DNA of 64,000 nucleotides from Arthrobacter crystallopoietes (GTDB taxonomy: Bacteria > Actinomycetota > Actinomycetes > Actinomycetales > Micrococcaceae), in assembly GCF_017603825.1 (NCBI RefSeq), contig NZ_CP072014.1, positions 4,092,001 through 4,156,000 of the forward strand, read 5' to 3'. Below the pieces are notes generated by a model. The model made no database searches, had not been told where the DNA came from, and was given only the letters and a program-made list of their open reading frames with translations. Each line of letters begins with the position of its first letter. Position 1 is the stretch's first letter. Positions 1-64,000 of the stretch are shown here, in pieces. A program made the position numbers and the translations under genes.

Positions 1-1526
1 GCCGGATCCTTGCCGGCAGCGGCAACGCCGTCTGCGGTCAGCTCTTCGGCTGCAGCTTCTGCGGCGGGCACTCCGCTCGAGCCTTCGGCGCTGTCCTTGA
101 CCAGCTCCACGATCTCGTCATAGCGCGGGCTGTTCATGAAGTTGTCCACGGAGACGTGCACCGCACTCGAGGTGACCGGGCGCGCGCGCTCGGTCAGGTC
201 CTGGTGGGTAACGACGACGTCGTACGTGTCGCTCAGATTGGCGATGGCCGAGTTGGTGACCTTCACGTCCGGGAAGCCGGCCGCCTTGATCTTGTTGCGC
301 AAAACAGAGGCGCCCATCGCGCTGGAGCCCATGCCAGCGTCGCACGCGAACACAATGTTCCGGATGGGACCGGCCAGGACTGCGGTGTCCCCGGTTCCTC
401 CGCCCAGGGCGGAAGCAACAGAGCTCTTCTTGCCCTTGAGCCCTTCCATTTTGGCGGTTGCCTCGCCGAGACCGTCCACGTCCGTGGTTTTGCTGGCCTT
501 CAGAATGACGGAAGCGATCAGGAAGGATACGGCCGCGGCAAGCACCACGGACAAAGTGACGCCGAAGTAGCTGTCGCTCGCCGTGGCCGCATAGACCGCG
601 AGAATGCTGCCGGGTGCTGCCGGCGAACGCAGGCCCGCACCGGTGAGCACCAGGGTGAAGATACCCGTCATGCCGCCGGCGATGGCAGCAAGAATGATGA
701 TCGGCTTCATCAGGACGTACGGGAAGTAGATCTCGTGGATACCGCCAACAAACTGGATCAGCGCGGCGCCGGGTGCAGACGCGCGGGCCAGCCCCTTGCC
801 GAAGACCATGTACGCGAGCAAGATACCCACGCCCGGGCCGGGGTTGGCCTCGAGCAGGAACAGGATGGACTTGCCTTCGGCGAGCGCCTGTTCTGTGGCG
901 AGCGGGGTCAGGATGCCGTGGTTGATGGCGTTGTTGAGGAACAGCACCTTGGCGGGCTCGATGAGGATGCTGGTCAGCGGCAAGAGGCCGTTATTGACCA
1001 GGAATTCGACGACGGCGGCTGCAGCGTTGCTGAAAATCGTCACTACGGGGCCAATCACCAGCATGCCGACAATGGCCATGATGGAGGCGAGAATGCCGGC
1101 AGAGAAGTTGTCTATCAGCATCTCGAAGCCCGGCTTGACCCGGCCTTCCCAGACCTTGTCCAGCTTCTTCATGATCCAGGCCGTCAGCGGACCCATGATC
1201 ATGGCGCCGATGAACATCGGGATATCGGTTCCCACGATGACCCCCATGGTGGCGGCAGCACCCACCACTCCGCCGCGGATGCCATGGACCATCCGGCCGC
1301 CGGTGTAGCCGATGAGCAGCGGCAGCAGGAAGGAGATCATCGGCCCGACCAGGGCTGCCAGTGTCTCATTCGGCAGGAACCCGTCGGGAATGAAGAGGGC
1401 TGTGATGATGCCCCAGGCGATGAAGGCCCCGATGTTGGGCATGATCATGCCGGAGAGGAAGGTGCCGAACTTTTGGACACCCACGCGCAAGCTTGTCTTG
1501 GGCCTCGCAGCGGTCTCTGTTGCCAT
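1..1526 (-). CDS. mtlA: Mannitol-specific PTS permease EIICB (partial, runs off the left edge)
   Basis: Membrane permease that imports mannitol and phosphorylates it to mannitol-1-phosphate. The N-terminal EIIC part opens with the MtlA signature MPNIGAFIAWGIITALFIP and contains NNAINHGI and GGIHEIYFPY, all seen in E. coli MtlA. The EIIB domain follows, with ACDAGMGSSAMGA and its phospho-accepting Cys at about residue 395. About 508 codons lie in the window and the C-terminus is outside it, so a fused EIIA domain cannot be judged. The ATG at 1526 is preceded by AGGA. It lies 64 nt downstream of the tetR-type gene in the same direction and is probably co-transcribed with it. Its phosphoryl donor chain needs enzyme I, but the adjacent ptsI is a relic. 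Confidence 0.93.
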   Translation of the reverse strand, partial: MATETAARPKTSLRVGVQKFGTFLSGMIMPNIGAFIAWGIITALFIPDGFLPNETLAALVGPMISFLLPLLIGYTGGRMVHGIRGGVVGAAATMGVIVGTDIPMFIGAMIMGPLTAWIMKKLDKVWEGRVKPGFEMLIDNFSAGILASIMAIVGMLVIGPVVTIFSNAAAAVVEFLVNNGLLPLTSILIEPAKVLFLNNAINHGILTPLATEQALAEGKSILFLLEANPGPGVGILLAYMVFGKGLARASAPGAALIQFVGGIHEIYFPYVLMKPIIILAAIAGGMTGIFTLVLTGAGLRSPAAPGSILAVYAATASDSYFGVTLSVVLAAAVSFLIASVILKASKTTDVDGLGEATAKMEGLKGKKSSVASALGGGTGDTAVLAGPIRNIVFACDAGMGSSAMGASVLRNKIKAAGFPDVKVTNSAIANLSDTYDVVVTHQDLTERARPVTSSAVHVSVDNFMNSPRYDEIVELVKDSAEGSSGVPAAEAAAEELTADGVAAAGKDP

Positions 1527-1590
1527 GTGAATTCCTAACGTGAGTCCCGCAGCGATGCGGGGTCAGCGGATACCTGTCGAAGGAGTGAGC

Positions 1591-2316
1591 TCATGCCGAG
1601 CTGCTCGATATTCTGTGGAGCCATTCGAGGAAGAGCCTCAATTCCGAGCCGGATAGTTGATCCGAATGCGAGGCCTGGAGGGCCGCATTCAGGGCGATGG
1701 CTGCAACGACAACGGAAGACTTGCCGGAGTCTTCCGCTGCAGCCGCATTGGCATGGTCGGCCGAGATAGCGGAGATCATGGAGTCCCTGGTCATGGTGGA
1801 CAATTCCAGGTTCCGCTCCTCGGCGGGTTCCGAGATGAGCATGAGGGTCACGCCCACGTTGGCCGCGAGGATGCTCCTTGCTGCCTCCCGCGGCGGCACA
1901 TTGAGCTTCCCCGCGATGGCCGCCTTGTTGAGCATCTCCTCCATGAGTGCCTCGGCATCTGCCACAAGGGCCGGGCGGCTCTCGGGGCGGATGTTCCCGA
2001 ACATCACCAGATAGAGGTGCGGCTGGCTCAGGCCGAACTGGACGTGGTTGTCCCACATCCGCCGAATGTCCTCCAGAGGATCCCCTGTCAGCGCAAATTT
2101 CCGCTCCCGCGCCACATACTCCTCGAACCCACCGGCAACGACGGCGTCGAAAAGGCCTTCCTTGGTGCCAAAGTGGTGATAGAGCGTAGGCGCCGTAACG
2201 CCGGCCAGTTTCGTGATCTGTCGGGTAGAGACCGCCGAGCCCTGCGCATCCGCCAACAGCTCGGCAGCCGCACGGAGCAACCGGGTTTTCGCCGGAAGCC
2301 GGTCCTCGACACTCAT
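1591..2316 (-). CDS. TetR/AcrR-family transcriptional regulator
   Basis: DNA-binding repressor of 241 aa. The first 65 residues carry the TetR helix-turn-helix (TRQITKLAGVTAPTLYHHFG, then TKEGLFDAV). The rest is a helical ligand-binding domain that I cannot assign to a ligand. It lies directly upstream of mtlA and divergent from the ptsI relic, so control of mannitol or PTS genes is the natural inference. A perfect 15-bp palindrome sits 19 bp upstream of the start and is the likely autoregulatory operator. The family is certain; the target is inferred. Confidence 0.88.
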   Translation of the reverse strand: MSVEDRLPAKTRLLRAAAELLADAQGSAVSTRQITKLAGVTAPTLYHHFGTKEGLFDAVVAGGFEEYVARERKFALTGDPLEDIRRMWDNHVQFGLSQPHLYLVMFGNIRPESRPALVADAEALMEEMLNKAAIAGKLNVPPREAARSILAANVGVTLMLISEPAEERNLELSTMTRDSMISAISADHANAAAAEDSGKSSVVVAAIALNAALQASHSDQLSGSELRLFLEWLHRISSSSA

Positions 2317-2334
2317 AGCCGCTACCCTAGCACC

Positions 2335-2349
2335 TATAGCGCCGCTATA
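2335..2349. promoter_or_regulatory. Candidate TetR-family operator (15-bp palindrome)
   Basis: TATAGCG-C-CGCTATA is a perfect inverted repeat with a one-base centre, in the short gap between the divergent tetR-type gene and the ptsI relic. A smaller related palindrome, TAGC-C-GCTA, overlaps the tetR start codon at 2316-2324. Size and position fit a TetR-family autoregulatory operator. Binding is inferred. Confidence 0.55.
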
Positions 2350-2399
2350 TGAAGTGAATCACAGGATTTTGCGGGCCGCAGTCTCCACCTTCGAGACTT

Positions 2400-4081
2400 T
2401 TTGGAGTAAGCGTCAGGCCCCGCCGCTTCACCAGCACCGTCCAACAGATGGCTAAACCCAATCAGAGAGCCGACGATCGGCGAGCGCCTCAATGCCTAGA
2501 CCAGCACGGAGGACGCCGTCACCAGCCTCAAACGGGTGCGAAAGCCGTGCACGACGAGCTCAAGGCCCGGGCGGAGACGGCACGGCCGTACAGGATGCCA
2601 CCGCCCTGATGGCCACGGACACCATGCTGCTGAAGTCGGCCGCCAAACTCATCAACTCGGGCACTTCGGCGGAGCGCGCCATCTGGAAAGCAGGAGCCAC
2701 CATTGCCGAAACGCAGCACAGTCTAGGCGGCTACATGGCCGAACGCGCCACGGATGTCCTCGACGTCCGAGCCCGGGTCGTCACCCAACTGCGCGTAGTT
2801 CCCGCCCCGGCACGCCGGCCTCGGACAAGCCCGTCATCCTGGTGGCCGAGGACCTGGCCCCGGCCGACACTGCGACGCTGGACCCGACGTCGTGCTCGCG
2901 CTCGTGATCTCAGGCGGTGGGCCGCAGTCCCACACTGCCATCATCGCCCGCTCGCTCGGGCTGCCCGCTGTCGTCGCCGCTCCCGGCGTGGACGAACTAT
3001 CAGACGGCACGGAAGTCTTTGTGGACGGTGCCGCCGGCAGCGTTACGGTTGACCCGTCGGAGGAACAGCACGCCGCCGCCAGGGCCTGGGCCGACACTGC
3101 GGCCACCCTTGCCGTCTTTGACGGCAACGGCACGACGGCGGACGGCCACTTGATCCCGCTCCTCGCCAATGTGGGTGGAGCCAAGGACGCGGTGGCTGCC
3201 GTAGCGCTGGGAGCCCAAGGCGTGGGACTCTTTCGCACGGAATTCTGCTTCCTCGATCGCGACACCGAACCGAGCGTCGAGGAACAAGCTGCCGCCTATC
3301 AGGGCGTTTTCGACGCCTTTCCCGGGAAGAAGGCAGCGCTCCGGACGCTCGATGCCGGGCCGACAAGCCACTGCCGTTCCTCACCGACGCCACCGAGCCC
3401 AACCCGGCCCTCGGCGTCCGCGGCTACCGCACCGACTTCACCAACCCCGGGGTGCTGGAGCGCCAGCTGGATGCAATTGCCGAAGCCGCGGCGGCCTCGT
3501 CGGCTGATGTGTGGGTGATGGCCCCGATGATTTCGACGGCGGCCGCAGCCGCGTGGTCTGCCTCGCTGTGCGCCGCCGCCGGACTCCGGACGCCCGGGTC
3601 ATGGTGGAAGTTCCGTCCGCCGCACTGACCGCAGCCTCGGTGCTTCGCCACCTGGGCTTTGCATTCATCGGCACTAACGACCTGACCCAGTACGCCATGG
3701 CCGCGGACCGGCAACTCGTTCCCTTGCCCAGCTCGATTCCCCGTGGTAGCCAGCCGTGCTGCGCCTCATCCAGCTGACGGTGGCGGGTACCGTGGCGGAA
3801 GGCAATGGCAAACCTGGAGGCGTCTGCGGTGAGGCGGCTGCAGATCCGGCCCCCGCCGTCGTGCTGGTTGGACTGGGCGCTTCGACGCTCTCGATGACCC
3901 CGCGTTTCCTGGCCACCGGCGGGATTGAAGTCGGTCACCCTGGAACAGGCGCAGGAGCTGCCCCGTCTGGCCCTGACCGCCCCCGACGCGCTCGATGCGA
4001 GGTCCTGCGTCCGCGCCAATCTGCCCGACTCGAAGAACTCGACCTACAACGCCGCCACTGCCATTATCGCCAGCCGCCCTG
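2400..4081 (+). pseudogene. ptsI: Decayed ptsI, PTS enzyme I relic
   Basis: Remains of phosphoenolpyruvate-protein phosphotransferase, which starts the PTS phosphoryl relay. Recognisable blocks occur in the correct order but in different frames. An N-terminal trace is at about 2400-2560. Helical domain: LMATDTMLLKSAAKLI, then GYMAERATDVLDVRARV. Phospho-His region: GGGPQSHTAIIARSLGLPAV. PEP-binding domain: GVGLFRTEFCFLDRD. Later blocks are ALGVRGYRTDF, VMVEVPSAALTAASVLRHLG, FIGTNDLTQYAMAADRQ and GGVCGEAAADP. At least five frame changes and missing segments prevent any full-length product. The neighbouring frames are intact, so these are real lesions rather than poor sequence. The gene is divergent from tetR-mtlA, so it once formed a mannitol PTS unit with them. 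Confidence 0.9.
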
Positions 4082-4339
4082 ACCCTCAGCCCTAGTCAGT
4101 ACCTGCTCTGCTGCCAAAAAGTGACGAGATTATGATAACGGTTTCATAACGGCTGCGAACAAGGCTGGTGAAACCTTCCACTTACCCCTTACGATATTCT
4201 CGGTTGGGGGCGATCAAACAACTCCTTTCGAGACTTCCCTCTCGAGATAGTTGGGGGCAATTTCTGCAAAACCTCCTGCCATTGGTCTATATCCGTCCAA
4301 TGGCCTTTATGGTCATTTGCTTTTCAGGAGTTGAATCTC
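4082..4339 (+). promoter_or_regulatory. Leader/promoter region of the Tad locus
   Basis: AT-richer 258-bp gap between the ptsI relic and flp. It holds a near-perfect direct repeat, GTTGGGGGC(G/A)AT, at 4203-4214 and 4250-4261. An 8-bp hairpin, GCCATTGG/CCAATGGC with an 11-nt loop, lies at 4278-4304, about 36 nt before the pilin ATG. A TACGAT hexamer at 4190-4195 could be a -10 element but has no convincing -35. I place the locus promoter here with low precision. Confidence 0.4.
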
Positions 4340-4561
4340 ATGCTCGGACTTTACATGAACGCGCGCAATTTCGTTTCCACCCGTCTTTCCCGCGAGGAAA
4401 AAGGAGCTACAGCCGTCGAATACGGCATCATGGTCGCACTCATCGCCGTGGTCATTATTGTCGCGGTTAACCTCATCGGTGGTTCCCTAAGCGATGCTTT
4501 CGACGGTGTCGCATGCGAACTCGACAAAACCGGCGCTACCGCTGCAGGCAAGACCTGCTAG
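4340..4561 (+). CDS. flp: Flp-type pilin (Tad pilus major subunit)
   Basis: Small 73-aa class III prepilin. After a basic leader comes KGATAVEYGIMVALIAVVII. The prepilin peptidase site follows Gly22, with Glu at +5 of the mature protein, as in Flp pilins, and then a single hydrophobic helix that both spans the membrane and packs the pilus. The C-terminus has a Cys pair (ACELDK...KTC) that may form a disulfide. The ATG at 4340 is chosen because AGGAG lies 9 nt upstream; the in-frame TTG at 4331 touches the AGGAG directly. It is the first gene of the Tad locus. Confidence 0.93.
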   Translation: MLGLYMNARNFVSTRLSREEKGATAVEYGIMVALIAVVIIVAVNLIGGSLSDAFDGVACELDKTGATAAGKTC

Positions 4562-4660
4562 CAGCCTTAATCGAAGGCATCCGTCCGCCTCTGTGTGGCA
4601 ACGGCTGTGGGGCGGGTTTCCGCTCGTCCCGCAGCTTCCGCAACGATTGAAAGGCTCAAG

Positions 4661-5065
4661 ATGCGCGAGTCATCCGAGCGCGGGGCTGTGGCAATCGAAT
4701 TTGCAATCCTACTTCCGATTCTCTTATTCCTTTTCTTAGGAATTATCGAATTCGGGCGCGCATACAACGCCCAAATTACACTGTCACAAGGTGCTCGAGA
4801 AAGTGTCCGGGTCATGGCTATAGCTGACGACAATGTAGCTGCCCGCAGCGCCGCAACGCGCTCGTCAGGGTTGCTTGACCCCACACTAATGACGATTGAC
4901 ATTACGGCACAAGATCCAAGAGACCCGTCAGGAACAGTGATCGTTGATGATTGTAGGCCTGAACATGATGTCACTGTCCAGATTGAATACGATCTCGCTT
5001 CCATAACAGGATTTTTCAATGCTTATAAGATAAGAGGCATCGGAACGATGAGATGCGGCGGGTAG
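4661..5065 (+). CDS. tadE: TadE-like pseudopilin
   Basis: 134-aa minor pilin-like protein. The N-terminus ERGAVAIEFAILLPILLFLF is the TadE prepilin motif, with the processing Gly and a Glu at +5, leading into a hydrophobic helix and then FGRAYNAQITLSQGARESVR, typical of TadE. The extracellular part is short. The ATG at 4661 follows AAAGG by 6 nt; the more upstream in-frame ATG at 4595 gives an extra 22 residues with no pilin character. The final 13 bases overlap the start of tadG. Base composition is markedly low: 21 of 60 G/C in 4981-5040. Confidence 0.85.
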   Translation: MRESSERGAVAIEFAILLPILLFLFLGIIEFGRAYNAQITLSQGARESVRVMAIADDNVAARSAATRSSGLLDPTLMTIDITAQDPRDPSGTVIVDDCRPEHDVTVQIEYDLASITGFFNAYKIRGIGTMRCGG

Positions 5066-6069
5066 GTGAGGCATCCGAGTCTCAGCGGGGCGCTGTCGGA
5101 GTCGTGGTAGCACTTTTGTTAGTAGCTCTGCTCGGCTTCGCAGCGCTCGCTTTGGATATCGGACGAATTTATGCCGAGAAGGCACAGTTGCAGAACGGAG
5201 CTGATGCCGCCGCACTTGGCGTAGCTCAAATATGCGCAGCAAATTCGGCGGATACAAGATGTGAGACTATGTCCAGCGTCGGCAAAATGCTCACAAGTGC
5301 GAATGCGAATGACGGTCTCAGTGAACTTCAAGAGCTCGTCGTCGAAAAATCAGTTGGGTCAGTCACGGTTAGAACTGACGCTCATGAGCCAGGCCATGAA
5401 CCAAACAGCATTACGATGCTGTTCGCACCTGTATTCGGGATCGAGTTCATTTCGGTGAATGCCTCTGCCGTGGCGCGTTGGGGAGGGCCTTCCGCAGGTT
5501 CGGCCCCTTTCTCAATCGCCTTCTCTCAATGCGAGATCGATTCAGGACCGTCCGATGACGGTTCTTTGCAGTTCCTACGAGCCCATGGTGTTGGTTCCAA
5601 TGACAAGGCCTGTACATCGACATCTTCTGGTCAAGAACTTCCTGGCGGCTTCGGCTGGTTAGTTCAAGAACCAAAACTCTCTTGCAGTGTCAGCATCACG
5701 CTGTCAAGCCCACTAGAAACCGGAGATCCCGGCAGCAACTTCAAAACCGGTTGTGAGGCTGTTCTTGAATATTGGAAGAAGCAACTCGAAAAGGGCGAAC
5801 CAGTTATAGCGTTCTTCCCCGTATTCGACAAGATCGTCAACGGGCAGTATCGAATCGAGGCATTTGCCGCCTTTGATGTTCGGGGCTGGAATTTCTACAA
5901 CGGCACCGGCAAGTTCGCCCTTTCTGAAGCTCAGCCCTACATGCCGTCTTCTGGTTACAGCGAGACTGGGTTTATCGGAAAGTTCGTCGAATATGTCGCA
6001 ATCGATGACAGCATGGAATTTGGCGGTAGTACAAAATACGGCGCCAAAATCGTATCGCTCACTGAGTGA
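5053..6069 (+). CDS. tadG: TadG-like Flp pilus assembly protein
   Basis: 338 aa. The N-terminal Tad domain (RGAVGVVVALLLVALLGFAA, then LDIGRIYAEKAQLQNGADAA) matches the TadE/G-like family: a membrane anchor followed by the conserved Asp/Gln/Asn/Ala surface. The remaining 270 residues are predicted extracellular. They contain several Cys (for example FSQCEID, NDKACTS, KLSCSVS, KTGCEAV) that could pair as disulfides. I do not recognise a von Willebrand domain in this part. It overlaps tadE by 13 nt and is followed closely by cpaB. Codon use is less GC-biased than in the housekeeping genes. Confidence 0.8.
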   Translation: MRRVGEASESQRGAVGVVVALLLVALLGFAALALDIGRIYAEKAQLQNGADAAALGVAQICAANSADTRCETMSSVGKMLTSANANDGLSELQELVVEKSVGSVTVRTDAHEPGHEPNSITMLFAPVFGIEFISVNASAVARWGGPSAGSAPFSIAFSQCEIDSGPSDDGSLQFLRAHGVGSNDKACTSTSSGQELPGGFGWLVQEPKLSCSVSITLSSPLETGDPGSNFKTGCEAVLEYWKKQLEKGEPVIAFFPVFDKIVNGQYRIEAFAAFDVRGWNFYNGTGKFALSEAQPYMPSSGYSETGFIGKFVEYVAIDDSMEFGGSTKYGAKIVSLTE

Positions 6070-6092
6070 TTCGTAAGTTGGGGGAAATAATC

Positions 6093-6830
6093 ATGAAATC
6101 TCGTTTGCTGGCTGGCTTCCTTGCCGTCGTGCTCGCCCTGGTCGGAGGTTTACTCGTCTTCGCATATGCGGGAAATGCAAACGACAGGGCCATGGCGGAA
6201 ATGGAGCCGGCAAATGTCCTAGTCGTTGCTTCACAGGTCCCTGCAGGCACTGCCGTCGAAGCCCTGGGAGAATACGTCCAGACAACGTCCCTTCCTAGCA
6301 CCGCCATTGCTGCTTCTGCAATCAGAGATTTGTCAGGGTTCGAGGGCAAAGTTACCGCCGTGGATCTAGTGCCTGGCGAGCAGTTGCTTGCTGAGCGTAT
6401 GGTCGCTCCCGAAGACTTGACGGGCGGCACAATCGAAGTGCCGAAGGGGTTGCAGGAGGTGTCCTTTCAACTGGAACCTCAGAAAGTTGTAGGCGGACGC
6501 CTCGTTCCAGGAGACCACGTGGGGATATTCATCTCCTTCGATGGTGGTGCGTTAGAGGATGCTCCTGAAGAACAGACAACGCAGTTAGTACTTCGCAAGG
6601 TCCTAGTGACTGCTGTCCAACGTGCTCCTGAGGTTGTATCGGAAAGTGCCGAGGAAGCGGCGCAAGCCCTCCCTCAGGGTTCCCTCCTTCTAACTGTCGC
6701 GGTCGATGATCTTCAGGCGCAGAAAATTGTTTTTGCCGCTGAATTTGCGAAACTTTGGTTGAGCAAGGAACCGAGTGATGCCAAGGAAAGCAAATCGGAA
6801 GTAGTACAAAAGACGAAGGTATACCGATGA
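6093..6830 (+). CDS. cpaB: CpaB/RcpC-like Flp pilus assembly protein (SAF domain)
   Basis: 245 aa. An N-terminal membrane anchor (KSRLLAGFLAVVLALVGGLL) is followed by a SAF domain, recognised from VLVVASQVPAGTAVEALGEY and VDLVPGEQLLAERMV, and a second beta-rich domain around GTIEVPKGLQEVSF. In diderms RcpC works with the secretin RcpA. This locus has no secretin, so CpaB must serve a cell-wall or inner role, as in other monoderm Tad systems. The ATG at 6093 is preceded by a GGGGGA Shine-Dalgarno; it is preferred over the upstream in-frame start. It overlaps the next gene by 4 nt (ATGA). Confidence 0.85.
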   Translation: MKSRLLAGFLAVVLALVGGLLVFAYAGNANDRAMAEMEPANVLVVASQVPAGTAVEALGEYVQTTSLPSTAIAASAIRDLSGFEGKVTAVDLVPGEQLLAERMVAPEDLTGGTIEVPKGLQEVSFQLEPQKVVGGRLVPGDHVGIFISFDGGALEDAPEEQTTQLVLRKVLVTAVQRAPEVVSESAEEAAQALPQGSLLLTVAVDDLQAQKIVFAAEFAKLWLSKEPSDAKESKSEVVQKTKVYR

Positions 6831-8023
6831 GCCGCTTCCTTTTCATCGGCTCAGATGACTCCTTCGAGGAGAAGCTTCGACTGGCTGTAGCTGGCGGGCT
6901 GCCGGGTGACGTGGCAAGAGTCAGTTCGAGCACCGCCATGAGGGAGGCACAACAGCTGCTATCTCTGGTGGCGGATAATCGACCCGAAGTGATTATCCTT
7001 GGCCCCGATCTCGTGACAGAGGACGCATTGAGACTCGCGATGGTTCTAGACGTCCAGTTCCCTGGACTAAGCGTCGTCCTAGTCGCCGAAACGACCCCTG
7101 AACTCGTTCTCCAGGCAATGCGTTCCGGCGTCCGGGACGTCATGAGTCCACTAGCCGACATACCGTCGATCCGGATCCTATTGGAGCGGGCGGGTCACGT
7201 TTTCGCCAGTAGATACCGATCAGGGTCTCAAGGGACGATGCCACCCAGCGAACTGGGGCTCGTGATTGGTGTGTTTTCGCCAAAGGGCGGTGTCGGCAAA
7301 ACGACCATAGCCACCAACCTCGCCGTCGGGCTCGGCAAAGTAGCCCCGATGAATGTCGTCATTGTGGATTTGGATCTGCAGTTCGGCGATGTCGCTTCGG
7401 GCCTCTACCTGAACCCTGAGCACACCATGACAGACGCCGTCTCGAATTCTGCGAGCCAGGATTCCATGGTGCTCAAGGCATTCCTGACCGTTCACCCGGC
7501 GAACATCTACGCATTGTGCGCGCCGCGGGATCCAGTATCTGCCGATTTGATAACGGCCGATCAAATTACGCACGTGCTACAGCAACTGACAGCACAGTTC
7601 AAATATGTGATCGTCGATACCGGTCCTGGACTGACCGAACATACATTGGCTGCTCTTGAGCAGTGCACGGACGCAGTCTGGGTTGCGGGAATGGACGTTT
7701 CCAGTGTAAGAAGCCTTCGTACTGGACTTGACGTCCTGAGGAAGCTTGAGCTTACGCCAGAAAACCGCCATGTGGTCCTAAACTTTGCGGATGCGAAGTC
7801 CGGTTTGAGCGTTCAAGACATCGAAGCGAGTCTCGCTGCTCCGATCGATATTGCAATCCCACGTTCCAAGGCTCTGTCGTACTCGACAAATCGTGGGATT
7901 CCAGTATTACAGGACGATGCGAAAGATCCTGCGACGAAAAGTCTGAAAGCTCTTGTGCAGCGATTTGATCCGAAAACGAAGGAGAAACGGCGCAAGCAGC
8001 ATCGAAGGGCGGTTGTCCAATGA
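6827..8023 (+). CDS. tadZ: TadZ/CpaE-like MinD-family ATPase
   Basis: 398 aa. Residues 1-130 form a receiver-like domain without a clear phospho-Asp pocket. Residues 144 onward are a ParA/MinD ATPase with the deviant Walker A KGGVGKTT at 153-160, VIVDLDLQFGDV, and VDTGPGLTEHTLAALEQ as the Walker B region. TadZ proteins localise the pilus machine at the cell pole or membrane. The C-terminus is very basic (KTKEKRRKQHRR). It overlaps cpaB and tadA by 4 nt each, showing tight translational coupling. Confidence 0.88.
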   Translation: MSRFLFIGSDDSFEEKLRLAVAGGLPGDVARVSSSTAMREAQQLLSLVADNRPEVIILGPDLVTEDALRLAMVLDVQFPGLSVVLVAETTPELVLQAMRSGVRDVMSPLADIPSIRILLERAGHVFASRYRSGSQGTMPPSELGLVIGVFSPKGGVGKTTIATNLAVGLGKVAPMNVVIVDLDLQFGDVASGLYLNPEHTMTDAVSNSASQDSMVLKAFLTVHPANIYALCAPRDPVSADLITADQITHVLQQLTAQFKYVIVDTGPGLTEHTLAALEQCTDAVWVAGMDVSSVRSLRTGLDVLRKLELTPENRHVVLNFADAKSGLSVQDIEASLAAPIDIAIPRSKALSYSTNRGIPVLQDDAKDPATKSLKALVQRFDPKTKEKRRKQHRRAVVQ

Positions 8024-9471
8024 AGCTCTCCGACCGTATGAATTCAGCGCTCAAGCAGCAACAACTCGTCCATGAGTCGTCCGGGGAATCGACAAATGCA
8101 GCGGTACCTGCAGCGCTGGTTGAAGTAGCCGTCAAGTCTGCAGCCGCTGCCCCCGCAACTATTGATATTACTGCGGTGCCCATTGATGCGCTGTCAGGGC
8201 TCAAACGCCGGGCCGCGAATTCTCTGTTTGACCGAATGGGTGCCCGGTTCAATGATTCGACCCTGAGCGAAGAGGATCTGCGTGCTGCTGCGCGCGAAGA
8301 GCTCGGTCAGATTATTGACGAGGAACAAGTCCCACTCTCTGCCGACGAACGACGTCGCCTTATCAGAGATGTCGCTGACGATGTCATGGGTTACGGCCCG
8401 TTGCAACGCTTCCTAGATGATCCAAGCGTCACAGAAATCATGGTGAATCGCATGGATCAGATTTACGTGGAACGTAAAGGGCTCGTGACTTTGACGGACG
8501 GCCGATTCAGCTCAGAGGAGCACCTGCGGAAGGTCATTGAGCGTATCGTGTCGAAAGTAGGACGCAGAATCGATGAGTCCTCGCCACTTGTGGATGCGCG
8601 TCTCGAAGATGGCTCACGTGTGAATGCTGTCATCCCGCCACTGGCAGTCAACGGGTCGTCCCTGACTATTCGTAAGTTCAGCAAGGTTCCACTGACGGTC
8701 CAAAACCTAATCGATTTCGGAACGATGACGCCGGAGATGGCCGAGCTATTGGATGCCTGCGTCAAAGCCAAACTAAACATTATCGTTTCCGGCGGTACCG
8801 GAACGGGTAAGACTACTTTGCTGAACGTTCTATCCTCGTTCTTGCCTGCAACTGACCGGATCGTCACTATTGAAGACGCTGTTGAGCTGCAGATTCAGCA
8901 GCAGCACGTGGTCCGTTTGGAGAGCCGGCCGCCTAACACCGAGGGGAAAGGCGCGGTGACCATCCGTGATCTGCTGCGAAACTCACTGCGAATGCGTCCG
9001 GACCGCATCGTGGTCGGGGAGGTCCGCGGCGGAGAATCCCTGGACATGCTCCAAGCCATGAATACCGGTCACGACGGTTCCCTTTCCACGGTGCACTCGA
9101 ACTCGCCACGCGACGCGGTCGCCCGGCTGGAAACACTAGTTCTCATGGCCGGCATGGACCTGCCACTCCGAGCCATTAGGGAGCAGATAGCCTCCGCTGT
9201 CGACTTGATCATCCAGATTGCGCGCCTGCGCGATGGCACACGGCGGATCACCCATGTCACCGAGGTTCAGGGTATGGAAGGTGATGTAGTCACCCTCCAA
9301 GATGCCTTTGTTTTTGACTATTCTGCTGGTGTTGACGCTCACGGCAGATTCCTTGGCAAGCCTGTTCCAACTGGCATCCGTCCACGCTTCATCGAACGTT
9401 TTGAGGACATGGGTATAAAGGTCTCGCCAGCAGTCTTTGGAAGTGCGATGAGCGCGCCAGGCGGGCACTGA
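8020..9471 (+). CDS. tadA: TadA/CpaF secretion ATPase
   Basis: 483-aa hexameric motor that powers pilus assembly. The N-terminal 100 residues are variable. They are followed by the CpaF domain ([19 protein letters not shown]), Walker A GGTGTGKT at 258-265, an Asp box around TIEDAVEL, the Walker B region [11 protein letters not shown] at 329-339, and the His box [11 protein letters not shown] at 351-361. All catalytic elements are intact, so the motor should be active. It is coupled to tadZ by a 4-nt overlap and to tadB by a 2-nt gap. Confidence 0.95.
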
Positions 9472-9473
9472 TC

Positions 9474-10409
9474 ATGAGCGCACTGTTATTCGTCGGCACC
9501 CTGCTGCTGTTCGGGGGTCTCTTCCTAGGTCATTTTGCCCTCCAACCACCGAAGGCGAGCATCCCACGGGACCGCCGCCGACCGTTCGAAGAAGATTCCA
9601 CCTCCCAGCTTTCCCGTTTCGCAGGATCTGCCGTGCGCATTATCGAAGAACAACTGGCACGTCGGCCCACAAGGTTCTACCGGCGAGAGCTTCTTGAGAT
9701 GGCTGGCCTTAAGCTCAGCCAAGCGGACTACATAATCCTCGTCATGTCAGGGAGCATCGTCGGCGGCCTGATTGGGCTCCTCCTCAGCGGCATCGGCCTC
9801 GCGCTGCTGTTTTTCCTAAGTGCCCCGTTCGCTGGGCAGTTTGTTCTCGTGGTACTTACAATGCAACGGCGCACCAAGTTCGATGCTCAGCTAGGGGATA
9901 CGCTGCAACTGCTGACCGGAGGACTCCGCGCGGGCCATAGCATACTTCGGGCTATCGATGCAGCTGCTGTTGAAGCTGACAGCCCTACATCCGAGGAAAT
10001 GCGCCGAATAATCACGGAGACAAGCCTCGGCAAAGACCTGCAGCAGTCACTGAATGACACCTCGGACCGCATGGCTAGCGAGGACTTCATGTGGATCGCC
10101 CAAGCCATCCAGATCAACAGGGAAGTCGGTGGAGACCTCGCGGAGGTGCTGGACCAGGTGAGTGGCACTATTCGTGAGCGGACTGAGATCAAGGGACATA
10201 TCAAGGCTTTGGCCGCGGAAGGCAAGTTCTCCGCGTACATTCTGATGGCATTGCCCTTGGGTATTGTCGTAATGCTTAGCGTCGCGAACCCGGAGTATAT
10301 CGGCGTTTTGTACACTGAGCCGCTTGGTTGGGTAATGATCGGCGTATCAGTCATCCTTATGGTCATTGGCGGGCTGTGGCTGCGCAAAATAATCGATCTC
10401 AAATTCTGA
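9474..10409 (+). CDS. tadB: TadB-like inner-membrane platform protein (GspF family)
   Basis: 311 aa. One N-terminal helix (LLFVGTLLLFGGLFLGHFAL), a central pair of helices (VMSGSIVGGLIGLLLSGIGL onward), a cytoplasmic GspF/T2SSF domain containing LQLLTGGLRAGHSILRAIDA and QINREVGGDLAEVLDQVSGT, and two C-terminal helices. It forms the membrane platform that couples the TadA motor to pilin extraction, together with TadC. Confidence 0.9.
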   Translation: MSALLFVGTLLLFGGLFLGHFALQPPKASIPRDRRRPFEEDSTSQLSRFAGSAVRIIEEQLARRPTRFYRRELLEMAGLKLSQADYIILVMSGSIVGGLIGLLLSGIGLALLFFLSAPFAGQFVLVVLTMQRRTKFDAQLGDTLQLLTGGLRAGHSILRAIDAAAVEADSPTSEEMRRIITETSLGKDLQQSLNDTSDRMASEDFMWIAQAIQINREVGGDLAEVLDQVSGTIRERTEIKGHIKALAAEGKFSAYILMALPLGIVVMLSVANPEYIGVLYTEPLGWVMIGVSVILMVIGGLWLRKIIDLKF

Positions 10410-10422
10410 TGGCGAATCGAAA

Positions 10423-11307
10423 ATGAACGCACTAGTGATAATAGGAGCCACTCTGGTCTGTGGCTCAACCGGGTTTGTCGTCTGGATCCTTTTCGCATAC
10501 GACAAGAAGGGGTTGAACGCCGTCAGAGCCAATCTGACGCGCGGCTTTGAATCCACGGGAGTCCAGGGCCGACGTAATCTAGGAGTTCTATATCAGATTG
10601 GGAAAAGGCTCACGCCCGAAGGGTATGTCAAGAAGCTGGACCGCTTGTTGGCATTGGCTGGTAGACCGGCGACCATGCCGTTAAACCGACTGCTGGCGGC
10701 AAAACCCACGTTGGCTCTGCTGGGCGCTCTTCTTGCGTTCGTGATAATCAGGGCGAACCCGACGTCGACCATGTTCTTGCTCGGAATGTTCATGGTTGCA
10801 CTGGGATACTTCATCCCAGATCTGCTGCTATATAGCAAAGGACAAGAGCGCCAGCAGGCTATGCAGTTGGAATTGGCCAACACACTTGACCAGATGCTGA
10901 TCTCCGTGGAAGCGGGTCTTGGCTTCGAAGCGGCCATGGCTCGAGCCGGAACCAACGGAAAGGGACCCTTGGCCGAGGAACTCGTCCGGACGCTACAAGA
11001 TATGCAGGTAGGCCGAAGCCGGAGAGAATCTTATCTCGCTCTAGCCGAACGGACGAGCATTCCCGAGCTCAAGAGCTTCGTCAAGGCGATAGTGCAGGCG
11101 GACTCATACGGCATCGCCCTCAGCGGTGTGCTTCGGACCCAAGCCAAGGTCATGCGGGTCAAACGGCGCCAACGTGCCGAAGAGAAGGCCATGAAGTTAC
11201 CCGTCAAGGTTCTTTTTCCACTACTTTTCTTCATTTTCCCGGTCCTCTTCATCGCGATTCTCGGACCTGCCGCCATCAACACCCTCAACACATTCAGCAG
11301 CCAGTGA
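10423..11307 (+). CDS. tadC: TadC-like inner-membrane platform protein (GspF family)
   Basis: 294 aa and paralogous to tadB. N-terminal helix, paired central helices (LALLGALLAFVIIRANPTS, then TMFLLGMFMVALGYFIPDLL), a T2SSF cytoplasmic domain with LANTLDQMLISVEAGLGFEA and FVKAIVQADSYGIALSGVLR, and the terminal helix LFPLLFFIFPVLFIAILGPA. It partners with TadB. It lies 13 nt after tadB and 22 nt before the prepilin peptidase. Confidence 0.9.
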   Translation: MNALVIIGATLVCGSTGFVVWILFAYDKKGLNAVRANLTRGFESTGVQGRRNLGVLYQIGKRLTPEGYVKKLDRLLALAGRPATMPLNRLLAAKPTLALLGALLAFVIIRANPTSTMFLLGMFMVALGYFIPDLLLYSKGQERQQAMQLELANTLDQMLISVEAGLGFEAAMARAGTNGKGPLAEELVRTLQDMQVGRSRRESYLALAERTSIPELKSFVKAIVQADSYGIALSGVLRTQAKVMRVKRRQRAEEKAMKLPVKVLFPLLFFIFPVLFIAILGPAAINTLNTFSSQ

Positions 11308-11329
11308 TAGCAACTGTCAGATCCAGGCC

Positions 11330-11965
11330 ATGACCGTTGTACCTGATCTTGTATGTGTCCTTGCCGGAACTATTGCCGCCTGGCTGCTGTTTCCCTTGGC
11401 ACAACGCGAGGAGCGTACACCGATGCCGCAGACTTGGCGCGGGCCGCTGGCAGTGTTGGCCGGGCTGCTCTGCGGACTGGTGGCATGGATGTTTGGCACT
11501 GCCCCCGCTCTGCCGGGGTTCCTCTACTTCGCGGTAATGGGGATAACGCTTGGCGCGATCGATGCCCGACATAAGCTCCTGCCCAACCGACTGGTGCTGC
11601 CGTTCCTGCTCGGTGCACTCGCTCTTTTCGGAATCGCCAGCCTGATCAGCGGCTCATGGCTACAGTTGCTCGGGGGTCTAACGGGTGGCGTGGCAATGTT
11701 CGCCGTGTACCTGCTCATGGCGCTGATCAAGCCGGGTGGGCTCGGCATGGGCGACGTGAAGCTAGCCGCCGTCGTCGGGCTTTATGCGGGCTATCTTGGT
11801 TTGAACGCCTGGTTGCTGGTGCTGGTAGGGGCCTTCGTCCTGAACGCACTGGCGATAGTGGTCCTCATGCTGGCGCGTGTATTGAACAGGAAATCCGAAA
11901 TCCCCTTTGGCCCGTCGATGATTGCGGCAACGCTACTAGTTCCGCTTGTTTCAGGAGTCGGGTGA
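11330..11965 (+). CDS. tadV: Prepilin peptidase (A24 family, TadV/CpaA-like)
   Basis: 211-aa polytopic aspartic protease that cleaves the leader of Flp and of the TadE/G pseudopilins. The two catalytic Asp motifs of A24 peptidases are present: GAIDARHKLLPNRLVLP near residue 80 and GMGDVKLAAVVGLYAG near 140. There is no N-terminal methylase-type domain, as usual for the short TadV/CpaA class. Placing the peptidase last in the operon makes the locus self-sufficient for pilin processing. Its 3' end overlaps the opposing DUF2231-Rieske gene by 15 bp. Confidence 0.88.
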   Translation: MTVVPDLVCVLAGTIAAWLLFPLAQREERTPMPQTWRGPLAVLAGLLCGLVAWMFGTAPALPGFLYFAVMGITLGAIDARHKLLPNRLVLPFLLGALALFGIASLISGSWLQLLGGLTGGVAMFAVYLLMALIKPGGLGMGDVKLAAVVGLYAGYLGLNAWLLVLVGAFVLNALAIVVLMLARVLNRKSEIPFGPSMIAATLLVPLVSGVG

Positions 11966-12808
11966 CCGGCGGACTTCGATCCCACCGTCAATGACGCGCG
12001 CCTCGTAGACCGGCTGTGGGTTGCTCGCCGGGCCGCGGACTATGCCACCGTCTGAGAGCCGGAAGGTGCTGCCGTGCCAAGGGCAGGTCACGCAGCCGTC
12101 GCTGACAGTTCCCTCTTCCAGCGGCCCACCCATGTGACTGCACACGCTGTCCAGGGCATGAATCTGTCCGCCGTCGCGGTACAGCACCACGGAAACTCCG
12201 TCCAGATCAACCTTGCGCAGGTGGCCCTCGCTCAGCTCGGACTCCGCAAGTACCGTCTGCCATTCTGCAGGACCTTCGCGCCAGGCGGTGCGGTTGACGT
12301 TGACCCCTTTGGAGTAGGACAGGTAGCCGCCGAGATAGCCGCCGACCGTCAGGACACCGAAACCGGCCAGCCCGAGGACCTTGCCTGCTTGGCGATTGCC
12401 CTTCTTGCGGGCGATAAGCGATGCTGCGTAAAGGCTCACAGCGGTTGAGTTGGACAGTGCGTGCACCAGTCCGACGCGGCGCTCCTTGCCCTGCGTATCG
12501 GACCAGTCGTTGGAACCGGATGCGGCAGTCGGAATCGCCGTGGCAATCCCGGCCAACACCAGCAGATCGGCCGCCGGTTCGGAAGACTCTCCGCCCAGAG
12601 TGTCGAGCAGGGTAGCCATGCTCCACGCGCCGATGGGCAGGTCGGTCAGTAGCGGATGCAACGGGTGTCCCAGATACGTACCGCTGAGCACGTTGCGCAA
12701 GAATCGGGGTTTGTATACCCGATGGACGATGGCGGCATACGGTTCGGCTACCTTGTCCAGTATTTCGAGGTCTTCCAGCTTCTCCACGACCTGATGCAGC
12801 ACGTTCAT
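11951..12808 (-). CDS. DUF2231 membrane protein fused to a Rieske [2Fe-2S] domain
   Basis: 285 aa. Residues about 40-170 form a DUF2231 membrane domain with the signature GHPLHPLLTDLPIGAWS and several hydrophobic helices. The C-terminal 100 residues are a Rieske domain with both cluster-binding motifs, CSHMGG and CPWHGS (two Cys, two His). An electron-transfer role at the membrane is likely, but the redox partner is not encoded nearby. AGGAGG lies 5 nt before the ATG. The gene is downstream of truA in the same direction and converges on the Tad locus, overlapping its last gene by 15 bp. Confidence 0.85.
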   Translation of the reverse strand: MNVLHQVVEKLEDLEILDKVAEPYAAIVHRVYKPRFLRNVLSGTYLGHPLHPLLTDLPIGAWSMATLLDTLGGESSEPAADLLVLAGIATAIPTAASGSNDWSDTQGKERRVGLVHALSNSTAVSLYAASLIARKKGNRQAGKVLGLAGFGVLTVGGYLGGYLSYSKGVNVNRTAWREGPAEWQTVLAESELSEGHLRKVDLDGVSVVLYRDGGQIHALDSVCSHMGGPLEEGTVSDGCVTCPWHGSTFRLSDGGIVRGPASNPQPVYEARVIDGGIEVRRSPDS

Positions 12809-12967
12809 TGCAGCCTCCTGAGGCCCTCGCCCGATGTCGGTTTCGGAACGAAGCCATCACAACGGGCATCATCCCAGTCCACCCGAGTCTGCCATCGCGG
12901 CGGAAGGTGGGCAAGGGACAGAGACCGTTAGGCGGGGCCACTCAGCGAAGGTACGCCGGCGGAGACG

Positions 12968-13894
12968 TCAGTCTTCCGCGGTGCGCAGGGCCCGCGTCTG
13001 CTCGGCGCGGCCGAACAGAGCGGAGTTGTCCGGATATTTCACTTCTTCGAGGACCAGCGGATGCGGAGGGGCCAGTATGGTTTTGGAGTCCCGGACCTTG
13101 GCGACGAGGCGTTCATGCAGCCAATCCGGCTGCTCCTCCCCCGCACCAACAGCTAACGACGCACCGATCAGGGCACGGACCATGTTGTGGCAGAAGGCGT
13201 CCGCGCGCACCGTGGCGACCACAACGCCGTCGTTATTGCGGGTGAAGCTGAAGTCCTGGAGTTCGCGGATGGTCGTGGAGAACTGGCGCGGCTTGCAGAA
13301 GGACAGGTAGTCGTTCACTCCCAGAATCCGCCTCGCCGCGGAGTTCAGGTCATCGACGTCGAGGGCGTGCTTGTGCCAGAGGGTGATGTTGCGCGTCAGC
13401 GGATCCCACGACTCGGCGCGGTCAGCAATGCGGTAGCTGTACCGGCGCCAGAGGGCGGAGAACCGGGCGTCGAAGCCGATCGGGGCCAGCTCGGCAGTAT
13501 GCACTTCGATGGCGCCGGCGAGATCGCGGTACGGCACCGGTGCGCCGACGCGGCCGCCGAGGACCTTGGTAATGACGCCGCGCAGCCGGCGCAGCAGGGA
13601 GGCCGATGGATCGATCATCTTGCCGCGGGCGAGCGACTCCCACTCCCCCGGTTCCAGATCGAAGTGCACCACCTGGCCGCGGGCGTGGACACCTGCATCG
13701 GTCCGGCCGGCCACGGTCAGCCGGATGGGCCGGCGCAGCAGCGTGGCAAGTGCTTCTTCCAGCACTCCCTGGACGGTCAGCAATCCCGGTTGGATTGCCC
13801 ACCCGCTGAACGGACCGCCGTCGTACGCTAAATTCATCCGGACACGCAGAAGCCCGCTGTCCGGTTGCGGGACAGCGGGCTTCTGGGAATGCAT
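12968..13894 (-). CDS. truA: tRNA pseudouridine synthase A
   Basis: Converts U38-U40 of tRNA anticodon arms to pseudouridine. The catalytic motif AGRTDAGVHARGQ has its Asp at about residue 66, and ALRNLAYDGGPFSGW-type sequence (MNLAYDGGPFSGWAIQPG) marks the first strand. Family homology begins at about residue 17 (LRVRM). The annotated ATG at 13894 lacks a clear Shine-Dalgarno, and codons 4-16 are a 15-bp perfect stem-loop that looks like the rplQ terminator. An alternative ATG is at 13837 (residue 20). It follows rplQ by 34 nt, the normal neighbour in actinobacteria. Confidence 0.9.
   Translation of the reverse strand: MHSQKPAVPQPDSGLLRVRMNLAYDGGPFSGWAIQPGLLTVQGVLEEALATLLRRPIRLTVAGRTDAGVHARGQVVHFDLEPGEWESLARGKMIDPSASLLRRLRGVITKVLGGRVGAPVPYRDLAGAIEVHTAELAPIGFDARFSALWRRYSYRIADRAESWDPLTRNITLWHKHALDVDDLNSAARRILGVNDYLSFCKPRQFSTTIRELQDFSFTRNNDGVVVATVRADAFCHNMVRALIGASLAVGAGEEQPDWLHERLVAKVRDSKTILAPPHPLVLEEVKYPDNSALFGRAEQTRALRTAED
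13848..13884 (-). terminator. Terminator-like hairpin inside the 5' end of truA
   Basis: AGAAGCCCGCTGTCC pairs perfectly over 15 bp with GGACAGCGGGCTTCT around a 7-nt loop, followed by CTTCTGCG on the minus strand. It begins 45 nt after the rplQ stop, where the alpha-operon terminator is expected, yet it falls within the N-terminal codons of truA as annotated from 13894. Confidence 0.7.
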
Positions 13895-13928
13895 GCTCTA
13901 AATGCTAGCCGGATTCAGACTCGAAGAA

Positions 13929-14486
13929 TTACTTCTTCTCGTCAGCTTCCGGAGCCTCAGCAGCTTCTTCGGCGGAAGGAGCCGAGGGAGCGGAAGCCGG
14001 CGAGTCAGCGGACTCAGCCGAAGCAGAGGAAGCGGATTCGGCCGAAACGGCCTCTTCCTCAACCGGAGCCGGAGCGGACTTGGCGGCAGCCTTCTCAGCT
14101 TCGGCCACAACGGCCTGCTTCGGGGATACCGGATCCAGGACCAGTTCGATGACAGCCATGGGAGCGTTGTCGCCCTTGCGGTTGCCGATCTTGGTGATGC
14201 GGGTGTAGCCACCATCACGGTTCTCGACGGCGGTAGCGATGTCGGTGAACAGCTCGTGGACGATGCCCTTGTTGCTGATCAGGGACAGCACGCGACGACG
14301 CGAGGCCAGGTCTCCGCGCTTGGCGAAGGTGACCAGGCGCTCGGCGTACGGACGCAGACGCTTTGCCTTGGTAACAGTGGTGGTGATGCGCTTGTGCTCG
14401 AACAGAGCAGCGGCCAGGTTGGCGAGCATCAGTCGCTCGTGAGCCGGACCGCCTCCGAGGCGCGGACCCTTAGCGGGGGTAGGCAT
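13929..14486 (-). CDS. rplQ: 50S ribosomal protein L17 with Ala/Glu/Ser-rich tail
   Basis: 185 aa. The first 120 residues are standard L17 ([19 protein letters not shown], then [14 protein letters not shown]). The last 60 or so are an Ala/Ser/Glu/Pro tail with no predicted fold (for example [19 protein letters not shown]). The family is usually 115-130 aa, so the tail is an extension common in this lineage. It is the last ribosomal gene of the alpha operon, 68 nt after rpoA. Confidence 0.96.
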
Positions 14487-14554
14487 TATGTTTTCTCCTC
14501 AAATGGTGCCGCTCTTGGCGCTACAGAGCACCATGACGGCAGAATTCTTGCGAT

Positions 14555-15565
14555 TTAGAGTTCGTCCTCGCCGAAGGCTTCTTCGTCCTCTTCGATGGCT
14601 GCGGCACGCGCGGCAAGGTCGAATCCTGGAGGGGAATCCTTCAGGGACAGACCAAGCTCAACAAGCTTTGCCTTGACCTCATCGATGGACTTCGCACCGA
14701 AGTTGCGGATGTCCATGAGGTCAGCCTCGGAGCGGGCAACGAGCTCACCCACGGTGTGGATGCCCTCACGCTTGAGGCAGTTGTAGGACCGCACGGTCAG
14801 CTCAAGGTCCTCGATCGGCAGAGCCATGTCAGCCGCCAGGGCGGCATCTGTGGGGCTCGGGCCGATTTCGATACCTTCAGCCTGGGTGTTCAGCTCGCGT
14901 GCCAGGCCGAACAGCTCAACCAGGGTGGTTCCGGCAGAGGCGACGGCGTCGCGCGGTGCAATGGAGTCCTTGGTTTCGACGTCGACGATCAGGCGGTCGA
15001 AGTCGGTGCGCTGCTCAACACGGGTTGCCTCAACCTTGAAGGTAACCTTCAGGACCGGCGAGTAGATGGAGTCAACCGGAATGCGGCCGATCTCCGAGTC
15101 GCCGGACTTGTTCTGGCTCGCCGAAACGTAGCCACGGCCGCGTTCGATGGTCAGTTCGAGCTCGAACTTGCCCTTCTCGTTCAGCGTGGCGATGTGCAGA
15201 TCCGGGTTGTGGAATTCCACGCCGGCCGGCGGTGCAATGTCCGCAGCGGTGACAACACCGGGTCCCTGCTTGCGCAGGTAGGCGACCACTGGCTCGTCAT
15301 GCTCGGAGGAGACTGCCAGGTTCTTGATGTTCAGGATGATCTCGGTGACATCTTCCTTCACACCCTGAACGGTGGTGAACTCATGCAGCACACCGTCGAT
15401 CCGGATGCTGGTTACAGCAGCACCGGGGATCGAGGACAGCAGGGTGCGGCGAAGAGAGTTTCCCAGGGTGTAGCCAAAGCCCGGCTCAAGCGGTTCGATA
15501 ACGAACCGTGAGCGGTTGTCGGCCACTACTTCTTCGGTAAGGGTGGGGCGCTGTGCAATGAGCAC
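14555..15565 (-). CDS. rpoA: RNA polymerase alpha subunit
   Basis: 336 aa. The N-terminal dimerisation domain has [20 protein letters not shown] and [20 protein letters not shown]. The C-terminal DNA- and activator-binding domain has [20 protein letters not shown] and [20 protein letters not shown]. An acidic tail follows. It lies 153 nt downstream of rpsK, separated by a long hairpin instead of the rpsD gene found in many other bacteria. Confidence 0.98.
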
Positions 15566-15643
15566 TTAGATTTCCTTTCAGCGAGCGTCCGCTATATGAC
15601 GCAGCACGAATTGGTGGAAAAGAACGGCTAGACAGCCGGGAGC

Positions 15644-15705
15644 GGAACCTTCAGCCGCCGTCGTAATTCCCATTTACATGGGGATCGACGGCGGCCGAAG
15701 GAACC
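15644..15705 (-). promoter_or_regulatory. Long intercistronic hairpin between rpsK and rpoA
   Basis: GGAACCTTCAGCCGCCGTCG (15644-15663) pairs at 17 of 20 positions with CGACGGCGGCCGAAGGAACC (15686-15705). The intervening sequence forms a second perfect stem, CCCAT-TTAC-ATGGG. No T-run follows. It could be an attenuator, a processing site or a protein-binding leader controlling the rpoA/rpsK ratio. Confidence 0.6.
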
Positions 15706-15718
15706 TAACGGCGGCTGG

Positions 15719-16120
15719 TTAGACGCGGCGGCGCTTCGGGGGACGGCAACCGTTGTGGGCGCTGGGGGTGACATCCGAGATGGAGCCAACCTCGAGGCCA
15801 GCGGCCTGCAGCGAACGGATTGCAGTCTCGCGTCCGGATCCCGGACCCTTCACGAAAACGTCGACCTTCTTCAGGCCATGCTCCTGGGCACGCTTTGCAG
15901 CGGACTCAGCAGCCATCTGCGCTGCGAACGGGGTGGACTTACGCGAGCCCTTGAAGCCAACCTCGCCGGCCGAAGCCCACGAGATAACAGCACCGTTCGG
16001 GTCCGTGATGGACACGATGGTGTTGTTGAAGGTGCTCTTGATGTGCGCCTGTCCGAGCGCGATATTCTTCTTATCCTTGCGACGCGGCTTACGTACCGCT
16101 CCACGAGTCTTGGGGGGCAT
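15719..16120 (-). CDS. rpsK: 30S ribosomal protein S11
   Basis: 133 aa. Contains the S11 core [40 protein letters not shown] and the C-terminal signature [18 protein letters not shown] (platform of the 30S subunit, contacts the mRNA exit). Basic N-terminus ([20 protein letters not shown]). It is 44 nt after rpsM, in the alpha cluster. Confidence 0.98.
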
Positions 16121-16164
16121 ATATTTCTCCTACAAAGTTGGTTGGTAGCTAGCAGACCGGCTGT

Positions 16165-16539
16165 TTAGCGAGTCTTCTTCTTACCGGCGACGGTGCGCTT
16201 CGGGCCCTTACGGGTACGAGCGTTGGTCTTGGTGCGCTGACCGCGAACGGGCAGGCCACGACGGTGGCGAATACCTTCGTAGCTACCGATCTCAACCTTG
16301 CGGCGGATGTCGGCGGCAACCTCACGGCGGAGGTCACCTTCTACCTTGTAGTTGCCCTCGATGTTGTCACGCAGCTGCACGAGCTCTGCATCGGTGAGGT
16401 CCTTAACACGGGTGTCCGGGCTGATGCCGGTGTCCGCGATGATCTGCTCTGCACGGGTCTTACCCACGCCGTAGATGTAAGTCAGGGCGATAATTACCCG
16501 CTTTTCGCGGGGAATATCTACGCCAGCGAGACGAGCCAT
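16165..16539 (-). CDS. rpsM: 30S ribosomal protein S13
   Basis: 124 aa starting [15 protein letters not shown], with a family-typical [16 protein letters not shown] segment and basic C-terminus ([20 protein letters not shown]). It contacts 16S helix 41 and the P-site tRNA. The frame is open further upstream, but the ATG at 16539 (shortly after a GGAGAA motif) gives the normal family start. It lies 152 nt after rpmJ. Confidence 0.98.
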
Positions 16540-16669
16540 ATGGCGGTTCTCCTTGTTGTATCCGGAGGTCTGAAGCAATGCATCCCTGTTACCAGGTCCC
16601 CGGCCTCCGAGCCCGGGGGTGTGCAGGAAATCCTGCTGCACTGCCTATTGAATTACTACGCGTGGGTAG

Positions 16670-16689
16670 TTCCTGCTTCGAAGCAGGAA
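16670..16689. repeat. Perfect 20-bp palindrome just after rpmJ
   Basis: TTCCTGCTTCGAAGCAGGAA is its own reverse complement and begins 3 nt past the rpmJ stop codon. A related partial hairpin, GTGCAGGA/TCCTGCTGCAC, lies at 16621-16641 in the same 152-nt rpmJ-rpsM gap. This could be a processing or attenuation structure. Confidence 0.6.
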
Positions 16690-16691
16690 GC

Positions 16692-16805
16692 TTAGCCCTG
16701 GCGCTGCTTGTGGCGCGGGTTCTCGCAGATCACAATGACGTTGCCCTTGCGACGAATCACCTGGCACTTATCACAGATCCGCTTGACGCTCGGCTGGACC
16801 TTCAT
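16692..16805 (-). CDS. rpmJ: 50S ribosomal protein L36 (zinc-binding type)
   Basis: 37-aa protein, [20 protein letters not shown] followed by [17 protein letters not shown]. It has the C-X2-C...C-X4-H zinc ribbon of the C+ form of L36. The start ATG at 16805 and the length match the family exactly. It lies 72 nt after infA, the standard neighbour. Confidence 0.97.
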
Positions 16806-16877
16806 GGTTATCCTTTGCGTTTGCAGTTGTCGCTTGCGTAACTACCTATTTCCGCGGTGGCCCGCGGAGCTAAGTCT

Positions 16878-17099
16878 TTACTTGTAGCGGTAGACGATAC
16901 GGCCCCGTGAGAGGTCGTACGGGCTGAGTTCCACTACAACACGGTCCTCTGGGAGGATCCTGATGTAGTGCTGACGCATCTTTCCCGAGATGTGAGCAAG
17001 CACAACGTGTCCGTTAGTCAGCTCAACGCGGAACATCGCGTTGGGCAGAGCTTCCTGCACAGTGCCTTCAATCTCTATGACACCGTCTTTCTTAGCCAT
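16878..17099 (-). CDS. infA: Translation initiation factor IF-1
   Basis: 73-aa OB-fold protein: [40 protein letters not shown] and [15 protein letters not shown]. It binds the A site of the 30S subunit during initiation. The ATG at 17099 follows GGAGGAT directly; the frame is open further upstream but those residues are not IF-1. It is the first gene of the infA-rpmJ-rpsM-rpsK-rpoA-rplQ unit. Confidence 0.98.
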
Positions 17100-17240
17100 A
17101 TCCTCCGCTAACGTCAGTAACCACCACTTGCGTGGGGCTAGTTTTTGGGTTTTGCTTGCCACTAGACTTCCGGTGGAATGCGCTCAAAGAGCGGCCCCGG
17201 GCCCGGCAACGGGCACGAAAGTAGAGACAACCAACAGATA

Positions 17241-17269
17241 ACTGTACTCCGCGCGCCGCTTTAAGTTAA
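17241..17269 (-). promoter_or_regulatory. Candidate infA operon promoter
   Basis: On the minus strand, TTAACT (17264-17269), a 17-bp spacer, and TACAGT (17241-17246). This matches a housekeeping-sigma promoter at 4 of 6 bases in each hexamer. It gives a 5' UTR of about 135 nt for infA. Its -35 end overlaps the last codons of the P1-peptidase gene. Confidence 0.5.
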
Positions 17270-18241
17270 ATCGGGATGCTTTGCAAGTACGACGGCGGGA
17301 GTTTCCACCGTCTCGGCACTCGCCACCGCGTCAAGGATGGCAAGGCGGACGGCTTCCGCCGCCAAAATCTGCAGTTCCAGGACCGGAGTCACCGGACCCT
17401 CCTGCACCAGTTGCTTCTCGCCGGTGGCCAAACCAAAGACCACGTCCCCGTCTCCGAGGGTATGGGAGGGGTTGAGCGCTCTTGCCAGTCCCGCATGGGA
17501 GGCCGAAGCAGTGCGCTTGACCTGTGCGGGATCCAGCACAGCGTTGGTGGCGATGACGCAAAGCGTCGTGTTCAGCGGGGCCTGGCTGGGTGGCGATGCC
17601 TGGGTGGGCAGCGGCGGCAGTGCGGGAGCTGATCTCGAGACCTGTTCGGTACCGAGGCCAACGGGGGCGCCGGCCGCGTTGACCACCGCGATAGCACCGA
17701 TGACCACATCGGAGTTGCCGCCACTCATCCGCAGCGAAGCGCTGCCCACTCCCCCTTTATAGCGCTGGTAGTCCAGTGCCGCTCCGGTGCCGGCACCCGC
17801 GTTGCCCCGCTGCACCGGCGCAAAGTACGGAGAGGCACCCGCTGCAGCGGCAGCGTCGTACCCCATCTGTTCGGTCGGGCGGGCCTTGGCATCGCCGCCG
17901 CGGCCGAGGTCGAAGATCGCTGCCGCGGGCACGATCGGGACTACGCCGGCGTCCGTCCGGAAGCCTCTGTCCTGCTCCTCGAGCCAGCGCTGCGCGCCGT
18001 GGGCGGTGATCAGCCCGAAGGCGCTGCCGCCGGTGAGGACCACTGCGTCCACTGTTGGGACCAGGGTGGTTGGATCGAGCGCGTCGGTTTCGTGGGTGGC
18101 GGGCCCTCCCCCGCCCACGTGCACGGAACCGATGGTTCCCGGCGGCGGCAGCACTACCGTGACGCCGGACAGCCAGCCCCCGCCGATCCGCTGGACCTGG
18201 CCGACCTTGATTCCGGGGACATCGGTGATGGAGGAAGTCAT
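17261..18241 (-). CDS. P1/DmpA-family (S58) N-terminal nucleophile aminopeptidase
   Basis: 326 aa. Family S58 hydrolases (L-aminopeptidase D-Ala-esterase type) cleave themselves to expose a Ser or Thr nucleophile. Family blocks seen here: N-terminal ITDVPGIKVGQ, the VLTGGSAFGL motif near residue 70, GNAGAGTGAALDYQRYKGGV near 150, and APLNTTLCVIATNAV near 225, where Thr225/226 is the likely nucleophile. The real substrate is unknown. It starts 9 nt after the APH-like gene and is the last member of a five-gene co-directional island between map and infA. Confidence 0.85.
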   Translation of the reverse strand: MTSSITDVPGIKVGQVQRIGGGWLSGVTVVLPPPGTIGSVHVGGGGPATHETDALDPTTLVPTVDAVVLTGGSAFGLITAHGAQRWLEEQDRGFRTDAGVVPIVPAAAIFDLGRGGDAKARPTEQMGYDAAAAAGASPYFAPVQRGNAGAGTGAALDYQRYKGGVGSASLRMSGGNSDVVIGAIAVVNAAGAPVGLGTEQVSRSAPALPPLPTQASPPSQAPLNTTLCVIATNAVLDPAQVKRTASASHAGLARALNPSHTLGDGDVVFGLATGEKQLVQEGPVTPVLELQILAAEAVRLAILDAVASAETVETPAVVLAKHPDLT

Positions 18242-18250
18242 GCCTTCACT

Positions 18251-19057
18251 CTAGAGGGCTGCCCTTATCAGACCGGAGTTGTCGCTGAGCCAGGCTTCGG
18301 CCCTCGGCACCCGGTCCTTCACGCCCTCGTTCCACCAGCGCCGGAAGACCGGGTCAGCGTCGGCGGCGGCTTTGGCGGTGAGTGACGCATTGCGGCCGCG
18401 CTGGATGGCGACATCAACCAACGTGCTTCTTTGCTCGGCGTTCATGCCGTAGGCGTCGGCGAACAACCGCACCCGTGCCGGGATGTCAGCTTCCGCCAAT
18501 GCCGGAGGCCGGTCTGCCGGGTGCAGGAGCGGCGCCCACCAGTAGAGCGCATTGACGACGTCGGCGACCCGGGTGGTTGGCCTGGCCAGGTCGAAATCGA
18601 TCAGCGCCGCCGGAACGCCGTTGCGGAAGACGACGTTGCCCGGGCAGTAGTCCTGATGGGAGACCAGTTCGGGCGTGGTGAACAGGGGCTTGACCTCTGG
18701 CGGACGGATGCCGGGTAGGCTGCCGAACACCGCATCCTCCGGCGGCACCCATCCCTGGGCGGCGTCGTGCATCCGGCGGATGAGCCGGGCCAGCGCGGTC
18801 AGTACCTCCGGGCCCGTTGCCTCTGCGGTCAGCGGTTCCACGGGGACATCGCCCGGGACATAGGAGAGGACTTCCCGTCCGGCGTCGTCGTAGCCAAGCG
18901 GGACCGGAGCGGCGTCGAAGCCCTGGGCGTGCAGGTGTGCGAGGTACTCCTGGACGGTTGCGGTGAACGGGCGGACCGGCCGGCGGACCGTGTCCCCGAT
19001 TCTGACCACCGTGGTCCAGCCGCCCTCGCCCAGCTGCTGCCCTCCGCCGTCGTTCAT
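18251..19057 (-). CDS. Aminoglycoside-phosphotransferase-family (APH) kinase-like protein
   Basis: 268 aa with the protein-kinase-like fold of APH enzymes. The Brenner motif HQDYCPGNV contains the catalytic Asp and metal-binding Asn, and LIDFDLARP is the second metal site. The N-terminal lobe includes VLSYVPGDVPVEPL. The family phosphorylates aminoglycosides, but also choline, homoserine, sugars and macrolides, so resistance should not be assumed. It sits 7 nt downstream of the putative membrane anti-sigma gene, in one apparent operon. Confidence 0.82.
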   Translation of the reverse strand: MNDGGGQQLGEGGWTTVVRIGDTVRRPVRPFTATVQEYLAHLHAQGFDAAPVPLGYDDAGREVLSYVPGDVPVEPLTAEATGPEVLTALARLIRRMHDAAQGWVPPEDAVFGSLPGIRPPEVKPLFTTPELVSHQDYCPGNVVFRNGVPAALIDFDLARPTTRVADVVNALYWWAPLLHPADRPPALAEADIPARVRLFADAYGMNAEQRSTLVDVAIQRGRNASLTAKAAADADPVFRRWWNEGVKDRVPRAEAWLSDNSGLIRAAL

Positions 19058-19064
19058 TGGATCC

Positions 19065-19661
19065 TCAGAGCTTGGTGACGTCGATGGTGCCGGGCTTCAT
19101 GTCGATGGCTTCGCAGAACTCCTGGACATTCGCGGGCAATCCGTCCGGCGTGGCGAAGACGGCGTAGCGCCAATCGTCCCGAACGCAGGTCACCATGGCC
19201 GGCGGTTCGCTTCCCGGTGCCGATTGGTCCCGTCCTTCCTCGGACCGGGCCTCCCCCGGCGCCGGTTCCTGCGGCGAAGACTGTCCCGGCTCCGGCAGCG
19301 GGGCCTCCCGCCACAGTGCCCCGCAGAGTTCCTGCGGGTCGATCCGCTGCGGCACCCCGGTCAGGTCCACCATGACGCTGCCGTCCGGATTGGTGCCGAC
19401 GATCTCGCCGCCGCTGGCAAAGCCCGCCTCCTGCTGCGGGGCATCGGGGGTGGAGCCCATGTAGCAGATGGCGGTGAAGCGCTTCTGGTCGTCGGTGAGG
19501 TTCAGAATGGCAAAGCCGGCGGTGGCGGAACCGGCCAGCACCGGCACGGCGACCGCAGCGGTGACCACCCGCCGTCGTCGTTTGTGGCGGGCGATGTCCC
19601 GCGTGATCCGAGCATTCAGCGCCGAGCGCACGCGCGCTTTACTGAGCTGGAGTTCGTCCAT
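19065..19661 (-). CDS. Single-pass membrane protein in anti-sigma position
   Basis: 198 aa. A 32-residue basic cytoplasmic N-terminus (ARITRDIARHKRRRR), one transmembrane helix (VVTAAVAVPVLAGSATAGFA), then an extracellular domain with four Cys and a Pro/Glu/Ser-rich linker (about 130-155). It starts 2 nt after the ECF sigma gene, where anti-sigma factors usually sit. It lacks the HxxxCxxC zinc anti-sigma motif, and its cytoplasmic part is short, so an anti-sigma or sensor role is only inferred. I recognise no named family. Confidence 0.6.
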   Translation of the reverse strand: MDELQLSKARVRSALNARITRDIARHKRRRRVVTAAVAVPVLAGSATAGFAILNLTDDQKRFTAICYMGSTPDAPQQEAGFASGGEIVGTNPDGSVMVDLTGVPQRIDPQELCGALWREAPLPEPGQSSPQEPAPGEARSEEGRDQSAPGSEPPAMVTCVRDDWRYAVFATPDGLPANVQEFCEAIDMKPGTIDVTKL

Positions 19662-19663
19662 TC

Positions 19664-20260
19664 CTATTCACCTTCTTCCGCTGTGAGCACGTCCGAAAAC
19701 TGGTTTTTCAGCCGGTTGCGCAGGCGCAGCACCCGGTTTTTGACGGCGGCCTTGGTCAGGCCGAGTTCCTTGGCAATGTCGCCGTGCGGGCGGCCGCCGA
19801 CGAAGTGGACCAGGAAGATCCGCTGGTCTGCTTCGGGCATGGCCGACACGGCGCGGTGGACCCGGTTGAGGGTGTCCTGCGCAATGACCTTCTCTTCGGT
19901 CGAGACCTCGGCAAGGACCCGACCGATGTCCATCCGGTCGATGTCCAGCATGTGCTGGTTGCCTTTTTTGCGCAGGTGGTTCGCCGCCAGGTATTTGGCT
20001 GTGGTGTAGAGCCAGGGGAAGACGGAGCCGTTGACGCACTTGATGCGCTTCGCCTTCTCCCACATGAGGAAGAAGGTTTCCTGGGCAAGCTCCTCCGCTG
20101 CCCCGACGTCGCCGGTGATCCTGCCCACGTACCGCAGCACACCGTCGGCATGGCGCTCGTAGAGCACGCCGAACGCGTCTTCGTCCCTGCGTCCGCAGCG
20201 CCGGAGCAGCACGGACTCATCCGGCGACCCGTCGGCCGCCGGCTCGTCATCGACTGCCAT
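19664..20260 (-). CDS. ECF-type RNA polymerase sigma factor
   Basis: 198 aa. Region 2 runs from about 28 to 100 (YERHADGVLRYVGRITGDVG, AAEELAQETFFLMWEKA, FPWLYTTAKYLAANHLRKK). Region 4 lies at about 130-185, with a helix-turn-helix (HGDIAKELGLTKAAVKNRVL). There is no region 3, as in ECF sigmas. The ATG at 20260 abuts the stop codon of the upstream I36-like gene with no gap, and the membrane protein follows after 2 nt. Its regulon is unknown; the secreted neighbour is an obvious candidate target. Confidence 0.9.
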   Translation of the reverse strand: MAVDDEPAADGSPDESVLLRRCGRRDEDAFGVLYERHADGVLRYVGRITGDVGAAEELAQETFFLMWEKAKRIKCVNGSVFPWLYTTAKYLAANHLRKKGNQHMLDIDRMDIGRVLAEVSTEEKVIAQDTLNRVHRAVSAMPEADQRIFLVHFVGGRPHGDIAKELGLTKAAVKNRVLRLRNRLKNQFSDVLTAEEGE

Positions 20261-20992
20261 CTAGCCGAAGAAACTGGCGGATGAAGCCTGGTCATTGAAA
20301 GCACCGATCCAGCTCGAGAACTGGTAGTCACCATAGGTAGCCCCTTCGCCGTCGCGGTCTTCGTGCAGCCGCACGCTGCAGCCGTTGTAGCCGCGGAAGG
20401 ACGTGACCTGGTCATTCCAGCCGACGTCGGCCAGATTGATGAAGGCCGAGCCGCCCGCGAAGCAGCCCCCGTAGTTCAGGATCCGGTACGAGTCCCCGGA
20501 GTACCCAGCGTTCGCGTACACAATTGCCGCCGTAACAAACGACGACGGCGGCGCCTCCTCGGTCACGGGCGCTTGAGCAGCTATTGGCCGCGTTGCCATC
20601 GCAGGCCCAGCTGTTGCCGGCGTTACTGCGGCCGGCTCGGCGGTTTGCTGCGTGGCCACGGCCGGCTCAGCCGCATGGGTGGCCACGGCCGGTTCAGCCA
20701 ACTGCGTGGTTGCGGTCTGCTCAACGGTGCCGGCCAGTTGGTCCACGCCCAGCTGCTCGAGTGCGGTGTCCAAGGCGGCTTCGGTTCCGTAGCATTCAGA
20801 CGCCGAGGTAACGGCGTTGAACCAGCAATGTTCCGCGCCGGTGGACTGCTTAGTCGAGGTCGTCTCCGAGGTTCCGGGGGGAGCTGGACTGGCCGCGGCG
20901 ACGGCCGGAACGGCCCCTATTCCGATCAGTCCTGCCGTGATCACTGCCGCGAAGACGGCATACTTGCGCTGTTTCAGTACTTGGCGGCCCAT
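20261..20992 (-). CDS. Secreted protein with peptidase-inhibitor I36 / beta-gamma-crystallin-like domain
   Basis: 243 aa. Signal peptide: KQRKYAVFAAVITAGLIGIG followed by AVPAVAA. The middle (about 110-165) is a degenerate repeat of the type AEPAVAT / AEPAAVT, likely a flexible wall-spanning linker. The C-terminal 80 residues (YANAGYSGDSYRILNYGGCF, SFRGYNGCSVRLHEDRDGEG) have the Greek-key pattern of the I36/crystallin group, with two Cys able to pair. Streptomyces I36 members inhibit metalloproteases, but this function is not shown here. It is the first gene of the sigma island. Confidence 0.75.
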   Translation of the reverse strand: MGRQVLKQRKYAVFAAVITAGLIGIGAVPAVAAASPAPPGTSETTSTKQSTGAEHCWFNAVTSASECYGTEAALDTALEQLGVDQLAGTVEQTATTQLAEPAVATHAAEPAVATQQTAEPAAVTPATAGPAMATRPIAAQAPVTEEAPPSSFVTAAIVYANAGYSGDSYRILNYGGCFAGGSAFINLADVGWNDQVTSFRGYNGCSVRLHEDRDGEGATYGDYQFSSWIGAFNDQASSASFFG

Positions 20993-21329
20993 GTTTCCAC
21001 CATATAAGAGCCCCTTCCCGGGCTCCTAAAGCCCTGTGGATTGGGAGGAAAAGTGTGGCCGGCCCACGGAGCGGTGAGCCGTTCGCTCCCACCGCCCCGC
21101 GGCCATACCCTCGATGACCACTCTCCACGCAATGCATCCTGACGGGCCGAAGCCGTTCGTTCCTCAGCCGGAATCAGGTCCCTTGCGGGCCATCTACTTA
21201 TCTAATGTGCCGGGGACGCAAAAGGTCTCGCCTGGGATGAAAGTTTTTTCATCCCGGGCGAGACCCGCCGAACGCAACGCTCCAAGACCAAGCCAAGAGC
21301 CGCCGTCGTTCGCTTGAAACTGAGGCCGG
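20993..21329. other. 337-bp gap between map and the sigma island
   Basis: No gene seen. It holds the map terminator (21224-21265). A short hairpin, GAGCCC-CTTCCC-GGGCTC, lies at 21008-21025 just upstream of the I36-like gene. A TTATAT hexamer (minus strand, 21002-21007) lies only 10 nt before that gene's ATG. I cannot identify a convincing ECF-type promoter by eye. Confidence 0.5.
21224..21265 (-). terminator. Terminator of the secY-adk-map unit
   Basis: A long stem on the minus strand, GGTCTCGCC(C/T)GGGATGAAA pairing with TTTCATCCC...GGCGAGACC, followed by TTTTGCG. It starts about 65 nt after the map stop codon. The A/T-flanked stem could work in both directions. Confidence 0.8.
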
Positions 21330-22157
21330 TCAGTCCAGCGGAACCGGGGTGACGCCCAGCGGCGCCAGCTTGGCAGCGCCGCCATCTTCGGCGGTGAGAA
21401 CCCAGATACCCTTGTCATGCACGGCAACCGTGTGTTCCCACTGGCACGAGCGCGAGCCGTCGGTGGTGACGACCGTCCAGTCATCGGCCAGGGTTTTGGT
21501 CTCGATGTCCCCGCGGACCAGCATGGGCTCGATGGCCAGGCACAGGCCAGGACGGATCTTCGGGCCGCGGTGGCTGGTGCGGTAGTTCAGCACGTCGGGC
21601 GCCTGATGCATGGCGGTGCCGATGCCGTGGCCCACGTAGTCCTCGAGGATGCCCAGCGGCTTGCCCTCGACGCTGCTGACGTAGTCATCGATGGCGTTGC
21701 CGATGTCGCCGACGCGCGAGCCGTTGGCCAGGGCTGCTATCCCACGCCACATGGCTTCCTCGGTCACATCGGAGAGCCGCTGGTCTTCGGGATCGGCCGT
21801 GCCCACAATGACGCCCCGCGCGGAGTCGCCATGCCAGCCGTCGATGCTGCAGCCGCCGTCAATGGAGAGGATGTCCCCGTCCTCGAGCACTTTGTTGCCG
21901 GGGATGCCGTGGACAACTTCCTCGTTTACCGAAACGCAGACGGTGGCAGGGAAACCGTGGTAGCCCTTGAAGTTGCTCTTGGCGCCGGCCTCATTGAGGA
22001 CGGCTTCGAAGGCTGCGTCCACATCACTGGTGGTGGCACCGACGACGGCGGCGGCCACCGCAGCATCGAGGGCGCGGCTGACCACCAGACCCGCTTTGCG
22101 CATTTTGCGGATCTGGTCTTTGGTCTTGTACTCGATGCTGGGCTGGCCGAATGCCAT
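21330..22157 (-). CDS. map: Type I methionine aminopeptidase
   Basis: 275-aa metalloprotease that removes the initiator Met. Metal-ligand regions: GDILSIDGGCSIDGWHGDSA (two Asp), GHGIGTAMHQAPDVLNY (His), CLAIEPMLVRG (Glu) and SCQWEHTVAVHDKGIWVLT (Glu). The ATG at 22157 (MAFGQPSIEYKTKDQIRKMR) is chosen; the longer frame adds 16 unrelated residues. It lies 100 nt after adk, the standard order, and is closed by a strong terminator. Confidence 0.97.
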   Translation of the reverse strand: MAFGQPSIEYKTKDQIRKMRKAGLVVSRALDAAVAAAVVGATTSDVDAAFEAVLNEAGAKSNFKGYHGFPATVCVSVNEEVVHGIPGNKVLEDGDILSIDGGCSIDGWHGDSARGVIVGTADPEDQRLSDVTEEAMWRGIAALANGSRVGDIGNAIDDYVSSVEGKPLGILEDYVGHGIGTAMHQAPDVLNYRTSHRGPKIRPGLCLAIEPMLVRGDIETKTLADDWTVVTTDGSRSCQWEHTVAVHDKGIWVLTAEDGGAAKLAPLGVTPVPLD

Positions 22158-22257
22158 GTGTTCTGTGTTCCTTCTGTTTTGCGAAATGCCGCAGGCCCTG
22201 TCCAACGAATCCGAAGGATCAGGGCCTGGGCCTAGGTTGGAGCGGCAGCTCCCGTTG

Positions 22258-22833
22258 CTAAGCGGTGACGCTCTTGAGTGCTTCCATAATGCGGTTGGTG
22301 ACGTCGTCGATGGCGCCCAGTCCGTCCACCTTGGTCACGATGCCGCGTTCCTCGTAGCGCGAGACGACTGCCTCGGTCTGCTCGTGGTACAGATCCAGGC
22401 GGTGCCGGATGACGGTTTCGTTGTCGTCGGCGCGGCCTTCCTGCGCCGCGCGGCCCAGCAGACGCTTGACCAGTTCCTCGTCGTCGGCAGTCAGCTGCAG
22501 GACGACGTCCAGCTGATCCTCGCTCTCGGCCAGGATGCTGTCCAGCTCATCTACCTGCGCCGTGGTGCGCGGGTAGCCGTCGAGGAGGAAACCCGGTTCG
22601 ACGTCGTCCTTGGAAAGGCGGTCGCGCACCATGTTGTTGGTGACGCTGTCCGGAACGAAGTCGCCGTTGTCGATGTACTTCTTCGCCTCGAGGCCCAGCG
22701 GGGTCTCTTCCTTGACGTTCGCGCGGAAGATATCACCGGTGGAAATGGCGACGATGCCCAACCGCTCGGAGATACGTGATGCCTGGGTTCCTTTGCCGGA
22801 TCCGGGCGGGCCAATAATGAGCATCTTTGTCAT
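22258..22833 (-). CDS. adk: Adenylate kinase
   Basis: 191 aa. Catalyses ATP + AMP to 2 ADP. P-loop GPPGSGKGT at residues 8-16, AMP-binding STGDIFRANV, LLDGYPRTTAQ, and a short LID (LLGRAAQEGRADDNETVIRH) without the zinc Cys set, as in short actinobacterial Adk. Its start overlaps the secY stop by 4 nt (ATGA), so translation is coupled. Confidence 0.98.
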   Translation of the reverse strand: MTKMLIIGPPGSGKGTQASRISERLGIVAISTGDIFRANVKEETPLGLEAKKYIDNGDFVPDSVTNNMVRDRLSKDDVEPGFLLDGYPRTTAQVDELDSILAESEDQLDVVLQLTADDEELVKRLLGRAAQEGRADDNETVIRHRLDLYHEQTEAVVSRYEERGIVTKVDGLGAIDDVTNRIMEALKSVTA

Positions 22834-24143
22834 CGCAGTAGTCCTTCATAGTGACGTTGCTGTAGCTGGGCATTTATCTGTTTCACGGTTTCCAGACCAA
22901 CACCAACCATGATGAGGATCGAGACGCCGCCAAACGGGAAGTTCTGGTTCGCGTTGATCAGCACCAGGGCGATCAGCGGAATCAGAGAAATCACGCCGAG
23001 GTAAAGCGCGCCCGGAAGGGTAATCCGGGACAGCACGTAGGAGAGGTATTCCTCGGTGGGGCGGCCGGCCCGGATCCCCGGGATGAAACCGCCGTACTTT
23101 TTCATGTTGTCCGCCACCTCTTCAGGGTTGAAGGTGATGGCCACGTAGAAGTAGGTGAAGAAAACGATCAGGGCGAAGTACACGGCCATGTAGACCGGGT
23201 GGTCTCCGCTGACCAGGAAGGTGTTGATCCAGTTGACCCATTCCGGCGGCGGGGTGGTGCCATCTGTGGGGGTGTTGAACTGGGCTACCAGGGAGGGAAG
23301 GTAGAGCATCGACGAGGCGAAGATGACGGGGATAACACCGGCCATGTTCACCTTGATCGGAATGTAGGTGCTGGTGCCGCCGAGCGTGCGGCGGCCGATC
23401 ATACGCTTGGCGTACTGGACCGGGATGCGGCGCTGGGACTGCTCCACGAAGATGACCGCGGCCACGGTGAACAGGCCGATGATGATCACGCCGATGAAGA
23501 TGTTGACGCCCTGTGCCCGCAGGATTTCTCCCAGCGAGCTCGGGAAGCCGGCAGCGATGGAAACGAAGATCAGCAGGGACATGCCGTTGCCGACGCCCTT
23601 TTCGGTGACCAGTTCGCCCATCCACATGATCAGGCCGGTACCGGCCGTCAGCGTGAGGATGAGCAGCACGATCACGATCAGGCTGTCGTCCGGAATGATC
23701 GGTACCGGGCAGTCGCCCAGGAGGGCACCGGAGCGGGCCAGCGAGACGAGCGTGGTGCCGTTGAGCAGGCCGAGGGCAATGGTCAGGTAGCGGGTGTACT
23801 GGGTCAGCTTGGACTGGCCCTGCGCGCCTTCCTGATGCAGCTCCTGGAAGCGGGGAATGACCACCCGCAGCAACTGCACGATGATGCTCGCCGTAATGTA
23901 CGGCATGATGCCGAGGGCGAAGATGGACACCTGCAGCAGGGCGCCGCCGCTGAAGAGGTTGACGAACTGGTACAGCCCGCCGCTGGTGTTGCCGAGCGCC
24001 AAGCATTGCTGCACGTTTCCGTAATCAACACCGGGGGCAGGGATGAAGGCACCCACGCGGTAAATGGTGATGATGGCGAGGGTGAACAACAACTTGCGCC
24101 GCAGGTCCGGCGTCCGGAAAACCCGGCCAATTGCGCTGAGCAA
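22830..24143 (-). CDS. secY: Protein translocase subunit SecY
   Basis: 437-aa, ten-helix channel of the Sec translocon. It contains FTLAIITIYRVGAFIPAPGV, IMPYITASIIVQLLRVVIPR (lateral gate region) and FTYFYVAITFNPEEVADNMK. The start is TTG at 24143 (reading MLSAIGRVF), with AGGAGG four bases upstream. It is separated from rplO by 198 nt and a hairpin, so it probably has its own promoter. Confidence 0.97.
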   Translation of the reverse strand: MLSAIGRVFRTPDLRRKLLFTLAIITIYRVGAFIPAPGVDYGNVQQCLALGNTSGGLYQFVNLFSGGALLQVSIFALGIMPYITASIIVQLLRVVIPRFQELHQEGAQGQSKLTQYTRYLTIALGLLNGTTLVSLARSGALLGDCPVPIIPDDSLIVIVLLILTLTAGTGLIMWMGELVTEKGVGNGMSLLIFVSIAAGFPSSLGEILRAQGVNIFIGVIIIGLFTVAAVIFVEQSQRRIPVQYAKRMIGRRTLGGTSTYIPIKVNMAGVIPVIFASSMLYLPSLVAQFNTPTDGTTPPPEWVNWINTFLVSGDHPVYMAVYFALIVFFTYFYVAITFNPEEVADNMKKYGGFIPGIRAGRPTEEYLSYVLSRITLPGALYLGVISLIPLIALVLINANQNFPFGGVSILIMVGVGLETVKQINAQLQQRHYEGLLR

Positions 24144-24262
24144 GCGTCCTCCTGAAAAGTCTTTGATGCCGCCGAGCGGCGATGCACAAGAACCGAGTCT
24201 ATCTGCTCGGCCGCGTCCGGAATAACTCGCGGACTAAAACGTAAACTGCCTTTAACCCAATG

Positions 24263-24302
24263 AAACTCTTGGTGGCCGGAATACACCGACCACCAAGAGT
24301 TT
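24263..24302 (-). terminator. Hairpin between rplO and secY
   Basis: AAACTCTTGGTGG pairs perfectly with CCACCAAGAGTTT around a 14-nt loop, 40 nt past the rplO stop codon. The T-run on the minus strand is short (TTTC). It looks like a terminator or attenuator ending the spc cluster before secY. Confidence 0.65.
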
Positions 24303-24341
24303 AGTCATTGGTTGTGAGAGATCACTACCGAAGCCGTTTGG

Positions 24342-24797
24342 CTACAGCTCCGTGACGGAACCGCCGGCGGCGGCAATCTTCTCAGCAGCACTGGCGGAGA
24401 AGGCGTGAGCCTTCACATCAACCTTGACGGTGATGTCGCCGGTACCCAGAACCTTGACGAGCTGGTTCTTGCGAACCGCGCCCTTTTCGACCAGGTTCTC
24501 CACGGTGACCTCGCCACCTTCGGGGAACAGCTCGTTGAGCTTATCCAGGTTCACAACCTGGAATTCCACCTTGTACGGGTTCTTGAAGCCGCGCAGCTTC
24601 GGCAGGCGCATGTGCAGCGGCAGCTGGCCGCCTGCAAAACCTGCCTTGACCTGGTAGCGCGCCTTCGTACCCTTGGTACCACGGCCTGCAGTCTTACCCT
24701 TGGAGCCTTCACCACGACCAACACGGGTCTTGGCGGTCTTGGCACCGGGGGCAGGACGCAGGTGGTGGACCTTCAGAGTGTTGTTCTCTTCTGCCAT
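24342..24797 (-). CDS. rplO: 50S ribosomal protein L15
   Basis: 151 aa. L15 signatures: [60 protein letters not shown] and a C-terminal [20 protein letters not shown]. It binds 23S rRNA late in assembly. It lies 2 nt after rpmD and is the last ribosomal gene before the hairpin and secY. Confidence 0.98.
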
Positions 24798-24799
24798 CT

Positions 24800-25018
24800 C
24801 TACTTCGCCTCCTCAACCTTTACCAGGTGAGAAACAGTGTTGAGCATGCCCACGGTCACGGCGTCGGCGTTACGGACAACGGTGTGTCCGATACGCTTCA
24901 GGCCCAGTGAACGCAGCGTGTCGCGCTGATTCTGCTTGCCGCCAATGACGGACTTAATCTGGGTGATTTCCAACTGTGCATCAGACGCAACCAAGTTGCT
25001 ACGAGTCGTCTGGATCAT
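24800..25018 (-). CDS. rpmD: 50S ribosomal protein L30
   Basis: 72 aa, with [20 protein letters not shown] and [20 protein letters not shown], the ferredoxin-like L30 fold. About 12 residues longer than E. coli L30 at both ends. The ATG overlaps the rpsE stop by one base (TAATG), a reinitiation arrangement. Confidence 0.96.
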
Positions 25019-25734
25019 TACGCACCTGCCTTCTGCTGCTGCATTGCGCGGAGCAGGATCGGAGGAACAACCTCATCCAGCGGCAGGCCACGACGGGCTG
25101 CTACTGCCTGAGGCTCTTCGAGACGGCGCAGTGCGTCCACCGTTGCGTGCACAATGTTGATCGCGTTGGCCGAGCCGAGCGACTTCGAGAGCACATCGTG
25201 GACACCGGCGCACTCAAGTACGGCGCGGACCGGGCCACCGGCGATAACACCGGTACCGGCAGCGGCCGGACGGAGCATGACGACGCCTGCAGCGGCCTCA
25301 CCCTGGACACGGTGGGGCACCGTGCCGCCGATGATCGGGACGCGGAAGAAGGACTTCTTGGCTTCTTCAACACCCTTGGCGATAGCTGCGGGAACTTCCT
25401 TCGCCTTGCCGTAACCAACGCCGACCAGGCCGTTGCCGTCGCCGACAACTACCAGAGCGGTGAAGCTGAAGCGACGACCACCCTTGACGACCTTGGAAAC
25501 ACGGTTGATGGTAACGACGCGCTCGAGGTACTTGTCCTTCTCGGCATCGCGTGCGTTGTCGCGGCCACCACGGCCACCACGCTCGCCACGGCCACCGCGG
25601 TCGCCACGCTCTCCACGACGGCCGCCGCGGCGGTCATCCTGGGAAGAAGCAGCTTTATCGGCGGTACCCGCGGCTGCGGCGGTCTCAGTTGCTTCAGTCA
25701 CCTGAGTATCCTTTTCGTTATTCTCTGCGGTCAC
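25018..25734 (-). CDS. rpsE: 30S ribosomal protein S5 with an RGG-rich N-terminal extension
   Basis: 238 aa. The S5 core begins near residue 70 ([20 protein letters not shown]) and includes [20 protein letters not shown] and [20 protein letters not shown]. In front is a roughly 68-residue extension: an acidic/Ala stretch, then repeated [11 protein letters not shown] and ERGGRGGRD units. E. coli S5 is 167 aa and lacks this. The start is GTG at 25734, overlapping the rplR stop by 4 nt. The extension is unusual in character; it may bind RNA. Confidence 0.97.
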
Positions 25735-26102
25735 AGTGCCAGCCCACCTTCACGTGCGCCTTCGGCAACAGCTGCGACACGGCCGTGGTACTTGTTACCA
25801 CCACGGTCGAAGACAACGGCCTCGATGCCGGCAGCCTTGGCGCGCTCGGCTACGAGCTCGCCAACGCGCTTGGACTTTGCGGTCTTGTCACCTTCGAATC
25901 CGCGCAGGTCAGCTTCCATGGTGGAAGCCGAAGCCACGGTGATGCCCTTGCTGTCATCGACAACCTGGACGAATACGTGGCGTGCGGAGCGGTTGACAAC
26001 CAGACGCGGACGGACCGCGGTGCCGGTGATGCGCTTACGGACGCGCAGGTGGCGGCGGCCGCGTGCAGCGGACTTGCTCTTACCCTTAATTCCGAGAGCC
26101 AT
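25731..26102 (-). CDS. rplR: 50S ribosomal protein L18
   Basis: 123 aa. L18 blocks: [40 protein letters not shown] and [20 protein letters not shown]. It binds 5S rRNA in the central protuberance. It lies 2 nt after rplF and overlaps rpsE by 4 nt. Confidence 0.98.
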
Positions 26103-26104
26103 GG

Positions 26105-26641
26105 TTACTTACCAGCCTTTCCGACCTTGCGGCGGATCTGCTCGCCTGCGTAACGGATGCCCTTGCCCTTGTAGGGGTCCGGCTTCCGCAGCTTGCGGAT
26201 GTTGGCAGCAACCTCGCCGACCTGCTGCTTATTGATTCCCGATACAGAGAGCTTGGTCGGACCCTCTACTGCAAAGGTGATGCCTTCGGGTGCCTTGATG
26301 GCAACCGGGTGGCTGTAGCCCAGGGCGAACTCGAGGTCCGAACCCTTGGCCTGTACGCGGTAACCGGTACCAACGATCTCGAGGTCCTTCTTGTAGCCTT
26401 CGGTCACACCGATGATCATGTTGTTGATCAGGGTGCGGGTCAGGCCGTGGAGGGAACGGGATTCGCGCTCGTCGTTCGGGCGGGACACGGTCAGCGTGCT
26501 CTCGTCCAGGGCTACCTGAATCGGGGAAGCAACCGCGTGGGTCAGTTCTCCCTTGGTGCCCTTGACGGAGACAACGTTGCCGTCGACCTTGACCTCTACG
26601 CCGGCGGGAACGGTGATGGGGAGACGTCCAATACGTGACAT
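26105..26641 (-). CDS. rplF: 50S ribosomal protein L6
   Basis: 178 aa, two L6 domains. [20 protein letters not shown] opens the protein, and the C-terminal signature [20 protein letters not shown] is complete. It sits near the sarcin-ricin loop. It lies 18 nt after rpsH in the spc cluster. Confidence 0.98.
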
Positions 26642-26659
26642 TTTATCTCTTCCTTTCCG

Positions 26660-27058
26660 TTACCAGACGTAAGCGAGGACTTCGCCGCCCACGCCCTTCT
26701 TGCCGGCCTGACGATCAGTCATCAGCCCGGAAGAGGTGGACAGGATTGCGATACCCAGGCCACCCAGCACGTGCGGCAGGTTGGTGGACTTCGCGTAGAC
26801 GCGGAGACCGGGCTTGGAAATACGGCGGATACCGGCGATAGAACGCTCCCGGCTCGGGCCGAACTTCAGTTCAATGGTCAGCTTTTTGCCAACCTCAGCT
26901 TCCTCTTCCTTCCAGCCGGCGATGTAACCTTCGGCCTTCAGGATGTCGGCAACGCGTGCCTTGAGTTTGCTGTACGGCATGGACACGGATTCGTGGTAAG
27001 CCGAGTTTGCATTGCGCAGACGAGTCAGCATGTCTGCGACAGGATCTGTCATAGTCAT
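26660..27058 (-). CDS. rpsH: 30S ribosomal protein S8
   Basis: 132 aa starting [20 protein letters not shown], with the C-terminal [40 protein letters not shown]. It binds 16S helix 21. The ATG at 27058 is chosen over a longer frame whose first 17 residues are not S8. It directly follows rplE by 82 nt; rpsN, usually between these two, is absent. Confidence 0.98.
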
Positions 27059-27140
27059 TGTGGGCTCTTGCCCTTCCTCGTAACGGTTTCCTTGTTCCGG
27101 CAGGCTCAACCAGCGGAACGGGACCTTTTACGTAGTTGAA

Positions 27141-27710
27141 TTAATCTTCGGTCTTGAACGGGAAGCCAAGCGCCTTGAGCAGCGCACGACCCTCGTCGTC
27201 GGTCTTTGCGGTAGTCACTACAGTGATATCCATACCGCGGACGCGGTCGATCTTGTCCTGATCGATCTCGTGGAACATTGCCTGTTCGGTCAGACCGAAG
27301 GTGTAGTTACCATTGCCATCGAACTGCTTGCCGTTGAGGCCGCGGAAGTCGCGGATACGGGGCAGAGCCAGGCTGACCAGACGGTCAACGAATTCCCACA
27401 TACGGTCGCCGCGCAGTGTTGCGTGCGCGCCGATCGGCATGCCTTCGCGCAGCTTGAACTGTGCAATGGACTTGCGGGCCTTGGTGACCTGGGGCTTCTG
27501 GCCGGTGATCTGGGTCAGATCGCGCACTGCGCCGTCGATGAGCTTGGAGTCCTTGGCGGCATCTCCAACACCCATGTTCACAACAACCTTGACAAGGCGC
27601 GGAACCTGGTTGACGTTGACGTACTTGAACTCGTCGCGCAGAGTCTGCTTGATCTCTTCTGCGTAACGGGTCTTCAGACGGGGGACGATCTTGGTGACGG
27701 TCTCAGTCAT
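27141..27710 (-). CDS. rplE: 50S ribosomal protein L5
   Basis: 189 aa. [60 protein letters not shown] and [20 protein letters not shown] are standard L5 blocks. It binds 5S rRNA and contacts P-site tRNA. The start overlaps the rplX stop by one base. Confidence 0.98.
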
Positions 27711-28078
27711 TAGAGATCCTTCCCGGAGCTCTTGGCAACGCGGATACGCACAGTGCGCTCACGGCCATCACGCTCGACGGTCTCGGTGCGGTAGCCAACA
27801 CGGGTCGGCTTCTTGGTCTCGGGGTCAACAACGGCAACGTTGGAGATGTGCAGCGGGGCCTCTACGGTCTCGATGCCACCGGTCTTCGTGCCGCGCTGCG
27901 ACTGACCGACCTTGGTGTGCTTGGTGACGGTGTTTACGCCTTCAACCAGTACGCGGTTGGTCTCCGGGAAAACCTTGAGGACCTTGCCCTGCTTGCCGCG
28001 GTCGCCGCCGCGCTCCTGCTTGGCACCGGTGATGACCTGAACCAGGTCACCCTTCTTGATCTTGAACTTTGCAGCCAT
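27710..28078 (-). CDS. rplX: 50S ribosomal protein L24
   Basis: 122 aa with a KOW motif ([40 protein letters not shown]) and a C-terminal [20 protein letters not shown]. It is an assembly initiator at the 23S 5' end. It lies 3 nt after rplN. Confidence 0.98.
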
Positions 28079-28081
28079 GGA

Positions 28082-28450
28082 CTACAGCACCTCCGGAGCA
28101 AGCGAGATGATCTTCATGAACTTCTTATCGCGAAGCTCACGGCCAACCGGGCCGAAGATACGGGTACCGCGGGGGTCGCCGTCGTTCTTCAGGATCACTG
28201 CAGCGTTTTCATCGAACTTGATGTAGGAACCGTCCGCACGGCGGCGTTCCTTCTTGGTACGAACGATGACAGCTTTGACGATGTCACCCTTCTTGACGTT
28301 GCCGCCGGGAATTGCGTCCTTGACGGTGGCAACGATGACGTCGCCAATGCCTGCGTAGCGACGTCCGGATCCACCGAGAACGCGGATGGTCAAGATTTCC
28401 TTGGCACCCGTGTTGTCGGCGACCTTAAGCCGCGACTCCTGCTGAATCAC
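28082..28450 (-). CDS. rplN: 50S ribosomal protein L14
   Basis: 122 aa; [40 protein letters not shown] and [20 protein letters not shown] are L14 signatures. It lies at the subunit interface, near the site of silencing factor RsfS. It is the first gene of the spc cluster, preceded by a 396-bp gap with a candidate promoter. Confidence 0.98.
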
Positions 28451-28598
28451 TTATTACTCCTGTCGTCGCGCTGGTTCTCATCATGTGAGCCTTGCGGAAC
28501 GGATATGGGATACCCCCACCCCGGACTCCCCCTGCCCGCGCGCAAGCGTGGGCCGAAGGCGGAAGTGGGAATTTGCCTATTCTGTCCATACGGAAAGG

Positions 28599-28627
28599 TG
28601 GATAGTCTTTCCAAACGGCACAGGCAA
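28599..28627 (-). promoter_or_regulatory. Candidate rplN (spc) promoter
   Basis: Minus strand TTGCCT (28622-28627), a 17-bp spacer, and TATCCA (28599-28604), about 150 nt upstream of rplN and after the rpsQ terminator. Spacing and position fit; the -10 is only moderately close to consensus. Confidence 0.35.
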
Positions 28628-28796
28628 GATTACTAGTTTATTACTAAGACACCCCAGACGCGAAATTCACCGGATTTTTCCGAGAACTAAGCGGCCAGGG
28701 GCTCGTATTTTTCAAGGGGATCGCTCCCCTTCAAACCCGGTCCCGACTGGTTTGCGGCAACTGCCGGAAACCAGCTATGGGGCGGGAAATCTAAGG

Positions 28797-28832
28797 GGTT
28801 GGGCCCGCCCGTCGAAACGGACGGGCCCAACC
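28797..28832 (-). terminator. Terminator of the S10 operon after rpsQ
   Basis: GGTTGGGCCCG (28797-28807) pairs perfectly with CGGGCCCAACC (28822-28832), with extra pairs inside. It begins 15 nt after the rpsQ stop. No T-run follows, as in many high-GC terminators. Confidence 0.75.
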
Positions 28833-28850
28833 GTAAACCCTAGGGTTTAC
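28833..28850. repeat. Perfect 18-bp palindrome overlapping the rpsQ stop codon
   Basis: GTAAACCCTAGGGTTTAC is self-complementary and contains the rpsQ TAA stop (28847-28849). It abuts the terminator stem. It may extend the terminator or be a protein site. Confidence 0.6.
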
Positions 28851-29137
28851 TTAGCCTTTTCGACGATCTCGACCAGGCGCCACCGCTTGGTAGCGGACAG
28901 CGGACGAGTCTCGGCGACGACGACCAGGTCGCCGATGCCGGCGGTGTTCTGCTCGTCATGGGCCTTGATCTTGGAGTTCCGACGAAGAACCTTCCCGTAA
29001 AGGGCGTGCTTCTTGCGGTCTTCGATCTCGACGACGATGGTCTTATCCATCTTGTCCGAGACAACGTAGCCGCGGGCGGTCTTCCGGTTGCCACGAGCCT
29101 GTGCTGCTTCAGTCACAGATGCTTCCTTCTCACTCAT
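28847..29137 (-). CDS. rpsQ: 30S ribosomal protein S17
   Basis: 96 aa. [40 protein letters not shown] and [20 protein letters not shown] match S17, a primary 16S binder. The first 15 or so residues ([16 protein letters not shown]) are an extra acidic start. It overlaps rpmC by 4 nt and ends the S10 operon. Confidence 0.98.
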
Positions 29138-29466
29138 TTGGCATCATCCTCGGTGGCCGGAGTCTCTGCTTCTTCTGCAGGCTCGGCCTTCTTGGACTTC
29201 TTTGCCTTCTTCTCGGTCTTAGCTTCCTCAACGGGAGCTACGACCTCGGGGCGGATGCCCAGCTCGCGCTCACGCAGCACCGTGTAGATGCGGGCGATGT
29301 CACGCTTGACTGCCTTGAGGCGGCCGTGGTTCTCCAGCTGACCGGTGGCGGACTGGAAACGGAGGTTGAACAGTTCCTCCTTGGCCTTGCGCAGCTCTTC
29401 TACGAGACGGTCCTTATCGAAAGTCTCGAGCTGGTCTGTTGCCAATTCTTTTGAACCAATTGCCAT
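29134..29466 (-). CDS. rpmC: 50S ribosomal protein L29 with charged C-terminal tail
   Basis: 110 aa. The L29 helical hairpin occupies residues 1-70 ([40 protein letters not shown]). The rest is a Lys/Glu/Ala-rich tail ([20 protein letters not shown]). Typical L29 is 60-70 aa. L29 lies at the exit tunnel and docks trigger factor and SRP, so a tail there could matter. It lies 2 nt after rplP. Confidence 0.97.
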
Positions 29467-29468
29467 TT

Positions 29469-29885
29469 CTATTCACCACCTTCGCGACGCACAATGCGTG
29501 CCTTCAACGGGAGCTTGTGGATCGCCAGGCGCAGTGCCTCGCGAGCTACCTCTTCACTGACACCGGAGAGTTCGAACAGAACCCGGCCCGGCTTGACGTT
29601 GGCAACCCACCACTCCGGCGAACCCTTACCGGAACCCATACGGGTTTCGGCCGGCTTCTTCGTCAGGGGGCGGTCCGGATAAATATTGATCCAGACCTTA
29701 CCGCCACGCTTGATGTGGCGGGTCATCGCGATACGGGCTGCTTCGATCTGCCGGTTGGTGACGTATGCAGGCGTAAGCGCCTGGATACCCCACTCGCCGA
29801 AGCTGACCTGGGTGCCGCCCGTTGCAGCGCCGGAACGACCCGGGTGGTGCTGCTTACGGTGCTTGACTCGACGTGGGATAAGCAT
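29469..29885 (-). CDS. rplP: 50S ribosomal protein L16
   Basis: 138 aa; [40 protein letters not shown] and [20 protein letters not shown] are L16 signatures. It organises the A site of the large subunit. It starts immediately after the rpsC stop. Confidence 0.98.
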
Positions 29886-30728
29886 TTAAGCCTGTCCTCC
29901 TTCGGCAGCCGGAGCGGCAGCTGCTTCAGCAGCCGGAGCCTCGGCCTTGGGAGCTGCATCGGCCGAAGCCTGAGCAGGACGGTCATTACGACGACGGCGT
30001 TCGCCACCGCGGTCCGCCGGGCCGCGGCCCGGACGGTCTCCGCCACGGCCGCGGGACGGAGCTGCAGCCTGCTGCGCAGCCAGTTCCTTGGCAGTAACGT
30101 CGCCCTTGTAGATCCAGACCTTCACGCCGATGCGGCCGAAGGTGGTCTTGGCTTCGAAGAAACCGTAGTCGATGTTCGCGCGGAGGGTGTGCAGGGGCAC
30201 ACGGCCTTCGCGGTAGAACTCCGAACGGCTCATTTCGGCGCCACCCAGGCGGCCGGAGCACTGAACGCGGATACCCTTGGCGCCGGCCCGCTGTGCGGAC
30301 TGCATTGCCTTCTTCATCGCGCGGCGGAAAGCCACGCGGGAAGTCAGCTGCTCGGCGATGCCCTGGGCAACGAGCTGTGCTTCGATCTCGGGGTTCTTGA
30401 CCTCAAGGATGTTCAGCTGAACCTGCTTGCCGGTCAGCTTTTCGAGCTCGCCGCGGATGCGGTCAGCTTCTGCACCGCGGCGGCCGATAACGATACCGGG
30501 GCGTGCGGTGTGGATGTCCACGCGGACACGGTCACGGGTGCGCTCGATCTCAACCTTGGCAATACCTGCCCGCTCCATGCCCGTGGACATAAGCTGGCGG
30601 ATCTTGACGTCTTCGCGAACGAAGTCCTTGTAACGCTGGCCGGCCTTGTTGCTGTCAGCGAACCAGTGGGAAACGTGGTCGGTGGTGATACCGAGTCGGA
30701 ATCCGTGCGGGTTTACTTTCTGTCCCAC
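29886..30728 (-). CDS. rpsC: 30S ribosomal protein S3 with long low-complexity tail
   Basis: 280 aa. KH domain around [20 protein letters not shown], and the S3 C-terminal domain with [20 protein letters not shown] and [14 protein letters not shown]. From about residue 218 there is an Arg/Gly-rich then Ala/Glu/Pro-rich tail ([20 protein letters not shown]), longer than the 233 aa of E. coli S3. S3 forms the mRNA entry helicase. It directly abuts rplV upstream and rplP downstream. Confidence 0.98.
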
Positions 30729-31094
30729 TTACTGGTCCTCCTCTTTCTCCGGGGTAGCGACAACAAGTGTGATGTGGCTGGTCCGCTTGTTGATGCGGTA
30801 GGCGCGGCCCTGGGCACGCGGCTGGAACCGCTTCATGGTCGGGCCTTCATCGACAAATGCTTCGCTGATGTACAGGTCGCTCTCGTCAAAGGCGACGCCG
30901 TCACGGTCCGCGAGAACGCGGGCGTTGGCGACTGCCGATGCGAGTACCTTGCTGACCGGCTCCGAAGCTGCCTGCGGGGCAAACTTCAGAATTGCCAGAG
31001 CCTCATTCGCCTGCTTGCCACGAACAAGGTTGACGACGCGCCGGGCCTTCATAGGCGTCACGCGAATATGGCGCGCAATAGCCTTGGCTTCCAT
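30729..31094 (-). CDS. rplV: 50S ribosomal protein L22
   Basis: 121 aa; [40 protein letters not shown] and the tunnel loop region [21 protein letters not shown]22 lines the peptide tunnel. The loop is a normal length, so there is no macrolide-type deletion. It lies 39 nt after rpsS. Confidence 0.98.
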
Positions 31095-31133
31095 TGCTTT
31101 CCTTCTCTCGTCTTCTGCCGTACGAGCGAGCGC

Positions 31134-31415
31134 CTAGCGGCGCTTGCCCTTACGGTCGTCCTTCACATGGCCGCGGAAAGTCCGCGTCGGGGCGAATTCG
31201 CCGAGCTTGTGCCCGACCATCGACTCGGTGACAAACACCGGAATGTGCTTGCGTCCGTCGTGTACGGCGATCGTGTGCCCGAGCATGTCGGGAACGATCA
31301 TCGAACGGCGGGACCACGTCTTAATGACGTTCTTGGTGCCCTTTTCGTTCTCTGCAGCTACCTTGACAAAGAGGTGCTGATCGACGAAGGGGCCTTTCTT
31401 CAGGCTGCGTGGCAT
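31134..31415 (-). CDS. rpsS: 30S ribosomal protein S19
   Basis: 93 aa; [40 protein letters not shown] and [20 protein letters not shown]. Head of the 30S subunit. It lies 12 nt after rplB. Confidence 0.98.
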
Positions 31416-31427
31416 GTCTCCAGGCTC

Positions 31428-32267
<840 letters not shown>

Positions 32268-32297
32268 AGTTTATTTCCTCGTTAAAGTGGTCTCCGC

Positions 32298-32603
32298 TTA
32301 AGAAAGCGGACCGCCGAAGATGTCGATTGTGCCTTCCTTCAGGGTGACAATTGCGCGCTTGGTGTTCTTGCGCTGTCCCCATCCGAAACGGGTGCGCTTG
32401 CGCTTCCCGGCACGGTTGATGGTGTTGATCGAGTCGACCTTGACGGAGAAGATTTTCTCCACGGCCAGCTTGATCTCGGTCTTGTTCGAGCGCGGGTCGA
32501 CCAGGAAGGTGTACTTACCTTCGTCGATCAGGCCGTAGCTCTTCTCCGAAACGACGGGTGCAATGACGACGTCGCGGGGGTCCTTAGCGGTGGTCGCGCT
32601 CAC
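32298..32603 (-). CDS. rplW: 50S ribosomal protein L23
   Basis: 101 aa; [40 protein letters not shown] and [20 protein letters not shown]. It is the docking site at the tunnel exit for trigger factor and SRP. Its start overlaps the rplD stop by 4 nt. Confidence 0.98.
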
Positions 32604-33202
32604 TTGGCGTCCTCCTTGTTGACGAAAGCCTCGTAGGCTGCCTTGGTGAAGACCACGTCGTCGGAAATCAGCACGTCGTAGGTGTTCAGCTGATCTACGT
32701 AGATCGTGTGAACTTCCGCGATGTTGCGCAGGCTCAGGGCCGCAACATCGTTGGCGCGCTCGATAACAACGAGCAGGTTCTTACGGTCAGAGACGGACCG
32801 CAGGGACTCGAGGGCACCCTTGGTGTTCGGCTTCTCGCCGGAAACCAGGGACTCGAGAACGTGGATGCGGCCGTTGCGTGCCCGGTCGGACAGGGCGCCG
32901 CGCAGGGCAGCAGCCTTCATCTTCTTGGGGGTGCGCTGGCTGTAATCGCGCGGGGTCGGACCGTGGACAACGCCACCGCCGGTCATGTGAGGTGCACGGA
33001 TGGAACCCTGACGGGCGCGGCCGGTGCCCTTCTGCTTGAACGGCTTGCGGCCAGCACCCGAAACCTCGGCGCGGGTCTTGGTCTTATGCGTGCCCTGGCG
33101 GGCAGCTGCGAGCTGCGCGACGACAACCTGGTGCAGCAGCGGCACGTTGGTCTGTACGTCGAAGATCTCTGCAGGCAGATCGACATTTACAGTGTTAGCC
33201 AT
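32600..33202 (-). CDS. rplD: 50S ribosomal protein L4
   Basis: 200 aa. [20 protein letters not shown] and [20 protein letters not shown] form the tunnel loop, with [20 protein letters not shown] following. In E. coli, L4 is also the feedback repressor of the S10 operon; I see no obvious L4 leader structure here. It lies 4 nt after rplC. Confidence 0.98.
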
Positions 33203-33206
33203 TGAA

Positions 33207-33860
33207 CTAGGCTCCCTTCACAGCGGAACGGACGAGAACGACCGAGCCGCGGGCACCGGGAACGGCACCCTTGATCAAGAGCAGCGACTTCTCAGTGTCC
33301 ACAGCGTGAACGGTCAGGTTCAGTGTGGTGTGGCGGACGGCGCCCATACGGCCGGCCATCTTGAGGCCCTTGAAGACGCGGCCCGGGGTGGACGCGCCAC
33401 CGATGGAACCGGGCTTACGGTGGTTCTTGTGGGCACCGTGGGAGGCACCAACACCATGGAAGCCGTGACGCTTCATAACACCGGCGAAGCCCTTACCCTT
33501 GGAGGTTCCGACGACGTCGACCTTCTGGCCGGCTTCGAAAGTCTCCACGGAGAGCTCCTGGCCCAGCTCGTAGGTGTCTGCATCTGAGGTGCGCAGTTCA
33601 ACTACGTGGCGGCGGGGGGTGACACCGGCCTTCTCAAAGTGGCCAGCCAGCGGCTTGGACACCTTGCGGGGGTCGATCTGGCCGAAGCCGATCTGAACGG
33701 CGGTGTAACCATCAACATCTGCATTGCGCAGCTGAGTGATGACGTTGGAGTCAGCCTGGACGACAGTTACCGGCACAAGGCGGTTGTTCTCGTCCCAGAC
33801 CTGGGTCATGCCGAGCTTGGTGCCCAGCAGTCCCTTTACCTGGCGTGTAGTGGTAGACAT
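33207..33860 (-). CDS. rplC: 50S ribosomal protein L3
   Basis: 217 aa. [20 protein letters not shown] opens the core, and the loop [20 protein letters not shown], which reaches the peptidyl-transferase centre, is intact. The ATG at 33860 ([10 protein letters not shown]) is chosen, with GGGGAG about 11 nt upstream; the in-frame GTG at 33872 is too near that motif. It lies 16 nt after rpsJ. Confidence 0.98.
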
Positions 33861-33876
33861 ATTTATCCGCACTCCC

Positions 33877-34185
33877 CTACAGCTTGATTTCGATGTTCAC
33901 GTCAGCAGGCAGGTCAAGACGCATGAGCGAGTCAACGGCCTTCGGCGTGGGGTCAATAATGTCGATCAGACGCTTGTGAGTACGCATTTCAAAGTGCTCA
34001 CGGCTGTCCTTGTACTTGTGCGGCGAACGAATAACGCAGTACACGTTCTTCTCGGTGGGCAGCGGCACGGGGCCGACTACCGTTGCGCCTGCACGCGTGA
34101 CCGTCTCAACGATCTTCCGTGCTGAAACATCAATGACCTCATGGTCATATGACTTCAGACGGATGCGGATTTTCTGTCCCGCCAT
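33877..34185 (-). CDS. rpsJ: 30S ribosomal protein S10
   Basis: 102 aa; [40 protein letters not shown] and [20 protein letters not shown]. It also serves as NusE in antitermination. It is the first gene of the S10 operon, preceded by a 540-bp gap shared with the GH1 gene. Confidence 0.98.
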
Positions 34186-34385
34186 GGCGTCTCCGCTCTC
34201 TTTCTCAGTGCTGCTCTGTTAATTTCCGGTCTGCGCCCCTCCGGCCGGATCAAGTCCGCACCTGGCGCTCCTCCAACAGACTGAATCCGGATATTTCCGG
34301 GTTCCTCACCCTGCCGAGGCTCCGACCCCCGCGCTCGGGCGTGTCGCGAATATTCTGCGCACGAACCCATGCAAGATTGGGGCGG

Positions 34386-34415
34386 GTTATATTTGGGCTT
34401 CTCCGCCTAGTGGAA
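34386..34415 (-). promoter_or_regulatory. Candidate S10 operon promoter
   Basis: Minus strand TTCCAC (34410-34415), an 18-bp spacer, and TATAAC (34386-34391), about 200 nt upstream of rpsJ. The -10 is good and the -35 is weak. Confidence 0.35.
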
Positions 34416-34537
34416 CCTGACCCTGGCCCCGGGCATTATCCCGGGCGGGACGCGGTTTCGCACGACGACATAAGGAAGCGCTTGAACAACTCATCTAGTG
34501 TGGCAGATATCGGCATGAAACGCCAATCTGCGCCGGG

Positions 34538-34568
34538 TTGCCGGGCATCTGCACCGGCCGGGTATAGA
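34538..34568 (+). promoter_or_regulatory. Candidate GH1 gene promoter
   Basis: TTGCCG (34538-34543), a 19-bp spacer, and TATAGA (34563-34568), about 160 nt upstream of the beta-glucosidase ATG. The spacer is longer than ideal. Confidence 0.25.
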
Positions 34569-34725
34569 CTCCGGCCCGCTCTGAACTATTAATGTGTTCC
34601 TCCCCCACCATAGCTATTTGTCTGCGGACGCCACAAATTGCCGTGACGCAGCCGCCTTGAAGTGAGATGCTTCTGATTATCGACGGCTCTTCCGGCCGCC
34701 GGCGGCTTGATCTAAGGACTTGATC

Positions 34726-36198
34726 ATGGGCATGACACCGCAGAGCCTGGCAGCACTGATCCCGCCTGACTTCACGCTGGGAGTTGCCACGGCAGCCTTC
34801 CAAATCGAAGGTGCCGTGGCTGAGGACGGCCGCGGGCCCTCGGGTTGGGACGCCTTCTCCCAGCAGGAAGGCCACATCGTCAACGGTGACCGGGCCGACG
34901 TCGCCTGCGACCACTATCACCGGATGCCCGAAGACGTCGAACTGCTGCATGCGCTCGGCGTCGACTCGTACCGCTTCTCCCTTTCCTGGCCGCGTATCCA
35001 GCCGGACGGCCGCGGTCAGGTCAACCAGGCAGGCATCGATTTCTACGACCGGCTCCTCGACCAGCTGCTCGAGCGCGGCATCTCCCCCATGTGCACGCTC
35101 TACCACTGGGACACTCCGCTGCCACTCGAGCAGGCCGGCGGATGGCTCAACCGCGAGACCGCTTACCGGCTGGCTGACTTCGCCGGGCTCGCCGCGGAGG
35201 CCTTCGGTGACCGGGTCCACCGCTGGGTCACTATCAATGAACCCACCACAGTCGCCCTCAACGGCTATGCGCTGGGCATCCATGCTCCGGGTTATCCCGG
35301 CCTGTTCGAGGCCTTGCCCGCGGCGCACCATATGATTCTGGCCCATGGGCTGAGCATTCAGGCGCTGCGCAGTGCCAACGTTCCCGGCGAACTCGGCATC
35401 ACCAACGTGTATTCCCCCGTGGTCTCCGCCCGCGGCGGCTTTGCCAATGACCTGATGGTGGAGCTCTTCGACATCCTGCACAACGCGATGTTCTCCGACC
35501 CGGTCCTGCTCGGGCGCTATTCGGACTTCAATCCGCTGCTGACACCGTTCCTGCATTACCTCACGGATGTTTCCCCGGAGGATCTGGCGATCATGAGCCA
35601 GCCGCTGGATTTCTACGGGTTGAATTACTACTTTCCGACCAGGATTGCACCCGGCTCGGGACCTAACACCGGTCCGGATGCCATTCCGGAGGGGGTGCCG
35701 GAGCATATGCTTGAGGACAGTCCGGACCTGCCCTTCCACATCACCGGTTGGCCGCAGTACGACCGCACGGCTTTCGGTTGGCCCATCGCACCCGAGTATC
35801 TCGCCGTCGCCCTGACGGAAATGGCGAACAGGTATCCAGGGTTGCCGCCGGTCTTCATCACCGAGGGCGGCGCCAGCTTCCCCGATGTGGTGGTTCAGGA
35901 TGCCCTGACATTGGAGCCGCACGTTGCCGATGTAAAGCGCATCAACTATCTCAGTGACCATCTGGCGGCGGCTCTGAATGCCACCGCTCCCGGCGGGCCA
36001 GCCGAATCGATCGACCTGCGGGGCTATTACATCTGGACGCTGATGGACAACTTCGAGTGGGCCGCCGGCTACAGCCAACGCTTCGGACTGGTTTACGTGG
36101 ATTTCGAAACCCAGCAGCGCATTCCGAAATCCTCTTACAACTGGCTGCAGGAAATCACGTCGCTACGGGCAGCCGATACCAGCAGCCTTCGGCGCTGA
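34726..36198 (+). CDS. GH1 family beta-glucosidase / glycosidase
   Basis: 490-aa cytoplasmic retaining glycosidase with no signal peptide, acting on imported beta-glucosides or beta-galactosides. GATAAFQIEGA-type start (FTLGVATAAFQIEGAVAEDG), the acid/base Glu172 in VTINEPTTVALNG, the nucleophile Glu380 in FITEGGASFPD, and the aglycone wall GYYIWTLMDNFEWAAGYSQR. The nucleophile motif is TEGG, not the common TENG. The ATG at 34726 follows AAGGA by 7 nt. It has no transporter or regulator beside it; it is inserted between the S10 and str ribosomal units. Confidence 0.93.
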   Translation: MGMTPQSLAALIPPDFTLGVATAAFQIEGAVAEDGRGPSGWDAFSQQEGHIVNGDRADVACDHYHRMPEDVELLHALGVDSYRFSLSWPRIQPDGRGQVNQAGIDFYDRLLDQLLERGISPMCTLYHWDTPLPLEQAGGWLNRETAYRLADFAGLAAEAFGDRVHRWVTINEPTTVALNGYALGIHAPGYPGLFEALPAAHHMILAHGLSIQALRSANVPGELGITNVYSPVVSARGGFANDLMVELFDILHNAMFSDPVLLGRYSDFNPLLTPFLHYLTDVSPEDLAIMSQPLDFYGLNYYFPTRIAPGSGPNTGPDAIPEGVPEHMLEDSPDLPFHITGWPQYDRTAFGWPIAPEYLAVALTEMANRYPGLPPVFITEGGASFPDVVVQDALTLEPHVADVKRINYLSDHLAAALNATAPGGPAESIDLRGYYIWTLMDNFEWAAGYSQRFGLVYVDFETQQRIPKSSYNWLQEITSLRAADTSSLRR

Positions 36199-36271
36199 GG
36201 TGCCGGCGGCGGCAGCCTGCAGCCCCCGGCCCATCGCCGATCCGCGCTCCGCGCATCAAGCCCGTACGCGT

Positions 36272-36412
36272 CTAGCGTTCGCCGTCCTGGTTGGCGCGAC
36301 GGATCCGCTTGGCCCGGTCGATTTCATGCCGGAAATACTTGCGGCCCCACATGGCGGCCCCCGCCACGGCCACCACAATGCCGACTACGATCCAAAAGAC
36401 TATCCACTCCAT
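36272..36412 (-). CDS. Small single-pass membrane protein (46 aa)
   Basis: MEWIVFWIVVGIVVAVAGAA, then MWGRKYFRHEIDRAKRIRRA and a short tail. One N-terminal membrane helix and a basic cytoplasmic tail. No known family is recognised. It is just past the 3' end of the GH1 gene, on the opposite strand. No strong Shine-Dalgarno was seen, so expression is uncertain. Confidence 0.5.
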   Translation of the reverse strand: MEWIVFWIVVGIVVAVAGAAMWGRKYFRHEIDRAKRIRRANQDGER

Positions 36413-36421
36413 GCTCCGATC

Positions 36422-36590
36422 CTACTGCCGCTCCGCGTCTTGCTTGCCGTGCCGGATCAATTTCCAGACTGCGAAGGCCAGCAGAGCCAATGCGGCAACG
36501 GCCAGCACGATCGCGCCGCGTTGATCCCGACCGCGGACGAACTCGTAGGCAGCTATAGAGGCTGTTCCTGATGGACGCCCGGCTGCTGCC
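36422..36590 (-). pseudogene. Fragment of a small membrane protein
   Basis: An open frame ending at 36422 reads AAYEFVRGRDQRGAIVLAVA, ALALLAFAVWKLIRHGKQDA, i.e. a soluble start, one membrane helix and a charged tail. It has no ATG, GTG or TTG at a sensible position upstream, so it looks like a gene that lost its start, next to another broken frame. Confidence 0.35.
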
Positions 36591-36935
36591 CAGCCAGAGG
36601 CTCCCGCGGCATGTTCTGCGACGGCGGACTAAACGTTGGACCGGGCTGCGCCGTCGGAGCCTGCGGTGAAGGTCCCTGTCGCGTGGTAACCGGTGGCGCC
36701 GGGGCATCGCCAGCGGATGCAGCCCGAACGCCGGCGGGCTCCATTGCTGTGCATCAAGGAATCCCTGGCGGTAGCCCTCCTCATATACCTGGTTCGGCGG
36801 CGGTAACAGGGCCGCCCACTCCCCCGGGGCTTCTTTGGCGCCGGCCCTACGGAGGCTGATGAACCAGCCCGCAAGAAACGCCCGCCGGCCAGCAGGATGA
36901 CCGCGAATAGCTCCGTATCCCCCGGACCTCTTCAT
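36553..36935 (-). pseudogene. Frameshifted membrane-anchored hypothetical protein
   Basis: Two overlapping frames seem to be parts of one gene. The first, from an ATG at 36935, contains a hydrophobic stretch (RRAFLAGWFI) and VYEEGYRQGFLDAQQW. The second continues at +1 from about 36750 with EPAGVRAASAGDAPAPPVTT and ends in a Pro/Gln-rich tail (QQPGVHQEQPL, stop at 36553). A third frame at 36890-36930 reads TELFAVILLAGG, which would complete the helix. I infer a gene with at least two frameshifts. No function can be assigned. Confidence 0.35.
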
Positions 36936-37151
36936 TATTTGAGACTGTTCCGCTCAGTATATGAGACGCGTGTCGGTGCACCGGAGCCGCATTCCATGGC
37001 TGTGGATAACCAGCAGCACGTTCGCCATCAGGTCCTTTGCGAACACTCCAGCGCATGCTGAAATTTGTCACTGCCAGACCGGTCCGGAGAGCTCCAGCAA
37101 GACTATTCTGTAGGTGTCCGCACGCCGATTGCACGAAGGGAGTTGGACGCA
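36936..37151. other. Non-coding gap before the VOC gene
   Basis: 216 bp between the frameshifted small gene and the VOC gene. No gene is supported. The VOC Shine-Dalgarno (AAGGGAG, 37136-37142) lies at its right end. No clear promoter seen. Confidence 0.4.
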
Positions 37152-37532
37152 GTGCTCAGCACTACCAAAATGACCGCGGTCCTGCCCGTGAAAGATCTGG
37201 ACCGCGCACGCGATTTCTACGAGAAGTCCCTAGGTCTCGAACCTCAGGGCCTCATGGATGACGACACCTTCATTTTCTCCGCCGACGGAGCTACCGCGCT
37301 CGAACTGCTGCGGCGGCCGGATGCCACTCCGTCGCAGAACACTGCCGTCAGTTTCGAGGTAGCCGATCTGGAAGCAGAGATGAAGGATCTTGAAGGCCGT
37401 GGCATCAAATTCGAAGACTACGACCTGCCAGGTCTGAAGACCATCAACCACATCGCAACCAGCGACAATCTCCGCTGCGCATGGTTTGCGGATCCGGAAG
37501 GCAACGTTCTCTGCCTCCACCAGCCCGTCTGA
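37152..37532 (+). CDS. VOC-superfamily (glyoxalase/bleomycin-resistance-like) protein
   Basis: 126 aa. The vicinal-oxygen-chelate pattern is present as two beta-alpha-beta-beta-beta modules: AVLPVKDLDRARDFYEKSLG at the start and CAWFADPEGNVLCLHQP at the end. The usual first metal ligand (His or Glu before the DLDRA motif) is not evident, so it may be a binding protein or a lineage-specific enzyme. The start is GTG at 37152, 9 nt after GGGAG; an internal ATG gives a protein seven residues shorter. A bidirectional terminator separates it from tuf. Confidence 0.8.
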   Translation: MLSTTKMTAVLPVKDLDRARDFYEKSLGLEPQGLMDDDTFIFSADGATALELLRRPDATPSQNTAVSFEVADLEAEMKDLEGRGIKFEDYDLPGLKTINHIATSDNLRCAWFADPEGNVLCLHQPV

Positions 37533-37595
37533 GAGGAGTCCAGCCAGCACGCACCACTCGGACCAGCCGGAGCCGGTCAACGGAAGTTAAGACAG

Positions 37596-37627
37596 AAAAC
37601 CCCCGCTGCGTAAACAGCGGGGGTTTT
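37596..37627. terminator. Bidirectional terminator between the VOC gene and tuf
   Basis: AAAACCCCCGCTG pairs perfectly with CAGCGGGGGTTTT around a 6-nt loop. It has A-run and T-run ends on both strands, so it ends both the plus-strand VOC transcript and the minus-strand tuf transcript. Confidence 0.92.
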
Positions 37628-37681
37628 CCTGGTCTCATTCCGGTGCAGCTGCACCGGGCCGATTACCCAAGAACCAAGTAA

Positions 37682-38872
37682 TTACTTGATGATCTTGGTA
37701 ACGCGACCGGATCCAACGGTGCGGCCACCCTCACGGATAGCGAAGCCGAGGCCCTCTTCCATAGCGATCGGCTGGATGAGCTCAACGGTCATCTCAGTGT
37801 TGTCGCCAGGCATAACCATTTCCGTGCCTTCCGGCAGGGTGATAACGCCGGTTACGTCCGTGGTACGGAAGTAGAACTGCGGGCGGTAGTTCGAGTAGAA
37901 CGGGTTGTGGCGTCCGCCTTCATCCTTGGACAGGATGTAGACGTTGGCCTCGAAGTCGGTGTGCGGAGTGATGGAACCCGGCTTCACAACAACCTGGCCG
38001 CGCTCTACGTCTTCGCGCTTGATACCGCGGAGCAGCAGACCACAGTTCTCGCCGGCCCATGCCTCGTCGAGCTGCTTGTGGAACATCTCGATACCGGTGA
38101 CCGTGGTCTTCTGGATCGGACGGATACCGACGATCTCGACCTCGGAGTTGATGGCGAGGGTACCACGCTCGGCGCGGCCGGTTACAACCGTACCGCGGCC
38201 GGTGATGGTGAAGACGTCCTCGATCGGCATCAGGAACGGCTTGTCCTTGTCGCGGACCGGGTCCGGAACGTTTTCGTCAACGGCTTCCATCAGGTCCTCA
38301 ACGGACTTGACCCACTGCGGGTCGCCTTCCAGCGCCTTCAGGCCGGAAACGCGCACGACGGGAGCGTTGTCGCCGTCGAACTCCTGCGAGCTGAGCAGTT
38401 CGCGAACTTCCATTTCGACGAGGTCGAGGAGCTCTTCGTCTTCAACCATGTCGGACTTGTTCAGCGCGACCAGCAGGTAGGGAACACCAACCTGGCGGGC
38501 CAGCAGAACGTGCTCGCGGGTCTGAGCCATCGGGCCATCGGTAGCGGCAACCACGAGGATTGCGCCGTCCATCTGAGCTGCACCAGTGATCATGTTCTTG
38601 ATGTAGTCAGCGTGACCGGGAGCGTCTACGTGTGCGTAGTGGCGCTTCTCGGTCTGGTATTCGATGTGCGAGATGTTGATGGTGATACCGCGCTGGCGCT
38701 CTTCCGGGGCAGAGTCGATAGCTGCGAAGTCACGCTGCTCGTTGAGATCGGGGTACTTGTCATGAAGCACCTTGGAAATAGCAGCGGTCAACGTGGTCTT
38801 ACCGTGGTCAACGTGACCGATGGTGCCAATGTTGACGTGCGGCTTAGTCCGCTCGAACTTTGCCTTCGCCAC
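37682..38872 (-). CDS. tuf: Elongation factor Tu
   Basis: 396-aa GTPase that delivers aminoacyl-tRNA. G1 GHVDHGKT at residues 19-26, G3 [21 protein letters not shown]4 NKSD. Domains 2 and 3 are complete ([20 protein letters not shown] and the C-terminal [17 protein letters not shown]). The start is GTG at 38872 behind AGGAGG. It is separated from fusA by 226 nt with its own candidate promoter and a leader hairpin. Confidence 0.99.
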
Positions 38873-38907
38873 GGGTTCCTCCTAGAACGTTTTGAGAAGA
38901 ATTGCTC

Positions 38908-38932
38908 TTCGGTAACGCTTTTCGTTACCGAA
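38908..38932 (-). promoter_or_regulatory. Perfect hairpin in the tuf leader
   Basis: TTCGGTAACG-CTTTT-CGTTACCGAA, with 10 perfect pairs, about 36 nt before the tuf start codon and downstream of the candidate promoter. It may protect the mRNA or control tuf expression. Confidence 0.6.
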
Positions 38933-38969
38933 ACCTGAACAAGTCTACTTCGGGCTTTTGTATTTGGTG

Positions 38970-38998
38970 AAATTACAGATTTCTTCAGGTACCGGCAA
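38970..38998 (-). promoter_or_regulatory. Candidate tuf promoter
   Basis: Minus strand TTGCCG (38993-38998), a 17-bp spacer, and TAATTT (38970-38975), in the fusA-tuf gap, about 100 nt upstream of tuf. The -35 falls in an imperfect inverted repeat, GGTACCGGCAA-C-TTGCCGTTACC (38988-39010). Confidence 0.4.
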
Positions 38999-39023
38999 CT
39001 TGCCGTTACCCTCGGCCTGCGGT

Positions 39024-39059
39024 GCAGTGGACCGCCCACCGGAGTGACCGGCCCACTGC
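39024..39059 (-). terminator. Hairpin after fusA
   Basis: GCAGTGG (39024-39030) pairs with CCACTGC (39053-39059), with further CCG/CGG pairs inside, 40 nt past the fusA stop. There is no T-run. It is a probable partial terminator before the tuf promoter. Confidence 0.55.
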
Positions 39060-39098
39060 GTTTGGTGTTGCCCCGGCGGACCGGGACGCTACCGGAAC

Positions 39099-41213
39099 TT
39101 ACTCGCCGCGCGTCTTCTGGATGATCTCGTCGGCAACTGCCTTCGGGACCTCAGAGTAGCTCTCGAACTGCATCGAGTACACAGCACGGCCCTGCGTCTT
39201 GGAACGCAGGTCGCCGATGTAGCCGAACATCTCGGACAGCGGCACGTTGGCGCGGACAACCTTCACACCCGAGGCATCTTCCATGGACTGGATCATGCCA
39301 CGGCGGGAGTTCAGGTCACCGATGACGTCGCCCATGTATTCCTCAGGGGTACGTACTTCAACAGCCATCAGCGGTTCGAGCAGGACCGGGTTGGCGCGCT
39401 TGACGCCTTCCTTCAGCACCTGGGAACCGGCGATCTTGAACGCCATTTCCGAAGAGTCGACGTCGTGGTAGGCGCCGTCAAGCAGAGTGGCCTTCACGCC
39501 AACCAGCGGGTAGCCGGCCAGCACACCGAGCTGCAGGGCACTCTGGATACCTTGATCCACCGAGGGAATGTACTCGCGGGGGATACGGCCACCAGTGACC
39601 TTGTTCTCGAATTCGTAGAAGACGCCTTCGGAAGTATCCAGCGGCTCGAAGGCCACCTGGACCTTTGCGAACTGGCCGGATCCACCCGTCTGCTTCTTGT
39701 GGGTGTAGTCGACCTTGTCGACGGCCTTCTTGATCGTCTCGCGGTATGCCACCTGCGGCTTACCGACGTTGGCCTCGACCTTGAACTCGCGACGCATGCG
39801 GTCCACCAGGATGTCCAGGTGGAGCTCGCCCATGCCGCCGATTTCGGTCTGGCCGGTGTCTTCGTTCAGGCTGACGGTGAACGTCGGGTCCTCGGCGGAG
39901 AGCTTCTGGATAGCCGTGGACAGCTTCTCCTGGTCGCCCTTGGTCTTCGGCTCGATGGCCACGAAGATCACCGGCTCCGGGAAGGACATCGATTCGAGGA
40001 CGATCGGGGCATCGGGAGCACACAGGGTGTCGCCGGTGGTGGTGTCCTTGAGGCCGATGACGGCGTAGATGTGGCCGGCATGCAGCTCGTCGACCGGCAT
40101 TTCCTTGTTGGCGTGCATCTGGAACAGCTTGCCCAGGCGCTCCTTCTTGCCCTTGGTGGAGTTCAGCAACTGCTGACCCGCCACGGCCTTACCGGAGTAG
40201 ACGCGGATGAAGTTCAGCTGCCCGAAGAACGGGTGGGCGGCGATCTTGAACGCAAGTGCGGAGAACGGCTCGTCCTCGCTCGGCTTGCGCGTCAGTTCCT
40301 TTTCTTCGTTCTGCGGGTCGTGGCCGATCATCGACGCAACGTCCAGCGGGGAAGGCAGGTAATCGATGACAGCGTCCAGCATCGGCTGCACGCCGCGGTT
40401 CTTGAACGCGGAGCCACAGAAGACCGGGTAGATCTCCGAGTTGACAACCATCTTGCGGATGCCGGCCTTGAGCTCCTCGATGGTGGGCTCTTCGCCCTCG
40501 AGGAACTTGTTCATCAGTTCATCGGAAGATTCTGCAACATCCTCGACCAGCTTGGCGCGGTATTCCTCGGCCTTGGCCTGCAGCTCCGCCGGGATCGGGC
40601 CGGTCTCGTAGGCAGCACCCATGGTGACGTCACCCTTGGAGTCGCCCGGCCAGGTCAGGGCCTTCATGGTCAGCAGGTCCACGACACCGACGAAGTCGCT
40701 CTCGGAGCCGATCGGCAGCTGCATAACCAGCGGCTTGGCACCCAGGCGGTTGATGATGGTGTCAACGGTGTAGTAGAAGTCCGCACCGAGCTTGTCCATC
40801 TTGTTGACGAAGCAGATACGCGGAACTTCGTACTTGTCGGCCTGGCGCCACACAGTCTCGGACTGCGGCTCCACGCCTTCCTTGCCGTCGAAGACTGCAA
40901 CGGCGCCGTCGAGAACGCGCAGGGAGCGCTCGACCTCAACCGTGAAGTCCACGTGGCCCGGGGTGTCGATGATGTTGATCTGGTTCTGGTCCCAGAAGCA
41001 GGTCACCGCGGCAGAGGTGATGGTGATGCCGCGTTCCTTTTCCTGCTCCATCCAGTCGGTCGTCGAAGCACCGTCGTGCGTTTCGCCGATCTTGTGGCTC
41101 ACACCCGTGTAGAACAGGATGCGCTCCGTAGTGGTGGTCTTGCCGGCATCGATGTGGGCCATGATGCCGATATTGCGGACCTTATTAAGGTCGGTAAGCA
41201 CGTCGAGTGCCAC
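39099..41213 (-). CDS. fusA: Elongation factor G
   Basis: 704-aa translocase GTPase. G1 AHIDAGKT at residues 19-26, G3 [21 protein letters not shown]4 [11 protein letters not shown]. Domain [22 protein letters not shown] is intact. The start is GTG at 41213 after GGGAGAAACT. It lies 84 nt after rpsG in the str cluster. Confidence 0.99.
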
Positions 41214-41297
41214 AGTTTCTCCCTTTTTAGGTGAGCCCCAACCAACGACGGCGGTGGGCAGCTGAGCCAGCCAGCCGCCGTCGTGGGTAGAGGTTTT

Positions 41298-41768
41298 TTA
41301 CCAGCGGTAGTGAGCGAAGGCCTTGTTGGACTCGGCCATCTTGTGGGTGTCTTCGCGACGCTTCACAGCGGCACCCAGACCGTTCGAGGCGTCCAGAATC
41401 TCGTTCATGAGACGCTCGGTCATGGTCTTCTCGCGGCGGGCCTTGGAGTAGCCAACCAGCCAGCGCAGTGCCAGAGCCGTGGCGCGGCCCGGCTTGACCT
41501 CAACGGGAACCTGGTACGTGGCGCCACCGACACGGCGGGAGCGGACCTCGAGGGTAGGCCGGACATTGTCCATGGCCTTCTTCAGAGCGGCAACGGGATC
41601 GCCACCGGTCTTGGTCTGGACACCTTCAAGGGCACCGTAAACGATGCGCTCTGCAGTGGACTTCTTGCCGTCGACCAGAACCTTGTTGATCAGCTGGGTA
41701 ACCAGCGGGGAACCGTGGACGGGATCTACAACTAGCGGCCGCTTGGGGGCCGGACCCTTGCGGGGCAT
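41298..41768 (-). CDS. rpsG: 30S ribosomal protein S7
   Basis: 156 aa; [40 protein letters not shown] and [20 protein letters not shown] are S7 signatures. It nucleates the 30S head. In E. coli it also represses the str operon. It starts 1 nt after rpsL. Confidence 0.99.
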
Positions 41769-41769
41769 A

Positions 41770-42144
41770 TTACTTCTTCTCCATCTTCGCGCCGTAGCGG
41801 CTACGAGCCTGCTTGCGGTTCTTCACGCCCTGGGTGTCGAGTGCACCACGGACGATCTTGTAACGGACACCCGGCAGGTCCTTAACACGGCCGCCGCGAA
41901 CGAGCACGATGGAGTGTTCCTGCAGGTTGTGGCCTACACCGGGGATGTAGGCGGTAACTTCGATGCCACCGTTGAGGCGGACACGGGCTACCTTACGAAG
42001 AGCGGAGTTCGGCTTCTTCGGGGTGGTGGTGTAAACGCGGGTGCAGACGCCGCGCTTCATGGGGCTGCCCTTAAGCGCGGGCGCCTTGGTCTTATTGACC
42101 TTGGGTGAGCGGCCCTTGCGGACCAGCTGGTTAATCGTAGGCAC
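41770..42144 (-). CDS. rpsL: 30S ribosomal protein S12
   Basis: 124 aa; [40 protein letters not shown] and [20 protein letters not shown]. Lys43 and the VKDLPG Lys are wild type, so no streptomycin-resistance substitution is seen. It controls decoding accuracy. It is the first gene of the str operon. The 266-bp upstream gap has a -10-like TAGACTATTACC on the minus strand near 42369-42380, without a clear -35. Confidence 0.99.
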
Positions 42145-42410
42145 TTACGTGATCTCCGTTTATCTAGGCTTTGCCCCGCCACTTTTGCGAGGCCAGGCAC
42201 TTTCCAGTCGTCTCCACGCCTACTGCGGATTGAAACGACGGTAGGCATGCAAAGGTGTGGCATTCACCGCGCAAGAACCCCGCGGACCGGAAACAGGCTC
42301 CATCCCCAAATTCCCAACCTGCGGAAACTTCGGAACGGCCTTCATCCACTGCCACACAAAACAATCGGGTAATAGTCTATCAGAGATTAACGAAGCTTCT
42401 GACAGCAGGC

Positions 42411-44564
42411 TCACTGCGCCTCTTCCATGGCTGCCAGCAGCTTTTCCTCGAGCCTCGGCGCCAGCGTCTTCATGTAAGTCCTGGTGATGTGGTTCTTGTC
42501 CGCGTAGAGCAGCACGTTGCCGATGACGGCGGGACAGGAATCCTCCCCGCAGAAGGCGTCCGAAAGGTCCAGCACCCGTGCCCGGGGTGCCAGTTCCGCG
42601 GCTTCCCGCGTGAGGTCCTGGCCGTCGAACGCTTCGCTGCGCGGCTGGTTGCACTCCTGCGGTTGCTCGTAGGACTGCGCCACGCAGTCCGGGGCAATGG
42701 CTCCTGCGCGCGGCCGGGGAGTGTCGATCAGTGGATAGACCCCGATTCCGGCGTCGGCCAGCGCGTTCCAGTTCTCGGCAAAGCCGGCAGCTCCCGGGCG
42801 GTGTCCGGTGCCGGAATCCACAAAGTTTACGTTGGCGTAGTAGGAGGTCACGACGGCATCCACGTCTCCCCTGTCGATGATCCGGTTCAGGGTTTCGCGG
42901 TTCGGCTCGGTGCACTGCAGGTCCTCGTCCCGTTCGGCCACCCGCATTTCCGTGGTGAAGGGGCACGAGTTGTGCAGGTACGTCACCAGCTGCCAGTCCT
43001 GTTTCTCGGCAATCGGCTCCAGCGCGGCAAACCATTGCGCAGCGTGCGAGTCCCCGACCAATGCCACGGTCTTCTCCGCATCTTCGTCCCCGAATTCGCA
43101 TTCCTTCGTATCCGGATCCGATGCCAGCGAGGCACAGTCGCCGACGTCGAAATTATCTTCCTTCGCCAGGCTGGGGTCCGGCACGATCACATCGGACTCA
43201 GCGGCAAACGCCCGGTCCGCGGCGGGTGACATTGCCTCTGCTCCGAAGTCTTCGGGAGGTGCGGCCAGCAGGGCCGATGTCTGGACTGCGCGTTCCGCCA
43301 GGATCCGCTCCTGTTGGTTGCCCGGGACGAAGGCCAGTGTGCCCACCAGCGCGGTGGCCGCGGCTCCCGCGGCCAGCGGGCGCCAGGCCTGGGAATTGAG
43401 CCAACCGAACCGGCGTACCGGGGTTTCCACGTAGTAGTAACACAGCGCTGCCAAACCGAAGGACGCTGCCAGGAGCGCTAGGCTGGCCACCGGCCCGGGC
43501 TCGATGCCTGCCACCGTCTTGTAGAAGACGATCAGCGGCCAGTGCCACAAGTAGAGGGAGTAGGAGATGTTGCCTGTCCACTGCACGGGCTTCAGGTCCA
43601 CCAGCCGGTGCAGCGACAGCTCTCCGCTGGTGCGGCCGGCGGCGATAATCGCCATGGTGCCCAGGACCGGGAGCAGTGCCGCAGTGCCGGGGAAGGGCGT
43701 CGAACCGTCCAGCAGGAAGGCCGCTGCCAGGATCATGGCCAGGCCTGCGGCGGCAAGGAGGCTGCGCAGATGGGGCAGGCGGTCCGTGTAGGTCAAGGCG
43801 AGTGCCAGCAGCCCGCCAAGCCCGAGTTCCCAGATCCGGGTAGGCGTAATGAAGTAGGCAGCCGGACTGCCGCCTGCGGTGTACCAGATCCCGAATACCA
43901 GCGAGGCCGCGGTGACCAGTGCGAAGAGCAGGCCCACGCAGCGGGTGACCGAGTAACTCGCACGGCGCAATTGCCCGCCGGCCTGCAGCCGCGCGTTGGA
44001 CCTGCGGACCAGGTAGGCCGCCAGCAGGACCAGCAGCGGCCAGAACACATAAAACTGCTCCTCCACAGCAAGCGACCAGAAGTGCTGCAGGGCAGTGGCG
44101 GATTCCGTGGCGGCGAGGTAGTCCACCGAGTTGGAGGCCAAGGCCCAGTTCTGCACGTAGAAGGTGGAGGCCAGCGCCTGGATGCCGATCTGCGGCCACT
44201 GCGTCATCGGAGCGATCATCAGCGTGACCACCAGGACAACGACGACGGTGAGCAGCGCTGCTGGCAGGATGCGCCGGATGCGTGCGCCCCAGAAATGGCG
44301 CAACGAGACGGTCCCCGTCCGGGCCACCTCGCGCAGCATGTGTCCGGTGATCAGGAAACCGGAAATGACGAAGAAAACGTCGACGCCGACAAACCCACCG
44401 GGCAGCCACCGCGGCTCGAGGTGGTAGACCACCACCATCAGGACTGCCAACGCCCGCAAGGCCTGGATTTCGGGCAGGAACTTGCGCACTTTTCCTTCCG
44501 CCTGTTTGGTCTCCATGGCTGCTAAGTCAGTCATGCCCAGGTAAACAAACGGTGCACTCGACAT
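42411..44564 (-). CDS. Acyltransferase-3 / SGNH O-acyltransferase (OafA-like), copy 1
   Basis: 717 aa. N-terminal acyltransferase-3 membrane domain of about ten helices, starting FLPEIQALRALAVLMVVVYH with GFVGVDVFFVISGFLITGHM. The C-terminal extracytoplasmic SGNH hydrolase domain has ALVGDSHAAQWF (catalytic Ser) and ADKNHITRTYM (Asp/His). Such fusions move an acyl group, usually acetyl, onto surface polysaccharide or peptidoglycan. Three starts are possible (44564, 44534, 44516); none has a strong Shine-Dalgarno. It is paralogous to the next gene upstream. Confidence 0.88.
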   Translation of the reverse strand: MSSAPFVYLGMTDLAAMETKQAEGKVRKFLPEIQALRALAVLMVVVYHLEPRWLPGGFVGVDVFFVISGFLITGHMLREVARTGTVSLRHFWGARIRRILPAALLTVVVVLVVTLMIAPMTQWPQIGIQALASTFYVQNWALASNSVDYLAATESATALQHFWSLAVEEQFYVFWPLLVLLAAYLVRRSNARLQAGGQLRRASYSVTRCVGLLFALVTAASLVFGIWYTAGGSPAAYFITPTRIWELGLGGLLALALTYTDRLPHLRSLLAAAGLAMILAAAFLLDGSTPFPGTAALLPVLGTMAIIAAGRTSGELSLHRLVDLKPVQWTGNISYSLYLWHWPLIVFYKTVAGIEPGPVASLALLAASFGLAALCYYYVETPVRRFGWLNSQAWRPLAAGAAATALVGTLAFVPGNQQERILAERAVQTSALLAAPPEDFGAEAMSPAADRAFAAESDVIVPDPSLAKEDNFDVGDCASLASDPDTKECEFGDEDAEKTVALVGDSHAAQWFAALEPIAEKQDWQLVTYLHNSCPFTTEMRVAERDEDLQCTEPNRETLNRIIDRGDVDAVVTSYYANVNFVDSGTGHRPGAAGFAENWNALADAGIGVYPLIDTPRPRAGAIAPDCVAQSYEQPQECNQPRSEAFDGQDLTREAAELAPRARVLDLSDAFCGEDSCPAVIGNVLLYADKNHITRTYMKTLAPRLEEKLLAAMEEAQ

Positions 44565-44589
44565 GAACGCGGCATAATCCTGCCGCGAT

Positions 44590-46698
44590 TCACTCCGCTT
44601 TGGCGGCCGCGAGCTCCTCCCCCAGCCGGTCGACGAGGGTCAGCATGTAGGTCCGGGTGACGTGGTTGAAGTCCCGGTAAAGCATGACGTTGCCGATCAC
44701 CATCGGGCAGGAATCCGCGCCGCAGAACTTGTCCGAGAGGTCGACCACCCGGGCCCGCGGCGCCAGGGCGGCTGCCTCACGGGTGATGTCCTTGCCGTCG
44801 AAGCCCTCGGACCGCGGCTGGCTGCAGCGCTCGGGCTCGCCATAGTGCAGGTCCACGCAGTCCCGCGGATCCGCTCCCGGCCGCGGTGCCGGGGTGTCCA
44901 CGATCGGGTAGACATCGATGCCGGCGTCGGCCAGCGTGTTCCAGTACCCGGCCATGCCCACTACTCCAGGGCGGTGGCCGGTGTCCGTGTCCTCGAAGAC
45001 CGAGGAAGAGAAATAGGACGTGATCACCGCGTCCACATCGCCCCTGTCGACCAGCCGTTCCAGGGTCCGTGCGTTGGGTTCGGTGCAGACGGATTTACCC
45101 TCGGCCTCGAGCACCCGCCGCTCCGGCGTGAACGGGCACGAGTTGTGGATGTAGGTGACCAGATTCCAGCCACGCTCCTTGGCCAGGACGTCCAGTGCGG
45201 GCACCCACTGCCCCGCGTGGGAGTCTCCCACCAGCGCAACGGTGGGTCCACCCTCGTTCTTGCGATAGTCGTATTCGCACTCCGGCGTCTCGGCATCGCG
45301 CTGCTGCGCCACGCAGTCGCCGAAGTCGAACTCGTCCTCCATCGCCTTGTTCGGATCCGGCACGATGGCTTCATTTGCGCCGGCGAAGCTCTTGTCGGCG
45401 CTGGCGTCCATCGCCTTTGCCCCGAATTGCGATGGCGGGGCGTCCAGCAACTGCTGCGTCTGCACCGCGCGTTCGGCCACCAACTGCTCGCGCTGCTGCC
45501 CGGGGGCCAGCGCGAGCGTCCCGATCAGGCCCATGGCCACAATGCCGGCGCCGATGGGACGCCACGGATGCGCCGACAGCCAGCCGGCCTTACGGACCGG
45601 GGTCTCAATGAAGTAGTAGCTCGCCGCCGCCAGTCCCAGCGAGGCCGCCAGCAGGAACAGGCTCTCCCATACACCCGGCGGCCGGTCCGCGAGGGTACGG
45701 TAGTACACCGCCAGCGGCCAGTGCCAGAGGTAGAGGGAGTAGGAGACATTCCCCAGCCACTGCACGGGCCGGCGGTCGATGATGGTGTGCAGCGACGCGG
45801 CGCCCACAGTGCGCCCGGCGGCGATGACGGCCATGGTCCCGAGCACAGGCAGCAGCGCGGCGGCACCCGGGAAGGGTGTGGCGCCGCTGAAGGTCAGGGC
45901 GGCGGTGAGAATGGCAACCGCTCCGGCCAGCGCCAGGACCTTGCGGGCGCGCAGCCAGCGGTCTGTGTAGGTCAAAGTCGCCGCGAGCAGCCCGCCGAGG
46001 GCGAGCTCCCAGATCCGGGTGGGGGTGATGAAGTATGCCGCCGGACTGCCCGTGGCCGTAAACCAGATGCTGAAGACCAGCGACGCCGCCGCCACCACGG
46101 CGAAGACCGACACCACGGCAGGCAGTTGTCGCCCGCGTTTTCCCCGCCAGCGCCGGCCGAGCGCCACGGCAAGGAGCATCAGCAGCGGCCAGAACAGGTA
46201 GAACTGTTCCTCCACGGCCAGCGACCAGAAGTGCTGCAGCGGGGTGGCGCTGTTGCCGGCCGCCATATAGTCGGTGGAGTCGGCGGCGAGCACCCAGTTC
46301 TGCGTGTAAAACGTGGAGGCCAGTGCCTGCGAACCTATCCTCCCCCACTGGGTTGCCGGGCTCAGCAGGAAGGTGGCCAGGCAGACCGCGGCGATGGTCA
46401 CCAGGGCTGCCGGCAGGATGCGCCGGGCCCGCGCGGCCCAGAACGCGGCCAGCGAGAGTCTGCCCGTCCGCTGGACTTCGCGCAGCATGTGTCCGGTGAT
46501 CAGGAAACCGGAGATGACGAAGAAGACATCGACGCCGACAAATCCGCCGCGAAGCCAGCCGGGCTGCAGGTGGTAGACCACCACGAGAAGCACGGCAAGG
46601 GCGCGCAGGGCCTGGACTTCGGGCAGGAATTTGCGCCGCTGCGGCGTGGCAGCAGGCTGTTCTCCCCTGATGGCGGCTTGTCTGGTCAATTCAGGCAT
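44590..46698 (-). CDS. Acyltransferase-3 / SGNH O-acyltransferase (OafA-like), copy 2
   Basis: 702 aa, same architecture as copy 1. FLPEVQALRALAVLLVVVYH and GFVGVDVFFVISGFLITGHM in the membrane domain; ALVGDSHAGQWVPAL and RDFNHVTRTYM in the SGNH domain. The ATG at 46698 (MPELTRQAAI) is chosen because the membrane domain follows directly; the long frame before it is non-family. It sits 25 nt upstream of copy 1 and 119 nt after the pcaR-like gene. The tandem paralogs suggest duplication with two acceptor or acyl specificities. Confidence 0.88.
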   Translation of the reverse strand: MPELTRQAAIRGEQPAATPQRRKFLPEVQALRALAVLLVVVYHLQPGWLRGGFVGVDVFFVISGFLITGHMLREVQRTGRLSLAAFWAARARRILPAALVTIAAVCLATFLLSPATQWGRIGSQALASTFYTQNWVLAADSTDYMAAGNSATPLQHFWSLAVEEQFYLFWPLLMLLAVALGRRWRGKRGRQLPAVVSVFAVVAAASLVFSIWFTATGSPAAYFITPTRIWELALGGLLAATLTYTDRWLRARKVLALAGAVAILTAALTFSGATPFPGAAALLPVLGTMAVIAAGRTVGAASLHTIIDRRPVQWLGNVSYSLYLWHWPLAVYYRTLADRPPGVWESLFLLAASLGLAAASYYFIETPVRKAGWLSAHPWRPIGAGIVAMGLIGTLALAPGQQREQLVAERAVQTQQLLDAPPSQFGAKAMDASADKSFAGANEAIVPDPNKAMEDEFDFGDCVAQQRDAETPECEYDYRKNEGGPTVALVGDSHAGQWVPALDVLAKERGWNLVTYIHNSCPFTPERRVLEAEGKSVCTEPNARTLERLVDRGDVDAVITSYFSSSVFEDTDTGHRPGVVGMAGYWNTLADAGIDVYPIVDTPAPRPGADPRDCVDLHYGEPERCSQPRSEGFDGKDITREAAALAPRARVVDLSDKFCGADSCPMVIGNVMLYRDFNHVTRTYMLTLVDRLGEELAAAKAE

Positions 46699-46817
46699 AG
46701 ACAGCCAATATAACAAAAAGATAACAGGCGGTACGCGGGTGCAGCCCGGATCGCCCGCGGAAAGGCATTGGATTCCGCCGGCGGCAGAAAACCGCGTAAA
46801 AATCCGGCGGCAGAAAG

Positions 46818-47609
46818 CTAGTGCTGGGCGCGCAGGGCGTCGGTGATCTTGGCGGAGACTGCCTGGAGTTTGGGGAGCGCTTCGAAGACGGCCTGGTCCA
46901 GGTCCGTGCCGTCGGCCAGCGAGGCCTGCATGGACATGTTCAGCGCGGCGACCACTGTGCCGTCCGGTTGGAGGATCGGGACGGCCACGGAACGCAGGCC
47001 GTTTTCGAGCTCCTGGTCCACCAACGCCCAACCCTGCGCGCGGACATTGTCCAGTTCGGCGCGAAGCCGCTCGGGGTCGCTGATGGTCCGCGGGGTGAGC
47101 GGCTTGAGCTCCGCCCGGGACAGGTACTCGTCCAGCTGGTCGGCCGGCAGCCCGGCGAGCAGCACCCGTCCCATCGAGGTGGCGTAGGCCGGGAACCGGG
47201 TACCTACCGTGATGCCCACCGTCATGATCCGCCTGGTGTGGATGCGTGCGATGTAGACGATGTCGTCGCCGTCGAGAATCGAGGCCGAGGTGGATTCGTG
47301 CAGTTCCTCGGAGAGCTCTTCGAGCAGCGGCTGCACCAATTGGGGAAGGGACTGCCCGGCCAGATAGGAGTATCCGAGCTGCAGCACCAGGGCTGTCAGC
47401 TCGAACACCCGCCCGTCCGTCCGCACGTACCCCAGGTCAACCAGGGTGTGCAGGAAACGGCGGGCCGTGGCACGGGTCAGTCCCGTTCGTTTGGAGACCT
47501 CACTGAGGGTCATGCTGATGTGATCGGCGTCGAAGGCACGGATCACGGCAAGGCCGCGGGCGAGCGACTGGACGAACTGGTCGCCCGGCAGTTTGGTCTC
47601 GGTCATCAT
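46818..47609 (-). CDS. pcaR: IclR-family regulator, PcaR-like
   Basis: 263 aa. N-terminal winged helix (LARGLAVIRAFDADHISMTL, SEVSKRTGLTRATARRFLHT) and C-terminal IclR effector domain (TVGTRFPAYATSMGRVLLAG, VPILQPDGTVVAALNMSMQA). The length and the LARGLAVI start match the PcaR/PobR/CatR group. It is last in pcaF-pcaI-pcaJ-pcaR, 32 nt after pcaJ. It probably binds the two 15-bp boxes at the pcaF promoter and responds to a pathway intermediate such as beta-ketoadipate; this is inferred. Confidence 0.85.
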   Translation of the reverse strand: MMTETKLPGDQFVQSLARGLAVIRAFDADHISMTLSEVSKRTGLTRATARRFLHTLVDLGYVRTDGRVFELTALVLQLGYSYLAGQSLPQLVQPLLEELSEELHESTSASILDGDDIVYIARIHTRRIMTVGITVGTRFPAYATSMGRVLLAGLPADQLDEYLSRAELKPLTPRTISDPERLRAELDNVRAQGWALVDQELENGLRSVAVPILQPDGTVVAALNMSMQASLADGTDLDQAVFEALPKLQAVSAKITDALRAQH

Positions 47610-47641
47610 TCCCTACTGCGCAGTGCGCAGGTCAGTTGCGG

Positions 47642-48283
47642 TTATTCGGCCGGAAGCAGCTTCACTTCCATCTTGGCCTGCAGTTCCTCGATGGTGGTTC
47701 CGAAGGTTTCGCGCACGCGGACGCCGTCCTTCGTAATCAGGAATACAGCCTCATTAGTGTATATGCGGGTCACGCAATCCACGCCCGTCACGGGGTAGGT
47801 GCATTCCGGAACCAGCTTGGACTGGCCATCCTTGGTGAACAGGGACATCATCACGTAGACGTCCTTGGCACCGGTGGCCAGGTCCATGGCCCCGCCCACG
47901 GCCGGGATGGCGTCCGGGGCGCCGGTGTGCCAGTTGGCCAGGTCGCCGGTGGCGGAGACCTGGAAGGCCCCGAGCACGCAGACATCCAGGTGGCCGCCGC
48001 GCATGATGGCGAAGGAGTCAGCATGATGGAAGTAGGACGCCCCGGGCAGTTCCGTGACCGGAATCTTGCCCGCGTTGATCAGGTCTTCGTCGATCTCGTC
48101 ACCCTGGGCTACCGGGCCCATGCCCAGCATGCCGTTCTCGGTGTGCAGGGTGATGTCCTGTTCCGGGGTCAGGTAGTTCGAGACCAGCGTCGGCTGGCCG
48201 ATGCCCAGGTTCACGAAGGATCCGGGCTTGATGTCCTTGGCTACAAGTTGGGCCAGCTCGTCGCGGCCGATTTTCTCGCTCAC
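47642..48283 (-). CDS. pcaJ: 3-oxoadipate CoA-transferase subunit B
   Basis: 213 aa. With PcaI it transfers CoA from succinyl-CoA to beta-ketoadipate. The catalytic Glu is at about residue 49 in LHTENGMLGMGP. PGSFVNLGIGQPTLVSNYL and TGVDCVTRIYTNEAVFLITK are subunit-B blocks. The start is GTG at 48283, overlapping the pcaI stop by 4 nt, so the two subunits are co-translated. Confidence 0.95.
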   Translation of the reverse strand: MSEKIGRDELAQLVAKDIKPGSFVNLGIGQPTLVSNYLTPEQDITLHTENGMLGMGPVAQGDEIDEDLINAGKIPVTELPGASYFHHADSFAIMRGGHLDVCVLGAFQVSATGDLANWHTGAPDAIPAVGGAMDLATGAKDVYVMMSLFTKDGQSKLVPECTYPVTGVDCVTRIYTNEAVFLITKDGVRVRETFGTTIEELQAKMEVKLLPAE

Positions 48284-48984
48284 TTGCTTACCTTCTGTTC
48301 TGCCGCGGCGGTTGCGGGCGCCGCAATCTTGACGACGGTGTCCACATAGATGCCCGGGGTGATGACCACCTCGGGATCCAGCTGCCCGGTTTCCACGATC
48401 TCGGAAACCTGCACAATGGACTTTTTGGCGGCGGCGGCCATGATCGGGCCGAAGTTGCGGGCGGTCTTGCGGTAGACCAGGTTGCCCGTCTTGTCCGACT
48501 TCAGGGCCTTGATCAGCGCGAAGTCGGCGTGGATCGGCGTCTCGTAGACGTAGCCCCGGCCGTCGATCTCGCGGGTTTCCTTGCCCTCGGCCAGCATGGT
48601 GCCGTAACCGGTGGGAGTGAAGAAACCGCCGATACCGGCGCCGGCGGCACGGATGCGCTCGGCCAGGTTGCCCTGCGGCACCAGTTCCAACTCGATTTCG
48701 CCGGCCCGGTAGGCGGCGTCGAAATGCCAGGAGTCGGACTGCCGAGGGAAGGAACAGATAATCTTCTTGACCCGGCGCTCCTTGATCAGCAGCGCCAGAC
48801 CGGCGTCGGCCTGGCCCGCGTTGTTGTTGATCACGGTCAGGTCCTTCGCGCCGCATTCGAGCAGCGCGTCGATCAGCTCCATCGGCTGGCCGGCGTTGCC
48901 GAAGCCGCCGATCAGCACGGTGGCGCCGTCATGAACGCCCTCCACCGCTTCCTGGGCTGTTTGTGCAATGTTGAGCATGCTCAA
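48280..48984 (-). CDS. pcaI: 3-oxoadipate CoA-transferase subunit A
   Basis: 234 aa. GATVLIGGFGNAGQPMELID (CoA-binding), DLTVINNNAGQADAGLALLI and GGFFTPTGYGTMLAEGKETR are family-I subunit A motifs. It lies 15 nt after pcaF and overlaps pcaJ. It could also accept other short 3-oxo acids, but the pca context favours beta-ketoadipate. Confidence 0.95.
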   Translation of the reverse strand: MSMLNIAQTAQEAVEGVHDGATVLIGGFGNAGQPMELIDALLECGAKDLTVINNNAGQADAGLALLIKERRVKKIICSFPRQSDSWHFDAAYRAGEIELELVPQGNLAERIRAAGAGIGGFFTPTGYGTMLAEGKETREIDGRGYVYETPIHADFALIKALKSDKTGNLVYRKTARNFGPIMAAAAKKSIVQVSEIVETGQLDPEVVITPGIYVDTVVKIAAPATAAAEQKVSK

Positions 48985-48999
48985 GCCTCTCTTGATTAC

Positions 49000-50205
49000 T
49001 TACTTGGCGTTGACGTTTTCAAGCACGACGGCGAGGCCCTGGCCCACGCCGATGCAGATTGCGGCCACGCCCCAGCGCTGGCCGCTGGCCTGCAGGCGGC
49101 GGGCCAAGGTGCCGAGAATGCGGATGCCGGAGGCGCCCAGCGGGTGGCCGATGGCCACCGCGCCGCCCCAGGCATTGACGATCGCCGGGTCGATGTCCCA
49201 GGCGTCGATGCATGCCAGCGACTGCGCGGCGAAGGCCTCGTTGAGTTCGACGGCGGCAACGTCGCCCCAGCTGATGCCCGCGCGCTTGAGGGCCTGGTTG
49301 GCGGCCTCGACCGGCGCGAACCCGAAGAACTGCGGTTCCAGGGCAGCGGCGCCGCGGCCGGCAATGCGGGCCAGCGGCTCCATGCCGAGCACCTCGGCGC
49401 CGGCCTCGCTGCCCAGCAGGGCCGCGGAGGCGCCGTCGTTAAGCGGTGAGGCGTTGCCGGCGGTCACGGTGCCGCCCTCGGGGCCGTCGCCGACCGGGCG
49501 GAACACGGTCTTCAGGCCCGCGAGGACGTCCGGCGTGCTGGTCGGGCGGATGCTCTCGTCCCGCGTGAGCTCGGTGCCCGGGACGGAAACCACGAGGTTC
49601 TCGTACTTGCCCTCGTTCCAGGCGGCGTCGGCCAGCTTGTGCGACGCTGCGGCGAATTCGTCCTGGCGTTCGCGGCTGATTCCATGGCGTTCGCGCAGCT
49701 GCTCGGTGGCCTCGCCCAGCGAGACGGTCCACTCCTTGGGCATGTTCTTGTTCACCAGGCGCCAGCCGAGCGTGGTGGAAGCCAACGTCATGTCGCCGGC
49801 CGGGTAGGGCTTGGCAGTCTTCGGAAGCACCCAGGGGGCGCGGCTCATGGACTCGACGCCGCCGATCAGCGTGACGTCGGCCTCACCGGCGTTGATCTGG
49901 CGGGAGGCGATGATGGCTGCGTCCAGGCTGGAGCCGCAGAGGCGGTTCACGGTGGTGCCCGGAATGGAGGTGGGCAGGCCTGCCAGCAGGGTGGCCATGC
50001 GGGCCACGTTGCGGTTTTCCTCGCCGGCGCCATTGGCGTTGCCGAAGATCACTTCGTCAATGCGCTCCGGGTCCAGGCCGGGTGCCCGCGCTACGGAGGC
50101 CTTGACTACCTCGGCGGCCAGATCGTCAGGCCTGACGCCGGCCAAACCCCCGCCGAATTTACCGAAGGGGGTGCGGATAGCGTCATAGAGGTACGCCTGG
50201 TTCAC
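49000..50205 (-). CDS. pcaF: Beta-ketoadipyl-CoA thiolase
   Basis: 401 aa. It splits beta-ketoadipyl-CoA into succinyl-CoA and acetyl-CoA, the last pathway step. Nucleophile Cys90 in VNRLCGSSLDAA, the His in WGGAVAIGHPLGASGIR, and the second Cys in AICIGVGQGLAVVLE. The YLYDAIRTPFGKFGG start is typical of PcaF. The start is GTG at 50205 behind AAGGAG. It heads the pcaFIJR unit and follows a 188-bp regulatory gap. Confidence 0.95.
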   Translation of the reverse strand: MNQAYLYDAIRTPFGKFGGGLAGVRPDDLAAEVVKASVARAPGLDPERIDEVIFGNANGAGEENRNVARMATLLAGLPTSIPGTTVNRLCGSSLDAAIIASRQINAGEADVTLIGGVESMSRAPWVLPKTAKPYPAGDMTLASTTLGWRLVNKNMPKEWTVSLGEATEQLRERHGISRERQDEFAAASHKLADAAWNEGKYENLVVSVPGTELTRDESIRPTSTPDVLAGLKTVFRPVGDGPEGGTVTAGNASPLNDGASAALLGSEAGAEVLGMEPLARIAGRGAAALEPQFFGFAPVEAANQALKRAGISWGDVAAVELNEAFAAQSLACIDAWDIDPAIVNAWGGAVAIGHPLGASGIRILGTLARRLQASGQRWGVAAICIGVGQGLAVVLENVNAK

Positions 50206-50258
50206 TACGGGCTCCTTAGACCGCGGCCCTTCGCTCGGGGCGCGGAGACAGTCCCGGT

Positions 50259-50295
50259 CCCGGCCGTGCAGCCTTGCTCTGGCTGTGCGGCCGGG
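50259..50295 (-). terminator. Strong hairpin in the pcaC-pcaF gap
   Basis: CCCGGCCGTGCAGCC and GGCTGTGCGGCCGGG pair at 13 of 15 positions around a 7-nt loop. It lies between the candidate pcaF promoter and the pcaF start codon. It may stop read-through from pcaC or attenuate pcaF. No T-run. Confidence 0.55.
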
Positions 50296-50354
50296 CCGGA
50301 TGAGGTGCTGAAAAAGTTCTCGCCTCTGTTCTTCTGCTGATCACCTAACCCGGA

Positions 50355-50369
50355 GTTCGCTTCTCGAAC
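50355..50369. promoter_or_regulatory. IclR/PcaR-type operator box 1
   Basis: GTTCG-CTTCT-CGAAC is a perfect inverted repeat. From memory, it resembles the 15-bp PcaR box of Pseudomonas putida (GTTCG-N5-CG(A/C)AC form). It is just downstream of the predicted pcaF transcription start. Confidence 0.6.
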
Positions 50370-50373
50370 AGAT

Positions 50374-50388
50374 GTACGTGATATGAAC
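50374..50388. promoter_or_regulatory. IclR/PcaR-type operator box 2
   Basis: GTACG-TGATA-TGAAC, the same 15-bp layout as box 1, with centres 19 bp apart (about two helix turns). It abuts and overlaps the -10 element of the pcaF promoter. Confidence 0.5.
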
Positions 50389-50416
50389 TATAGCTACTTC
50401 GCGTGATCCTCGTCAA
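50387..50416 (-). promoter_or_regulatory. Candidate promoter of pcaFIJ-pcaR
   Basis: Minus strand TTGACG (50411-50416), an 18-bp spacer, and TATAGT (50387-50392), five of six bases matching consensus in each. The -35 lies within the last codons of pcaC. Two operator-like boxes follow at once. Confidence 0.65.
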
Positions 50417-50819
50417 GGGTGGCGAACACGCCCTGGGCCACCTTGAAGGCGACGTTCGCGGCGGGAACACTGCAGTAAATGGCGGACTGAAGGATGACTT
50501 CCTTGATCTCGTCCCGGGTCATGCCGTTGGTCAGCGCCGCCCGCACATGCATGGCCAGCTCCTCCCAGTAGCCGTTGGCGATCATCGCGGTCAGCGTGAT
50601 GGCGCTGCGGGTGGTCCGCGGCAGCCCTTCGCGCGTCCAGATGGTCCCCCAGGCGTAGCGCGTAATCAGCTCCTGGAACTCCTGCGTGAACTCGTCGATC
50701 GAGCTGTTGGCGCGGTCCACGTGTGCATCGCCAAGCACTTCGCGGCGTACCTTCATGCCGTCGTCGTACACATCCTGCTGGGTCTGGGCCGGATCGAATG
50801 TCGGGGTTGTCTCGCTCAC
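50394..50819 (-). CDS. pcaC: 4-carboxymuconolactone decarboxylase
   Basis: 141 aa. It converts gamma-carboxymuconolactone to the enol-lactone. The CMD family core with its ring-fission signature is seen: GTIWTREGLPRTTRSAITLT, ANGYWEELAMHVRAALTNGM and TRDEIKEVILQSAIYCSVPA. It is a free protein, not fused to PcaD as PcaL is in some actinobacteria. It lies 59 nt after pcaD. Confidence 0.94.
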   Translation of the reverse strand: MSETTPTFDPAQTQQDVYDDGMKVRREVLGDAHVDRANSSIDEFTQEFQELITRYAWGTIWTREGLPRTTRSAITLTAMIANGYWEELAMHVRAALTNGMTRDEIKEVILQSAIYCSVPAANVAFKVAQGVFATLDEDHAK

Positions 50820-50878
50820 CGGTGGTGCTCCTTGTTGGCTTGGTGGTGGTTCTCTTCAGGTGGCTTGCGTTTGGGGTG

Positions 50879-51673
50879 TTAGCCGGCGAGGAAGAATTCG
50901 CGCAGCAGCTTCGCCGTTTCCTCAGGTGCCTCCAGTGGTGCCTGGTGGGCCGCCGAATCGACGACGGCGGCTCGGCCGTTCCGTACGCCGGCCGCCGTTG
51001 CTTCGGCGAGGGGCGGCGGGCAGACCTCGTCCTGGCCGCCGGCAATCGCCAGCACCGGGGTGGAGATTTGGCCGAGCTGCCCGCGCACGTCGAAACCGGC
51101 CAGCGCCTCGCAGCAGTGCGCGTAGGCAAAGCGGTCCGCGTCCTGCAGGGTGTGCAGCAGGCGGGTGGTGGCTTCTGCGTTCTTCTCGATGAAGCCCGGG
51201 GCGAACCAGCGCTGCGCCGATCCGGTCACCATGGTGGGTGTGCCGGACGCCCGGACGGTCTCCGCGCGGTCCAGCCAGGACTGCGGCTCGCCGATCTTGG
51301 CACCCGAGCAGATCACGCCGATGCCGGCGAAGAACTCCGGGTAGTCAACGCCGAGCTGCAGTCCCAGGGCGCCGGCCAGCGAGACACCGGCGTAATAGAT
51401 CTTCTGGTCCGCGGCGATGTCGCCGGCCGCGCGCAGCTTCTCCACGGCATTGACGACGCCGGAGGCGAGCTCGGCCACCGTGAACGTTTCGGTGGACGCG
51501 GGGCTGGCCCCGTGGCCGGGCAGGTCCACGCCGACAACCTGGAAGTCGTCCAGGAACGGCACGGTGTCGATCCACAGGGCCTTGGCGCCTGTGCCCAGTC
51601 CGGCGCCGGCGATCAGGACCGGCTTGCCGCTGCCCTCGGACAGCAGGGTGGGAGTGATCTGGGGAATGCTCAT
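50879..51673 (-). CDS. pcaD: 3-oxoadipate enol-lactonase
   Basis: 264-aa alpha/beta hydrolase that opens the enol-lactone to beta-ketoadipate. Nucleophile Ser98 in YYAGVSLAGALG, acid Asp in IAGGQDEVCPP, and His in DSAAHQAPLEAPEE. The ATG at 51673 overlaps the pcaB stop by 4 nt. An in-frame start 4 codons upstream is less likely. Confidence 0.92.
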   Translation of the reverse strand: MSIPQITPTLLSEGSGKPVLIAGAGLGTGAKALWIDTVPFLDDFQVVGVDLPGHGASPASTETFTVAELASGVVNAVEKLRAAGDIAADQKIYYAGVSLAGALGLQLGVDYPEFFAGIGVICSGAKIGEPQSWLDRAETVRASGTPTMVTGSAQRWFAPGFIEKNAEATTRLLHTLQDADRFAYAHCCEALAGFDVRGQLGQISTPVLAIAGGQDEVCPPPLAEATAAGVRNGRAAVVDSAAHQAPLEAPEETAKLLREFFLAG

Positions 51674-53094
51674 GCTTGGCTCCAATCTGAATAATGTTCA
51701 ATGATCCGAGTGATCAGTTCATCGCTTTGGCCCAGGTAGCCGGCCGGGTCCAGCAGCGCCTGCAGGTCGGCATCCGACAGCTTGTCCTGCGGCACGGCGC
51801 CACGCAGCCGCTGCGCGAACGGTGTCCCGCCGGTGAGGGACTCGTTGACCAGTGCCTGCACTTTGGGCTTGCCCGATCCGGCCGCGCCGTCATCCAGCAG
51901 CGGGGCGACCGTGGCCATGATTTTCTCGCTGACGACCAGCGGACCGGTGATGGCCAGGTTCTCCTGCATCCGGTCCGCGTGCACAACCAGGCCGTCCGCG
52001 AGTTCGGCCAGTTTGGCGGCCGCTCCCCCGGCCAGGCGCAGCAGCTGGCGCAGGGCCTGCCACTCCACATGCCAGGAACCGTCCGGGCGCTCGTCGATGG
52101 CGCCCGCGGCGGCGGCCTGGACCTGGGCCAGGTGGCCCGGTGCGGCCAAGGCTGCGCTGCGGATCAGGACGGAGAGCACCGGGTTCTGCTTCTGCGGCAT
52201 GGCCGAGGAGACTCCGCGCCCTTCTGCCCGGGGTTCGGACAGTTCGCCGAATTCGGGGCGGCTGAGCAGCAGCACGTCGTTGGCGATCTTTCCCGCGGCG
52301 GCGAGCACATCGGCCAGGGCGGCGGCCAGCGCGGTGACCGGCAGCCGGTTGGTCTGCCACGGCGCCACCGGATCGGCCAACCCCAGCCGTTCGGCGAGCT
52401 GCGCAGCCAAAGCCAGCGCCCCGCCGTCGTTGTTGGCAGTTTTGTTTTGGGGCCCCTTGGCGGCCACGGAAGCCAGCGCTGCCATGGTTCCGGCAGCGCC
52501 GCCCCACTGCAGCGGCAGCCTGCCGGCCACCTCGGACAGCTGCACCCCGGCCTGACCGACGCCGGAAAGCCAGTTTGCGGCCTTGAGCCCGAACGTGCTC
52601 GGCAGCGAGTGCTGGGTCAGCGTGCGGGCCACGGTGACCGTGCCGCGGTGCGTTTCGGCCAGCCGGGCCAACGCCGCCGCGGCGGTCTTCAGGTCCGCAA
52701 GAATGACCTCGAGGGTGCGGCTGGCCATCAGCAGCAGGGCGCTGTCCAGGATGTCCTGGCTGGTGGCGCCCTTGTGGATTGCCGCTGCGGCCGCGGGTGA
52801 GGACTCCTTCACGCGTGCGCGCAGATCGCCGAGCAACGGGATGACCGGGTTGCCGCCGCCCTGCGCGCGTTCGGCCAGGGACGCCGCATCGTACTGCCCG
52901 GCGGTGGAGGCTGCTTCGACCGTGGGGAGGAGTCCGGCGTCGATATAGCCCGCATCGGCGAGGACGCGGACCCACTGGAGTTCGACGTCGAGCATGGCTT
53001 GGATGAATTGGTAATCGCTGGTTAAACGGGACGCTGCTGTCCCGGCCGAAGCCGGGGACAGCAGCCCGAAATCAGCGTTATCCGCTGGATTCAT
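51670..53094 (-). CDS. pcaB: 3-carboxy-cis,cis-muconate cycloisomerase
   Basis: 474-aa fumarase/aspartase-superfamily enzyme that lactonises carboxymuconate. The signature loop SSAMPQKQNP lies at residues 296-305, with HKGATSQDILDSALLLMASR and RTLTQHSLPSTFGLKAANWL forming the rest of the active site. It lies 6 nt after pcaG and overlaps pcaD by 4 nt. Confidence 0.94.
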   Translation of the reverse strand: MNPADNADFGLLSPASAGTAASRLTSDYQFIQAMLDVELQWVRVLADAGYIDAGLLPTVEAASTAGQYDAASLAERAQGGGNPVIPLLGDLRARVKESSPAAAAAIHKGATSQDILDSALLLMASRTLEVILADLKTAAAALARLAETHRGTVTVARTLTQHSLPSTFGLKAANWLSGVGQAGVQLSEVAGRLPLQWGGAAGTMAALASVAAKGPQNKTANNDGGALALAAQLAERLGLADPVAPWQTNRLPVTALAAALADVLAAAGKIANDVLLLSRPEFGELSEPRAEGRGVSSAMPQKQNPVLSVLIRSAALAAPGHLAQVQAAAAGAIDERPDGSWHVEWQALRQLLRLAGGAAAKLAELADGLVVHADRMQENLAITGPLVVSEKIMATVAPLLDDGAAGSGKPKVQALVNESLTGGTPFAQRLRGAVPQDKLSDADLQALLDPAGYLGQSDELITRIIEHYSDWSQA

Positions 53095-53100
53095 GTGTAG

Positions 53101-53673
53101 TTATGCTCCCGGGTAGCTCAGGAAGACCGTCTCGTTGTCACCCTGCAGGCGGATGTCGAAGTACAGGTCTCCGTTGGCCTCGCGCGTAGCGATCAGGGTC
53201 CTGCGGCGCTCCTCCGGCAGCGAGGAAAGCAGCGGATCGCTGGCCAGGGCCCCGGTGTCTTCGGGCAGGTAGATGCGGGTGTGCAGCTTGTTCAGCAGGC
53301 CGCGGGCGAAAACCACCAGCGAGATGAACGGGGCTTTGCCCTCCTGCGTAGCCCCCGGATTGACCGTAGTGAAGGTGTAGTGGCCTTCGTTGTCCACAGC
53401 AACGCGGCCGAAGCCGGTGAAGGTGTGGTTATCGCGTACCAGCGAGCCCGTCTCCCGGGAAATGACACCGCTCTCGTCGGCCTGCCAGATTTCCAGCAGG
53501 GCGTCCGGGATGGGTGTGCCCTGGCCGTCGTAGACCACGCCGTGCAGCCGGATGGAGCCGGGGTGCGCGCGGTGGACCAGCTGGCTGTCCTTCTCGTACG
53601 GCAGCGCATAACCGTAGAACGGGCCGATGGTCTGGCCGGGGGTTGCTACAAGCTGTGTGGAGTTCTGCGTCAT
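53101..53673 (-). CDS. pcaG: Protocatechuate 3,4-dioxygenase alpha subunit
   Basis: 190 aa. The non-catalytic partner of the intradiol dioxygenase: TPGQTIGPFYGYALPYEKDS at the start, DALLEIWQADESGVI, and KAPFISLVVFARGLLNKLHT. It lacks the iron His pair of the beta subunit, as expected. The ATG at 53673 overlaps the pcaH stop by one base. Confidence 0.95.
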   Translation of the reverse strand: MTQNSTQLVATPGQTIGPFYGYALPYEKDSQLVHRAHPGSIRLHGVVYDGQGTPIPDALLEIWQADESGVISRETGSLVRDNHTFTGFGRVAVDNEGHYTFTTVNPGATQEGKAPFISLVVFARGLLNKLHTRIYLPEDTGALASDPLLSSLPEERRRTLIATREANGDLYFDIRLQGDNETVFLSYPGA

Positions 53674-54518
53674 TACTCTGCGTCCTCGTCTTCCATCCAG
53701 GTGCGGTTGCTGCCGGAGAGCACAATGTCCCAGGTGTAGCCGGTGGCCCACTCGTGGCTGGTGACATTGTGGTCGTAGGTGGCGACCAGACGGTCGCGGG
53801 CCTTCTGGTCCGTGATGGACTGGTAAATCGGATCCAGGGAAAAGAGCGGATCGCCGGGGAAGTACATCTGCGTGATCATGCGCTGGGTGAAGTCGGTGCC
53901 GAACAGCGAGAAGTGGATGTGCGCCGGGCGCCACGCATTGTGATGGTTCTTCCAGGGGTACGGGGCCGGCTTGATGGTGGTGAACTCGTACGAGCCGTCA
54001 TCGCCGGTCAGGCAGCGGCCAACACCGGTGAAGTTCGGGTCGATCGGGGCCGGGTGCTGGTCGCGCTTGTGGATGTAGCGGCCGGCTGCGTTGGCCTGCC
54101 AGATTTCCACCAGCTGGTTGCGGACCGGCCGGCCGGCGCCATCGAGCACCTTGCCGCGGACCACGATGCGCTCACCGAGAGGCTCGCCGTTGTGCTGGAT
54201 GGTCAGGTCCGCTTCCAGCGCATGCACGTCGCGGTGGCCGAAGGCGGGCGACCACAGTTCGATGGTCTCCGGATCCGCATGGTGCAGGTCCTTGGTGGGG
54301 TGGCGCAGCACGGAGCTGCGGTACGGGGCGAAGTCGATCCGCGGCTGCGTTTCCTCCGGCTTCCCCTCGGCCTTGCCCTGCTGGTACTCATCGTGGATCT
54401 TAGTGATCTGGTTGGTGATGAAGTCCTGGCTGTCAGCGGCTGCGTCGGAATCAATCACGGCGCTGTCATTTTCGATCACGTGGCTCTCGTCGAACGTCTC
54501 GTCGGTATTTGCTGTCAT
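53673..54518 (-). CDS. pcaH: Protocatechuate 3,4-dioxygenase beta subunit (catalytic)
   Basis: 281 aa. It binds Fe(III) and cleaves protocatechuate to 3-carboxy-cis,cis-muconate. The iron ligands are visible: Tyr in AAGRYIHKRD, Tyr in KPAPYPWKNH, and two His in WRPAHIHFSLFG. The first 40 residues are acidic and variable. It is 36 nt after pobA, so it shares that transcript. Confidence 0.95.
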   Translation of the reverse strand: MTANTDETFDESHVIENDSAVIDSDAAADSQDFITNQITKIHDEYQQGKAEGKPEETQPRIDFAPYRSSVLRHPTKDLHHADPETIELWSPAFGHRDVHALEADLTIQHNGEPLGERIVVRGKVLDGAGRPVRNQLVEIWQANAAGRYIHKRDQHPAPIDPNFTGVGRCLTGDDGSYEFTTIKPAPYPWKNHHNAWRPAHIHFSLFGTDFTQRMITQMYFPGDPLFSLDPIYQSITDQKARDRLVATYDHNVTSHEWATGYTWDIVLSGSNRTWMEDEDAE

Positions 54519-54554
54519 GGTCTCGCTCCTTCCCTGGAGTGTTTCTAGTCTCGG

Positions 54555-55751
54555 TTAGCTGTGCGGCCAACCGGTGTAGGACTCGGCGAGGTACTGCTGC
54601 CCGTAGCGCGAGCTCGCCACGGTCTCCAGTTCACCCAGAGCGCGCTTGACCTCGAACGGATTGGCATCCTTGCGGGTGTGCAGCATGCTGGTCATCCAGT
54701 AGGAGAAGTTCTGCGCCTTCCAGACGCGCTTGAGCGCCTTCTCGCTGTAGCCGTCCAGCAGGTCCTTGGACTTGGTCGCGTAGAAGGAGTCGATAGCTTC
54801 GAACAGCACCTTGACATCCGCGAGGGCCAAATTCAGGCCCTTGGCGCCGGTGGGCGGAACCGTGTGTCCGGCGTCGCCGGCCAGGAACAGGTTGCCGTAG
54901 CGCATCGGCTCACAGACATAGGAGCGGAATTTCAGAATCATCTGCTCGAAGATCGGACCGCGCTTGAGCTCAAAGCCGTCCGGGCCATCCACGCGCTTCT
55001 GCAGCTCTGCCCAGATCTGGTCCTCGGTCCACTTCGAGGCGTCCTCGTTCGGGTCGGCCTGGAAGTACATCCGCTGAACCGTGTCGCTGCGCTGCGAAAT
55101 CAGCGCGAAGCCGTGCTCGGAGTTGGCGTAGATCAGTTCGTCGGAGCTCTTCGGCGCCTCGGTGAGGATACCGAACCAGGCGAAGGGGTACTCGATGAAG
55201 TTGTCGATACGGTGTTCAGCCGGGATGGCCCATTTGCAGATGCCCTGCGAACCGTCAGCGCCGACCAGGATGTCGCAGTGGATTTCGAAGGCCTGGCCCT
55301 CGGCATCGGTGAAACGGATCTTAGGGGTATCCGTGGTCAGGTCCAGGACCTCGGTATCGGTGACCGAGTAGCGGACGTCGCCGCCGTCGCGCTCACGGGC
55401 GGCGGCCAGGTCCACGAAGACTTCGTTCTGCGGGTAGAGCGTCACAGTGGCGTCGACGAGATCGCGGAAGTTCAGGCGGTGCGATTCGCCCTTGAAGCGC
55501 AGGTCAATCCCCTCATGCTCCATGCCCTCGGTCAGCACCCGGCCATTGACGTCCGTGTCGGTCAGCATCTTCACTGAGCCGGCTTCCAGGATGCCCGCGC
55601 GGTGGGTGGTCCGAATGGTCTCGTGGTCCCTCTTTTCCACCACGATGTTCTCGATGCCGGACTTGGCCAGCAGATGGGAGAGCATCAGCCCGGCCGGGCC
55701 GCCGCCGACAATGCCGACTTTGGTCTTGAGAATCTGAGCGGGTGCAGCCAT
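54555..55751 (-). CDS. pobA: 4-hydroxybenzoate 3-monooxygenase
   Basis: 398-aa flavoprotein that hydroxylates 4-hydroxybenzoate to protocatechuate using NAD(P)H. FAD fold KVGIVGGGPAGLMLSHLLAK, the DG motif ILVGADGSQGICKWAIP, and the GD motif LFLAGDAGHTVPPTGAKGLN. VEKRDHETIRTTHRAGILEA matches PobA. It feeds the pca genes directly downstream. Confidence 0.95.
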   Translation of the reverse strand: MAAPAQILKTKVGIVGGGPAGLMLSHLLAKSGIENIVVEKRDHETIRTTHRAGILEAGSVKMLTDTDVNGRVLTEGMEHEGIDLRFKGESHRLNFRDLVDATVTLYPQNEVFVDLAAARERDGGDVRYSVTDTEVLDLTTDTPKIRFTDAEGQAFEIHCDILVGADGSQGICKWAIPAEHRIDNFIEYPFAWFGILTEAPKSSDELIYANSEHGFALISQRSDTVQRMYFQADPNEDASKWTEDQIWAELQKRVDGPDGFELKRGPIFEQMILKFRSYVCEPMRYGNLFLAGDAGHTVPPTGAKGLNLALADVKVLFEAIDSFYATKSKDLLDGYSEKALKRVWKAQNFSYWMTSMLHTRKDANPFEVKRALGELETVASSRYGQQYLAESYTGWPHS

Positions 55752-55911
55752 AGTGGATCTCCTTCAACTACTGTGGGGCAGGTCTTGATCCAGTGTGACT
55801 GTGGCGACACGCTCCCCGCGCCCCCGTTCTCATTGAATGATAATTACGACGGCGGCGCGGGTTTCAGCGACAGGCTGTTTGGCAGCAGCAATGCCTAGTG
55901 GCACGGAACCT
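55752..55911. promoter_or_regulatory. pobA upstream region with 11-bp palindrome
   Basis: A 160-bp gap between the IclR gene and pobA. It contains TCATT-G-AATGA at 55830-55840, an AT-rich island in GC-rich DNA and a plausible regulator site, followed by TAATTAC. I could not fix -10/-35 elements with confidence. Confidence 0.4.
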
Positions 55912-56667
55912 TCAGTCCGGCAGCTCTCCCACGGCACGGGCGATGCCCCTGGCCCCGGCCATCAGCACCGGAACGATCGCAGGCAGGTTTTCCAGCCCCA
56001 GCGGCAGCACAACCCCGATCGCCGCGATGGCCTGCCCGCCCTTGCCCAGCACGGGAACAGCCAGGCCGGTAGTGTCTGTGTCCACCCGGCCGTCGAAGGC
56101 GGCATAGCCCCGCTTGCGGATGTCCGCCAGATGCCGGCGGAAGTCGAACGAAACCGCGTCCACCACGGCCACCGCCTCGGGGTGGCGGGCAAGGTAGGAC
56201 TCCTGGACATGGTTCGGTGCATAGGCCAGCAGCGCCATGCCCATCGCCGTCCGGTGCACCGGCATCCGGCCCGCAATCTTCGCCTGGTTGACCACCGATC
56301 CCCTGCTTGAGAGCCGCTCGATGACCAGGACTTCATCGTCTTTGAGTACCGCCAGCTGGGTGTGCTGGCGGACTACTGACTGAATGTCTTCCATGAAGGG
56401 CATGGCCGCCTGGCGCAGGTCCACCGCGGGTGAGCTGCGGTTGGCGAGCTCCCACAGCCGCATCCCCAGCCGGACCTCTCCCGATGGCTCCCTGCTCAAC
56501 AGCTCATGACGGGCCATTTCGTCCACCAGCCGGTAGGTGGTGGCCAGCGGCACCTCGGCACGCCGTGACAGCGTGGCCACGCTCATCGAAGACCGGGTGG
56601 CGTCAAAGGCGCTGAGGATGCGCACAAACCGCTCCAGCATGGAGTCCCCGGAACGCGAATTGGCCAT
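55912..56667 (-). CDS. IclR-family regulator, PobR-like
   Basis: 251 aa. Winged helix at 10-65 (MSVATLSRRAEVPLATTYRL) and an IclR effector domain (RMPVHRTAMGMALLAYAPNH, AAIGVVLPLGLENLPAIVPV). It is distinct from the PcaR-like protein at the other end of the cluster. It is the gene before pobA in the same direction, so control of pobA-pcaHGBDC is likely. A 14-bp palindrome lies 25 bp upstream of its start. Confidence 0.85.
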   Translation of the reverse strand: MANSRSGDSMLERFVRILSAFDATRSSMSVATLSRRAEVPLATTYRLVDEMARHELLSREPSGEVRLGMRLWELANRSSPAVDLRQAAMPFMEDIQSVVRQHTQLAVLKDDEVLVIERLSSRGSVVNQAKIAGRMPVHRTAMGMALLAYAPNHVQESYLARHPEAVAVVDAVSFDFRRHLADIRKRGYAAFDGRVDTDTTGLAVPVLGKGGQAIAAIGVVLPLGLENLPAIVPVLMAGARGIARAVGELPD

Positions 56668-56691
56668 GGCAACAGGTTCTCACAACTGCCG

Positions 56692-56705
56692 GTTCCCACG
56701 GGAAC
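56692..56705. promoter_or_regulatory. Candidate IclR-type operator upstream of the PobR-like gene
   Basis: GTTCCC-AC-GGGAAC is a perfect 14-bp palindrome. It is flanked by direct CTGCCGGTT repeats at about 56686 and 56710. It probably mediates autoregulation. Confidence 0.5.
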
Positions 56706-56831
56706 GTTCCTGCCGGTTTACGGTCCTAGGGCAAGGAACGGTCTCGGAGCCAGGGAGCGATCCCGCGTCCAGCAGCCACTGGCCGGGAGACCGCTCACCC
56801 CAAAACCAAGAAGCCCCCGACGCTTAAACGC

Positions 56832-56873
56832 AGAACACCCCTTGCGCCCGTTTCCGGGTGCAAGGGGTGTTCT
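56832..56873. terminator. rpoBC terminator
   Basis: AGAACACCCCTTGC pairs perfectly with GCAAGGGGTGTTCT around a 14-nt GC-rich loop that adds CCCG/CGGG pairs. It begins 63 nt past the rpoC stop on the minus strand. Confidence 0.85.
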
Positions 56874-56935
56874 ATTGCTACGTGACTAGAGGTCCCCGGG
56901 GTGGCGGCAATGCCGGCACGCTCGGGTCCGGTTTC

Positions 56936-60829
<3,894 letters not shown>

Positions 60830-60903
60830 ATGGTCCCTGTTCTCTCTTGTTCTCTAAATCTGAATGTCTTGTGTCGGGTACGGAAAGAGGTACGACGGCG
60901 GTA

Positions 60904-60935
60904 GCCGGCACGGGTTCCGAAGGTTCCGTGCCGGT
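60904..60935 (-). promoter_or_regulatory. Intercistronic hairpin between rpoB and rpoC
   Basis: CCGGCACGG (60905-60913) pairs perfectly with CCGTGCCGG (60926-60934) around 12 nt, just after the rpoB stop codon. No T-run; likely mRNA processing or stability. Confidence 0.55.
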
Positions 60936-60943
60936 CCGCTCAT

Positions 60944-64000
<3,057 letters not shown>

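Follow-up and report, generated by a model that had tools for sequence, protein, structure and literature searches.

A beta-gamma-crystallin-like gene beside an ECF sigma factor and a presumed class II-like anti-sigma factor in Arthrobacter crystallopoietes

Related systems

The anti-sigma factor CnrY crosses the membrane once. In the CnrYXH system of Cupriavidus metallidurans it acts with the ECF sigma factor CnrH and the extracytoplasmic metal sensor CnrX (PMC4598750), and zinc-free, short-tailed anti-sigma factors of this class II type are described in PMC7406223 and PMC4598750. As published accounts outline the class II mode, two helices embrace a closed sigma factor and block RNA polymerase. 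Three adjoining genes in the window (the whole 64,000-nucleotide stretch of Arthrobacter crystallopoietes DNA analysed here) share the logic of CnrYXH as set out in PMC4598750: an ECF sigma factor, a membrane protein whose cytosolic tail is short, and an extracytoplasmic protein with a metal-binding fold, here a predicted one. We claim no sequence relation between the two. In the window, the third protein appears to be a beta-gamma-crystallin that is secreted, Ca2+ is the presumed metal, and the membrane protein has four conserved cysteines in its ectodomain. Class I pairs such as SigK/RskA also place an ECF sigma factor next to a protein with one transmembrane segment (TM), but the N-terminal tail of the window protein, at 34 residues, is far below the class I anti-sigma domain average of 101 residues given in PMC7406223, and the RskA models returned zero matches to it in Pfam and NCBIfam scans.

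Clostrillin, vibrillin and Inhibitor_I36 proteins are described as having two Greek-key halves with the motif N/D-N/D-X-X-S/T-S, an architecture also predicted for the window crystallin. It differs from them in that its gene accompanies those of an ECF sigma factor and a one-TM protein, and in the Cys-Cys segment and Ala/Pro/Thr linker that come ahead of its domain. To our knowledge, microbial beta-gamma-crystallins are mainly known as folds and Ca2+ binders, with a function known for few. PMC3551895 gives this motif as the Ca2+-binding one and reports that few non-lens members have been studied so far. Caulobacter CaBP-SigV, in which a periplasmic Ca2+-binding protein adjoins an ECF sigma factor and each affects the other (PMC13171946), resembles the window trio by its description, although CaBP is an EF-hand protein of a Gram-negative bacterium. 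Streptomyces HbpS-SenS-SenR, as summarised in PMC4991794, likewise has a secreted accessory protein in a membrane-sensor pathway but uses a sensor kinase and response regulator, not an ECF sigma factor. Among the matches listed from the openly available literature, judged by titles and abstract openings, we recognised no description of an actinobacterial linkage between a crystallin and an ECF sigma/anti-sigma pair.

The crystallin, the sigma factor and the membrane protein

An ORF check returned five frames, all on the minus strand, with intergenic gaps of 0, 2, 7 and 9 nt, so the original prediction of five minus-strand genes separated by 0-9 nt was exact in its coordinates. The ECF sigma factor, APH-like kinase and DmpA-family peptidase that it named agree with the domain searches: the sigma factor (198 aa with sigma2 and sigma4, 19664..20260, minus strand) is recognised by NCBIfam and by Pfam sigma-70 r2 (4.6e-13) and r4_2 (1.2e-11), the APH-type phosphotransferase (18251..19057, minus strand) by APH (8.6e-15), and the S58 (DmpA-type) peptidase (17261..18241, minus strand) by Peptidase_S58 (1.8e-54).

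The gene at 20261..20992 on the minus strand is predicted from its sequence to encode a secreted beta-gamma-crystallin, 243 aa long, with two canonical Ca2+ motifs in the window lineage. Its hydrophobic, signal-peptide-like N-terminus is followed by a Cys56-Cys67 segment, an Ala/Pro/Thr linker of variable length and a predicted C-terminal double Greek-key domain, in which NDQVTS and NDQASS place the Ca2+ pattern in both Greek keys. The canonical pattern is kept in 6/6 aligned crystallins of two genera and is degraded in several distant crystallins. In alignments A2 and A5 the L035 crystallin begins at an internal Met. We infer that the window protein binds Ca2+. The crystallin profile matches solved microbial crystallins (clostrillin, E 7.4e-4); an AlphaFold model built from three near-identical sequences had a pLDDT of 35.5, too poor to use. 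The window protein has zero Pfam matches at E<=1, Inhibitor_I36 (PF03995) included, and that family is matched weakly by 3/6 of the aligned crystallins (best E 0.011). When five distant linked crystallins were scanned, that of G437 passed the I36 cut-off (23.0 vs 21.1 bits) and that of G474 fell below it. The notion of a peptidase-binding sensor finds no support: the window crystallin is not matched by the I36 family, and the neighbouring peptidase lacks any hydrophobic window within its first 59 residues, hence any sign of export. An I36 inhibitor of that peptidase was rejected, the family match being absent and the peptidase being fixed also where the trio is missing.

The protein encoded at 19065..19661 on the minus strand has a single hydrophobic stretch, as expected of the one-pass membrane protein foreseen here; its hydrophobicity, its conserved cysteines and the ECF sigma genes adjoining its distant homologues mark it as a presumed anti-sigma factor. 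A 34-residue, +8 N-terminal tail precedes the TM, which starts at about residue 35, and the ectodomain bears four conserved cysteines (66, 113, 159 and 183) that are kept in 11/11 membrane proteins measured (the frame-disrupted protein of G043 was left out of alignment A1). None of these 11 has a cysteine before the TM, and their tails span 33-53 residues when the start codons of the distant members are picked by the analyst, exceeding 50 in two (L037, 53; L058, 51). The first cysteine of the window protein being residue 66, its tail has none and the zinc motif Hx3Cx2C is therefore absent, as had been claimed, which sets the protein apart from class I, where that motif lies in the cytosolic N-terminus. 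We took a class II (CnrY-like) protein to have a cytosolic part of less than about 50 residues, no zinc motif and an adjoining ECF sigma factor; the window protein has a short, zinc-free tail and an ECF sigma gene next to its own. An anti-sigma model, NF052375, matches it weakly (E 0.0039, 17.2 bits vs a cut-off of 100), its profile gave no lead among solved structures, and its AlphaFold monomer, also from three near-identical sequences, was too poor to use (pLDDT 39.3). The protein is likely a non-zinc, class II-like anti-sigma factor with putative anti-sigma activity, in keeping with the suggestion that it holds the sigma factor. The further suggestion of a new anti-sigma type is weakened by the zinc-free, short-tailed class II (CnrY) factors of PMC7406223 and PMC4598750.

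Linkage and candidate promoter across genomes

The ECF sigma factor occurs in 4/10 genomes of the genus (E<=1e-20) and in 6/295 of the family (E<=1e-25). The trio has the same order and place in those 4/10 genus genomes and in 2/2 genomes examined of a second genus, g5, at 46-51% sigma identity. A further seven genomes, with three arrangements among them, also have adjoining crystallin, ECF sigma and one-TM four-Cys genes: G015 (crystallin truncated), G117 (whose contig carries just the C-terminal end of the sigma factor), G851, G726, G474, G437 and G535. The crystallin of G851 lies in two frames; neither it nor the disrupted G043 frame was joined. Among non-window crystallin-profile loci of 394 class genomes, the sigma/membrane pair adjoins 5/29 (4/28 without the profile member G851) and is absent beside 24/29, with profiles that already contained G726 and G851 members and with the second crystallin matches of four genomes lying outside the loci examined. 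Distant neighbourhoods were read for about 1.5 kb on each side, so these absences are local; within that distance no crystallin accompanies the pair in G525, G388, G840 or G918, and G884, G977 and G1008 each have a crystallin match and a short tail-type membrane match that are not neighbours. The existence of three arrangements argues for a linkage that is more than mere co-transcription, and the three genes probably form a recurring unit that senses something extracellular. In a sigma tree, the window and g5 sigma factors cluster together with support and separately from the sigma factors with the strong promoter motif described below. The tree gave no support for a single-clade origin of the crystallin-linked sigma factors (row L071 is only a fragment).

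Upstream of the crystallin gene, alignment with g5 shows a conserved block (21191..21250, minus strand), the presumed trio promoter, with GAGACC-N12-GGCACATTA at 21203-21229 (the aligned g5 counterpart being GCAACC-N12-GCGACATTA) and then a conserved AAGTAGATGG. Its presumed -35 element is overlapped by a strong terminator-type hairpin after map (21224..21265, minus strand) that is followed by T's; a folding energy of -35.7 kcal/mol (z -7.6) was obtained for 21215-21270, which accords with the prediction that the map terminator closes the region upstream. A simple, generic promoter/terminator scan gave no lead and did not pick up this hairpin, and no such hairpin was seen by eye at the aligned place in g5. 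The leader element GAGCGAACGGCT (21077..21088, minus strand) is common to the window and g5 and occurs exactly once across the genome. Rfam had no match near gathering score, and a leader RNA of a known family was therefore rejected.

An ECF-type motif, GGAAC-N14/15-GGACAT, was defined by eye from ten upstream regions and then scanned genome-wide in its exact form. It precedes the sigma gene, the crystallin gene or both in G437, G474, G535, G726 and G015, where 9/21 exact matches fall in crystallin/sigma loci, as do 4 of the 16 outside the defining set. Eight other genomes, the window's included, had 0/59 exact matches at the locus, the nearest being about 4 kb away in G851. By the motif matrix, the aligned window site is a poor fit (156th in the 64 kb window), and the related g5 sites rank 2 and 4 in loci of 14 and 13 kb. 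The window sigma factor may recognise this motif. The top matrix site in the window is at 34412-34438, some 280 nt upstream of a presumed GH1-type glycosidase gene.

One rival role considered for the crystallin, given a little under an even chance, is that of an effector only, protecting the wall or inhibiting proteases under the sigma factor with no part in signalling. The motif lies before the crystallin gene in the convergent genomes G437, G474 and G535, and the G437 homologue passes the I36 cut-off; the window crystallin does not match I36, however, and tight linkage in three arrangements exceeds the needs of a regulon member. That the three genes adjoin in more than one order speaks for a sensor, to which we give only tentative credence: the crystallin would bind outside Ca2+ or a wall ligand and press on the ectodomain, holding or freeing the sigma factor as CnrX does for CnrY/CnrH. 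The canonical motifs of all six aligned members and the CnrX precedent (PMC4598750) are consistent with this, but several homologous sigma/membrane pairs have no crystallin found beside them, several distant crystallins have degraded Ca2+ motifs, and the protein has no hydrophobic anchor apart from its N-terminal signal-like stretch.

Neighbouring genes and the proposed circuit

The premise that map is usually followed directly by infA does not hold in the Arthrobacter genus, where the S58 peptidase sits between them in 10/10 genomes, six of them without the trio sigma factor. Between map and the peptidase, G013 has RskA-type and sortase-domain genes, G008 has about 5 kb of other genes, and G005 and G009 have about 50 nt. 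The RskA of G013 in this slot is a true one. Such variation would suit the view of the trio as chance cargo, one of several unrelated insertions into a variable slot, which we consider improbable given that the same three gene kinds recur in other families.

The kinase and peptidase are passengers alongside the trio in this genome. Of the remaining trio genomes, 0/3 in the genus and 0/2 in g5 have these five genes in line. Three relatives carry 1855-4119 nt at the position of the window junction (19058..19067, minus strand), where the membrane protein stop is cleanly fused to the kinase leader at the microhomology GAGG; the MFS and MarR genes found there in relatives were most likely deleted in the window lineage. 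The 0-9 nt gaps on a single strand make read-through into the kinase and peptidase likely here, and the kinase is at the locus in 4/4 trio genomes of the genus and 0/6 others, but a single five-gene envelope-signalling operon is very improbable, and a conserved one is rejected, with an opposite-strand MFS gene and a MarR gene between genes 3 and 4 in 3/3 relatives, a peptidase that persists without the sigma factor in 6/10 genus genomes, and no kinase homologue in the 2 g5 loci. The envelope-signalling unit originally proposed is in this way reduced to the linked crystallin, sigma and one-TM genes, which stay together in relatives while genes 4 and 5 scatter.

We think it rather probable that the trio is an ECF sigma factor with a class II-like anti-sigma factor and that its small regulon includes the secreted crystallin. 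The short N-terminal tail of the one-TM protein would hold the sigma factor at the membrane, much as CnrY does with CnrH, and the four-Cys ectodomain would receive the signal; the freed sigma factor would then transcribe little more than its own operon, crystallin gene included, and the crystallin would pass to the wall or outside, where it may do protective work or, with Ca2+ bound in the window lineage, report back to the ectodomain. A more speculative version, for which we would argue with little confidence, makes the crystallin (Ca2+-binding in the window lineage) both product and input of the ECF sigma factor. The short-tailed anti-sigma factor would read it through a four-Cys, disulfide-bonded ectodomain, in an undescribed actinobacterial module that is wide but patchy. 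If true, a protein of crystallin fold would belong to a sigma-factor loop whose regulon numbers few genes, among them in some genomes one for a membrane peptide of 37-38 residues. The candidate promoter motif would lend itself to direct reporter assays, and the short-tailed, zinc-free actinobacterial family would be on offer for anti-sigma studies. For some microbial crystallins, a testable function would follow from their tie to one particular sigma factor and its membrane receptor.

The crystallin, sigma and membrane protein genes

Three genes, encoding a secreted crystallin-like protein, an ECF sigma factor and a one-pass membrane protein, form a unit whose order is kept in all six genomes of two genera that carry it. 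The original prediction had placed them in a five-gene unit with an APH-type kinase and an S58 peptidase (17261-20992, minus strand). The window sequence bears out the five ORFs of that prediction, as well as the strand and spacing it gave for them, and Pfam backs the sigma, kinase and peptidase identities; in family-model searches, the secreted and membrane proteins both fell below every family cut-off. The unit itself holds for the first three genes, which stay together, and breaks down before the kinase: in G001, G003 and G007, relatives within the genus, an opposite-strand MFS gene and a MarR gene (identified by Pfam from the G001 copies) separate it from the membrane protein by 1855, 4119 and 1856 nt, versus 7 nt in the window, and the peptidase is present in 10 of 10 genomes of the genus, always flanked by map and infA. 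The membrane protein, which has a single match in its whole genome (E<=0.001), occurs in four of these ten, and the sigma factor is found in the same four (E<=1e-20).

Neither the MFS nor the MarR gene has a match anywhere in the 64 kb window, and the junction there between membrane protein and kinase reads as a deletion at a common GAGG. The extra genes are present in the window's closest relative, whose sigma is 97% identical, and in two others as well, so it is simpler to suppose that the lineage of the window lost them. The kinase accompanies the trio within the genus, since it lies at 4/4 trio loci and has no match in the six loci without the trio (0/6), though in the other three trio genomes it is not in one gene line with it. 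In the second genus with the trio, g5 (two genomes, both carrying it), the trio precedes the peptidase and the kinase has no match at the locus.

What lies between map and the peptidase varies (window 17261-21330; the same slot in relatives, loci L028-L034): the slot measures about 50 nt in both G005 and G009 and about 5 kb in G008, and in G013 it holds an RskA-type anti-sigma gene and a sortase-domain gene. In G003 a further gene, encoding 699 aa, sits between those for the kinase and for MarR/MFS (L026:4469-6568, plus strand); it is possibly a nuclease or defence gene, with a weak Mrr_N match below cut-off.

Compared with their g5 counterparts, sigma is 47-51% identical, the membrane protein 42-45% and the crystallin 26-28%, a figure that rises to 33-36% when the full alignment is used. 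Among 295 genomes sampled from the family, sigma was found in six (E<=1e-25) and the crystallin profile matched nine (E<=0.001): those six, G015 and G117, where a membrane gene also lies beside the crystallin, and G036, a poor match. The G015 crystallin gene is truncated (L050:1743-2100, minus strand), with an upstream inverted repeat that by eye resembles a mobile-element end. G007 carries a second crystallin-type secreted protein away from the trio (L053:1195-1845, plus strand), and no sigma or membrane gene was found beside its gene.

The N-terminus of the secreted protein is hydrophobic; a short Cys-Cys segment and a linker that varies in length precede its C-terminal domain, which carries NDQVTS in one half and NDQASS in the other. 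These fit N/D-N/D-X-X-S/T-S, which PMC3551895 gives as the canonical motif for Ca2+ in beta-gamma-crystallins of microbes and which is present in 6/6 aligned crystallins of the two genera; against solved structures, the crystallin profile matched clostrillin (E 7.4e-4). Ca2+ binding should not be assumed group-wide, because by sequence the motifs are often degraded in distant linked crystallins.

Linkage in distant genomes

Across 394 genomes of the class, the crystallin profile matched 30 (E<=0.01) and the membrane-protein profile 51, mostly through the tail and transmembrane stretch alone. Seven matches outside the window, as read from the match table, cover at least 110 of 176 model positions (G525, G869, G726, G851, G840, G918 and G535); an ECF sigma adjoins six, G869 having sigma fragments only, and a crystallin lies directly next door in three (G726, G851, G535). 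Both sigma and membrane genes adjoin 5 of the 29 non-window crystallin loci read, a count fairly given as 4/28, G851 being already part of the crystallin profile. G851 has the trio in the window's order, and in G437, G474, G535 and G726 the crystallin faces the sigma/membrane pair. Against linkage stand the remaining 24 loci matched by the crystallin profile (in some cases weakly), which lack the pair; the pairs of G525, G388, G840 and G918, with no crystallin found within about 1.5 kb; and G884, G977 and G1008, which hold a crystallin match and a short tail-type membrane match, not together.

On the sigma tree, the window and g5 sigmas are grouped (100/100) apart from other linked sigmas, and the crystallin label requires 4 changes versus a shuffled mean of 5.2, with 87 of 500 shuffles as low. 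One old crystallin-sigma association with later losses and repeated gain of the association are both possible.

A candidate promoter motif

Regions upstream of ten genes yielded the motif GGAAC-N14/15-GGACAT, which precedes both sigma and crystallin in G474, the crystallin in G437 (with a TGAAC form before sigma) and in G535, and sigma in G726. An exact scan of 13 genomes gave 80 matches, versus 12 for the backwards pattern. G437, G474, G535, G726 and G015 have 21, nine of them at trio loci (1, 3, 2, 2 and 1). With the five that served to define the motif set aside, 4/16 are at the loci. Of these four, one precedes sigma in G015 and another lies about 480 nt ahead of sigma in G535; the other two precede divergent genes, for a membrane peptide of 38 residues in G474 (whose three matches are all at the locus) and for a membrane-type protein in G726. 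The other eight genomes, the window's included, have 59 matches, with 0 at the locus. Scored with a matrix built from the distant sites, the upstream site comes second in one g5 locus and fourth in the other. We infer that this sigma recognises the motif, and the putative sigma-crystallin link through it is good in distant genomes; in the window it is positional only, because the aligned site ranks 156th in 64 kb with the same matrix and the locus has no exact match, though the upstream block is conserved between the genus and g5.

In G474 and G437, a third motif copy, divergent from the crystallin, precedes a hydrophobic peptide of 37-38 aa (L143:3493-3661, minus strand; L144:3615-3781, plus strand), and the two peptides have GGEIGRA in common. 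The window's top matrix match (34412-34438, plus strand) lies about 280 nt upstream of an ORF that we take to be glycosidase-like. A leader element, GAGCGAACGGCT (21077-21088, minus strand), is also present in g5, and the window's genome contains a single copy of it; the region around it (21040-21110, minus strand) can fold (z -2.0).

The membrane protein and a proposed mechanism

The presumed anti-sigma has one transmembrane stretch, a positively charged 34-residue tail and an ectodomain with four Cys, conserved in 11/11 membrane proteins measured from five families (the alignment itself comprises seven sequences). Anti-sigma sequence models match the window protein weakly. Tails in the 11 span 33-53 residues, near the under-50 range that a survey separated out as potential class II anti-sigma factors (PMC7406223). 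According to another account, two helices of the class II factor CnrY embrace its sigma, and CnrX is a metal sensor outside (PMC4598750).

The most likely course is that a signal would reach the ectodomain of the membrane protein, sigma would then be released and would transcribe the crystallin-sigma-membrane operon, and the crystallin would then be secreted. A crystallin that serves as sensor too is the less favoured alternative; we favour the crystallin as the effector of this response, with possible feedback.
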